From Paracoccaceae bacterium (GTDB taxonomy: Bacteria > Pseudomonadota > Alphaproteobacteria > Rhodobacterales > Rhodobacteraceae), in the NCBI GenBank assembly GCA_007693835.1, contig RECW01000144.1:1-40222 (forward strand): a stretch of 40,222 bases of DNA, read 5' to 3'. The position numbers and the translations under genes are program-made. This document shows positions 1-40,222 of the stretch, piece by piece. The notes under the pieces were generated by a model that was not told the origin of the DNA, did not search any database, and was given only the letters and a program-made list of their open reading frames with translations. Within the stretch, counting starts at the first letter, position 1, and each line of letters starts with the position of its first letter.

Positions 1-657
1 GCGGCGCGCGCCGCCGTCACGGCGCTCGCCGCGGCGGAAGAGGAGCGCCGGCGGCTGCACGACGCGCTGCGCGCCGCGTCGCGCGACCTCCGCGCGGCCC
101 GTGACGCGCTCGGCCGCGCCACGCTGGCGACGGGCGCTCTCGACGCCGCGGCGGCGCGCGCGGACCTTCTGGCCGCGGACGTGGAGAGCGCGCTCGCAGC
201 CTTTCCGGCGACGGTCGGGGTCGGTGAGGATCCGCCGCGGGGCGCGGCGCCGCCGGTGTCGGGTCCGGTGACGCGGCCGGCGGGCGAGGGGCGCGGCGTC
301 GAGGTCGCCGCGCCCGCATGGGGCGCCGCCCGCGCGCCATGGCCCGCCACGCTGCGTTTCGCGGGGCCGGTCGCAGGTCGCGGCGAAGTGGCGATCCTCG
401 AAGGGGCGCCGGGTCTTCTGCTGGTGATCGCCGGTCTCGCCCGGATCGACCGCGCGCAGGGCGACGCGCTGCTCGCGGGAGAGGCGTTCGGCTGGGTCGG
501 CGGTCCGCCGCCGGGCGGAAACGAGTTTTTCATTGACGCGGCCGCAGACCACGCCACGATTCCGACGCAGACGATCCATATCGACATGCGGCGCGACGGC
601 GCGCCGGAAGATCCGGAGGCGTGGTTCGCCTTCCGCGCAGAAAGGACCGACGGATGA
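1..657 (+). CDS. envC: Murein hydrolase activator EnvC-like protein, 3' part
   Basis: The frame is open from the first base, so the N-terminus lies outside the window; 218 residues are visible. The first ~60 residues are Ala/Arg/Glu-rich and look like the end of a periplasmic coiled coil. The rest resembles a LytM/M23 domain: GRGVEVAAP, a GRGEVAILEG strand, a GD-x(5)-GEAFGWVG loop and the closing TIHIDMRRDG with DPEAWF. The metal-ligand histidine expected near the YAHL position is absent and the usual HLH is reduced to one His, so this should be an amidase activator rather than an active peptidase (known for EnvC). The stop overlaps the ctpA start as ATGA. The envC-ctpA-rppH order is common in alphaproteobacteria. 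Confidence 0.8.
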   Translation, partial: AARAAVTALAAAEEERRRLHDALRAASRDLRAARDALGRATLATGALDAAAARADLLAADVESALAAFPATVGVGEDPPRGAAPPVSGPVTRPAGEGRGVEVAAPAWGAARAPWPATLRFAGPVAGRGEVAILEGAPGLLLVIAGLARIDRAQGDALLAGEAFGWVGGPPPGGNEFFIDAAADHATIPTQTIHIDMRRDGAPEDPEAWFAFRAERTDG

Positions 658-1982
658 CGCGCAAGCTCTCCATGGCCGCCATCGGCGGCGCGCTGGCCGG
701 CGCGCTCGCCGCCGGGCAATTCGGCGGCCCGCTGTCCGCGCAGGAGAGCGGGTCGCGCGGCGCCTACGCTCATCTCGACCTGTTCGGCGACATCTTCGAG
801 CGCGTCCGCAGCGCCTACGTCGAGGAAGTCGACGAGGAGGCGCTGATCCGCAGCGCCATCGACGGCATGCTGAGTTCGCTCGACCCGCATTCCTCCTATC
901 TGCCGCCGCGGTCCTTCGAGGACATGCGGGTGCAGACCCGCGGCGAGTTCGGCGGGCTCGGCATCGAGGTCACGATGGAGGACGGTCTCGTCCGCGTGGT
1001 CGCGCCGATCGACGACACGCCGGCGGCGCAGGCGGGCGTGCGCGCGGGCGACTTCATCACGCATATCGACGACGAATCGGTCATGGGGCTGACGCTCGCC
1101 GAAGCGGTCGAGCGGATGCGCGGCCGGGTGGGCACCGAGATTCGGATCACCATCGCGCGCGAGGGCGCCGAGCGGCCGCTCGACTTCACCATCGTGCGCG
1201 ACGTGATCAAGATCCGCGCCGTCCGCTCGAGCGTCGAGGGCGAGATCGGCGTGATCCGAATCACGACCTTCAACGAGCAGACCTACGACAATCTCGTGCA
1301 GGCCGTCGCCGACATCGAGGAAGAACTCGGCGGGATGCAGAACGTGAAGGGTTTCGTGCTCGACCTGCGCAACAATCCGGGCGGGCTGCTGAATCAGGCC
1401 ATCGCGGTCTCGGACGCCTTTCTCGAGCGCGGCGAGATCGTCTCGACCCGCGGCCGCGACCTGCGCAACAGCGAGCGCCACAACGCCAGCGCCGGCGATC
1501 TCGCGGCCGGCCGCCCGATCGCGGTGCTGATCAACGAGGGCTCGGCGTCGGCCTCCGAGATCGTTGCGGGGGCCTTGCAGGATCATCGCCGGGCGGTCGT
1601 GATAGGAGCGAAGTCTTTCGGCAAGGGATCGGTGCAGACCATCATGCCGCTCTCCGGCCAGAGCGCGATCCGCCTGACCACGGCGCGCTACTACACGCCC
1701 TCCGGGCGGTCCATCCAGGCGCTCGGCATCGAGCCCGACATCCTTGTCGAGCAGCGCACGCTGCCGGTCGAGGAAGAGGAGGAAGGCGTCCGTTTCCGCC
1801 GGTCGGAGGCTGATCTGCGCGGCAGCCTCCAAAACGTGCTCACCGAGGAGGAGCGCGAGCAGTGGGAGGCCGAGCGCGCCCGGCACGAGGCGACCGCCCG
1901 TCTGCGCGCCGAGGACCTCCAACTCGCATACGCCATCGATCTGCTGAACGGCATCTCGGTGTTCGCGGGCGGCGTGCGCTGA
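654..1982 (+). CDS. ctpA: Carboxyl-terminal processing protease CtpA (S41)
   Basis: This is a 442-residue periplasmic serine protease that cleaves C-terminal regions of envelope proteins. The start at 654 was chosen because it forms an ATGA overlap with envC, has AAAGGA upstream and gives a signal peptide (residues 1 to about 30, ending LSAQ). A PDZ domain spans about 95-170 ([23 protein letters not shown]). The S41 core follows, with [11 protein letters not shown] near 237-246, the catalytic Ser in EGSASASEI (best fit Ser299) and the catalytic Lys in SFGKGSVQ (Lys324); the 25-residue spacing equals that of E. coli Prc. The C-terminus is acidic and then helical. Length is normal for the family. 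It is probably cotranscribed with envC and rppH. Confidence 0.95.
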
Positions 1983-1990
1983 GCCGCTCC

Positions 1991-2473
1991 GTGCCTTCGG
2001 CGGACGCGTTGCCGTATCGTCCTTGCGTCGGGCTCGTCCTCATCGGGCCAGGCGCGAAGGTGTTCGCAGGCCAGCGCATCGACAACCCCGGCGACGCCTG
2101 GCAGATGCCGCAGGGCGGGGTCGACCCCGGCGAAGCGCCGGCGGAGGCGGCGCTTCGCGAGCTGGAGGAGGAGACCGGCGCGACGCAGGCGATGGTCGAG
2201 GTGCTGCGCGAAAGCGCCGACTGGCTGCCCTACGACCTGCCGCCGGAGCTGGTCGGCCAGCTCTGGGGCGGGCGCTACCGCGGCCAGACGCAGAAGTGGT
2301 TCGCGCTGCGTTTTCTGGGCCGGGACGCCGACATCGACATCGCCGGACGCAAGCACCCCGAGTTCAGCGCCTGGGCGTGGATGCCGCCGGCGCTGCTGAT
2401 CGAACGGATCGTCCCCTTCAAGCGCGCGATCTACGCGCAGGTGTTCGAGGAGTTCGCCGACCTGCTGGAGTGA
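1991..2473 (+). CDS. rppH: RNA pyrophosphohydrolase RppH (Nudix)
   Basis: RppH removes pyrophosphate from the 5' end of triphosphorylated RNA (or hydrolyses dinucleoside polyphosphates), which starts mRNA decay in the cytoplasm. The GTG start at 1991 gives a 160-residue protein of the usual length beginning just before [15 protein letters not shown] at 2009 is a less likely alternative. The Nudix box runs about residues 42-64 (GGVDPGE through RELEEETGA). DAWQMPQGG and the late WMPPALL segment are typical of the RppH/IalA group. It starts 8 bases after ctpA stops, so it is very likely in the same operon. It converges on the next gene with only 10 bases between the two stops. Confidence 0.93.
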
Positions 2474-2483
2474 CGCGCGCGGC

Positions 2484-2816
2484 TCAGGCGCATTTCGCGC
2501 AGCGCGCGGCATGGGGCACCAGGTCGAGCCGCGCGATGGCGATGGGCTTTCCGCAGGCGACGCAATAGCCGAATTCGCCTTCATCGATCCGGCGCAGCGC
2601 CGCTTCGATCATACGGATTTCCTGAATCCCCTGCGCGCCGAGGCGTTCGAGCACTTCGTCGCCTTCGCGCTCGGTGGCGCGCTCGCCGAAGTCGGCGCTC
2701 GGCGTCTCGATCAGGTCGTGCTCGATCCCGTGCAGCCGCTCCTGAAGCTCCGCGAGACGCGCCCGCAGCCGCGGTTCGTAGATCGCCGGGTCCGCGACGA
2801 CGGTCTTGGCGGCCAT
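2484..2816 (-). CDS. TraR/DksA-family zinc-finger protein
   Basis: This 110-residue protein has a helical N-terminal half (about 15-80) and a four-cysteine zinc finger at the C-terminus: C85-x2-C88 and C106-x2-C109, separated by 17 residues. That is the TraR/DksA/YbiI layout. Family members bind in the secondary channel of RNA polymerase. The DxxDxA tip motif of true DksA is not visible (the tip region reads ADFGERA), so ppGpp-dependent action is doubtful. A strong Shine-Dalgarno (GGGAGGGG) precedes the ATG. It is monocistronic and convergent with rppH. Confidence 0.85.
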   Translation of the reverse strand: MAAKTVVADPAIYEPRLRARLAELQERLHGIEHDLIETPSADFGERATEREGDEVLERLGAQGIQEIRMIEAALRRIDEGEFGYCVACGKPIAIARLDLVPHAARCAKCA

Positions 2817-2968
2817 GATCCCCTCCCGTCATGAATTTGTGAAAAAGGCTACGCGTCCCCCGGGCGGCCGACAAGCGGGCGCGCCGCCGCGCCCCGCGGC
2901 GAAACAGGCTCCTGCGCCCGGCGGCGCGATGCGCCATGGTGATCCCCGAAGCGTGGAGGGAGTCGCGG

Positions 2969-3385
2969 ATGAGCCACGAAAGTCATGACCGCATCAGCCG
3001 CTGGGTGGTGCTGCCGCGCCCGGCCGCCGAGGTCTGGGCCGAGATCGGCGGCTTCGGACGGATCGCCGACTGGCATCCGTCGGTCGAGGAATCGTCCATC
3101 GTCGACATCGAAGGCGAGCCGCACCGCCACCTCGCGCTGCCTGACGGCGGCCTGGCCATCGAGCGGCTGTCGGAGACGGGCGTGCATTTCTATCGCTACG
3201 AGGTCGTCGACACGCCGTTCCCGATGCTCGACGCCGTGGGCGCCTTGTCCTGCAAGCCCGAGGAGGAGGGGTGCCGCGTCTACTGGTCGCTCGACTTCGA
3301 GCCGACCGACCCGGTGGCCGACGACGTCGTCGCCGGCTTCATCGAGGCGGGACTGCGAGGCTTGCGCGCGCGCTTCGGCGGCTGA
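2969..3385 (+). CDS. SRPBCC (START/Bet v 1-like) family protein
   Basis: A 138-residue cytoplasmic protein. The ATG at 2969 is preferred over 2936 because GGAGGG lies 8 bases before it. The pattern RWVVLPRPAAEVWAEIGGF ... IADWHPS and the C-terminal helix (VAGFIEAGLRGLRARF) are typical of the SRPBCC/polyketide-cyclase-like small-molecule binding fold. No catalytic residue can be assigned and the ligand is unknown. It is a single gene converging on pgk. Its stop codon sits in the loop of a perfect inverted repeat. Confidence 0.8.
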   Translation: MSHESHDRISRWVVLPRPAAEVWAEIGGFGRIADWHPSVEESSIVDIEGEPHRHLALPDGGLAIERLSETGVHFYRYEVVDTPFPMLDAVGALSCKPEEEGCRVYWSLDFEPTDPVADDVVAGFIEAGLRGLRARFGG

Positions 3386-3402
3386 GGGTTCGCCGCCGAA
3401 GC
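3372..3402. terminator. Bidirectional terminator-like hairpin between SRPBCC gene and pgk
   Basis: There is a perfect 11-bp inverted repeat: left arm 3372-3382, right arm 3392-3402, 9-base loop. The loop contains the TGA stop of the plus-strand SRPBCC gene. The position between two convergent genes fits a shared terminator. There is no clear T-run on either side, so intrinsic termination is inferred from the stem only. Confidence 0.55.
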
Positions 3403-3421
3403 CGATGGGGCAGGGCGGCGC

Positions 3422-4612
3422 TCAGGCGTCGAGGGCCGCGACGCCCGGCAAGGTCTTTCCTTCGAGCCATTCGAGGAAGGCGCCGCCCGCCGTGGAGATG
3501 AACGAGAAGTCGCCGGCCGCCCCGGCGGCGTTGAGCGCCGCGACCGTGTCTCCGCCGCCCGCCACGGTCAGCAACCGGCCGGCCTTGGTCAACTCGGCCG
3601 CCTTGCGCGCGGCGGCGACGGTGCCGGCGTCGAACGGTGCGATCTCGAAGGCCCCGAGCGGGCCGTTCCAGACCACCGTCTTCGCCGCCTCGAACCGCCG
3701 CACGAGATCGGCGACAGTCTCCGGGCCGACGTCGAGGATCATCAGCCCTTCCGGCACGGCGCAGGCGGGCGCGGTGCGCGCGGGCGCCTGCGCCTCGAAG
3801 CGCTCGGCCGCCACGACGTCGGACGGCAGCACGATCTCGCAGCCGGCGCCCTTCGCCTTCGCCATGATCGCGCGCGCCGTGTCGGCCATGTCGGCTTCGG
3901 CGAGCGACGACCCGATGGCGCATCCCTGGGCCAGCAGGAAGGTGTTGGCCATGGCGCCGCCGACCACCAGTTGGTCGACCTTCTCGATGAGGTTCGCAAG
4001 CAGGTCGAGCTTGGTGGAGACCTTGGCGCCGCCGACCACCGCCACCACCGGACGCTCGGGTGCGGTCAGCGCCTTCTCCAGCGCGCGCAGCTCCGCCTCC
4101 ATGAGGCGACCGGCGGCGGCGGGCAGCAGCCGCGCCAGCGCTTCGGTCGAAGCGTGGGCGCGGTGGGCGGCGGAGAAGGCGTCGTTGACGTAGACGTCGC
4201 CGAGCTTCGCCATGGCGGCCGCGAAGGCGGGGTCGTTCTTCTCCTCGCCCGGGTGGAAACGGGTGTTCTCGCAGAGAAGCGCGCGGCCGGAGGGCAGCGC
4301 GCGTGTCGCGGCCTCGGCGGCCTCGCCGACGCAGTCCTCGGCGAAGTCGACGGGAATCCCGAGCGCCTTCTCCAGCGCGGGCAGGATCTGGCGCAGGCTC
4401 ATCGACGGCGTGACCTTGCCCTTGGGCCGGTCGAAATGCGCGAGGAGGATGGGCTTGCCGCCTTTCGCGAGAATGTCGCGCACGGTGGGCGCGACGGCGC
4501 GCAGCCGCGTGTCGTCGGTGACGACCCCGTCGCGCACCGGCGCGTTCAGGTCGACCCGCGTCAGCACGCGCTGGTCGGCGAGGTCGAGGTCGTCGAGGGT
4601 GCGGAAGGGCAT
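3422..4612 (-). CDS. pgk: Phosphoglycerate kinase
   Basis: This 396-residue cytosolic enzyme transfers phosphate between 1,3-bisphosphoglycerate and ADP in glycolysis or gluconeogenesis. The N-terminal domain shows [12 protein letters not shown] (substrate site), [10 protein letters not shown] and [13 protein letters not shown]. The C-terminal nucleotide domain shows [23 protein letters not shown] and the late GGGDTVAAL loop. Length is typical. It begins 4 bases after the small gene 4617-4964 stops and lies downstream of gap on the same strand, so gap, two small genes and pgk look like one operon. Confidence 0.97.
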
Positions 4613-4616
4613 GGGG

Positions 4617-4964
4617 TCAACCCGCTGTGTTGATGAAGAGGCCGGCGAGGGCGACGAAGAAGCCGAACATCCAGAGGACGAAGGTGCGGGTCGGAAGCAA
4701 CCCCTTCACCTCGCCCCTGATCTCCTTCATCTCCTCGCGCGTCTCGGCGAGGCGTTCCTCGACTCGCGTCAGATCGGCGATCTTGGGCGTGGAGTGGACG
4801 AGGCCGACGATCATCGGCTCGAGACGGGAGAGGACGCTGCGGATCTCGCGGACGTCATCTTCGAGCCGTGCGACGCGCGCTTCGATCATGGGATCCCTCG
4901 GTCCATCGCCATCGTCGCCGGGTCTCCGTTTTCGGCCGCCTGGAAACTCGATGATATCACTCAT
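4617..4964 (-). CDS. Small coiled-coil protein with C-terminal membrane segment
   Basis: The protein has 115 residues. The N-terminus is polar ([20 protein letters not shown]). Residues about 25-85 form heptad-rich helices ([35 protein letters not shown]). The C-terminus is one hydrophobic helix (about 92-112), giving a tail-anchored single-pass layout. This is reminiscent of XhlA-type or holin-associated phage accessory proteins, but there is no other phage gene nearby. Its ATGAGTGA start overlaps the end of the upstream zinc-ribbon gene by 8 bases, and it stops 4 bases before pgk, so translation is probably coupled. Function is unknown. Confidence 0.7.
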
Positions 4965-5256
4965 CTGTTTGACGCGCTCTCCATTCGAGCACGCGCTTGG
5001 CGTCGAATAGCTCTACCGATCCGCACTCGGCGCACACTACGGGCACGCAAGGCGCATAGCCGACGACCGCACCCGACGGCCACTGCATGAATGGGAGACC
5101 CGACTGAACGGCCGGATCGCGCTCAAGCGTGGCGTCCCATCGTCTGACCGCTCCACACCAACGGCATGGCGCAGAGCCCATCAATCGCCCGAGCGCCTCC
5201 CGAAGCTGGTCGGCGTCGAACGACCGTGGCGGACGGACGTCGGCATCGTCCGCCAT
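4957..5256 (-). CDS. Small CxxC zinc-ribbon protein
   Basis: A 99-residue protein with two CxxC knuckles: C31-x2-C34 (APCRWCGAVRRW) and C75-x2-C78 (VVCAECGSVELF), plus C70. This fits a zinc ribbon. Between the knuckles lies a stretch with WPSGAVVGYAP. The start ATG is 5 bases after the gap stop, and the end overlaps the next small gene by 8 bases. I recognise it as resembling small zinc-ribbon ORFs seen in proteobacterial and prophage genomes, but no function is known to me. Its tight placement inside a gap-pgk operon is unusual. Confidence 0.65.
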   Translation of the reverse strand: MADDADVRPPRSFDADQLREALGRLMGSAPCRWCGAVRRWDATLERDPAVQSGLPFMQWPSGAVVGYAPCVPVVCAECGSVELFDAKRVLEWRARQTDE

Positions 5257-5261
5257 CTCCC

Positions 5262-6263
5262 TCACCCCGCCTTCGCCATCGCCACCGCGGTGTCGAGCAT
5301 CCGGTTCGAGAAGCCCCATTCGTTGTCGTACCACGACAGCACGCGCACGAAGTCGCCGTCCATCACCTTGGTCTGGTCGGTGTGGAACACCGAGGAATGC
5401 GGGTCGTGGTTGAAGTCGCTCGACACCAGCTTCTCGTCGGTGAAGCCGAGCACGCCCTTCAGCGGCCCCTGCGCCGCCTCGCGGATCGCGGCGTTGATCT
5501 CGTCGGCCGAGGTCTTGCGGGCGGCCTGGAACTTGAAGTCCACCACCGAGACGTTCGGCGTCGGCACGCGAATCGCCACGCCGTCGAGCTTGCCGTTCAA
5601 CTCCGGCAGCACGAGGCCCACGGCCTTCGCGGCGCCGGTCGAGGTCGGGATCATGCTCATCGCGGCGGCGCGGCCGCGGTAGAGGTCCTTGTGGAGGGTG
5701 TCGAGGGTCGGCTGGTCGCCGGTGTAGCTGTGGATCGTGGTCATGAAGCCCCGCTCGATCCCGAGCAGATTGTTCAGCACGAAGGCCACCGGCGCGAGGC
5801 AGTTGGTGGTGCAGGAGGCGTTCGACACCACCGTGTCGGCCGCCGTCAGCGACTCGTGGTTCACGCCGTAGACGATGGTCTTGTCGGCGCCGGAGGCGGG
5901 GGCGGAGACCAGCACCTTCTTCGAGCCGTTCTCGAGATGGAACGCCGCCTTGTCGCGGTCGGTGAAGATGCCGGTGCATTCCAGCGCGATGTCGACGCCG
6001 TCCCAGGGCAGCTCCTTGGGGTCGCGGACGGCGGTCACCTTGATCGGGCCGCGGCCGACGTCGATGCTGTCGGGCCCGGTCTTCACCTCGCCGGGGAAGC
6101 GGCCGTGGACGCTGTCGTAGCGGATCAGGTGGGCGTTGGTCTCGACCGGGCCGAGATCGTTGATCGCCGCCACCTCGATGTCGGTGCGCCCCGACTCGAT
6201 CAGCGCGCGCAGCACGTTGCGCCCGATCCGCCCGAAACCGTTGATCGCCACCTTGACCGTCAT
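5262..6263 (-). CDS. gap: Glyceraldehyde-3-phosphate dehydrogenase, type I
   Basis: This 333-residue enzyme converts glyceraldehyde 3-phosphate, phosphate and NAD(P)+ to 1,3-bisphosphoglycerate. The start at 6263 ([15 protein letters not shown]) was chosen over the upstream frame extension because it is the family start and has AAAGGAA just upstream. The Rossmann motif is at 7-15, and Asp36 at the end of the second strand suggests NAD use. The catalytic Cys is Cys151 in SNASCTTNC, followed by [10 protein letters not shown]-like and WYDNEWG segments. Downstream are two small genes and then pgk, all closely spaced on the same strand. Confidence 0.97.
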
Positions 6264-6353
6264 CGCGCCGTTCCTTTCGCCTGATCCCGCGCGGCCGAGG
6301 CTGCGACCGCCATGCGCGCCCCGTATATCGGGCCGAGACGTCAAGCGAAAGTT

Positions 6354-6381
6354 GCGGCGCCGCGACCGAGCGCGGCGCCGC
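6354..6381 (-). terminator. Terminator-like hairpin after the 448-residue orphan gene
   Basis: The 10-base self-complementary word GCGGCGCCGC occurs at 6354-6363 and again at 6372-6381 with an 8-base loop, giving a 10-bp all-GC stem. On the minus strand it lies just downstream of the stop at 6391 and is followed by AACTTTC, a weak T-rich tail. It separates the orphan gene from gap. Confidence 0.5.
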
Positions 6382-6390
6382 AGTCTGCGT

Positions 6391-7737
6391 TCAGGCGTCC
6401 TCGGTCTCGTCGGCCGGGCAGCAGCGGTATTCCTGCGCCTTGTCGAGCAGCTCGATCTGGCGTTCGAGCAGCCTGTTCTCCAGCCGCTTGCGTTCGAGCT
6501 CGAGCTTGATCTCCTCCTGCCGGGACGGTTCGCAGACGACGCAGGGGTCGAGGCACCCCTTCACGATGACGGCCGTCGTCGGCAGCACGGTGGTGACCTC
6601 AAAGGAGAGTTCGCGGCGCGCCTCCTCGGTCAGACGTCCGTCGTCGGCGACGAAGCCGGCTCGCGCGAGGTCGGTCATGGTCGCGCGCAGCGCGGTCTGG
6701 CGCTGCTGCACGCTCAGCGGCTGGGGCTGCCGCGCCGCCATCGTCGCCGCCGCCGCGGGCGCCGCCCGGGTGTAGACGCCGTTCGGCGCGATCCGGCTCG
6801 CGACGGCGGAGAGCTCCTTCTCCACGGCGGGGCTCGCCACCACGCCTTCGGCCCTCGCCATGGCGGCGGCGCGGGCGATGGTCTGGCGCTCCAGCCGGTC
6901 CCGCGACGCCGCGAGCACCCCGCTCGGGATGACCGCGACGTCGTCCGACGGAACGAACGCCGCGCGCCTGACCGTGGTGTTCGCCACCGGGTCGACGACC
7001 CGCGCCGTGACGGCCTCGATGGTGAAGCGCGTTGTCTGGGTCTTGTTGACCTGATAGGCGAAGTAGGTGACCGCCTGGCAGCGGTTTTCGTTCGTGATCG
7101 TGCGCGTCGCGCCTTCGTAGCTGCTCTCCGATTCGCCTTCGACCCGCGTCCGGCTCGTCACCTCGCCAACCGACACCGAATTCGCGGCGCGCGTCGCGGC
7201 GACGCTGCGCTCGTGGCTCGATCTGGCGTAGGCTGAGAGGCGGCGCGAGAATTCGTAACTCGATTGCCCGTCGTAATTTCCGCTCGCCCGCACCCTGCCG
7301 CCGGAGAAGAACGCGCCGATCGGCGAATTCGTGCTGGCTTCGCTGGAGAAGCTGCCGGACGACCGTGAGCCCCCTCCTCCCGCATCGACGACGTCAACGT
7401 CGGACATGAAGCTGTCCATGCTCGCCATGTAGTAGGTCTCCTCCGAAGCCTGCTCATGGCGATAGGAGACCTGCGTCTCGCTGTCATAGGTGAAGCGGTT
7501 GCGGCGGTTCTGGGTCACCAGCCGCACCCTCTCGCCGGGCAGCAGCGTGGTGGAGTAGACGAGATCGCCGAGCGCGAGCGGCCCCGGGCAGCGTTCCAGG
7601 ACGGCGGTGATCGAGACCTCCACCGTCACGTCGCCCTGCCGGCGTTCGAGCACGTACTCGAAACGCAGGCGGTCGCAGACGGGTTCGGCGGCGAGATCGG
7701 GGCAGCAGGGCAGATCCTTGGCGTTGATCAGTTCCAT
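6391..7737 (-). CDS. Uncharacterised 448-residue cysteine-containing protein
   Basis: Function not recognised. No signal peptide is seen. Visible parts are: a Cys-rich N-terminus (C11, C12, C21); a beta-rich domain at about 25-110 containing [20 protein letters not shown] and [13 protein letters not shown]; a Gly/Ser-rich flexible stretch at about 118-165; a region rich in Arg, Ser and Thr to about 215; an Ala-rich helical part at about 275-360; then a Cys cluster (C395, C399, C402), a charged coiled coil at about 405-435 and a terminal CC pair (C439, C440). The mix of a flexible linker, a coiled coil and cysteine pairs at both ends suggests an assembly or scaffold protein, but this is inference. 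A GGGGGGGAAA run precedes the ATG. It is flanked by gap and a divergent rluA-type gene and appears monocistronic. Confidence 0.7.
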
Positions 7738-7887
7738 GGCGTTTCCCCCCCGGTGCGCGGCTTTCGGCCGGCGGCCGCGCCGGATCGTTGATGAGTCGTC
7801 GCCGGCTCTTGTCGCTCATGCTGCCTGCGCCGCGTCAGCCGAGCGTGAGCCGCAGCGTCGCGCGACGCCTGCGCACGGGGCGCCGCG

Positions 7888-8559
7888 ATGACGCCGCGCT
7901 TGCTCGACGCGCCGTTCGCCTACGCCCCGCCGCGCGCGCCGTATCTCTCTGTCATCCACCGCGACCGCGATCTGCTCGTCCTGTCGAAGCCGAGCGGCCT
8001 GCTCAGTTCGCCGGGCAAGGATCCCGCGCTCGCCGACTGCCTCGAAGCCCGCGCGCAGGCGGTTTTTCCGCAGGCGCTCCGCGTCCACCGGCTCGATCAT
8101 CCGACCTCCGGCGTGCTGGTGATGGCGCTGAACCGCCGGGCGCAGCGGCTGCTCGGCTGGCAGTTCGAGCGGCGGCTGGCGAGGAAGCGCTACGTCGCGC
8201 GCGTCGGCGGCCGGCTCCCGGGCGAGGCCGGGCGGGTCGACGCGCCGCTGATGACCGACTGGCCGAACCGCCCGTTGCAGAAGATCGACCCCGCCGGGCG
8301 CGAGGCGGTGACCGACTGGGCGGTGATCGCCGAGGAGGACGGCGCGACGCGGGTCGCGCTCACCCCCCTGACCGGCCGCAGCCACCAACTTCGGGTGCAT
8401 ATGGCGAGCCTCGGCGCGCCGATCCTCGGCGATCCGTTCTACGGATGCGCCGAAGCGCGCGCCGCCGCGCCGCGCCTGCACCTCCACGCCGAGACGCTGA
8501 CCCTGCGTCACCCGGCCGACGGGCGCGAGGTGACCTTCCGCGATCCCTGTCCGTTCTGA
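7888..8559 (+). CDS. rluA: RluA-family pseudouridine synthase
   Basis: This 223-residue cytoplasmic enzyme isomerises uridine to pseudouridine in rRNA and/or tRNA. The catalytic Asp is Asp70 in RVHRLDHPTSGV. Other family segments are LLVLSKPSGLLSSPG near 29-43, the RKRYVA strand, and TGRSHQLRVHMASLG with ILGDPFYG near the end. There is no S4 domain, and the size suits the short RluA subgroup (23S U746/tRNA U32). Exact target assignment is inferred from length and the RLD-type motif. It is a lone plus-strand gene between minus-strand neighbours. Confidence 0.88.
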   Translation: MTPRLLDAPFAYAPPRAPYLSVIHRDRDLLVLSKPSGLLSSPGKDPALADCLEARAQAVFPQALRVHRLDHPTSGVLVMALNRRAQRLLGWQFERRLARKRYVARVGGRLPGEAGRVDAPLMTDWPNRPLQKIDPAGREAVTDWAVIAEEDGATRVALTPLTGRSHQLRVHMASLGAPILGDPFYGCAEARAAAPRLHLHAETLTLRHPADGREVTFRDPCPF

Positions 8560-8567
8560 ACCGGGCG

Positions 8568-9149
8568 TCAGGCGGGCGGCGCCGCCGGACCGTGCCGCGC
8601 GCGCCATGCCCGCATCGGCGCCTCGCGGCAGTCACCGCAGACGGTGTGGATCACCCGGAAATCGCCGTCGCGGCCGGCGTCGAAGGGGTCGACCCAGCCG
8701 GCGTCGCTCTCCAGCCGGCAGCAGATGCTGCACCGTCGCCGCCCGCGCGCGCCGCGGGCGGCCGGACGGATGCGGACCGTCGCGCCGCCCGGCTCCTCGC
8801 GCTCCAGCGCGTGTTCGACCCGCACCGCGCCGTCGGTCAGCGGCGTCAGCGTCATCACGTACCAGCGCCGCAGCGTGTCGCTGTCGCAGCGGTAGGGCAC
8901 CGATTCGGCTTCGCCCGAGGCGCGCACGCGCATCAGGATCGCGGTCATGAACATCCGCACCGGGTCGCCCGAGATCGCCTGCGCGAGCGGCGCGCCGACG
9001 ACATGGGCCGCGCAGGCGCCGGGGCCGCCGTTGCGGAGCGCGAAGCTGTCCCAGTCCGCCGTGACGGCGGCGATCCGGTCGTTGCGGTCGAGGACGTAGG
9101 CCGTGCGCGGCGCGCAGCCGGACGGCGTTTCGGACGGCGCGGCGGACAT
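8568..9149 (-). CDS. PAS-like domain protein with C-terminal cysteine cluster
   Basis: The protein has 193 residues. Residues about 16-120 have PAS-like character (YVLDRNDRIAAVTADWDSF, then VVGAPL, then RRWYVMTLTPLTDG). A basic linker (about 122-138) leads to a metal-site-like pattern: C140, C143, C144 and C171-x2-C174. No kinase, HTH or cyclase output domain is present, so it may work through partner binding or zinc- or redox-dependent changes. GGAGGGGA precedes the ATG. It is the last minus-strand gene before the NitT-type ABC operon ends, with 81 bases between its start and the upstream ATPase stop, so it could be read from that operon. Function unknown. Confidence 0.65.
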   Translation of the reverse strand: MSAAPSETPSGCAPRTAYVLDRNDRIAAVTADWDSFALRNGGPGACAAHVVGAPLAQAISGDPVRMFMTAILMRVRASGEAESVPYRCDSDTLRRWYVMTLTPLTDGAVRVEHALEREEPGGATVRIRPAARGARGRRRCSICCRLESDAGWVDPFDAGRDGDFRVIHTVCGDCREAPMRAWRARHGPAAPPA

Positions 9150-9230
9150 GCGCTCCCCTCCGTTCTTGCGGCGCCGGATGATCCGTCGCGGCGCCCCTTC
9201 AGGGAAGGGCGCCTTTCGTCGCTCGGCGCG

Positions 9231-9932
9231 TTACGCGGCCGCGTCGGGCGCGGCTCGGAACAGGCCGGCCGCGGCGCGGGCCACCGAGTCGGGGTCGGCG
9301 CGGGCGGCGCGGTCGAGGGGCGAGGCGAAGTCGTGGGCGAGGCGCGCCGGGCGCCCGTCGAGGGCCAGCACCCGGTCGCAGAGCGCCAGCGCCTCGGCCC
9401 GGTCGTGAGTCGCGATCAGCGCCGCGGCCCCCGTGTCGTCGAGCACGCGGAGGATCAGCCGGCGCATCGCGGCGGCGTTGTCGGGGTCGAGCGAGACCAG
9501 CGGCTCGTCCATCAGCAGCAGCGCGGGCCGCACGGCCAGCGCGCGCGCCAGCGCCGCGCGCCGCTGCATCCCGAGCGAGACCTTCTCGGGGTGCTGGTCT
9601 GCCGCGTCGCCGAGCCCGACTTCGGCGAGCAGCGCGCGCGCCCGGTCGAGATCGCCCGCGCCGGGGATCAGGGCGATGTTCTCCGCCAGCGTCCGCCACG
9701 GCAGAAGCCTCGGCGTCTGGAAGATCATCGCGACGCGTCCTTCGGGGCGCTTCACCGAGCCTTCGAAGCCCCGGTCGAGCCCCGCGATGGCGCCGAGCAG
9801 CGTGCTCTTGCCGACGCCCGAGGGGCCGAGCAGCGCCGCCCGCTCGCCCGGCGCCAGGGTGAAGGCGATCGGGCCGAGCACCGTCTCCGGCCCGAAGCGC
9901 CGCGCGCGGATGTCGACGACCAGTCCGCTCAC
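9231..9932 (-). CDS. NitT/TauT-type ABC transporter ATP-binding protein
   Basis: A 233-residue ATPase. The GTG start at 9932 was chosen because it makes a GTGA overlap with the permease stop; an ATG at 9962 would add ten residues. Walker A is LLGPSGVGKSTLL and the Q-loop is AMIFQTPRLLPW. The signature region reads VSLGMQRRAALARAL, with LGMQR where SGGQR is usual. Walker B is LLLMDEPL and the H-loop IATHD. FQTPRLLPWRT is typical of the SsuB/TauB/NitT group. It forms one importer with the permease and binding protein upstream; the substrate is not evident. Confidence 0.85.
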   Translation of the reverse strand: MSGLVVDIRARRFGPETVLGPIAFTLAPGERAALLGPSGVGKSTLLGAIAGLDRGFEGSVKRPEGRVAMIFQTPRLLPWRTLAENIALIPGAGDLDRARALLAEVGLGDAADQHPEKVSLGMQRRAALARALAVRPALLLMDEPLVSLDPDNAAAMRRLILRVLDDTGAAALIATHDRAEALALCDRVLALDGRPARLAHDFASPLDRAARADPDSVARAAAGLFRAAPDAAA

Positions 9933-10702
9933 CGCCGCCACCGCGAGGCCCGCCGCTCCCACGGCTCAAGCAGCGTCCACTCCACCGCGAGCACGACGGC
10001 GATGAAGCCGAAGGCGTAGGCGAGGATCGCCGCGACGTCGAAAAGCTGGAACTGGGCGTAGAGCATGAAGCCGACGCCGTTCGGCCGACCGAGAAGCTCG
10101 ACCACCAGCACGATCTTCCACACCAGCGCGAGCCCGTTGCGCGCGGCGACCGCGAGAAACGGCGCAAGCTGCGGCGCGATCACGTGGCGCAGCCGGTCGT
10201 GGGCCGGCATCGCGTAGAGCGCCGCCATCTCGGCGAGGTCCTTCGACAGCGCCCGCCCGCCTTCGCGCAAGGTGGCCGCGACGTTGGGAATCTTGTTGAT
10301 CGCGACGGCCGCCACCGCGGCGACCTCCGTCAGCCCGAACCAGACGTAGCAGAGGATGATCGTCACCAGCGCCGGCAGGTTCAGGAACAGCGTCAGCCAG
10401 CCGGAGAACAGCCGGTCCGCCGCCCGGCTCATGCCGAGGGCGAGGCCGATCGCCGCCCCGACCGACATCGCGAGGACGAAGGCGGCCGTGACGCGCAACA
10501 GCGTCATGGCGAGGTGGAACAGATAGCCGCCGGAGACGATCTCACGCCCCATCGAGGCCAGAACCGCGAGCGGTCCCGGCAGCAGGTCGCTGTCGAGCGC
10601 CGCGGCGGACCATACCCAGAGGCCGAGCAGCGCGAGCATCCCGAGCGCCGGCGGCGCCAGCCGGACGAGCCGCTCGGGCGCCGCCTCGGCCAGCATCGTC
10701 AT
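9929..10702 (-). CDS. NitT/TauT-type ABC transporter permease
   Basis: A 257-residue integral membrane protein with about six hydrophobic helices, of the SsuC/TauC/NitT type. The cytoplasmic EAA loop is visible as ALYAMPAHDRLRHVIAPQLAPFL. The start MTMLAEAAPERLV at 10702 overlaps the binding-protein stop as ATGA, and its own stop overlaps the ATPase as GTGA, so the three genes are translationally coupled. The long open frame continuing upstream is ignored because it runs antiparallel to the sense of the binding-protein gene. Substrate unknown. Confidence 0.87.
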   Translation of the reverse strand: MTMLAEAAPERLVRLAPPALGMLALLGLWVWSAAALDSDLLPGPLAVLASMGREIVSGGYLFHLAMTLLRVTAAFVLAMSVGAAIGLALGMSRAADRLFSGWLTLFLNLPALVTIILCYVWFGLTEVAAVAAVAINKIPNVAATLREGGRALSKDLAEMAALYAMPAHDRLRHVIAPQLAPFLAVAARNGLALVWKIVLVVELLGRPNGVGFMLYAQFQLFDVAAILAYAFGFIAVVLAVEWTLLEPWERRASRWRR

Positions 10703-11649
10703 TCGGCGAAGACCGCCCGGTCGAAGGGCCCCGACTCGCCTTCGTAGGCGCGGCCGCCGATCTCCAGCATGGTCTCGTGGAGCAGGCGCGCGGCCTCGGT
10801 GTCGGCCTCGGTCCACGGATCGACGACCAGCCCCGCCCGGAAGGCGTCGCGCAACGCCTCGAAGGCGGCGTCGTCCTCGGCCATCATCAGCGGCCGCACG
10901 CGGTCCCACTCGGCGAGATCGTCGCGCAGGATGCGGCCCGCGGCGACCGCCGAGCGGCGGAACCGCGCGATGGCGTCGGCGTCGCTGCGGTCGGCGCGCC
11001 AGAGGAAGCCGATCAGGGGCGGGCTCGGCGCGACGCCGAGGGCGGCGACGGCCGAGTCGACATCCTCGACCGTTTCGGCGCCGACCGCCGAGAGCCGCGC
11101 GGCGAAGTGCCAGTAGGTCGACACGGCGTCGATGGACCCCGCGACGAGCTGCTGCGACAGGAGCGGCGGGGCCCCGGCCACGACGCCCGAGGCGCGGTCG
11201 GGATCGAAGCCGCAGTCGCGCCGCGCGAGCGCGCGGAAGACCAGCCAGCTCTTGTCGAGCGGCCCGCCGACCACGCCGACCTGACGGCCTTCGATGTCGC
11301 AGAGCGTGACGACGCCGCTTTCGGGCCGGGCCATCAGCCGTCCGACGGCGCGGGAATAGGGGAAGTAGCGCACATCGCGCCCCGCCGCGCGCTGGCGGAG
11401 CGCCCAGAACCAGTCCGATACGAAGAGGTCGACGTCGCCCGACTGGAACGCGACCGCCGTCGCGCCGCCGCCGGCGAGCTCGACGGTTTCGAGCCGATAG
11501 CCCTCGGCGGCGTCGAGCCCGTTGTGCGCGATGACGTCCATCAGCCAGTTGACGGTGCCGAATTTCAGCACCGCGACCCGGACGGTGGGCGTCTCTGCGA
11601 AGGCCGCGGGCGCGAGCGCGACGAGGAGGGCGGTCAGCAGGCGGCGCAT
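10699..11649 (-). CDS. ABC transporter substrate-binding protein (NMT1/NitT-like)
   Basis: This 316-residue exported protein has a signal peptide (1 to about 18, ending AFA). The two-lobed NMT1/THI5-like pattern is seen: VRVAVLKFGTVNWLMDVI, GGATAVAFQSGDVDLFVSDWFW, then GRQVGVVGGPLDKSWLVFRALA and AGSIDAVSTYWHFAARL. C115-type and C144-type single cysteines occur, but no lipobox. It lies 4 bases after the DUF3280-like gene and overlaps the permease. Proteins of this class bind small organic ligands (nitrate, sulfonates, pyrimidines). Its place beside a quinoprotein locus suggests a ligand used there, which is inference only. Confidence 0.83.
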   Translation of the reverse strand: MRRLLTALLVALAPAAFAETPTVRVAVLKFGTVNWLMDVIAHNGLDAAEGYRLETVELAGGGATAVAFQSGDVDLFVSDWFWALRQRAAGRDVRYFPYSRAVGRLMARPESGVVTLCDIEGRQVGVVGGPLDKSWLVFRALARRDCGFDPDRASGVVAGAPPLLSQQLVAGSIDAVSTYWHFAARLSAVGAETVEDVDSAVAALGVAPSPPLIGFLWRADRSDADAIARFRRSAVAAGRILRDDLAEWDRVRPLMMAEDDAAFEALRDAFRAGLVVDPWTEADTEAARLLHETMLEIGGRAYEGESGPFDRAVFAE

Positions 11650-11653
11650 GGCG

Positions 11654-12145
11654 TCAGGGCTCCACGAGAATCCGGCGGTTCAGCACGAAATCCATGCCGC
11701 GCCGCCAGCTTTCGTCGGTGTTGCCGCGGATGTCGGCCGATCCGCCGCCGATCAGCGCGCCGGTCGCCGCGTCGCGCAGGTAGACCGAGATGTGCAGGAT
11801 GAGGTTGGAGGTCTTCTGCACCTCGCCGGTGATCGCGACATCCGCGCCGAGGCGCGCGGCGAACTCGCTGTCGCAGCCGTTGCAGTGGGCGAGGTTCTCG
11901 AACCGCGCCGCGTCCGCCGCCACCGGCTCGATGTCGACGAAGGCGAAGCGGCCCGACGCCTCCAGCGTCTCGACCAATTGCTGCTCGAGCATCCGGGCGC
12001 GCGCCTCCTCGGCGTCCTGGTTCCCGCCGAGGCTCATGTCGATGACCTTCATGCCGAAGAACGCCGCCCGCTTCGCTTCTGCGGAGGCTGCGCCGGCTGC
12101 GAGGAAAGCGGCGAGCGCGGCCGCGAGCGCGTTTCGTGTGCACAT
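11654..12145 (-). CDS. DUF3280/DUF2380-like exported protein
   Basis: A 163-residue protein with a signal peptide (1 to about 22, ending ASA). The mature part has MLEQQLVETLEASGRFAFVD, a C-x2-C pair in HCNGCDSEF, GADVAITGEVQKTSNLILHI and GNTDESWRRGMDF. I place it from memory in the DUF3280/DUF2380-type group of uncharacterised proteins that sit beside quinoprotein and ABC genes. The strand pattern recalls lipoprotein-like periplasmic proteins such as CsgG/TolB N-domains. It is the first gene of the minus-strand ABC operon and is divergent from the Lut-like operon. Confidence 0.72.
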   Translation of the reverse strand: MCTRNALAAALAAFLAAGAASAEAKRAAFFGMKVIDMSLGGNQDAEEARARMLEQQLVETLEASGRFAFVDIEPVAADAARFENLAHCNGCDSEFAARLGADVAITGEVQKTSNLILHISVYLRDAATGALIGGGSADIRGNTDESWRRGMDFVLNRRILVEP

Positions 12146-12185
12146 GCGCGCACGATAGGCGAGACGGCGCAGGGCGCAACGCCTC

Positions 12186-12214
12186 TCTCACATTATGAGA
12201 AGACGCGCGCGTCT
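12186..12214. promoter_or_regulatory. Two abutting palindromes in the divergent promoter
   Basis: TCTCACATTATGAGA (12186-12200; 5-bp arms TCTCA/TGAGA) is followed without a gap by the perfect 14-bp palindrome AGACGCGCGCGTCT (12201-12214). They lie 41 bases before the minus-strand operon start (12145) and about 100 bases before the plus-strand operon start (12317). On the minus strand the first palindrome contains CATAAT, a good -10 candidate, and TCAAGC lies 17 bases upstream as a weak -35. TTGACC at 12217-12222 could serve the plus strand. This looks like an operator controlling both operons; the regulator is unknown. Confidence 0.5.
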
Positions 12215-12316
12215 GCTTGACCGCGCCAGACCGCGCCGGCTTGCTGCGCCGAAAAACAGGGCTTACGCCGTTGACGGCTGAGCCCGAGCGAACGGGGCTT
12301 CTGGGGAGGAGCCGGC

Positions 12317-13486
12317 ATGCTGCGCACGGTCCTGACGGCGGCGATCGCGCTGGCGCCGATGGCGGCTTCCGCGGCCGAGGTCGTGTCGGCGGTGCTGCGC
12401 ATCGAGCGCGAGCGGCCGGCCCCCATATCGCGCCTGGAACTGCCCGCCGGCGACGAAGGGTTCATGGGCGCCCTGCTCGCCACGCGCGACAACGAGACGA
12501 CCGGCGGCTTCCTCGGCCACACCTACGTGCTCCACAAGGCCGCCGCCCTGCCCGAAGACGCGACCGCGGCGCTCGACGACCTGATCGAGCAGGGCGCGCG
12601 CTTCATCGTGACCCTCGCCGAGGCCGACGATCTGCTGGCCCTCGCCGACCATGCGGCCGGCCGCGACGTGCTGCTGCTCAACGTCTCGGCGCCGGACGAC
12701 CGGCTGCGCGGCGTGGACTGCCGGGCGAACGTGCTGCACGCGACGCCCTCGCGCCGGATGCTGGCCGACGGGCTGGCGCAGTACCTGCTCTGGAAGCGGT
12801 GGGACCGGTGGGCGCTGGTCCACGGCTCTCACCCCCGCGACCGGGAGAAGGCGGAGGCGCTGCGCGCCGCGGCGCGGCGTTTCGGCGCGCGGATCGTGAG
12901 CGAACTGGCGTTCGAGGACACGGGCGGCGCGCGGCGCAGCGACACCGGCCACGTTCTGGTGCAGCGGCAGATACCGGGCCTGATGCAGGGGCTGCGCGAG
13001 CATGACGTCGTCGTGGTCGCCGACGAATCGCAGGTGTTCGGCGTCCACATGCCCTATCGCGGCTGGACCGCGCGCCCGGTGGCGGGCGACGCGGGGCTCC
13101 GGGCCACGGCGTGGCACCCCGCCCACGAAGGCTTCGGCGCGACCCAGCTTCAGCGCCGGTTCGAGGCGCTGGCGGGGCGGCGCATGACCGACCTCGACTA
13201 CGAGGCGTGGGTGGCGCTGCGCGCCGTCAGCGAGGCGGTGACGCGCACCGACACGGCGGATTTGGCGACGGTCCTCGCCCACCTTCTCAGCGACGACTTC
13301 GAGCTTGCGGCGTTCAAGGGCATGCCGCTCAGCTTCCGCCCCTGGAGCCGGCAGCTGCGGCAGGCGGTGATCCTCGGCGACGGCTTCACGGTGGTCAGCA
13401 TCTCGCCGCAGGAGGAGTTCCTGCACCAGCGCACCCGCCTCGACACGCTCGGCGTGGACGAAGCCGAAAGCGCGTGTCCGCTGTGA
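12317..13486 (+). CDS. Substrate-binding protein of PQQ-dehydrogenase/lanthanide ABC system (LutA-like)
   Basis: A 389-residue exported protein with a signal peptide of about 20 residues (ASA cleavage). It is a periplasmic-binding-protein fold related to branched-chain amino acid receptors: GFMGALLATRDNETTGGFLG, ARFIVTLAEADDLLAL, DRWALVHGSHPRDREKAEAL, HDVVVVADESQVFG. This fits the family described as ABC substrate-binding protein of PQQ-dependent alcohol dehydrogenase systems, whose Methylorubrum relative is LutA. GGGGAGGAG precedes the ATG. It leads the plus-strand operon with the beta-propeller, ATPase and ABC-2 permease. A role in lanthanide uptake is inferred from that context. Confidence 0.85.
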   Translation: MLRTVLTAAIALAPMAASAAEVVSAVLRIERERPAPISRLELPAGDEGFMGALLATRDNETTGGFLGHTYVLHKAAALPEDATAALDDLIEQGARFIVTLAEADDLLALADHAAGRDVLLLNVSAPDDRLRGVDCRANVLHATPSRRMLADGLAQYLLWKRWDRWALVHGSHPRDREKAEALRAAARRFGARIVSELAFEDTGGARRSDTGHVLVQRQIPGLMQGLREHDVVVVADESQVFGVHMPYRGWTARPVAGDAGLRATAWHPAHEGFGATQLQRRFEALAGRRMTDLDYEAWVALRAVSEAVTRTDTADLATVLAHLLSDDFELAAFKGMPLSFRPWSRQLRQAVILGDGFTVVSISPQEEFLHQRTRLDTLGVDEAESACPL

Positions 13487-13527
13487 CCGGCGCGCGCGAG
13501 ACCGGAACACGAAAGGACCGAGGGCGC

Positions 13528-14496
13528 ATGAGAGGCTTTCTGGCGGGGGCGGTCGCCCTTCTGGCGCTCGGGCCGGTCGCCGCGTGGGCGCAGGTGGTCT
13601 TCGTGACCAACGAGAAGGGCAACTCCGTCACGCGCATCGACGTGGCGACGCTGGAGGTGATCGACACCGTGCCGGTCGGCCAGCGCCCGCGCGGGATCAC
13701 GATCAGCAACGACGGCCGGCAGCTTTTCGTGGCCGCCTCCGACGACGACACGGTGCAGGTGTTCGACCCCGAGACCATGCGCCTGATCCACACGCTGCCG
13801 AGCGGGCCGGATCCGGAGCAGTTCGTGCTGCACCCCTCGGGCAATCCGCTGTTCATCGCCAACGAGGACGACAACCTCGTGACCGTGGTCGACGTGGTGA
13901 CGCGCCGGGCGCTCGCCGAGATACCCGTCGGCATCGAGCCGGAGGGCATGGGCATCAGCCCCGACGGGCGCGTGCTGGTGAACACCTCCGAGACCACCAA
14001 CATGGCGCACTTCATCGACACCGAGACGTTCAAGATCTTCCACAACACGCTGGTCGACAGCCGCCCCCGCGTCGCCGAGTTCACGCGGGACGGGTCGCTG
14101 CTGTTCGTGTCGGCGGAGATCGGCGGCACCGTCAGCGTCATCGACCCCGCGAGCGGCGAGATCGTCCACACCATCCGCTTCGCCGTGCCCGGCGTCACGC
14201 CCGAGGCGCTGCAGCCGGTGGGCGTGCGCGTCACGGCGGACGGGTCGCGGGTGTTCGTGGCCCTCGGCCCCGCCAACCGCGTCGCGGTGGTCGACGGCCG
14301 GACCTTCGAGGTGAAGAACTACCTGCTGGTGGGCCAGCGCGTCTGGCAACTCGCGTTCACGCCCGACGAGCGGTATCTCTTCACCACCAACGGCAACTCC
14401 AACGACGTCTCGGTGATCGACGTGGCCGCCGAGCGGGTGATCAAGTCGATCCCCGTGGGCGACCAGCCGTGGGGCGTCGTCGTCTCGCCCAACTGA
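13528..14496 (+). CDS. PQQ-catabolism-associated YVTN beta-propeller protein
   Basis: A 322-residue exported protein with a signal peptide (to about 21, AWA-Q). It has about seven repeats of roughly 42 residues built on VFVTNEKGNSVTRIDVATLEV, IDTVPVGQRPRGITISNDGR and later copies ending IKSIPVGDQPWGVVVSP: a YVTN/NHL-like propeller. The ATG at 13528 follows AAAGGACCGAGGG. Known relatives sit in xoxF, ped and lut loci, and one is part of the lut cluster of Methylorubrum. The mechanism is unknown; a periplasmic docking or metal-binding role is plausible. It is second in the operon, 41 bases after the binding protein. Confidence 0.88.
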   Translation: MRGFLAGAVALLALGPVAAWAQVVFVTNEKGNSVTRIDVATLEVIDTVPVGQRPRGITISNDGRQLFVAASDDDTVQVFDPETMRLIHTLPSGPDPEQFVLHPSGNPLFIANEDDNLVTVVDVVTRRALAEIPVGIEPEGMGISPDGRVLVNTSETTNMAHFIDTETFKIFHNTLVDSRPRVAEFTRDGSLLFVSAEIGGTVSVIDPASGEIVHTIRFAVPGVTPEALQPVGVRVTADGSRVFVALGPANRVAVVDGRTFEVKNYLLVGQRVWQLAFTPDERYLFTTNGNSNDVSVIDVAAERVIKSIPVGDQPWGVVVSPN

Positions 14497-14514
14497 ACCG
14501 GAGAGGAAGCGCCC

Positions 14515-14964
14515 GTGAAGCCCGTCCGCCTCGCCGCCGGCCTCGTCGCCGGCCTCGCGCTCCCCGCGCCCGGCGCCGCCGCGCCGCTCTGCGACGATCT
14601 CGGCTTCGCGGGGCTGCTTGCGGGCTGCAACAAGATGGACCTGCCGCCGCTGACCCTCTCGGCCGGCAAGCCCATCGCGGACGGGCCGCTGGGGCTGTCG
14701 TCGGGCGTCTACTACCGTCTCGACATCATAGCCGACGGCACGCAGGAACTGGGGCTGGTCGGGCCCGACTTCTTCCGCGCCATCTGGGTCGACGAGGTGA
14801 TCGTCAACGACATCGAAGTGCGCCCCATGGGCCTGCACAGCATCGAGTTCGACCGCGCCGGCACGCTGCGGCTGACCTTCATCGCCATCAAGCCCGGCCA
14901 GTACGAACTGAAGATCCCCGGCTCGACCGGCGAGACGCAGCGCGTCGACATCACCATCCGATGA
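14515..14964 (+). CDS. Small exported protein of the Lut-like ABC operon
   Basis: A 149-residue protein with a GTG start at 14515, supported by GAGAGGAAG 8 bases upstream. The signal peptide runs about 1-23. The mature N-terminus has two cysteines (LCDDLGFAGLLAGCNKMDLP) that may form a disulfide. The rest is beta-rich and cupredoxin-like in feel (YYRLDIIADGTQELGL, TLRLTFIAIKPGQYELKIPG). No copper ligand set is complete. The stop overlaps the ATPase start as ATGA. Relatives between propeller and ATPase in lut/ped loci suggest a periplasmic partner of the transporter. Confidence 0.7.
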   Translation: MKPVRLAAGLVAGLALPAPGAAAPLCDDLGFAGLLAGCNKMDLPPLTLSAGKPIADGPLGLSSGVYYRLDIIADGTQELGLVGPDFFRAIWVDEVIVNDIEVRPMGLHSIEFDRAGTLRLTFIAIKPGQYELKIPGSTGETQRVDITIR

Positions 14965-15695
14965 CCGACGCCGCCCCCGCAGCCCTCGAGGTCGACGGCC
15001 TTTCCTTCGCCTACGGCAAGAAGAAGGCGCTCGACGGCGTGTCGTTCACGGCGCCGGCCGGCGCCTTCACGGCGCTGCTCGGCGTCAACGGCGCGGGCAA
15101 GACGACGCTGGTCAATCTCGTCACCCGCCTGTTCGCCGCGCGCGAGGGGCGCATCGCGATCTGCGGCCGCGATCTCGGGTCGGCGCCCGGCGCGGCGCTG
15201 GCGCAGCTCGGCGTGGTGTTCCAGAGCCGGGCGCTCGACCCGAACCTCACCGTGGCGCAGAACGCGGTCTATCACGGCGCGCTGCACGGCATGGGGCGGC
15301 GCGAGGCGCTCTCGCGGGCCGAGGCGACGCTGGCCCGCGTCGGCCTCGCCGACCGGATGCGCGAGCGGGTCGGGCGGCTCTCCGGCGGGCAGCAGCGGCG
15401 GGCGGAGATCGCGCAGGCGCTGCTGCATGGCCCGCGCCTGCTGGTGTGCGACGAGCCGACGACCGGCCTCGACATCGAAAGCCGCGCGGCGATCGTGCGC
15501 GACGTCCATGCGCTGGCGAAGGAGGAGGGGGTGGGCGTGCTGTGGGCGACCCATCTCGTCGACGAGATCGACGCGGAGGACGGCGTCGTCGTGCTTGACG
15601 CCGGCAAGGTCATCGCCGCCGGCCGCGCCGCAGACATCGCCGAAGGCCGACCGCTCGCCGACGCCTTCCTCGCGCTGACGGGGGCCGCGGCGTGA
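14961..15695 (+). CDS. ABC transporter ATP-binding protein, PQQ/lanthanide system (LutE/PedB-like)
   Basis: This 244-residue ATPase of the ABC-2 transporter kind has Walker A LLGVNGAGKTTLV, Q-loop GVVFQSRALDPNLTV, signature RLSGGQQRRAEIAQAL, Walker B LLVCDEPTTGLD and H-loop LWATHLVDEI. The pattern VFQS.ALDPNLTV with HGALHGM fits the PQQ-dependent alcohol dehydrogenase ABC ATPase group. It overlaps its neighbours at both ends (ATGA upstream, GTGA downstream), so it is translationally coupled to the permease. Confidence 0.92.
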   Translation: MTDAAPAALEVDGLSFAYGKKKALDGVSFTAPAGAFTALLGVNGAGKTTLVNLVTRLFAAREGRIAICGRDLGSAPGAALAQLGVVFQSRALDPNLTVAQNAVYHGALHGMGRREALSRAEATLARVGLADRMRERVGRLSGGQQRRAEIAQALLHGPRLLVCDEPTTGLDIESRAAIVRDVHALAKEEGVGVLWATHLVDEIDAEDGVVVLDAGKVIAAGRAADIAEGRPLADAFLALTGAAA

Positions 15696-16501
15696 GCGCG
15701 GCGCGCGGGCGGGCCGGCTGGACGGCGTGCTTCCTCGGCGTCGTGCGGCGCGAGTTGCTGCGGTTCCTGCAGCAGAAGGAGCGGTTTCTCGCCGCCCTCG
15801 TGCGCCCGCTGGTGTGGCTGTTCATCTTCGCCGCGGGCTTCCGGGCGGTGCTCGGCGTGTCGATCATGCCGCCCTACCAGACCTACGTGCTCTACGAGGT
15901 CTACGTGGTCCCCGGCCTCGTTGCGATGACGCTGCTGTTCCAGGGGATGCAGTCCTCGCTTTCGATGGTCTACGACCGCGAGACGGGCACGATGCGGGGC
16001 CTGCTGGTCAGCCCCTATCCGCGCTGGTTCCTGCTGACGGCGAAGCTCTCCGGCGCCGTGCTGGTCGGCGTCGCGCAGGCCTACGCCTTCCTCGGGATCG
16101 CGTGGCTCTACGGCGTGGAGGCGCCGCCGTTGGGGTATCTCACCGTGCTGCCGGCGCTGGCGCTGTCGGGCATGCTGCTGGCGGCGATCGGGCTGTTCCT
16201 GTCCTCGGCGATCCGGCAGCTGGAGAACTTCGCCGGTGTGATGAACTTCGTGATCTTCCCGATGTTCTTCGCCTCCTCGGCGCTCTACCCGCTGTGGCGG
16301 GTGCGCGACGGCAGCCCGCTGCTCGCCAACGTCGCCCTCGCCAACCCGTTCACCCATTGCGTCGAGCTGATCCGCTTCGCGCTCTTCATGCAGGTCAACT
16401 GGCTGTCGCTCGGGGTGGTGCTGGCGATGGGCGGGGCGTTCCTCGCCGCCGCCTTCTGGGCCTACGATCCCGCGCGCGGCCTGATGGCGCGGCGGCGATG
16501 A
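15692..16501 (+). CDS. ABC-2 type permease, PQQ/lanthanide system (LutF/PedC-like)
   Basis: A 269-residue membrane protein with a GTG start overlapping the ATPase stop (GTGA). It has six hydrophobic helices: VWLFIFAAGFRAVL; LVAMTLLFQGM; VGVAQAYAFLGIAWL; LPALALSGMLLAAIGLFL; GVMNFVIFPMFFASSALYPL; and the C-terminal helix near 245-260. The ABC-2 signature region (FPMFFASSALYPLWRV, NPFTHCVELIRFAL) is clear. Known relatives are PedC of Pseudomonas and LutF of Methylorubrum. Substrate and direction are inferred. Confidence 0.92.
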   Translation: MSAARGRAGWTACFLGVVRRELLRFLQQKERFLAALVRPLVWLFIFAAGFRAVLGVSIMPPYQTYVLYEVYVVPGLVAMTLLFQGMQSSLSMVYDRETGTMRGLLVSPYPRWFLLTAKLSGAVLVGVAQAYAFLGIAWLYGVEAPPLGYLTVLPALALSGMLLAAIGLFLSSAIRQLENFAGVMNFVIFPMFFASSALYPLWRVRDGSPLLANVALANPFTHCVELIRFALFMQVNWLSLGVVLAMGGAFLAAAFWAYDPARGLMARRR

Positions 16502-16578
16502 CGGGCGCTGCGACAATAAGTCTGGCCGCGGACCCCGCGCGTTCTACCCTGCTTCCGGACAACAGGGGAGGGAACGGC

Positions 16579-17097
16579 ATGAGGCGATGGATCAAGGGGG
16601 CGTTGGCGGCCGCGTGCGTGGCGACGGCGCCGGGCGGCGCCTGGGCGGTGTTCAGCGGCGACATGAGCCCCCGCGCGCGCTCGGGCGACAGCGACTACGC
16701 CGACGGCGTCGAGGCGTGGGAGCGCAAGGACTGGGCGGCGGCGGTCGCGGCGCTGGAGAAGGTCGTGGCGCGGCGGCCATGGCACGACAACGCGCACAGC
16801 CTGCTCGGCTATTCGTGGCGCAAGCTCGGCGAGTACGAGAAATCGCTCGCCCACTATCACACGGCGCTGGAGCTGAACCCGCGCCACCGTCAGGCGCTCG
16901 AATACCTCGGCCGCGCGTATCTGGAGCTGCACTGGCCCGACAAGGCGGAGGAGACGCTGGCGCAGTTGGGCGGGGTGTGCCGGTTCGTGGCGCTGACCTT
17001 CTCCGACGGCGATTTCAGCGATGGCTGCGTCGAGTATCGCAGCCTCTCGGAGGCGGTCGCGTATTATCAGCGCACAGGACAGCCGCCCGCGGAATGA
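16579..17097 (+). CDS. Exported tetratricopeptide-repeat protein
   Basis: A 172-residue protein with a signal peptide (to about 23, AWA). The mature part contains two to three TPR units: GVEAWERKDWAAAVAALEKV, NAHSLLGYSWRKLGEYEKSL, and ALEYLGRAYLELHWPDKAEE. A C-terminal tail contains two cysteines. GGGGAGGGAAC lies before the ATG. It follows the permease after 77 bases, so it may have its own promoter or be the tail of the operon. TPR proteins of this size occur in other xoxF-type loci, probably as periplasmic assembly helpers (inference). Confidence 0.78.
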   Translation: MRRWIKGALAAACVATAPGGAWAVFSGDMSPRARSGDSDYADGVEAWERKDWAAAVAALEKVVARRPWHDNAHSLLGYSWRKLGEYEKSLAHYHTALELNPRHRQALEYLGRAYLELHWPDKAEETLAQLGGVCRFVALTFSDGDFSDGCVEYRSLSEAVAYYQRTGQPPAE

Positions 17098-17119
17098 CCG
17101 CGGCGGAGGAGGGGACGCG

Positions 17120-17734
17120 ATGCGGGTGATGTTGATGGCGGCGGCGTTCGCGGTGGGGGCGGGCGCCGCGACGGCCCAACCGGTGGAGGCCGACTGGCCC
17201 TGCGAACAGCGGCGCATCCTGCACCTGTCGATCGGGCAGATGTGGGCGGCGGACCTGCCGGACGACCTCGACGCCTGGCGCGACGACCGCGAGCTCGCCG
17301 ACCTCGCCGCGCGCATCGCCGCCCGGCGGACCACGGACGCGGAGGTCAACGCCATGATCGCCGGCGTCTCGGCGCAGGACGGCGTGAGCCGGGAGGCGCG
17401 GCTCGCGCGTCTCTTCACCGGGGTCTTCGCGCTGATCGACGCCGAGCGCGCCCGCATCGTCGAGGGCATCTCGCGCTACGCCCGGCGTCAGGCGGCGCTC
17501 GCCGACCGTATCGAGACGGCGCAGGACGCGCTGGCGCAGGCCGAGGCGGCGGCCGCGCCGGATGACTTCGACGCGCTCGACCGGATCGACCGCATGCGCG
17601 ACACGCTGGCCTGGGACGTGCGGATTTTCGACGAGCGCGACCGCTCGCTCGGCTTCGTGTGCGAAAGCCCGGTCATTCTGGAGCGCCGGGCCTTCGCCGT
17701 GGCGCGGGCGATCAAGGCCGGGATCGACGGCTGA
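17120..17734 (+). CDS. Uncharacterised exported helical protein of the PQQ locus
   Basis: A 204-residue protein with a signal peptide (to about 18, ending TAQ). The mature protein starts PVEADWPCEQRRI and is mostly helical, with a coiled-coil stretch (ARRQAALADRIETAQDALAQ) and a second cysteine near the end (FVCESP). The two cysteines could form one long-range disulfide. The start at 17120 has GAGGAGGGGA upstream. It is the last plus-strand gene of the set and converges with the CxxxCW gene, with only 2 bases between stops. I do not recognise a family function. Confidence 0.7.
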   Translation: MRVMLMAAAFAVGAGAATAQPVEADWPCEQRRILHLSIGQMWAADLPDDLDAWRDDRELADLAARIAARRTTDAEVNAMIAGVSAQDGVSREARLARLFTGVFALIDAERARIVEGISRYARRQAALADRIETAQDALAQAEAAAAPDDFDALDRIDRMRDTLAWDVRIFDERDRSLGFVCESPVILERRAFAVARAIKAGIDG

Positions 17735-17736
17735 CC

Positions 17737-18282
17737 TCAGAAGCCCTCGGCCGGCGCCGCCCGTTCAAGCGGCAGGCCGGCGGCGGCCCAGCCGTCCGTG
17801 CCCTCCGGGAACCAGATGACGCGCGCGTGGCCATGTTCCTTAAGCGCGCGTCGGGCGGCGTTCCAGCTCATCCAGCAGTCCGCGAGGCAGAAGAACAGGA
17901 GCGGTCGGCCCTCGGCGGCGAGCGCTTCGAGGGCCGCGCCGAACCGGGCGTCCATCTCGGGGGAGAGCGCCCCGTATCCCGTGTTCGCAAGCCATGTCGC
18001 GCCGGGAATCGTGTCGTGGGGCGGGTCACGCCATATCACGCCCTCCGGCAACCCTTCCGGACGCACGGGTCTCGGCATCACGTCGATGAAGACCGCTTCG
18101 CCCGCGCGCCAGAGCCTTTCGGCCTCGGCGGCGTCCGCCACAACGGCGCCGGTCAGCGTAAGCGGGGTGGGACTGCGGAAGTCGTCCATCCGGTAGCCGT
18201 CCGGCTCCGGCGGCGGCGCGTCGGCCAGCGCAGGGGCGAGGCCGACGGCGAGGAGGGCCGCGATCAGGCGGCCCCCGGTCAC
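17737..18282 (-). CDS. PQQ-catabolism-associated Cys-Trp motif protein (rhodanese-like)
   Basis: A 181-residue protein. The GTG start at 18282 overlaps the xoxJ-like stop as GTGA and gives a signal peptide (to about 20, ALA). The mature part has GYRMDDFRSPTP, AVFIDVMPRPVRPEGL, a rhodanese-like core and the motif LLFFCLADCWMSWNAA. In the family described as PQQ-dependent catabolism-associated CXXCW protein the cysteines precede Trp. Here the spacing read is Cys132-LAD-Cys136-Trp137. A redox or maturation role is likely. It is the last gene of the xoxF-G-J set. Confidence 0.87.
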   Translation of the reverse strand: MTGGRLIAALLAVGLAPALADAPPPEPDGYRMDDFRSPTPLTLTGAVVADAAEAERLWRAGEAVFIDVMPRPVRPEGLPEGVIWRDPPHDTIPGATWLANTGYGALSPEMDARFGAALEALAAEGRPLLFFCLADCWMSWNAARRALKEHGHARVIWFPEGTDGWAAAGLPLERAAPAEGF

Positions 18283-19121
18283 TGGGTGATCACGGCGCGG
18301 CCGAACTCGTCGACCAGCGGCACGCCGAATTCGGTGAGGATCGCGTCGATCTCGGTCTGCTTGCGCCGGATCAGCGCATTGAGTTCGCGTTTCCAGTCGT
18401 CCTCGCCGGCCCGGACGCCCATGGTGATCCGGTAGAACAGGCGCGGCGGCAGCGGCTCGTTCAGAAGCGGGGTGGCGACAAGCGGGATATCCTCCGTCGT
18501 CTTCGCCAGCCAGCCGCCGATGGGACCCCAGACGAAAGCCCCGTCGATTTCGCCGGCGCGCATGTCGTCGACCATCTGCGCCGACGGGTCGTCGTAGCGC
18601 CGGTCGACCATCAGCGCGTAGGGCTTCGCCCTGCCGATCAGCCCATGGCGTGCGAGGTGGTCGGCCGGCGGGCTGCCGGCGACCACGCCGAGCCGCCGCC
18701 CTTGCAGCCGCGGATCCGAGATGGTGTCGACGCCGGCGAGGGGGCCGTCGGCGCGGGTGAGGAACACGAAGGCCGAGGTGTAATAGTGGTTGGTGTTCAG
18801 CACCAGTTCGTGGCCTTGCGAGTAGCCGATGATCACGTCGCACCGCTTCTCGCCGAGGGTCCGGCGGATGAAGCCGGTCGCCTGCGGATACCAGGTGTAG
18901 GCGACCGGGCGGCCGAGCTCGGCTGCGAAGAGTTCTGCGATTCGGTTCTCGAAGCCGCCCCCCTCGCGATGGGAGAACGGCAGGTTCGCCGGGTCCGCGC
19001 AGACGCGGAACTGGGTGTCCGAGACGAGGTCGGCTGTGCGGGCCGCCGCTGGCGCGGCGGCGAACAGCGCGAGGGCCGCCGCGACCAGCGCGGCGCGGCC
19101 CTCAGCCGCCCATGCAGGCAC
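18279..19121 (-). CDS. xoxJ: Quinoprotein dehydrogenase-associated binding protein (XoxJ-like)
   Basis: A 280-residue exported protein of the family-3 binding-protein fold (FRVCADPANLPFSH, ENRIAELFAAELGRPVAYTWYPQ, RCDVIIGYSQG, LGVVAGSPPADHL, GEIDGAFVWGPIGGWLA). The frame is open to a TTG at 19136. GTG 19121 is preferred because GGAG lies 9 bases before it and the signal peptide is then compact (ending AAA). It overlaps the cytochrome gene end by 20 bases. In Methylorubrum, XoxJ binds XoxF and is thought to help activate or mature it. Order xoxF-xoxG-xoxJ is conserved. Confidence 0.88.
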   Translation of the reverse strand: MPAWAAEGRAALVAAALALFAAAPAAARTADLVSDTQFRVCADPANLPFSHREGGGFENRIAELFAAELGRPVAYTWYPQATGFIRRTLGEKRCDVIIGYSQGHELVLNTNHYYTSAFVFLTRADGPLAGVDTISDPRLQGRRLGVVAGSPPADHLARHGLIGRAKPYALMVDRRYDDPSAQMVDDMRAGEIDGAFVWGPIGGWLAKTTEDIPLVATPLLNEPLPPRLFYRITMGVRAGEDDWKRELNALIRRKQTEIDAILTEFGVPLVDEFGRAVITQ

Positions 19122-19614
19122 GTTCGTGCTCCGCAAAGCTCTCCGGCCGATCGGCGCGCTTTGCGGGCCGTCCGCGATCGATGGCGCCGGCGCCGCGGGC
19201 GCGGAGGTAGATCCAGATATCGTCGACGTAGCACATGACGTTCTTGTTCAGGCCGAAGGACGGCATGACGTTCTCGTGCGAGGCGTCGACGTTCTGGATG
19301 CCGGCGGCGACGACGCCGATGAACTCCCAGTAGTCGAGCGCCATCACCGCGTCCTTCAGCGGCGGCGCGTAGGTCGAGCCCATGCCGTCCGGTCCGTGGC
19401 AGACATGGCATTCCGAGTGATATCGGCGGAAGCCGGAGAACGTGTACCAGTCCACCGTGCCGTCTTCGGCGACGTAGAAGGTCGGCGTGCCGTCCACGGT
19501 GAAATGTTTTCCGTCTTCCTGCGAGAAGGCGACCGTGTCGGAGTTCGAAGCGAAGGCGGGGGTGATGGCGAGCAGAACGGCGAGCGCCGTCGCGGCCAGC
19601 TTCGTTGGGGGCAT
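19102..19614 (-). CDS. xoxG: c-type cytochrome, XoxG-like (electron acceptor of XoxF)
   Basis: A 170-residue periplasmic cytochrome. The start at 19614 has AGGGAAGAG upstream and yields a signal peptide (to about 22, AFA). One haem site C69-HV-C72-H73 is present (SECHVCHGPDGMGS), with a probable axial Met117 in ENVMPSFG. The segment between (YAPPLKDAVMALDYWEFIG) matches the cytochrome c-553i/cL-like group that takes electrons from XoxF. A long charged tail (about 140-170) follows. It lies 161 bases downstream of xoxF, with a strong hairpin in between. Confidence 0.9.
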   Translation of the reverse strand: MPPTKLAATALAVLLAITPAFASNSDTVAFSQEDGKHFTVDGTPTFYVAEDGTVDWYTFSGFRRYHSECHVCHGPDGMGSTYAPPLKDAVMALDYWEFIGVVAAGIQNVDASHENVMPSFGLNKNVMCYVDDIWIYLRARGAGAIDRGRPAKRADRPESFAEHERACMGG

Positions 19615-19692
19615 GTCTCTTCCCTGTGATCGAGTGCGCTTTTCTTGTTCTTGGGCGCACCATGGCGCCATCCGCGGGGTTCCTCAACGAGC

Positions 19693-19724
19693 GCGGCGCG
19701 AAAACCGTCCGGTCTTCGCGCCGC
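19693..19724 (-). terminator. Strong hairpin between xoxF and xoxG
   Basis: GCGGCGCGAA (19693-19702) pairs perfectly with TTCGCGCCGC (19715-19724). After one mismatch three more pairs close a 4-base loop. On the minus strand the hairpin is 52 bases after the xoxF stop and 78 bases before xoxG. There is no T-run behind it. It may act as a partial terminator or as a 3' stabiliser of xoxF mRNA, allowing more xoxF than xoxG product. Confidence 0.5.
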
Positions 19725-19775
19725 ACCGTGGTGGTCAGAACGCGCAGTCCGGGATGGACCACGCAGGCGCTTGCG

Positions 19776-21575
19776 TCAGTTCGGCAGCGTGAACACGGTC
19801 AGCTGGCCGCCGAGGGCGGTGTAGTCGCTGAGGCTCGCGTAGCCGCCCACGGCGCCGAGGCCGTCGTTCGGGTTCACGAGGCCCGCCGCGAGGCCGATCC
19901 CGGCCCAGCCGCCGACGCCCGAGTAGACCGCGACGTACTGCTTGCCGCGATGGCTGTAGGTCATCACGTTGCCGATGATGCCCGACGGCGTCTTGAACTG
20001 GTACAGCTTCTCGCCGGTCTCGGCGTCGACCGCCTTCAGGAAGCCCTCCAGCGTGCCGTAGAAAACGACGTCGCCGGCGGTGGCCAGCGCGCCCGACCAC
20101 ACCGAGAACTCCTCGGGGATGATCCAGGCGAACTCGCCCTTGGTGGCGTCCCAGGCGATGAAGTTGCCCATGCCGCCGTGGCTGTTCGGCGCCGGGTACA
20201 TCGAGAGGGTGGCGCCGACGTAGGGCTGGCCGGCCGTGTAGCTGACGCGGAACGGCTCGTAGTCCATGCAGACGTGGTTGGTCGGCACGTAGAACAGGCC
20301 CGTCCGCGGCGAGAAGGCGGCCGGCTGCTGGTCCTTGGTGCCGAGCGCCGCCGGGCAGATGCCGGTGGTGTTGACGTCCTCGCCGCCCGCGCGGGTCGAG
20401 AACGCCTCGACGACGGCCGGGCGCCCGTAGGTCGGCGAGTTCGGGTCCATGTCGACGCCGGTCGTCCAGTTCACCGCGCGGTCGTACTTGTCGGCGAGCA
20501 GCAATTCGCCGGAGACGCGGTCCATGGTGTAGGCGAGGCCGTTGCGGTCGAAGTGGACGAGCAGATGACGCATCTGGCCGTCGATCTCCTGATCGACGAG
20601 GATCATCTCGTTGACGCCGTCGTAGTCCCACTCGTCGTGGGGCGTCATCTGATAGACCCACTTCGCCACGCCGGTGTCGGCGTCACGGGCGAAGATCGTC
20701 ATCGACCAGCGGTTGTCGCCGGGCCGCTGCGCCGGGTTCCAGGTCGAGGGGTTGCCGGTGCCGTAGTAGAAGAGGTTGGTGATCGGGTCGTAGGAGTACC
20801 AGCCCCAGGTCGTCCCGCCGCCGATCTTCCACTGGTCGCCTTCCCAGGTGGCGGTGCCGCTGTCCTTGCCGACGGGCCGGCCGAGGTGTGTCGTCCGCTC
20901 CGGATCCATGAGCGTCTGCTCGTCGGGGCCGGTGGAGTAGGCGCGCCACAGGCGCTCGCCGGTGTTGATGTCGTAGGCGGTGACGTGACCCTGCACGCCG
21001 AATTCGCCGCCGGAGATGCCGACGATGATCTTGTCCTTCACCGGCAGGACCGTCGCGGTGTTGGTCTCGCCCTTGGACGGATCACCGTTCACGGCGCTCC
21101 ACACGACGCGGCCCGACTTGGCGTCGAGAGCGACCACCGTGGTGTCGGCCTGATGCAGGAAGATCTTGCCGTCGGCGTAGGCGGGGCCGCGGTTCACCGT
21201 GTCGCAGCACATCACCGGAATGACTTCCGGATCCTGACGCGGTTCATACTTCCAGAGGATCTTGCCTTCGTTGTTCAGGTCGAGGGCGTAGACCTTGTTC
21301 GGGAACGGCGTGTGGATGAACATCGTGTCGCCGACGACGAGCGGTCCGCCTTCATGCCCGCGCAGCACGCCGGTCGAGAAGGTCCAGGCCACCTGAAGCT
21401 GGCCGACGTTCTCGCGGTTGATCTGGCTCAGGCGCGAGTAGCGGGTGTTGGCGTAGTCTCCGGTCTGGAGCACCCACCCGTTGGGGTTCGACTGGAGCGA
21501 CAGCACCGAGTCGTTCGCAGCCGCCATGCCCGCCATGGCGACGCCGGCCAGGAGGCCCGCGATAAGTTTTTTCAT
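19776..21575 (-). CDS. xoxF: Lanthanide-dependent PQQ methanol/alcohol dehydrogenase XoxF
   Basis: A 599-residue periplasmic quinoprotein that oxidises methanol (and often other primary alcohols or formaldehyde) and passes electrons to cytochrome c. The start at 21575 has GGAGGAAAC upstream; the signal peptide runs to about 20. The eight-bladed propeller shows tryptophan-docking repeats. Key residues seen: the vicinal disulfide Cys123-Cys124 ([10 protein letters not shown]), Glu191 (GGEFGV), Asn275 (GTGNPSTWN) and the catalytic Asp317 followed at +2 by Asp319 (EWDYDGVNE). The extra Asp (DYD rather than the DxA of MxaF) marks lanthanide enzymes. No MxaI small subunit is present. It is followed by xoxG and xoxJ. 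Confidence 0.96.
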
Positions 21576-21588
21576 GTTTCCTCCATGC

Positions 21589-21605
21589 GGGAGCGCCCTG
21601 CTCCC
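21589..21605 (-). promoter_or_regulatory. Hairpin just upstream of the xoxF Shine-Dalgarno
   Basis: On the minus strand GGGAGC, a 5-base loop and GCTCCC form a 6-bp stem ending 4 bases before the GGAGG of xoxF. It sits at the end of a leader of about 140 bases. It may affect ribosome access; there is no direct evidence for regulation. Confidence 0.35.
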
Positions 21606-21725
21606 TTTCCTACCCAGGCTGGCCCCGTTCGGAGACGCGAACGCCTTTCCGGAGCGCGTGTTGTTCGACGGCCAGCCGACCGCCAGGGCGTCGACGCGAG
21701 ACATCGCGGGGGTGACTCCCGCCGG

Positions 21726-21755
21726 ATATGCTAGCGGCCGTTTGATGACGATCAA
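21726..21755 (-). promoter_or_regulatory. Candidate sigma-70 promoter of xoxF
   Basis: On the minus strand TTGATC (plus 21750-21755) is followed after 18 bases by GCATAT (21726-21731), or after 16 bases by TAGCAT. Transcription would start near 21719, giving an mRNA leader of about 140 bases before the ATG at 21575. The -35 lies directly behind the hairpin that ends the upstream metallohydrolase gene. Confidence 0.4.
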
Positions 21756-21785
21756 GCCTTTCTTACGCCACTCTCAGAAAGGGCT
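21755..21785 (-). terminator. Hairpin after the quinoprotein relay metallohydrolase gene
   Basis: On the minus strand AGCCCTTTCT and AGAAAGGCT form an almost perfect stem (one bulged C) with a 12-base loop, beginning at the base after the metallohydrolase stop codon. No T-run follows. Its position between two same-strand genes, right before a promoter-like sequence, suggests xoxF is transcribed on its own. Confidence 0.45.
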
Positions 21786-22808
21786 TCACTCCCATTCCAT
21801 CTCGCGGATCGCGACGGTGGCGTTGCGCTCGGCGAAAGCCTCGGTCAGGGCCCAGCCCGGCGGCGTGCGGCGGGCGATGGCGCGCGTGGCCTCCAGCATC
21901 GGCCGTCCTTCGCGCACCGCCTCGCGCGCCGCCTCGCGCAGATGGGCGAGATAGGCGCGGATCGGCGCGGCGGCGTCCGGCCAGGCGTAGGAGACCGGCC
22001 CGTGGCCCGGCACGACGCGCGCCGCCTCGCGGACGGTCAGGTCGTCCAGCAGCGCGATCCAGCCGTTGACCGAGCCGTCCATCGTCGGCAGGTGGCTCAT
22101 GAACACGATGTCGCCGAGGAACCATGTGTCGGTGGCGAGATCGCGCACCGTCAGGTCGTTGTCGGTGTGCGCGACGGGATGCGCCTCCAGCAGCAGCAGC
22201 CGGCCGCCGAGGTCGATCTCGCGCGTCGTGTCCACCGTCTCGTCGACGGCGACGATGCGCGTCGCGCCGATGTCGCCGAAGGCGCGCACGGCGCCCTCGA
22301 TATAGCTGCCGCCGCGCGTCGCCAGCGCCCGGGGAAGGTTGGCGTGGCCGACGACGGTCGCGCCCGCGTCGACGAAGGCGGCGGCGCCCAGCACGTGGTC
22401 GGGGTGCATGTGGGTGAGGATCAGCCAGCGCACCGGCAGGTCGGTGCGCGCGCGGATCGCGGCGAGAAGGTTCCGGCCGTCTTCGTAGGAGCCGCCCGAG
22501 TCGATCACGGCGACCGCCTCGTCGCCGATCACGAACCCTGCGTTGGCGATCGCCCCCGCGTTCCCGGTCGTCGAGAGTTCATGAACGCCGCGCCGAACGA
22601 AGACGCCTGCGGCCACTTCGGTGACGGCCATCTCCGGCGTTTCGCCGGCGCGCACGCACGGCCAGGACTCCGGCCGCCAGCCGGCCGGGAGGGCCTGCGT
22701 CTCGGCGCGGGCGCGGCAGGCCGCGTAATCCGCGCCGCCGGCGCGTCGGTGCGTTTCGCAGGTCGTGGGCGCGGCGGTCAGGCAGGCCGTGAGCAGGATC
22801 TCCCACAT
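21786..22808 (-). CDS. Quinoprotein relay system zinc metallohydrolase
   Basis: A 340-residue metallo-beta-lactamase-fold protein. The zinc motif is H133-M-H135-P-D137-H138 (LILTHMHPDHVLG), with further ligands His214 (VAHTDND), Asp233 (FLGDIVF) and His269 (VPGHGPV). It fits the family named quinoprotein relay system zinc metallohydrolase 2, found beside PQQ dehydrogenases. The N-terminal ~55 residues form a separate four-cysteine segment (C9, C17, C31, C51) resembling the 67-residue gene at 22906. The first residues could act as a signal anchor. It is followed by a hairpin and then xoxF. Confidence 0.88.
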   Translation of the reverse strand: MWEILLTACLTAAPTTCETHRRAGGADYAACRARAETQALPAGWRPESWPCVRAGETPEMAVTEVAAGVFVRRGVHELSTTGNAGAIANAGFVIGDEAVAVIDSGGSYEDGRNLLAAIRARTDLPVRWLILTHMHPDHVLGAAAFVDAGATVVGHANLPRALATRGGSYIEGAVRAFGDIGATRIVAVDETVDTTREIDLGGRLLLLEAHPVAHTDNDLTVRDLATDTWFLGDIVFMSHLPTMDGSVNGWIALLDDLTVREAARVVPGHGPVSYAWPDAAAPIRAYLAHLREAAREAVREGRPMLEATRAIARRTPPGWALTEAFAERNATVAIREMEWE

Positions 22809-22905
22809 CTCACGGCTCGGCTGGAAGATGGTCGGGCATGGCCGCCTCCGGCGAAGTCACCGGGAGACGCTAGCACGCCCCGTCTTCTCCGGTCACGCCG
22901 CCGCG

Positions 22906-23109
22906 TCAGGTCAGGCGGTCCTCCGCCGGCAGGACGCAGCGCCATCCGGTCACCCGCCAGGCGGGGTGCTGGATGCTCCACTGCGCGACGCGGATCGGGG
23001 ACGAGTAGACGCATTGCGCGGGGTCGAGCCCGTGGATGTCGAGCAGCAGCCGGTGCTCCGCGCACCGCTCCGGCGCGCTGATCAGGCAGGCGACGACGAT
23101 CAACTCCAT
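22906..23109 (-). CDS. Small four-cysteine protein related to the metallohydrolase N-terminus
   Basis: A 67-residue protein with GGAGGA before its ATG. The start MELIVVACLISAPERC may be an uncleaved signal or membrane-associated strand. Cysteines are at 8, 16, 33 and 58, with Trp two residues before the last (GWRC). The 67-residue MELIVxxCL...W.xxHPxWxxxxWxC pattern is one I know from many alphaproteobacterial small hypothetical proteins; function is unknown. The same cysteine pattern occurs at the N-terminus of the next gene downstream. It is divergent from the plus-strand gene at 23235. Confidence 0.75.
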   Translation of the reverse strand: MELIVVACLISAPERCAEHRLLLDIHGLDPAQCVYSSPIRVAQWSIQHPAWRVTGWRCVLPAEDRLT

Positions 23110-23139
23110 CGCTGGTCCTCCATGCTCGCAGGCGACCGC

Positions 23140-23169
23140 TTGCCCGTCGCCCCCCGGAGCAGGTAGCCT
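23140..23169 (+). promoter_or_regulatory. Candidate promoter for the exported gene at 23235
   Basis: TTGCCC (23140-23145) and TAGCCT (23164-23169) are 18 bases apart, about 65 bases before the start codon. The -35 is fair and the -10 weak. The same TAGCCTT word occurs before the genes at 2816 (minus strand) and 29108. Confidence 0.25.
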
Positions 23170-23234
23170 TGAGCGGGTGTGTGACAACATGGCGCGCCGG
23201 CATCGACCGCGCCCCACCGGGAATGGAAACCGCC

Positions 23235-23588
23235 ATGAGACGCCTCGCCCCCTTCGTCGTCGCCGTCCTCACCGCCGCGAGCGCCGCGGCGCAGGGTTTT
23301 CAGGGCCGGCTCTACACCGACTATCCGACCGAGGCGCTGGCGGACTACGTGTTCGCCTGCATGGCCGCCAACGGCAACACGCGCGAGGCGCTGGAGCGGT
23401 GCTCCTGCTCCATCGACCACATTTCCGTGATCCTGCCCTACGAGCGCTACATCGCGGCCGAGACGGTGCTGCGGATGCGCCAGCTCGCCGGCGAGCGGTC
23501 GAGCGTGTTCCGCACCGCGGCGGAGGCGAAGGACGCGGTGGCCGAGCTGCGGCGCGCGCAGGCCGAGGCGGACGTGGTCTGCTTCTGA
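23235..23588 (+). CDS. Small exported Cys-containing protein of the PQQ locus
   Basis: A 117-residue protein. ATG 23235 is preferred (GGAA 7 bases upstream, compact signal peptide ending AAA-Q); ATG 23223 would add four residues. The mature part has FACMAANGNTREALERCSCSIDHISVILPYERY and ends in VVCF, so there are four cysteines including a CSC pair. The helical pattern after a CxC in DH-x-S resembles small exported proteins found near xoxF in other alphaproteobacteria. Function is unknown. It is convergent with the DUF3047 gene. Confidence 0.72.
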   Translation: MRRLAPFVVAVLTAASAAAQGFQGRLYTDYPTEALADYVFACMAANGNTREALERCSCSIDHISVILPYERYIAAETVLRMRQLAGERSSVFRTAAEAKDAVAELRRAQAEADVVCF

Positions 23589-23598
23589 GCCGACCGCG

Positions 23599-24222
23599 TC
23601 AGTCCGCCGGCAGGAAGCGGATCGCCCCGTACCACGCCTCCGCCGTGACGCCCCGGTTGTCGCAATCCGTCATGATCGCCACGGCGTCGATCTCGTCGAG
23701 GTCGATGCCGTGGAACCGGCGGAAGTCGGCGCGCAGGTCGCGCCGTTCCGTCGCCCATCCGTCGCCGGGCCCGGAGCGCACCGCCACCATGTGCGCCTGC
23801 GAGGCGAACGGGTTGGGCCAGTCGGCCCCGGCGGGCTGCGCGCTCGCCCAGACGTAGTTCACCGCCCGGGTGCGCCAGCGCAGCAGGCCGCCGTCCCGCA
23901 CCACGTAGAGGCGCGCGGCGAAGTCGTCGCCGGCCCGCGTCGTCTCGTCGACCGAGGGATCGAGCGTTGCGTCGACGCGCCACGACCATTCGAGGATCGG
24001 GGTGGCGCGGAGGTCTATGGCCCGCTCCAGCACGAGGCCGGACGCGCTGGCGTCGCAGCGCGCGTGCAGCGCGGGACCGGTCTCGGTGTCGACGAGCCGA
24101 TATTCCGTGCGGCCCTTGAACGCGTGGGCGCGCCACGCGGCGATGGCCGACGGCTCGAAGACGAGGGGCGCCTGAGCGGCGTGCGCCGCGAGCGCGAGGA
24201 AGGCGATGAGCGCGAGGCGCAC
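23599..24222 (-). CDS. DUF3047 family exported protein
   Basis: A 207-residue protein with a GTG start at 24222 and GGAG 7 bases upstream. The signal peptide runs to about 17 (AQA). The mature part is beta-rich: PILEWSWRVDATLD, DDFAARLYVVRDG, NYVWASAQPAGADWPNPF and AIMTDCDNRGVTAEAWYGAIRF, which is the DUF3047 pattern. Family function is unknown. It starts 44 bases after hflX stops on the same strand and may be its last operon member. A much longer open frame overlapping hflX on this strand is not used. Confidence 0.82.
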   Translation of the reverse strand: MRLALIAFLALAAHAAQAPLVFEPSAIAAWRAHAFKGRTEYRLVDTETGPALHARCDASASGLVLERAIDLRATPILEWSWRVDATLDPSVDETTRAGDDFAARLYVVRDGGLLRWRTRAVNYVWASAQPAGADWPNPFASQAHMVAVRSGPGDGWATERRDLRADFRRFHGIDLDEIDAVAIMTDCDNRGVTAEAWYGAIRFLPAD

Positions 24223-24266
24223 GTCGGGTCTCCGTCCAAAGGGTCCGCCGGTCGTGCGGCGTCGCG

Positions 24267-25640
24267 CTACTGGGCGGCGCGGGCCAGCCCTTCGGCGCGG
24301 TCGAGGATCGCCGCGTCCGGAAACGCCTTGGCGAACTGCGCGAGCTCCCGCTCGGAGATGGCGAGGTCGAGGTCTGCGAAGGTCTCGCCGTCGCGCCGCC
24401 CCGTCACCACGCCGCGCGCGTGCAGCCACGCCGCCGCGCGCCCGTCCGCCTGCGGCACCCGCACCAGCGCCGGCAGCCGCGCCTCGGCGAGCCGCGCCTC
24501 GACCGCGGCCATCAGCGCGTCCACCCCTTCGCCGGTCGCGGCCGACAGGGCGACGGCGCCCGCGCGCGCGGTCTCCGCCAGCAGCGGGCCGCGCTCCTCC
24601 GGGTCGACGAGGTCGATCTTGTTGCGCGCCTCGACCATCGCCTCGAGCCGCGCCTCGCCGACGCCGAGGTCGGCGAGCACGTCGAGCACGTCGGCCTTCT
24701 GCGCTTCGGTCTCGGGGTGCGAGACGTCGCGGACGTGCACGATGACGTCTGCCTCCAGAACCTCCTCGAGCGTCGCGCGGAAGGCGGCGACCAGCTGCGT
24801 CGGCAGTTCGGAGATGAACCCGACCGTGTCCGACAGGATCACCCGTCGCCCGGACGGCAGGCGTATCGCGCGCATCGTCGGATCGAGGGTGGCGAACAGC
24901 ATGTCCTTCGCCAGCACGTCCGCCGTGGTCAGCCGGTTGAACAGCGTCGACTTGCCCGCGTTGGTGTAGCCGACGAGGGCGACGACGGGGACGGGCGTCT
25001 TGGCGCGGGCCTTGCGGTGCTGCCCGCGCGTCTGCACCACCTTCTCCAGCTGGCGGCGGAGGCGGGCGATCTTCTCGTCGAGGGCGCGGCGGTCGGCCTC
25101 GATCTGGGTCTCGCCGGGGCCGCCCATGAAACCGACGCCGCCGCGCTGGCGTTCGAGGTGGGTCCAGCTGCGCACGAGGCGGCTTTTCTGGTAGCTGAGA
25201 TGCGCGAGGTCGACCTGCAGCACGCCTTCCCGGGTGCTCGCCCGTTCGCCGAAGATCTCGAGGATCAGGCCCGTGCGGTCGAGCACCTTGGCGCCCCACG
25301 CCTTCTCCAGGTTGCGCTGCTGGATCGGCGTGACGGCGGCGTCGACGATCACCAGCTCGACCTCGGTCGCCTCCACCTGCGCCTTGATCGCCGCGATCTT
25401 GCCCGAGCCGAACAGCGCGCCGGCGTGCGCCTTGGCGAGCGGCGCGACCTCGGCGCCCACGACCTCGAGATCGAGCGCGGCGGCGAGGGCGACGCACTCG
25501 GCCAGCGCGCTCTCCGGCGTCCGCCGCGAATCGCGATCCGATTTCAGGTGGGGGTGGACGACGAAGGCCCGCGTCGCTGTCGCGGACGGCCCTGCCGCGT
25601 CCGGCCCCTCGGCGCCGTCAGCCGTCGTTTTCGGCTTCAT
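24267..25640 (-). CDS. hflX: GTPase HflX
   Basis: A 457-residue ribosome-associated GTPase that splits stalled or heat-damaged 70S ribosomes. The N-terminal HflX domain shows [28 protein letters not shown] and [15 protein letters not shown]. The GTPase motifs are G1 [14 protein letters not shown]2 TLDPT, G3 SDTVGFI and G4 NKID. A C-terminal domain (about 370-457) follows. Its ATG lies inside the end of hfq (23-base overlap), typical for the coupled hfq-hflX operon. Confidence 0.96.
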
Positions 25641-25857
25641 AAAGCGTGATTGGTTGTGATGGCATCACCGTCGAGACCGCATGCTTGTAGACGAGTTGCG
25701 ACTGTCCGTCCCGACGCAGCAGCACGCAGAAGTTGTCGAACCACGTGATCACACCCTGCAGCTTGACGCCATTGACGAGGAATATCGTAACCGGCACCTT
25801 GTTCTTGCGAACATGGTTCAGAAAAGTATCCTGAAGGCTTTGCTTGTCCGAGGCCAT
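25618..25857 (-). CDS. hfq: RNA chaperone Hfq
   Basis: A 79-residue Sm-like hexameric protein that pairs small RNAs with mRNAs. Sm1 covers about 20-50 ([29 protein letters not shown]) and Sm2 holds the Tyr57-Lys58-His59 motif ([11 protein letters not shown]). Gln8 is the proximal-face residue. The size suits alphaproteobacteria. AGGCGA precedes the ATG. It overlaps hflX and follows trkA-trkH in the order common in this class. Confidence 0.97.
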
Positions 25858-25942
25858 GAGTTTGTCGCCTGTTTCTTATTGTTGAACGAACCGCGCTGCG
25901 GCGGCGACGCACACGCGCCGCGTGTCGAGCATGACGCGCCGC

Positions 25943-25984
25943 CCGCGCGGACACCAGCACATTCCGCGCCGCAACCGCGCGGAC
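25943..25984. repeat. Direct repeat upstream of hfq
   Basis: CCGCGCGGAC occurs at 25943-25952 and 25975-25984, exactly 32 bases apart (about three helical turns). Each copy contains the palindrome CCGCGCGG. The pair lies 86-127 bases upstream of the hfq start, between hfq and trkH. It could be an operator, or chance in GC-rich DNA. Confidence 0.3.
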
Positions 25985-25989
25985 GAAAC

Positions 25990-27519
25990 CTAGCGGCGCC
26001 AATACGCCGGATTCGTCAAGGCCACGATCGCCAGCACCTCGACGCGCCCCACCACCATGACCACGGCGAGGATCGTACGCTCCGCCGCGCCGAAAGCGGC
26101 CACGGGCGGCGCGCCGGGGCCGGCGGCCAGCGCATAGGCCGGCCCGGTGTTGGCGAGCGCCGCGATCGCCGCGGCGAGGCTCTGCTCGAGCGGCAGCCCC
26201 GTCGCCGAGAGCGCGAGCATCGCGGCGCCGAGCGCGAGCAGGAAAAGCATGACGAACACCCAGGCCAGCACCGCCCCCTGGAAGCCGACTCGCCGCGCGC
26301 CGCGGCCGTGACGGTCGGCGATGCTCGGCTGCGACAGGCGGTCCAGCTCGCGCAAGCCGTGCTGGTAGAGCGCGAAGGAGCGCAGCAGCTTCACGCCGCC
26401 CGCCGTCGAGGCCACGCCGCCGCCCATCGCGGCGAGCCCGAGCAGCATGATCCCGGAACTCGTGGTCGTCTCCGCCCACGCCCGCGACGCCTCCCACGCC
26501 CCGCTGACGTAGCCGGTGGTGGTGAGGAACGAGAGCGCCGTGAAGGCCGCGCCCCAGAGATCGCGCAGACCCGACGCGACATCCGGCGGCCGGCCGAAGG
26601 GGGCCGTCCAGTGCGCGAGCACGATCCACGCGGCCGCGAGGCCGACGGCGACGGCGGCGAGGTGCAGCTCCGGGTCGCCGCGCAGCCGGCCGATGCGGGC
26701 GAGGCGGTCGCCGGGCCGGAAGGCGTGGCGCGTCGCCGCGATCAGCAGGAACAGCGCCGCAGCGGCCTCCGCGCCGACGCCGCCCTGGGCGCTGAAGGCG
26801 CCGGGCGCGGTGGTGATCCCGCTGGTCGACATGACGCCCGCGGCGTGCGTCAGCGCCGCGAGGTCGGGCTTGCCGAGCGAGGCGAAGACGGCGAACAGCA
26901 CGACGGTCAGCGCGAAGTACACCGGCGCGACGACCCGCGCCGCCTCGATCAGCCGCGCGCCGACCGAAGCGGTCTGCGGCGCGCCCGACCAGACCGGCGC
27001 CTCGGCGAGCCGGCCCACCGAGCCCGCGCGGGTCTCGATCCGGACTTCGTAGCCGCCGAGGTTGCGCGGCGCGAACACCGCCGCCGCGGCCATCAGCGCC
27101 CCGAGCCCGCCGAGCCACGCGGTCATCGCGCGCCAGAGGTGCACGGGGCGCGGCGTCGCGGCGGGGTCGGGCAGGGCGGTCATGCCGGTCGTGGTGAAAG
27201 TCGAGACCATCTCGAACCACGCCGCGCCGAGGCCGAAGTCGGGCGTCGCCATCCAGACAGGGACCGCGGCCGCCAGCGGCGCGAGGCCGAAGAAGAAGAG
27301 GGCGAGCAGGATCTCGTCGCGCGCGCTGGTGCGCCCGCGCCGTTCCGACAGCGCCACGCCGACCCCGAGGGCGGCGACGGCGACAAGCCCCGCCGACTGG
27401 AGGAACGCCTGCGCGCTGCTCCAGTCCCTTTCGACGATCGCCAGCAGGGCGGGCCCGGGCATCCCGGCCGCGATGACCAGCAGCATCACCGCCGGCGCTG
27501 GCGCTCGGGCGAGAAGCAT
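25990..27519 (-). CDS. trkH: Trk potassium uptake system membrane subunit TrkH
   Basis: A 509-residue K+ channel-like membrane protein with about ten membrane helices and four filter loops: TFTTTGMTAL, GVMSTSGITT, LTTTGYVSG and ALANTGPAYA, each with the filter Gly. WLGGLGALM and the Gly-rich loop GLAAMGGGVASTAGGVKLLR are typical. It works with the cytoplasmic gate subunit TrkA, whose gene ends 3 bases upstream. It ends 132 bases before the hfq start. Confidence 0.93.
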   Translation of the reverse strand: MLLARAPAPAVMLLVIAAGMPGPALLAIVERDWSSAQAFLQSAGLVAVAALGVGVALSERRGRTSARDEILLALFFFGLAPLAAAVPVWMATPDFGLGAAWFEMVSTFTTTGMTALPDPAATPRPVHLWRAMTAWLGGLGALMAAAAVFAPRNLGGYEVRIETRAGSVGRLAEAPVWSGAPQTASVGARLIEAARVVAPVYFALTVVLFAVFASLGKPDLAALTHAAGVMSTSGITTAPGAFSAQGGVGAEAAAALFLLIAATRHAFRPGDRLARIGRLRGDPELHLAAVAVGLAAAWIVLAHWTAPFGRPPDVASGLRDLWGAAFTALSFLTTTGYVSGAWEASRAWAETTTSSGIMLLGLAAMGGGVASTAGGVKLLRSFALYQHGLRELDRLSQPSIADRHGRGARRVGFQGAVLAWVFVMLFLLALGAAMLALSATGLPLEQSLAAAIAALANTGPAYALAAGPGAPPVAAFGAAERTILAVVMVVGRVEVLAIVALTNPAYWRR

Positions 27520-27522
27520 GGA

Positions 27523-28899
27523 TCAGAAGAAGTCGATGCTGACGCGAAACAGCGCCTCGACGCGCCGCATGGCGTCGCGGAGCGCGAACACCAGCAGCAG
27601 GTCGCCCTCGCGCACCACGGTGTCGCCCGTCGGCATGGTCAGCCCGTCGCGTCCCAGCACCGCGCCCACCGTCGCCCCGACGGGGAAATCCGCGTCCCGC
27701 AACCGCTTGCCGGCGATGGGCGAAGTGGCGAGAACCTGCGCCTCGATCGCCTCGGCCTCCCCCTCGCCGACGGCGTGGACGGCGCGGATGCGCCCGCGCC
27801 GGACGTGGCGGAGGATGGTCGACACGGTCGTGGCGCGCGGGTTGATCGTCACGTCGATGCCGAGCGCCCCGGCGAGCGCCGAGAACACGGGGTCGTTGGT
27901 GAGGGCGATGGAGAGCGGGCAGCCCGCCTGCCGCGCCAGCGCGCAGGACAGGACGTTGGCGCGGTCGTCGTCGGTCAGCGCCAGAACGGCGTCGGCGTCG
28001 GCGACGCCCGCCTCGTCGAGGATCGCCGGGTCGAGCGCGTCGCCGTTCAGGACCACGGTGCGGCCGAGCCTGTCGGCGGCGTGTTCGGCGCGGGCGCGGT
28101 CGCGCTCGATCACCTTGGCGCGCAGGCCGCGCGGGTCGGCCTCGACGCGCTGGGCGAGCGACAGGCCGACGTTGCCGGCGCCGATCACCACGACGCGCTT
28201 GGCTGGCGGGTTCTCGCGCCCGAGAATCGCCATCGACCGCGCCACGTCGGCCCGCGCCGCGACGAAATAGACCGAGTCGCCGTCGAAAAGCTGATCGTCC
28301 GGTCCCGGCGAGAGCAGCACGCCGTTGCGGCGCAGGCCCACGATCCGCGCCTTCAGGGTGGAGAACAGTTCGCCCAGCTGGCGCAGCGGCGTGTTCAGCG
28401 CCGGGCAGTCGCCGTCGAGCGTCAGGCCGACGAACTCGACTTCGCCCTCGAGGAAGGTGCAGCTGTCGAACGCCGCCGTGGTGACGAGGCGCGACAGCGC
28501 CACCTCCGCCACCTCGGTCTCGGGCGAGATCGCGACGTCGATCGGCGCCGCCTCGGGGCCGAACAGCCCCGCCCAGCGCGGGTGCATGTAGGCCTGCGCG
28601 CGGACCCGGGCGATCTTGCGCGGCACGGAGAACAGGCTGTGCGCGACCTGACAGGCGAACATGTTCACCTCGTCGAGCGCCGTCGCCGCGATCAGCATGT
28701 CGGCGTCGGCGGCGCCGGCGCGGGCGAGGGTGTCGGGGTGACTGGCGTGGCCGGCGACGCCCGCGACGTCGTAGCTGTCCGTCACCCGCCGGATCAGGTT
28801 CGCGTTGGTGTCCACAACGGTGACACGCGCGCCGTCCTCGGAAAGCCGCTTCGCGATCTGGGCGCCGACGCGGCCTGCGCCGCACACGATGATCTTCAT
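27523..28899 (-). CDS. trkA: Trk potassium uptake system NAD-binding subunit TrkA
   Basis: A 458-residue cytoplasmic gating subunit with two RCK modules. The first Rossmann motif is MKIIVCGAGRVGAQIAKRL (1-19), the second VVVIGAGNVGLSLAQRV (about 232-248). RCK-C parts follow each (ALNTPLRQLGELFSTLKARI; IAGKRLRDADFPVGATVGAV). Both ligand-binding halves appear intact. It starts the trkA-trkH pair; in many relatives the ntrBC-ntrYX genes precede it, but here a divergent OmpA-domain gene does. Confidence 0.95.
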   Translation of the reverse strand: MKIIVCGAGRVGAQIAKRLSEDGARVTVVDTNANLIRRVTDSYDVAGVAGHASHPDTLARAGAADADMLIAATALDEVNMFACQVAHSLFSVPRKIARVRAQAYMHPRWAGLFGPEAAPIDVAISPETEVAEVALSRLVTTAAFDSCTFLEGEVEFVGLTLDGDCPALNTPLRQLGELFSTLKARIVGLRRNGVLLSPGPDDQLFDGDSVYFVAARADVARSMAILGRENPPAKRVVVIGAGNVGLSLAQRVEADPRGLRAKVIERDRARAEHAADRLGRTVVLNGDALDPAILDEAGVADADAVLALTDDDRANVLSCALARQAGCPLSIALTNDPVFSALAGALGIDVTINPRATTVSTILRHVRRGRIRAVHAVGEGEAEAIEAQVLATSPIAGKRLRDADFPVGATVGAVLGRDGLTMPTGDTVVREGDLLLVFALRDAMRRVEALFRVSIDFF

Positions 28900-29107
28900 G
28901 TGACCGTCTTCATTGGGCCGACCCCGGATCGGCGCGCCTGCGTCACGCCGCTCCGGGTCGTATCATCCGGTCGCCCTCCCGTCATCCGCTCTGGCGCTCT
29001 GGCGCTGTGGCGCCGGCGCGACGCGTCGCGAAAGCGGCCGCCGCGCCGGTTCTCATCGCGCCGCGCTGGTGTTAGCCTTGAGCGTCATGGAAAGCGGGGG
29101 CTTCGCG

Positions 29108-29593
29108 ATGCGCCGGTCAGTCACGTTTGTCGGTCTTGCGGCGTTCGCCGCCGCGGGGGTCGCCTTCGCCGAGGCGCCCGAGGCTCAACCCTCGGGTTTC
29201 GTCGTGCCGTTCGGGTTCGCGCGCGAGACGATCAACGCGGACGGGATCGACGAGGTGACCGCGATCGTGCGCCGGTTCCTGTCGTCCGGGGCCGGCGCGG
29301 TGTCGCTCACCGGCCACACCGATACCGTCGGCGATCCTCGGGTCAATCAGGCGCTGTCGGAGCGGCGCGCCGCCCTCGTCCGTCGGGAGTTGATCGTGCG
29401 CGGCGTGCCGTCGGGCGCCATCGAGACGGCGGGCGCCGGCGAGACGCAACTGGCCGTCGCGACCGGCGACGGGGTGCGCAGCGCCGCCAACCGGCGAGTC
29501 GAGGCCGCAGTCCTGATGCCCGGCGTCCGGCCGGCGGCCGATCCGTTGCAGCCGTTCAGCTTCCCGCTGCCGCCGCAGTCGCCGCGGGACTGA
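29108..29593 (+). CDS. OmpA-family C-terminal domain protein
   Basis: A 161-residue exported protein. ATG 29108 follows GCGGGGG and gives a signal peptide (to about 21, AFA-E). ATG 29087 is an alternative and would fit a leaderless message from the TAGCCT box at 29073. The OmpA/MotB peptidoglycan-binding domain is visible: VPFGFARETINADGI, VSLTGHTDTVGDPRVNQALSERRAALVRRELIVRGV, and SAANRRVEAAVLMPG. No outer-membrane barrel is present, so it is a short periplasmic or peptidoglycan-attached protein. It converges with polA. Confidence 0.85.
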   Translation: MRRSVTFVGLAAFAAAGVAFAEAPEAQPSGFVVPFGFARETINADGIDEVTAIVRRFLSSGAGAVSLTGHTDTVGDPRVNQALSERRAALVRRELIVRGVPSGAIETAGAGETQLAVATGDGVRSAANRRVEAAVLMPGVRPAADPLQPFSFPLPPQSPRD

Positions 29594-29605
29594 CGCGCAT
29601 CCGCG

Positions 29606-29640
29606 CGCCGCGCGTGCGCCCGCGACGCCATTGCGCGGCG
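29606..29640. terminator. Weak hairpin between OmpA-domain gene and polA
   Basis: CGCCGCGC (29606-29613) pairs with GCGCGGCG (29633-29640) around a 19-base loop, between two convergent genes. It is plausible as a shared terminator, but GC-rich stems like this also arise by chance. Confidence 0.3.
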
Positions 29641-29643
29641 GGC

Positions 29644-32484
29644 TCAGTGCGCGGCGGCCCAGGTGTCGCCGCGGCCGACGTCCACCGTGAGCGGCGTCGA
29701 AAACTGGACCGCCGGCAGCGCGGCGCCCTCCATGACCGCCTTGACCCGCGCCGCCGTCTCCTCGGCCGCGCTCTCCTCGACCTCGAACAGCAGTTCGTCG
29801 TGGACCTGCAGAAGCATCCGCGCCGGCAGGCCGCGGATCGCGTCCGGCACGCGGATCATCGCGCGGCGGATCACGTCCGCCGCCGTCCCCTGGATCGGCG
29901 CGTTGATCGCGGCGCGGTAGGCGAAGCTGGCGCGCGGCCCCTTGGCGTTGATCTCCGGCGTGTGGACGCGGCGGCCGAACAGCGTCTCGACATGGCCGTG
30001 CTGCTTCGCGAAGGCCCGCGTGCGCTCCATGTAGGCGCGGATGCCCGGGAACTTCTCGAAATAGGCGTCGATGAACGCCTTGGCCTCCGCCTGCGGGATG
30101 CGCAGGTTGTTCGACAGGCCGAAGGCCGAGATGCCGTAGATCACGCCGAAGTTGATGGCCTTGGCGCGGCGGCGGATCATCGGGTCCATGCCTTCGATCG
30201 GCACGCCGAACATCTCCGAGGCGGTCATGGCGTGGATGTCGAGCCCGTCGCGGAACGCCTGCTTCAGCGCGGGGATGTCGGCGATGTGGGCGAGGATGCG
30301 CAGTTCGATCTGGGAGTAGTCGAGGCTCAGCAGCACCTTGCCCGTCTCCGCGACGAAAGCCTCGCGGATGCGCCGGCCTTCCTCGGAGCGGACCGGGATG
30401 TTCTGCAGGTTCGGGTCGGTGGAGGCTAGGCGCCCCGTCGTGGTCGCCGCCAGCGAGAACGAGGTGTGCACTCGCCCGGTCTCCCGGTTGATGTGGCCTT
30501 GCAGCGCGTCGGTGTAGGTGCCCTTGAGCTTCGAGAGCTGGCGCCAGTCGAGCACGCGGGCGGGCAGGTCGTGGCCCTGCGCGGCGAGCTGCTCCAGCGT
30601 GTCGGCGTCGGTGACGTAGGCGCCGGTCTTGGCGCTTTTCTGCCCGCCGTCGAGGCTCATGCGCTCGAACAGGATCTCGCCGAGCTGCTTCGGCGAGCCG
30701 ACGTTGAACTTCTCGCCGGCCAGCTGATGGATCTCGTCCTCCAGCGCCGCCATGCGCTGGGCGAACAGCCCCGAAAGCCGCGAGAGCGCGTCGCGGTCGA
30801 CCTTGACGCCCGCCATCTCCATGTCGACCAGCACCGGGACCAGCGGGCGCTCCAGCGTCTCGTAGACCGTGGTCACGCGCTCGGCGACGAGGCGGGGTTT
30901 GAGCACGCGGTGCAGCCGCAGCGTCACGTCGGCGTCTTCGGCGGCGTAGGGGGCGGCCTTGTCGATGGCGACGCGGTCGAAGGTGATCTGGCTCTTGCCC
31001 GAGCCGATCAGATCCTTGATCGGGATCGGCCTGTGGTCGAGCAGCCGCTCCGACAGCGCGTCCATGCCGTGGGAATGGAGCCCCGCGCCCTGCGCGTAGC
31101 TCAGCAGCATGGTGTCGTCGATCGGCGCGACGTCGAGGCCGCAGCGCTTGAGCACCTTGAGGTCGTACTTGAGGTTCTGGCCGATCTTGAGCACGGCGGG
31201 GTCGGCGAGCATCGGCTTCAGGAGGGCGAGCGCCGCGTCCCTGTCCATCTGGCCGGGCGCGAGCGACCGCGCGCCGAGCAGGTCGCCGTCGCCCTCCGCA
31301 TGGCCGAGGGGCAGGTAGGCGGCCTTGCCGGGCGCGAGCGCGAGGGAGACGCCGACGAGGTCGGCGGTCATCTCGTCGAGCGACGTGGTCTCGGTGTCGA
31401 TGGCGACGATGCCGGCGTCGGTCGCCTCGGCGACCCAGGCCGCGAGCGTTTCGGCGTCGCGGATCACGACATAGGCGGCGGGGTCGATCGGTTCCGCCGG
31501 CGCCGCGCCCGCGGCCTTCGCGGGCGGCGCGCTCGCGGCGTCCCCCGCTGCGACCGACGCGGCGGCCACGTCGCGCGCGTCGGCGCCGAGCGCCTCGGCG
31601 ACGCGCGTGGTCAGGGTGCGGAACTCCATCGCCTTGAGAAAGCCGATCAGCGTTTCGGCGTCGGGGGCCTGCACGGCCAGCGCGTCCCAGTCCGGCAGAT
31701 CCGGGACGGCGTCGCAGAGAGTGACGAGCCGCTTCGAGATGCGCACCTGTTCGGCGTGGTCGATCAGCGTCTGGCGGCGCTTCGGCTGCTTGATCTCGGC
31801 CGCGCGCGCGAGCAGCGTCTCGACGTCGCCGAAGTCGCCGATCAGCTGCGCCGCGGTCTTGACGCCGATCCCCGGCGCGCCGGGCACGTTGTCGACGCTG
31901 TCGCCGGCGAGCGCCTGCACGTCCACCACGCGGTCGGGGTCGACGCCGAACTTCTCGCGCACCGCCGCCGCGTCGATTCGCTCGTCGTCGCCGCCCTTCA
32001 GGCCCGGCTTCATCAGCACGATGCGCTCGTCGACGAGCTGCATCAGGTCCTTGTCGGAGGACACGATGGTGACCTCGGCGCCGGCCGCCGCGGCCTGGCG
32101 GGCGTAGGTCGCGATGATGTCGTCGGCCTCGTAGCCCTCGGTCTCGACGCAGGCGAGGTTGAAGGCGCGCGTCGCGTCGCGGATCAGCGCGAACTGCGGT
32201 TTCAGGTCCTCGGGCGGGTCGGGGCGGTGGGCCTTGTAGTCGGGGTAGATGTCGTTGCGGAAGGTCTTGGAGGAATGGTCGAAAACCACCGCGAGGTGCG
32301 TGGGCCGCTCGCCGTTGCGCCCCTGTTCGAGCAGCCGGTGGAGCATCGCGCAGAAGCCGGCCACCGCGCCGACGGGCAGGCCGTCGGAGCGGCGCGTCAG
32401 CGGCGGCAGGGCGTGGAAGGCGCGGAAGATGAAGCCCGAGCCGTCGACGAGGTGCAGGCGGTCGCCGGGCCCCGGCGCGCTCAC
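29644..32484 (-). CDS. polA: DNA polymerase I
   Basis: A 946-residue repair and Okazaki-maturation polymerase. The GTG start at 32484 makes a GTGA overlap with the upstream zinc-finger gene and gives the usual N-terminus DRLHLVDGSGFIFRAFHALP. Domains in order: 5'-3' exonuclease (about 8-265), 3'-5' exonuclease (about 320-540, with VAIDTETTSLDEM and the YAAEDADVTLRLH motif intact, so proofreading is likely active), and the polymerase domain (motif A LLSLDYSQIELRIL, motif B RRRAKAINFGVIYG, motif C LLQVHDELLFEV). Between the nucleases is an Ala-rich linker. Length is normal. Confidence 0.97.
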   Translation of the reverse strand: MSAPGPGDRLHLVDGSGFIFRAFHALPPLTRRSDGLPVGAVAGFCAMLHRLLEQGRNGERPTHLAVVFDHSSKTFRNDIYPDYKAHRPDPPEDLKPQFALIRDATRAFNLACVETEGYEADDIIATYARQAAAAGAEVTIVSSDKDLMQLVDERIVLMKPGLKGGDDERIDAAAVREKFGVDPDRVVDVQALAGDSVDNVPGAPGIGVKTAAQLIGDFGDVETLLARAAEIKQPKRRQTLIDHAEQVRISKRLVTLCDAVPDLPDWDALAVQAPDAETLIGFLKAMEFRTLTTRVAEALGADARDVAAASVAAGDAASAPPAKAAGAAPAEPIDPAAYVVIRDAETLAAWVAEATDAGIVAIDTETTSLDEMTADLVGVSLALAPGKAAYLPLGHAEGDGDLLGARSLAPGQMDRDAALALLKPMLADPAVLKIGQNLKYDLKVLKRCGLDVAPIDDTMLLSYAQGAGLHSHGMDALSERLLDHRPIPIKDLIGSGKSQITFDRVAIDKAAPYAAEDADVTLRLHRVLKPRLVAERVTTVYETLERPLVPVLVDMEMAGVKVDRDALSRLSGLFAQRMAALEDEIHQLAGEKFNVGSPKQLGEILFERMSLDGGQKSAKTGAYVTDADTLEQLAAQGHDLPARVLDWRQLSKLKGTYTDALQGHINRETGRVHTSFSLAATTTGRLASTDPNLQNIPVRSEEGRRIREAFVAETGKVLLSLDYSQIELRILAHIADIPALKQAFRDGLDIHAMTASEMFGVPIEGMDPMIRRRAKAINFGVIYGISAFGLSNNLRIPQAEAKAFIDAYFEKFPGIRAYMERTRAFAKQHGHVETLFGRRVHTPEINAKGPRASFAYRAAINAPIQGTAADVIRRAMIRVPDAIRGLPARMLLQVHDELLFEVEESAAEETAARVKAVMEGAALPAVQFSTPLTVDVGRGDTWAAAH

Positions 32485-32678
32485 GCTCCGCGCTCGCCGC
32501 GGGGCCCTCGGTCGGCCGGCCCGCCGCGCAGCACGAACTTGCGGTCGCAGTACTTGCACTCGACGAAGCCGCTGAGCCCGATCGTGTACCAGACCAGCGG
32601 GTGCCCCAGCGCGCCCCCTTCCCCCACGCAGGAGACGCGGGTTTCGTCGACGAGGACGGTCTCGGGAGCGTCGATCAT
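32481..32678 (-). CDS. Small CHCC-type zinc-finger protein
   Basis: A 65-residue protein of the zf-CHCC kind (the fold of the NDUFS6 subunit of complex I). Zinc ligands visible are the Cys in RVSCVGEGG, the His in LGHPLVWY, and the pair in VECKYCDRKFVL. ATG 32678 is preferred over 32687 because AGGA then sits 8 bases upstream. The stop overlaps polA as GTGA. In alphaproteobacteria such single-domain proteins are widespread; the exact role is unclear. Confidence 0.85.
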   Translation of the reverse strand: MIDAPETVLVDETRVSCVGEGGALGHPLVWYTIGLSGFVECKYCDRKFVLRGGPADRGPRGERGA

Positions 32679-32729
32679 GGGGGTCATCCTGTGCTGCCAG
32701 CGCGGATCATACGCAGCGGCCGAGGGCCT

Positions 32730-33776
32730 TCAAGAGCCTGAAGGGTCGCGCAGCCGCGGCGCGCGCCCGACCGGCACCGGGCCGATGCGCGCGTTCCCGT
32801 TCGAGAAGGCCAGCGGCGCCTCGATGGTGTCGCGGTCGCCCGACAGCGCCGCGACCAGCCCGAGGCCCGCCTCCAGCGCCCCCGCCACCTCGCGCCGCAG
32901 CGCGCCCGCCGCGACCGCGGCGCGCAGGATTTCGCGCCAGTTGACCGCCCGGAGCCGCAGCTCGCCTTCGGCGTACCCTTGCGCGTCGGCGCGCAGCCGC
33001 CCGGTCGCCGTCAGTTCGAGCGCCCCCCACCGGGCCTCGACGCGGCGGAGCGAGAGGGCGGTGACGCCGGGCGTCACGGCCTCGGCGGTGCGCCGGTCGA
33101 GCGGCCGGTCGAGCCCTGCGCGGACGTCGATCACGAGGCTGTCGAAGGTCTCCGGCAGGGCGCCCGAGGGGTCTATCGCCGCGAGGATGGGGGCGGGCAG
33201 GATGACGTCGGCGGCCGTCAGCGACAGATCGTAGCCGTGATCCGGCGCGCTGCCCGGCGCGGCGCGGGCCAGACGCGCTTCGAGAACGGCCGCCTCCGCC
33301 GTCCAGCCGCCGGGCGAGGCGCCGCCGCCAAGCACTGTGGCGTCGACGGTCAGCCCCGCGATCTCGGCCGACAGCGCGTCGAGCGCAAGCGACGGGCCGG
33401 GGACGAAGCGGACGGCCCCCTCCATCCGCTCGCTGCGCAGCGTCGCCCGCGCGCCGGGCACGGCCAGGGTCTGCTCGGGCGGCAGGACGACAAGGGCCGC
33501 GTTCGGCGCCCAGGCCTGCATCAGGATGTCGAAGGTCGGCGCCGCCCAGGCCCAGCCGCGCTCGGGGTCGGCGAGGCGCAGGTCGGTCAGCCGCGTGTCG
33601 AAGCGGGTGGGGAAGCCCGCGGTCGTCAGGTCGGCCGCCTCGGCCTGCCAGCCTTCGGCGCGGCGCTCGGCGAGCCAGCCGTTCAGCGCCCGGTCGTGCG
33701 CCGTCGCGCCGAACAGCCACCACCCCGACCACAGCGCGGCGAGGACGAAAAGGGCGGCGATCACGCGCCTGGGCAT
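32730..33776 (-). CDS. DUF2125 family protein
   Basis: A 348-residue envelope protein with one N-terminal membrane segment or signal (VIAALFVLAALWSGWWLFG). The following region (LNGWLAERRAEGWQAEAADLTTAGFPTRFDTRLTDLRLADP) is the DUF2125 hallmark, and the long beta-rich remainder resembles AsmA-like repeats. ATG 33776 gives better spacing from AAGGA than the adjacent ATG 33779. Function unknown; relatives are common in Rhodobacterales. It is divergent from the ChaC-like gene across only about 48 bases. Confidence 0.85.
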   Translation of the reverse strand: MPRRVIAALFVLAALWSGWWLFGATAHDRALNGWLAERRAEGWQAEAADLTTAGFPTRFDTRLTDLRLADPERGWAWAAPTFDILMQAWAPNAALVVLPPEQTLAVPGARATLRSERMEGAVRFVPGPSLALDALSAEIAGLTVDATVLGGGASPGGWTAEAAVLEARLARAAPGSAPDHGYDLSLTAADVILPAPILAAIDPSGALPETFDSLVIDVRAGLDRPLDRRTAEAVTPGVTALSLRRVEARWGALELTATGRLRADAQGYAEGELRLRAVNWREILRAAVAAGALRREVAGALEAGLGLVAALSGDRDTIEAPLAFSNGNARIGPVPVGRAPRLRDPSGS

Positions 33777-33810
33777 CATGCGGTCCTTCACGGGGCGCCG
33801 TCGCGGGCGG

Positions 33811-33816
33811 TATAGG
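33811..33816 (+). promoter_or_regulatory. -10 box close to the ChaC-like start codon
   Basis: TATAGG lies 8 bases before the ATG at 33825, so transcription would begin at or next to the start codon, giving a leaderless or near-leaderless message. No Shine-Dalgarno other than GGGG is visible. Confidence 0.3.
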
Positions 33817-33824
33817 CTGGGGCC

Positions 33825-34364
33825 ATGGACGATGAAAAGGGCGGCTTCTGGGTGTTCGGCTACGGCTCGCTGATGTGGCGGCCGGGCTTCGCCTTCGCCG
33901 AGCGGCGCATGGCGCGGGCGCCGGGCTTTCGCCGCCGGTTCTGCCTGCGCTCGATCCGCTACCGCGGCACGCCCGAGGCGCCGGGCCTCGTGCTCGGCCT
34001 CGACCGCGACGGCGCGGCGGCCTGCGAAGGGATCGCCTATCGCGTGGCGGCCGACGGCGCGTCGGTGACGCTCGCCTATCTGCGCGAGCGGGAGCTGGTG
34101 ACCTACGCCTACGAGGAGGCCTCGGCGCCGGTCGACCTCGACGACGGCCGGCGCGTGGACGCGCTGCTCTATGTGGTCGACCCGGCCCACGCGCAGTACG
34201 CCGGCGCGCTGACCCCGGCGGAGCAGGCGGCGATCATCGCGCGCGCCGCGGGGCCGGCCGGGCCGAACCTCGACTACTTCCGCAACACGCTCGCGCATCT
34301 GCGCGAGATCGGCGTGCACGACGCCGAGCTTGAGGCGCTGTCCGTGCTGGTCGGGCCCGCCTGA
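33825..34364 (+). CDS. ChaC-like gamma-glutamylcyclotransferase
   Basis: A 179-residue cytosolic enzyme expected to release 5-oxoproline from glutathione (gamma-glutamyl cyclotransferase of the ChaC type). It has WVFGYGSLMWRPGF (9-22), the RSIRYRGTPEAPGLVLGLD strand pair, the presumed catalytic Glu in AYLRERELVTY (Glu88 or Glu90), and NLDYFRNTLAHLREIGV at the end. Size fits the family. It stands alone between DUF2125 (divergent) and the PCuAC gene (convergent). Confidence 0.9.
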   Translation: MDDEKGGFWVFGYGSLMWRPGFAFAERRMARAPGFRRRFCLRSIRYRGTPEAPGLVLGLDRDGAAACEGIAYRVAADGASVTLAYLRERELVTYAYEEASAPVDLDDGRRVDALLYVVDPAHAQYAGALTPAEQAAIIARAAGPAGPNLDYFRNTLAHLREIGVHDAELEALSVLVGPA

Positions 34365-34382
34365 GCGCGCCGGGCGCTGCCC

Positions 34383-34838
34383 TCAGTGTCCGGCGTGGCC
34401 GTGGCTGGCGGCGCGCGGCCGCAGCGCGATCACCGGCGCCGCGACGGCGATCTCGCCGGCCTGCTCGAAGACCAGCGTCAGGGGCAGAAGGTCGCCGTCG
34501 TCCATCGGGCCGGTGAGCCCCATCAGCATCACGTGCAGGCCGCCGGGCTCCAGCGTCACCGTCTCGCCCGCGGCGATCTCGACGCCCTCGATCCGGCGCA
34601 TCTTGGCGACGCCGTCCTCCATGATGTGCGTGTGGATCTCGACGCGCCGGGCGATGGGCGCGCGGGCGTCGATCAGGCGGTCCGCCGTCTCGCCGGTGTT
34701 GGCGATGCTCATGTAGGCGGCCGAGGCCATGGCGCCTTCCGGCACGGCGCGCGCGAAGACGTCGGAGATCAGAAGGCCGCCGGCGAGGGCGGGGCCTGCC
34801 GTCAGGGCGGCGGCGACGGCGCAGAAGCGGGCGATCAC
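34383..34838 (-). CDS. PCuAC-family periplasmic copper chaperone
   Basis: A 151-residue exported protein that binds Cu(I) and helps deliver it to cytochrome oxidase. The start is GTG 34838, with AAAGGAGA 7 bases upstream. The signal peptide runs to about 19. The diagnostic H-x10-M-x21-H-x-M motif is exact: His69, Met80, His102, Met104. A C-terminal SHGHAGH tail may add metal binding. It starts 19 bases after ppk on the same strand, so it is probably in the ppk operon; no Sco gene is near. Confidence 0.92.
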   Translation of the reverse strand: MIARFCAVAAALTAGPALAGGLLISDVFARAVPEGAMASAAYMSIANTGETADRLIDARAPIARRVEIHTHIMEDGVAKMRRIEGVEIAAGETVTLEPGGLHVMLMGLTGPMDDGDLLPLTLVFEQAGEIAVAAPVIALRPRAASHGHAGH

Positions 34839-34857
34839 GGCGGGTCTCCTTTCGGCG

Positions 34858-37038
34858 TCACTCGGCGGCGAGCGCGCGGGTCAGGCGCGGCGCGTCCTCG
34901 GCGCCGGCGCGGCCGCGGCCCGAGAGCGAGGGATACGCCATGAAGAAGGCGTGGCAGTTGAAGGGCTCGGCGCCTTCGGGGGCGGCGGCGCGGGCGTAGC
35001 GGCCGTCGGGCTTCAGCACCCAGCTCTGCGCTTCGTCGCGCAGGTTGGCGGCCATCACCTGATCCATGATCTGCGCGTGAACGGTGGGGTTCTTGATCTC
35101 GACCAGCGTCTCGACCCGGCGGTTCAGGTTGCGGTCCATCCAGTCGGCCGAGGAGATGTAGACCCGCGCGCGGGACGACGGCAGGCCGTGCCCGTCGCCG
35201 AAACAGACGACGCGGGAGTGTTCGAGGAACCGCCCGACGATCGACTTGACCCGGATGCGTTCCGACAGCCCCTTCACGCCCGGCCGCACGCCGCAGATGC
35301 CGCGTGCGACGATGTCGATGCGCACCCCGGCCTGGCTCGCGGCGTAGAGGGCGTCGACGAGCTCGGGTTCGGCGATCGAGTTCACCTTGATCCACACCTG
35401 CGCCGGCCGTCCTGCGCGCGCATGCTCCGCCTCGCGCGCGAGCCCGTCGACCAGCGTGCTTTTCAGCGTGATCGGCGCGACGGCGAGGCTCTCGAGCCCA
35501 GAGGGCTCCGCATAGCCGGTCACGAAGTTGAACAGCTTCGCGGCGTCGCGCCCCAGCGCCGGGTCGCAGGTGAAGAGCGACAGGTCGGTGTAGATGTTCG
35601 CGGTGATCGGGTGGTAGTTGCCGGTGCCGTAGTGGGTGTAGGTCACCAGCCGCCCGCCCTCGCGCCGCACGACCATCGAGACCTTGGCGTGGGTCTTCAG
35701 GTCGAAGAAGCCGTAGACCACCTGCGCCCCGGCGCGCTCGAGCTGCTTGGACTGGCGGATGTTCGCGGCCTCGTCGAAGCGCGCCTTCAGCTCGATCAGC
35801 GCCGTCACCGACTTGCCGTCCTCCGCCGCCTCGCAGAGCGCGGCGACGATCGGCGAGTTCTTCGACGTGCGGTAGAGCGTCTGCTTGATCGCCACCACGT
35901 CGGGGTCGCGGGCCGCCTGCTGGACGAACTGCACCACCGTGTCGAACGACTCGTAGGGGTGGTGGAGCAGCATGTCCTTCCGGCTGATCGACGCGAAGAT
36001 GTCGCCGTCGTGGTCGCGGACGCGCTCTGGCAGGCGCGGTGTGTAGGGCTTCCAGCGGAGGTCGAGCCGGTCGGAGACCACAAGCTCGTCGAGCGCGCGG
36101 ATGCCGATCACGCCTTCGAGATCGATGATCTCCTCCTCCGAGACGCCCATTTCGCGGGCGATCTTGGCGCGCAGGCCCGGCGGCGCGTCGGCCGAGACGG
36201 TGACGCGCACGGCCTGCCCCTTGCGCCGGCGCTTCAACGCGGTCTCGAACTCGCGGACGAGATCCTCGGATTCCTCCTCCACCATCATGTCGCTGTCGCG
36301 CAGCACGCGAAACACCGCGCTGCCCGTGACGGCGTAGCCGGGGAACAGGCGATCGAGAAACAGCGTCAGGAACCGCTCCAGCATGATGAAGCGGATCGCC
36401 CCCTCCTTCTCCGGCAGACGCACGAAGCGCGCCACCTGCTGCGGCACCGGCAGCAGCGCGTCGAGGGGCGCGCCGTCGCGGGTGCGCGCCAGCGTCAGCG
36501 CGAGCGCGAAGCCGCCGTTGGCGATGAAGGGGAAGGGGTGCGCCGGGTCGATGGCCAGCGGCGTGACGACGGGAAACACCTGCTCGAGAAAGTAGGCCTC
36601 GCAGAACGCGCGGTCGTCGGCGTCGAGCGCCTCGGCTTCCAGCACATGGATGCCCTCCGCCGCCATCAGGCCCTTCAGCGTCGCCCAGACGCGCTGCTGG
36701 CGCGCCATCAGCGCGCGGGCGTCGGCGTCGATCAACGCCAGTTGCTGCGCCGGGGTCAGCCCGTCGTCGGAGGGTTTCTCGACACCGGCCCGCACCTGCG
36801 CGCGCAGGCCCGCGACGCGCACCGCGTAGAACTCGTCGAGGTTGTTGCCCGAGATCGACAGGAAGCGCACCCGCTCCAGCAGCGGGTGGTTGGGGTTCTC
36901 CGCCTCCTCCATCACGCGCCAGTTGAACGCAAGCCACGAGAGTTCGCGGTTGAAGAAGCGCGCGGGGGTCTCGATGTCGAAATCGGGCTCGACGGCGACC
37001 TCGGGGTCGACGGCGGCGTTGAGGAAATCGGCGCGCAT
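34858..37038 (-). CDS. ppk: Polyphosphate kinase (PPK1)
   Basis: A 726-residue enzyme that polymerises ATP gamma-phosphate into polyphosphate. N-domain: [19 protein letters not shown]; head domain: [18 protein letters not shown]. In the catalytic half the phospho-His is His450 in [10 protein letters not shown] and the second His is His469 in [11 protein letters not shown], 19 residues apart as in the E. coli enzyme. [15 protein letters not shown] closes the second catalytic domain. Length is typical. It lies downstream of hda (72 bases) and upstream of the copper chaperone gene. Confidence 0.96.
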
Positions 37039-37110
37039 GGGTGCCTCACGGGCGTTACGAGGACTTCAGTCTACAGATGGGGACGAATCCGGCAAACGCC
37101 CACGTGTCGC

Positions 37111-37788
37111 TCAGCCGAGCATTTCACCCGCAAGCTTTCGGGTGATGCGCCGCCCCGAGGCCAGCGACAGGGCGTCGAGCCGCGCGACCGCGTCTTCCGC
37201 GGCGGAGAAGCTGCGCTCGATGCGGGCGGCGAGGAAGGCGGGCGTGCCCGCTTCGTAGTTCAGGCCGCGCTCCTCGAGGTTTTTCGCGATCACCGCCGCA
37301 AGGAGGGCGTCGTCGGGGGGCAGCAGCCGCGCGACGGTCATGGCCGACAGGCGCGAGGCGAGGTCGGGCAGGCGGATCGGCCAGCGCGTCGGCGCGGCCC
37401 GTCCGGTCGCCAGCAGGACCGCGCCTTCGGCCGCCGCCAGATTCAGAAGATGAAACAGCGCCGTCTCCGCCGCCGCGTCGGCCCCCAGCCGATCGACGTC
37501 CTCCACCGCCACGGCGCCGGCCGCGACCAGCCTCGGCGCATCCGCCTCCCTCAAGCCGAGGGCCGGGACGATGGGCGCGTCCGTCTCGGCGGCGAAGACG
37601 TGGGCGAGGTGGGTCTTGCCGGCGCCCTCGGGTCCGATCAGGGCGAGCCTGCCTTCGGGCCAGCCCGCGCGGGCGGCGATCAGCGCGGCGGCGTCGGCGT
37701 TGGCGGCCGTCTCGATGAAGTCGCTGCGGCCGAGCGCGCGGCGGCGCGGCAGCGCCAGCGCCAGAGGTCGCTGGGCCGGGTCGATCAT
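37111..37788 (-). CDS. hda: DnaA-related regulatory ATPase Hda
   Basis: A 225-residue AAA+ protein like the DnaA central domain, which in complex with the sliding clamp stimulates ATP hydrolysis on DnaA and so limits initiation. The N-terminal stretch AQRPLALALP is a likely degenerate clamp-binding motif. Walker A is IGPEGAGKTHLAHVF (about 51-65), Walker B AVAVEDVDRLG and sensor 1 LLATGRAAP. There is no DNA-binding domain IV. The ATG overlaps the AI-2E permease stop (ATGA). Confidence 0.88.
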   Translation of the reverse strand: MIDPAQRPLALALPRRRALGRSDFIETAANADAAALIAARAGWPEGRLALIGPEGAGKTHLAHVFAAETDAPIVPALGLREADAPRLVAAGAVAVEDVDRLGADAAAETALFHLLNLAAAEGAVLLATGRAAPTRWPIRLPDLASRLSAMTVARLLPPDDALLAAVIAKNLEERGLNYEAGTPAFLAARIERSFSAAEDAVARLDALSLASGRRITRKLAGEMLG

Positions 37789-38930
37789 TCCCGTCGCTCC
37801 CGGTCGGGGTCGCCGGGGTTCCGCCCCGCATCCCCGAGATAGAGCGCGCCCTCGCGATAGCGCGCCAACCCGAGACGTGCGAGGACGCCGATGGCCGCGG
37901 CCGCCGGAGCGGCGATCAGCAGTCCCGTGAACCCGAAAAGCGAGCCGAACGCCGCGAGCGCGAACATCAGCCAGACCGGATGCAGCCCGATGCTGCGCCC
38001 CACCAGCCGGGGCGTGAGATAGTTGCCTTCGACCGCCTGTCCGGCGAGGAAGATCGCCGCCACCAGGCCCACAGACAGCCAGTCCCCCCAGAACTGGTCG
38101 AGGGCGAGCCCCATGGAGAGCGCGCCGCCGAGGAAGGACCCGGCGAAGGGAATGAAGCTGACGAGGCCGGCGAACAGCCCCACCACCAGCCCGAACTGGA
38201 GGCCGACCAGCCCGAGGGCGGCGGCGTAGAACGCGCCGAGGATCGCGCAGACCGCGAGCTGCCCGCGCACGAAGCCCGCGAGGGCCGTGTCGAGATCGCG
38301 CGCGACGGCGCGGATCGCGTCGGCGTGGCGGCGCGGCAGCCAGCCGTCGATCTCTGCGATCATGCGCGGCCAGTCCAGCAGCAGGTAGAAGGCGACGATG
38401 GGGGCGATCACGACGAGCGCGAGAAAGTCGATCAGCGCCAACCCGCTGGTGAAGACGCCGCTGACCAGCGCGCCGCTCCAGTCCTGCGCCTGCGCCTCCA
38501 GCGCCTCCAGCGCGGCGTCGAACGCGCCTTCCTCGGCGCCGAGGCCGTAGTCGCCGGCCAACCGCTCCGCGTGCCGCTGGGCGCTTGCGATCCAGCCCGG
38601 CATGGCGTCGATCAGCGCGCCGGCCTGGGCGATGACCAGCGGAATGAGCAGCACCAGCGCCGCCGCCGCGAGCGCCAGAGCGCCGAGCGCGATGGCCGAC
38701 GCCGCCAGCGTCCGGCTCGCGCCGAGGCGCTCAAGCCGGCCGGCGAGGGGATCGAGCAGATAGGCGATGGCGGCCCCGGCGATGAAGGGCGCCGCCGCCC
38801 GCCCGACGAGCCAGAGCGCGCCGAACAGCGCGACCGCCGCCAGCGTCCACCACAACGCCTGCCCGCCTTTCGCCAACCGCGCCTCCCGCCGATGCGCGGG
38901 CACCGTGCGCGGGCGGTCGGCGGGGGTCAA
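37785..38930 (-). CDS. AI-2E/PerM family permease
   Basis: A 381-residue integral membrane protein with about eight helices (WWTLAAVALFGALWLVGRAA, LAASAIALGALALAAAALVL, and others), the central extracytoplasmic domain at about 90-140 and the late motif GLVSFIPFAGSFLGGALSM typical of AI-2E/PerM transporters. The frame opens at TTG 38930, with GAGGGG upstream; GTG 38903 is an alternative. It starts 12 bases after ggpS ends and overlaps hda. In Caulobacter-type genomes a permease commonly precedes hdaA. Substrate unknown. Confidence 0.87.
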   Translation of the reverse strand: MTPADRPRTVPAHRREARLAKGGQALWWTLAAVALFGALWLVGRAAAPFIAGAAIAYLLDPLAGRLERLGASRTLAASAIALGALALAAAALVLLIPLVIAQAGALIDAMPGWIASAQRHAERLAGDYGLGAEEGAFDAALEALEAQAQDWSGALVSGVFTSGLALIDFLALVVIAPIVAFYLLLDWPRMIAEIDGWLPRRHADAIRAVARDLDTALAGFVRGQLAVCAILGAFYAAALGLVGLQFGLVVGLFAGLVSFIPFAGSFLGGALSMGLALDQFWGDWLSVGLVAAIFLAGQAVEGNYLTPRLVGRSIGLHPVWLMFALAAFGSLFGFTGLLIAAPAAAAIGVLARLGLARYREGALYLGDAGRNPGDPDRERRE

Positions 38931-38942
38931 GGCGGCCGCCCC

Positions 38943-40222
38943 TCAGGCGGCGTCGCCCATGCTCGCGGCGTCCCCGCCGCCGATGGCGGCGAAGGCGCGC
39001 CGCTGCTCGGCGATCCAGGCGCGGATGTCGAAGCGCGCGACCTTGGCGCGCAGCGCCGCCATGCGCGCGCGGCGCTCGTCCTCGGGCATGTCGAGCGCCT
39101 GATCCATCGCCGCGTCCATCGAGCGGTTCGAGAACGGGTTGGTGAGGATCGCGGCGTCCAGTTCGACCGCCACGCCGGCGAACTCCGACAGCACCAGCGT
39201 CCCGTCGCCGTCGGTGCAGGCCGAGACGTATTCCTGCGCGACGAGGTTCAGCCCGTCGCAGAGCGGCGTGATCCAGCAGACGTCCGCCGCCTGGTGATAG
39301 GCGACCAGCCGCTTGAAGGGAATCGCGCGCGAGATCAGCGCCACCGGCTGCCAGTCGAACCGCCCGAAGCGGCCGTTGATGCGGCCCGCGTGCTCCTCGA
39401 TGGCGCGCTGCACCTCCTCGTAGACCGCCATGTTGCGGTTGGCTGGCACCGAGATCAGCATGAAGCGCACCTTGCCGACGAGATCGGGCCGCCGCTCGAA
39501 CAGCCGCTCGTAGGCCAGCAGCGCCTCGACATTGCCCTTGGTGTAGTCGGTGCGGGAGACCGAGAGGATCAGCTTGCAGTCGCCGATCTCGGCGCGAATG
39601 TCGGCGAGTTGGTCGGCCGTCTCGTCATCTTCGGCGAGCGACGAGACATAGTCGACGTCCGTGCCCACCGGCCAGGTGCTGAGCGCCACGTCGCGCCCCT
39701 TGTAGGACAGCCGCGTCGGCGTCACGAGCTCCGACAGCGCCATGCCTTCGGGCGACATGTCGGCCACGGTCTCGACTTCCTCGGCGATGGTCGCGCCGAC
39801 CAGCGAATGGGCGACATGGGCGAAGTTCGCCGCATAGCGGGGAATGTGGAAGCCCACCACGTCGCAGGCGAGCAGGCTTTCGACGATCTCCTTGCGCCAC
39901 GGCAGCACGGCGAAGATGTCGGCCGAAGGGAACGGCGTGTGATGGAAGAAGGCGATCTTCGCGTCGGGCTTGATCTGGCGGAGATAGCCCGGCGCGAGCC
40001 AGAGGTTGTAGTCGTGAAACCACACCACGCCGCCATCCTCGACTTCGGCCGCGGCGGCTTCGGCGAAGGCCCAGTTCACCTCGCGGAAGGTCGGCCAGTC
40101 GACGGGGTCGTAATTGTAGCGCTCCTTGAAGGAGTGCAGGATCGGCCAGATCGCCTCCTTCGACGTCACGTGGTAGAAGCTCTTGACCTGTTCGGAGGTG
40201 AGCGCGAGGCGCGAGACGCGAT
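38943..40222 (-). CDS. ggpS: Glucosylglycerol-phosphate synthase GgpS, C-terminal part
   Basis: 425 residues are visible; the N-terminal ~75 lie beyond the right edge. It is a GT20 glycosyltransferase that joins ADP-glucose and glycerol 3-phosphate in making the osmolyte glucosylglycerol. The visible start LTSEQVKSFYHVTSKEA is the GgpS form. Next come VVWFHDYNLWLAPGYLRQIK, AFFHHTPFPSADIFAVLPWR, VGFHIPRYAANFA and LILSVSRTDYTKGNVEAL. These match cyanobacterial GgpS better than OtsA, although trehalose-6-phosphate synthase remains possible. It leads into the permease-hda-ppk set on the same strand. Confidence 0.87.
   Translation of the reverse strand, partial: RVSRLALTSEQVKSFYHVTSKEAIWPILHSFKERYNYDPVDWPTFREVNWAFAEAAAAEVEDGGVVWFHDYNLWLAPGYLRQIKPDAKIAFFHHTPFPSADIFAVLPWRKEIVESLLACDVVGFHIPRYAANFAHVAHSLVGATIAEEVETVADMSPEGMALSELVTPTRLSYKGRDVALSTWPVGTDVDYVSSLAEDDETADQLADIRAEIGDCKLILSVSRTDYTKGNVEALLAYERLFERRPDLVGKVRFMLISVPANRNMAVYEEVQRAIEEHAGRINGRFGRFDWQPVALISRAIPFKRLVAYHQAADVCWITPLCDGLNLVAQEYVSACTDGDGTLVLSEFAGVAVELDAAILTNPFSNRSMDAAMDQALDMPEDERRARMAALRAKVARFDIRAWIAEQRRAFAAIGGGDAASMGDAA

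Follow-up and report, generated by a model that had tools for sequence, protein, structure and literature searches.

What is carried by the second ABC transporter encoded next to the lanthanide-related genes, and what does it contribute to them? The window, i.e., the whole 40,222-nt stretch of DNA analyzed here, contains at positions 9231–12145 a tight four-gene operon on the minus strand. It starts with the gene of an exported DUF3280 protein (11654–12145), followed after 4 bp by the gene of a periplasmic binding protein (10699–11649), whose stop codon overlaps the start codon of the cognate permease gene (9929–10702; BPD_transp_1, 66.8 bits) in ATGA; the stop codon of the latter overlaps the GTG start codon of the cognate ATPase gene (9231–9932; ABC_tran, 97.1 bits) in GTGA. 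The starts of the permease and ATPase genes were taken from the DNA, both genes being shorter than the longest open reading frames, and the codon-position G+C content of the operon genes is gene-like. The NitT/TauT-type architecture is complete, with the binding protein, permease, and ATPase all present, and the tightly overlapping importer operon described by the original prediction is borne out by these positions and junctions.

The prediction also treated this importer as uncharacterised, with no described role, and here it has to be revised: the binding protein is, judging by sequence, a member of the PqqT family, and PqqT has already been described as a PQQ-binding protein (PMC12124388, citing Ho and Cotruvo, 2019). 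The phmmer match to PqqT of Methylobacterium extorquens AM1 (PDB 9B1U, 9B1V, 9OOZ) has an E-value of 1.9e-54 (9B1U), and a family profile built on 53 rows (alignment A2: 49 of the 80 related loci considered below, the window, and three other loci) scores PqqT at 342.3 bits, the next of the 177,635 PDB sequences having 30.5 bits. The model of the binding protein (pLDDT 95.3) retrieves the three PqqT entries at the top of the Foldseek list (E 6.6e-31, the entry after them having 1.8e-14), and in the VIA comparison it aligns with PqqT 9OOZ over 295 residues (Z 37.9, rmsd 2.1), compared with Z 24.2 and 14% identity in the structural alignment for SsuA.

The two proteins are similar in fold and length and share an Asp–Lys pair (D132 and K133 of the window protein), the adjacent Trp, and Trp180; 17 of the 19 invariant columns of the family alignment are kept in PqqT. 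Window Lys133 aligns with Lys142 (K142) of PqqT, the residue whose change to Asp was used in an artificial La-metalloprotein, according to an excerpt of PMC12828617, and Lys occupies this column in all 53 rows. Where PqqT has Tyr161, the window protein has Tyr as well, Phe being found in 40 of the 53 rows. The proteins are only 37% identical, which counts against the assignment, and PQQ binding by the window protein is predicted. The window gene differs in its setting: the ABC operon to which it belongs is complete, begins with DUF3280, and diverges from lut genes.

Matches of the binding protein to the NMT1 (25.8 bits, cut-off 20.5) and SsuA-family profiles could be read as signs of a NitT/TauT-class importer for sulfonate, taurine, or nitrate, placed beside lanthanide genes by chance. 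Indeed, the SsuA, TauA, and NrtA importers have the overall fold and ABC architecture in common with the window system, but the genomic company differs and the score for SsuA_fam (TIGR01728; 23.8 bits) does not pass the curated cut-off of 163.5, whereas the PqqT score is about eleven times that of any other solved structure, and, out of the 25 families having PqqT, 24 have it together with the lanthanide-associated binding protein TIGR03863 within one genome. We consider this reading highly improbable, and such cargo was rejected on the SsuA_fam score and the PqqT match. A sulfonate-like unrelated substrate, named in the original prediction as something that would speak against it, is not what the nearest solved relative binds, which is PQQ.

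Homology and genomic context together make PQQ the most likely cargo, rather than a sulfonate, a precursor, or an alcohol product. The prediction of an importer that carries a small organic ligand and is linked to the quinoprotein and lanthanide system stands, with finished PQQ taking the place of the cofactor precursor or alcohol-derived product suggested earlier. The same cargo is predicted as for PqqU, the TonB-dependent PQQ transporter of Escherichia coli, which, however, is an outer-membrane receptor and not an ABC system. Among the matches listed in a literature search on lanthanides and NitT, nothing related was found.

The other side of the divergent promoter region is occupied by an operon on the plus strand (12317–16501) similar to Lut and PedA1A2BC by family profiles or position. 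It encodes a LutA/PedA1-like binding protein (TIGR03863; 12317–13486; 452.6 bits, cut-off 413.6), a beta-propeller protein with beta-propeller Pfam matches, LutB/PedA2-like by position (13528–14496), a small exported protein with no Pfam match and with homologues in 45 of the 80 loci, the best 80 of 580 relatives (14515–14964), a LutE/PedB-like ATPase (TIGR03864; 14961–15695, the start being deduced from the frame; 310.4 bits, cut-off 302.25), and a LutF/PedC-like ABC-2 permease (TIGR03861; 15692–16501; 367.7 bits, cut-off 241.35), so that all three TIGR cut-offs are passed. Its ABC class is unlike that of the DUF3280–PqqT operon, and only the promoter region is common to both. In NCBIfam, the TIGR03863/03864/03861 ABC system is named after PQQ alcohol dehydrogenases.

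Farther along, on the minus strand, lie the genes of a xoxJ-like protein (TIGR03871; 18279–19136; 297.2 bits, cut-off 212.15), a xoxG-like c-type cytochrome (19102–19671; Cytochrome_CBB3, 25.8 bits, just below the cut-off of 27, assigned by its place between xoxF and xoxJ), the lanthanide-type PQQ methanol dehydrogenase XoxF (19776–21755; TIGR03075, 764.2 bits; motif WDYD), whose true start is probably downstream of the start of the open reading frame, and a quinoprotein relay system zinc metallohydrolase 2 (TIGR04559; 21786–22808; 356.5 bits, cut-off 280). Besides this xoxF, no TIGR03075 match in the genome reaches E ≤ 1e-60 (three of five candidates scored, among the matches listed). An Asp two residues past the catalytic Asp, which we take to be the signature of lanthanide-type quinoproteins (XoxF), was observed in 60 out of 60 motif-covering quinoprotein matches from 59 loci (43 of PqqT and 16 of DUF3280).

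Co-occurrence with xoxF or lut genes, the check proposed for this locus, proved to be strong. In a sample of 385 alphaproteobacterial genomes, free of bias to window-like proteins and with up to five or three candidates per genome scored, depending on the search, TIGR03863 was found in 43 out of 45 genomes with PqqT and 12 out of the 340 without it (p about 2e-43 by Fisher's test); the exceptions are 12 of the 55 TIGR03863 genomes, which lack PqqT, and two PqqT genomes lacking TIGR03863. The family counts were read off the result tables. Among the 80 loci, which are the best 80 of 580 relatives and hence biased to window-like proteins, 69 contain at least two of the four Lut core genes (57 out of 60 for loci at least 20.7 kb long), and the divergent order of annotated genes is as in the window in 22.

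Does the importer follow the metal or the cofactor? Two of the 45 PqqT genomes lack TIGR03075 among the matches listed, and in the 100 genomes having this dehydrogenase, again among the matches listed, PqqT is present in 41 out of 51 with TIGR03863 and in two out of 49 without it. This closer adherence to the lanthanide transporter than to PQQ enzymes, the lanthanide-type DxD motif in all 60 quinoproteins, and the presence of PQQ with Gd3+ in one PqqT structure would also fit a PQQ–lanthanide chelate as the cargo, PQQ being a lanthanophore and the system another path for lanthanides next to the Lut transporter. The chelator suggested by the original prediction survives in this one form, as an excerpt of PMC8969499 states that PQQ itself can bind lanthanides and proposes it as a possible lanthanophore. 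Yet import of PQQ only, in organisms dependent on lanthanide enzymes, is expected to yield the same linkage, and PqqT with PQQ binds La at merely micromolar strength (6 uM; excerpt of PMC12828617), so that we regard the chelate as an unlikely cargo.

Returning to PQQ as such, its scavenging by non-producers only is unsupported, since pqqC was found in 37 out of 45 PqqT genomes; the eight genomes with no pqqC match may depend on outside PQQ. Among dehydrogenase genomes without PqqT, pqqC is present in 11 out of 35 (35 of 57 such genomes searched).

Quinoproteins use PQQ in the periplasm. This gives no evident reason for moving PQQ inward, which counts against an importer. One may also ask whether PqqT is mainly a periplasmic PQQ reservoir or a chaperone loading XoxF, the ABC part being secondary. 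In line with such a role, excerpts state that PqqT helps to prevent PQQ loss (PMC12124388) and suggest that XoxJ, another binding-protein homologue, aids PQQ and metal insertion (PMC12997753), and the permease gene of roseobacters stands apart from those of the binding protein and ATPase. No permease match was seen within 20 of the 80 loci (best 80 of 580 relatives), which looked like permease loss in roseobacters. However, a search of 14 of these genomes, of two in which the permease gene has moved inside the locus (L103, L104), and, as controls, of L074 and L084 yielded one clearly matching permease in 18 out of 18 (319–370 bits, next best 90.1). It lies 2.9–19.4 kb from the binding protein in 15 out of 16 genomes with a displaced gene and at 130 kb in L080, which indicates rearrangement and not loss; a binding protein–ATPase pair without a channel was thus rejected. 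In the permease alignment (A4, 29 rows), identity to the window permease is 47–75%. As the permease is kept in all 18 genomes searched, selection seems to maintain the transporter as a whole, and a reservoir or chaperone as the main role appears rather improbable. The presence of a binding protein and an importer-type permease argues for the inward direction of PQQ transport.

The promoter region shared with the Lut-like operon, also foreseen by the original prediction, is a divergent gap of 171 bp (12146–12316), containing a candidate operator, the 15-bp palindrome TCTCA-N5-TGAGA (12186–12200). This is the single perfect copy in the 3.24-Mb genome, 0.4 copies being expected from composition (about 0.8–2 per relative, assuming 65–70% G+C). 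As the palindrome was first spotted by eye, only its recurrence elsewhere counts as evidence: it recurs at lutA/DUF3280, pqqA, and xoxF promoters among three relatives, and sites with at most one mismatch are found 86–113 bp upstream of pqqA and, as second sites, at the DUF3280 operon in four out of four genomes of the clade. This suggests, at the level of sequence, one regulon, and in this small clade a single control site appears to serve the making of PQQ, its import, and the transport of lanthanides.

One operator across all clades was rejected, the palindrome being limited to these four related genomes: no perfect copy was found in 112 of 113 loci (L040–L152), and no site with at most one mismatch upstream of pqqB in seven other Rhodobacteraceae examined. 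Genome G083, of the same genus, has its two perfect copies at other places, where they are probably due to chance. No site with up to two mismatches precedes the window xoxF, and a scan of the promoter region for sigma-70 promoters and terminators found nothing. A different AT-rich repeat was observed in the same divergent gap of other loci.

The exported Cys-pair protein of the original prediction is present as the DUF3280 protein, which matches PF11684 over profile positions 2–138 of 138 (158.2 bits, cut-off 30.1). Its pair is C88-N-G-C91; across 31 homologues, conservation of each Cys is 90% or higher. The AlphaFold model (pLDDT 92.7) points to a fold like that of the TolB N-domain, LpoB, PelC, and CsgG (Z about 9–12), the best VIA match being the TolB N-domain (Z 12.4, rmsd 2.6, 122 aligned); the likeness is in the modeled fold alone, as no sequence match to TolB, LpoB, PelC, or CsgG was significant (best LpoB, E 0.038). 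DUF3280 is present in 19 of the 80 PqqT loci (best 80 of 580 relatives) and, therefore, is not obligatory.

Taking all this into account, we suggest, with a probability of about 0.8, that the operon encodes an importer of finished PQQ of the PqqT type, switched together with the Lut-type transporter and, in this clade, with pqqA. PqqT would catch periplasmic PQQ, whether it comes from outside or has leaked out of the cell's own pool, and the permease and ATPase would move it inward over the inner membrane, with DUF3280 as an exported accessory protein, perhaps for docking or as a scaffold, given its TolB-N/LpoB/PelC-like fold. The importer and its divergent neighbor, the Lut-type transporter of lanthanides, would be switched jointly by the common TCTCA-N5-TGAGA operator, as would PQQ biosynthesis (pqqA) in this clade, the supply of both cofactor and metal to XoxF being adjusted together. 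A more far-reaching scheme, with PQQ as a lanthanide-linked currency of these cells, is doubtful: PQQ or its lanthanide chelate would be imported for lanthanide acquisition and sensing, one regulator binding TCTCA-N5-TGAGA would respond to PQQ or lanthanide in the cytoplasm and set xoxF, the synthesis and import of PQQ, and lanthanide transport together, and DUF3280 would be a dedicated periplasmic partner.

Lanthanide and PQQ each make up one half of the active site of XoxF, and these results bear on their joint supply. What was an ill-defined second importer can now be named as a putative PQQ importer and put to the test. In 24 out of the 25 alphaproteobacterial families with PqqT in the sample, it goes with the lanthanide transporter, which it follows more closely than it does PQQ enzymes. 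DUF3280 gains a genomic context and a likely fold, and, for one clade, a short DNA site leads to the prediction that synthesis and import of PQQ are controlled jointly with the transport of lanthanides.

Four co-directional genes on the minus strand, running from 12145 down to 9231, encode a DUF3280 protein, a NitT/TauT-fold binding protein, a permease and an ATPase in this order, with junctions formed by stop/start overlaps (ATGA, GTGA) or 4-bp spacing. The plus-strand Lut-like operon (12317-16501) begins after a gap of 171 bp. Gene order, overlaps and spacing bear out the original prediction of a four-gene operon divergent from it. The binding protein, ATPase and ABC-2 permease of the Lut-like operon exceed the NCBIfam cut-offs of TIGR03863, TIGR03864 and TIGR03861, respectively, the families of an ABC system associated with PQQ alcohol dehydrogenases; a beta-propeller protein is encoded among them. 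Transporters of such description are named LutABEF in M. extorquens (PMC7391723) and PedA1A2BC in P. putida (PMC12997753), the likeness being one of description rather than of protein alignment. Beyond the Lut-like operon lie xoxJ, xoxG, xoxF, and a quinoprotein-relay metallohydrolase gene. The window makes up a complete contig of 40,222 bases (G000:C265), and the assembly it belongs to totals 3.24 Mb over 280 contigs; two gene-like minus-strand ORFs, 6391-7737 and 8568-9149 (448 and 193 aa), have no Pfam or NCBIfam match.

The AlphaFold model of the binding protein (input alignment of 53 rows, pLDDT 95.3) has as its top PDB matches three PqqT structures, namely, 9OOZ (Y161W with PQQ), 9B1U (with PQQ), and 9B1V (with PQQ and Gd3+). 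Foldseek E-values for the PqqT entries range from 6.6e-31 to 4.7e-30, compared to 1.8e-14 for the next PDB entry, and VIA yields Z of 36.1-37.9 to PqqT versus 24.2 to SsuA. At the sequence level, a single-sequence search of PDB sequences returned two PqqT sequences only (best E 1.9e-54), and the family profile scored PqqT at 342.3 bits, with 30.5 for the next-ranked sequence. The original description of PqqT is said to be that of Ho and Cotruvo in 2019, a paper that may itself discuss the ABC partners of the protein. PMC12124388 describes PqqT from M. extorquens AM1 as binding PQQ in the periplasm with a Kd of 50 nM and as aiding both PQQ retention and the uptake of external PQQ. The change K142D (Lys to Asp) was used in an artificial lanthanide enzyme derived from PqqT (PMC12828617); K142 aligns with K133 of the window protein, which is Lys in 53 out of 53 family rows, and PqqT retains 17 out of 19 invariant and 28 out of 38 nearly invariant columns of the family alignment. 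Since fold and sequence both match PqqT, and K133 and the invariant columns are kept, PQQ is predicted to be the most likely cargo of the importer.

Among the best 80 of at least 580 related loci from one scan of genome contigs, 69 carry two or more of the four Lut core genes, as do 57 of the 60 loci not shorter than 20.7 kb; the divergent annotated order of the window recurs in 22 out of 80, with DUF3280 in between in 14 of these 22, and in 16 out of 80 DUF3280 is the codirectional gene immediately upstream. Because this set is biased, we searched 385 genomes drawn evenly from Alphaproteobacteria. The PqqT family was found in 45 genomes, one match each, and TIGR03863 in 55 (both at E <= 1e-20), TIGR03075 dehydrogenases in 100 (E <= 1e-60), and DUF3280, above the cut-off, in 19. 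TIGR03863 is present in 43 out of 45 PqqT genomes and 12 out of 340 others (Fisher p about 2e-43, which overstates the evidence because the genomes share ancestry, the number of families being a better guide); the 45 genomes bear 25 family labels, and 24 of these include at least one genome with both genes. TIGR03075 likewise accompanies PqqT in 43 genomes, so that the proposed co-occurrence of the importer with xoxF or lut genes does hold. PqqT and DUF3280 occur together in 16 genomes, and all 19 DUF3280 genomes have TIGR03863. Of the 100 TIGR03075 genomes, 51 have TIGR03863, and PqqT is found in 41 of those 51 versus two of the 49 lacking it. PqqT and TIGR03863 share a contig in 30 genomes (no more than about 20 kb apart in 26, 32 kb in one, and 141 kb to 3.9 Mb in three) and lie on separate contigs in 13 more. 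The pairing is not absolute, as 12 of the 55 TIGR03863 genomes have no PqqT.

Other arrangements were also seen. At two loci (L044, L135) pqqT, permease and ATPase genes are lodged within the Lut-like operon, following a propeller or g14515 gene and preceding the Lut ATPase. In roseobacter loci (L089, L093, L098, and others), pqqT and the ATPase gene remain adjacent and the permease gene stands apart, at 2.9-19.4 kb in 15 out of 16 genomes and at 130 kb in one. Roseobacter quinoprotein clusters also contain genes for a NahK-like hybrid kinase, a NosP-like protein and an ErdR-like regulator (L102:1789-4053, L099:5846-7033, L113:7267-7968), as seen in a scan of one representative per ORF cluster.

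Lanthanide-type quinoprotein enzymes are marked by an Asp two residues past the catalytic Asp. It is present in all 60 motif-covering matches to the window xoxF, taken from 59 of the loci L040-L152 (43 PqqT and 16 DUF3280 loci); among these matches are the distant roseobacter dehydrogenases, about 35% identical. The PQQ synthesis gene pqqC was found in 37 out of 45 PqqT genomes, including that of the window (contig C56), versus 11 of the 35 searched among the 57 dehydrogenase genomes that lack PqqT. Thus, the importer occurs mainly in PQQ-making cells, which fits cofactor recapture or balance better than pure scavenging. The eight PqqT genomes with no pqqC match (G399, G156, G226, G322, G338, G435, G457, G473), three of which (G399, G322, G435) are listed as 100% complete, are possible users of outside PQQ. 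PQQ has also been suggested as a lanthanophore (PMC8969499).

The DUF3280 model (pLDDT 92.7) is similar in fold to the TolB N-domain (122 residues at rmsd 2.6, Z 12.4), as well as to PelC, CsgG, and LpoB; a sequence search gave no significant similarity to these fold relatives (LpoB, E 0.038). Across 31 sequences, conservation reaches at least 90% at C88 and C91, and R49, K111, S113, R140, D144 are invariant. A xoxF or TIGR03863-type gene lies within the stretch at 21 of the 33 fetched DUF3280 loci; the other 12, four of them on stretches shorter than 12 kb, have neither. Extra DUF3280 copies occur at L071 (G207:C22, in tandem) and L068 (G507:C1), with no xoxF or lut-like gene in either fetched stretch. 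A periplasmic docking or scaffold role would be our guess for this protein.

The 171-bp divergent gap contains the inverted repeat TCTCA-N5-TGAGA (TCTCACATTATGAGA, 12186-12200), the sole perfect copy in the 3.24-Mb genome (0.4 expected by composition). Across the 2.07 Mb of the 113 loci L040-L152, Marinibacterium profundimaris (L074) alone has perfect copies, one in the lutA/DUF3280 gap and one in the xoxG-xoxF gap. A scan of four genomes yielded seven perfect sites: one in the window's genome, one in G004, three in Marinibacterium (G547), and two in the same-genus G083. All five from the first three genomes fall at relevant promoters, namely, two lutA/DUF3280 gaps (window, Marinibacterium), one xoxG-xoxF gap, and two directly upstream of pqqA (G004, Marinibacterium); both G083 sites are elsewhere. 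Allowing one mismatch adds pqqA-upstream sites for both the window's genome (TCTCATAATATAAGA, contig C56) and G083. It also adds a site ahead of DUF3280 in G083 (L046), another in the gap that separates lutA from DUF3280 in G004 (L048), and, in Marinibacterium, one lying between the metallohydrolase gene and xoxF. With at most one mismatch, all four genomes thus have a site at pqqA, at similar distances from the start codon (96, 113, 86, 112 bp), and one at the DUF3280 operon. Even with two mismatches allowed, no site precedes the window's own xoxF. Of 12 genomes searched, 11 have pqqB, and the seven of these outside the four-genome group have no site upstream of it at up to one mismatch. The distribution of sites suggests a clade-specific regulon that unites import and synthesis of PQQ with lanthanide transport.

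A different, AT-rich repeat, CTTATTA followed about 11 bp away by TTTCTTATG, was observed in the lutA-DUF3280/pqqT gap of Ancylobacter, Hansschlegelia, Methylopila and related loci (L082, L083, L088, L090, L092, L096, L121, L122, L130, L131, L145, L149, L152). With up to one mismatch, TTTCTTATG occurs in 16 out of 22 gaps tested (adding L077, L097, L124) versus 0.8 in base shuffles, many of the loci being close relatives.

In CC-licensed PMC papers, outside which most subscription papers fall, we found no text that deals with the permease and ATPase of PqqT, that links DUF3280 to lanthanide genes or, in searches that did not use the operator sequence, that describes a common operator; a single paper there mentions DUF3280. 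PqqT and PqqU are known from earlier work, as are the Lut/Ped transporters, and the importer of the window is an additional PqqT-type protein within a complete ABC operon, with ordinary parts. It is the tie of this importer to the lanthanide transporter, and the candidate operator they share, that are worth testing.
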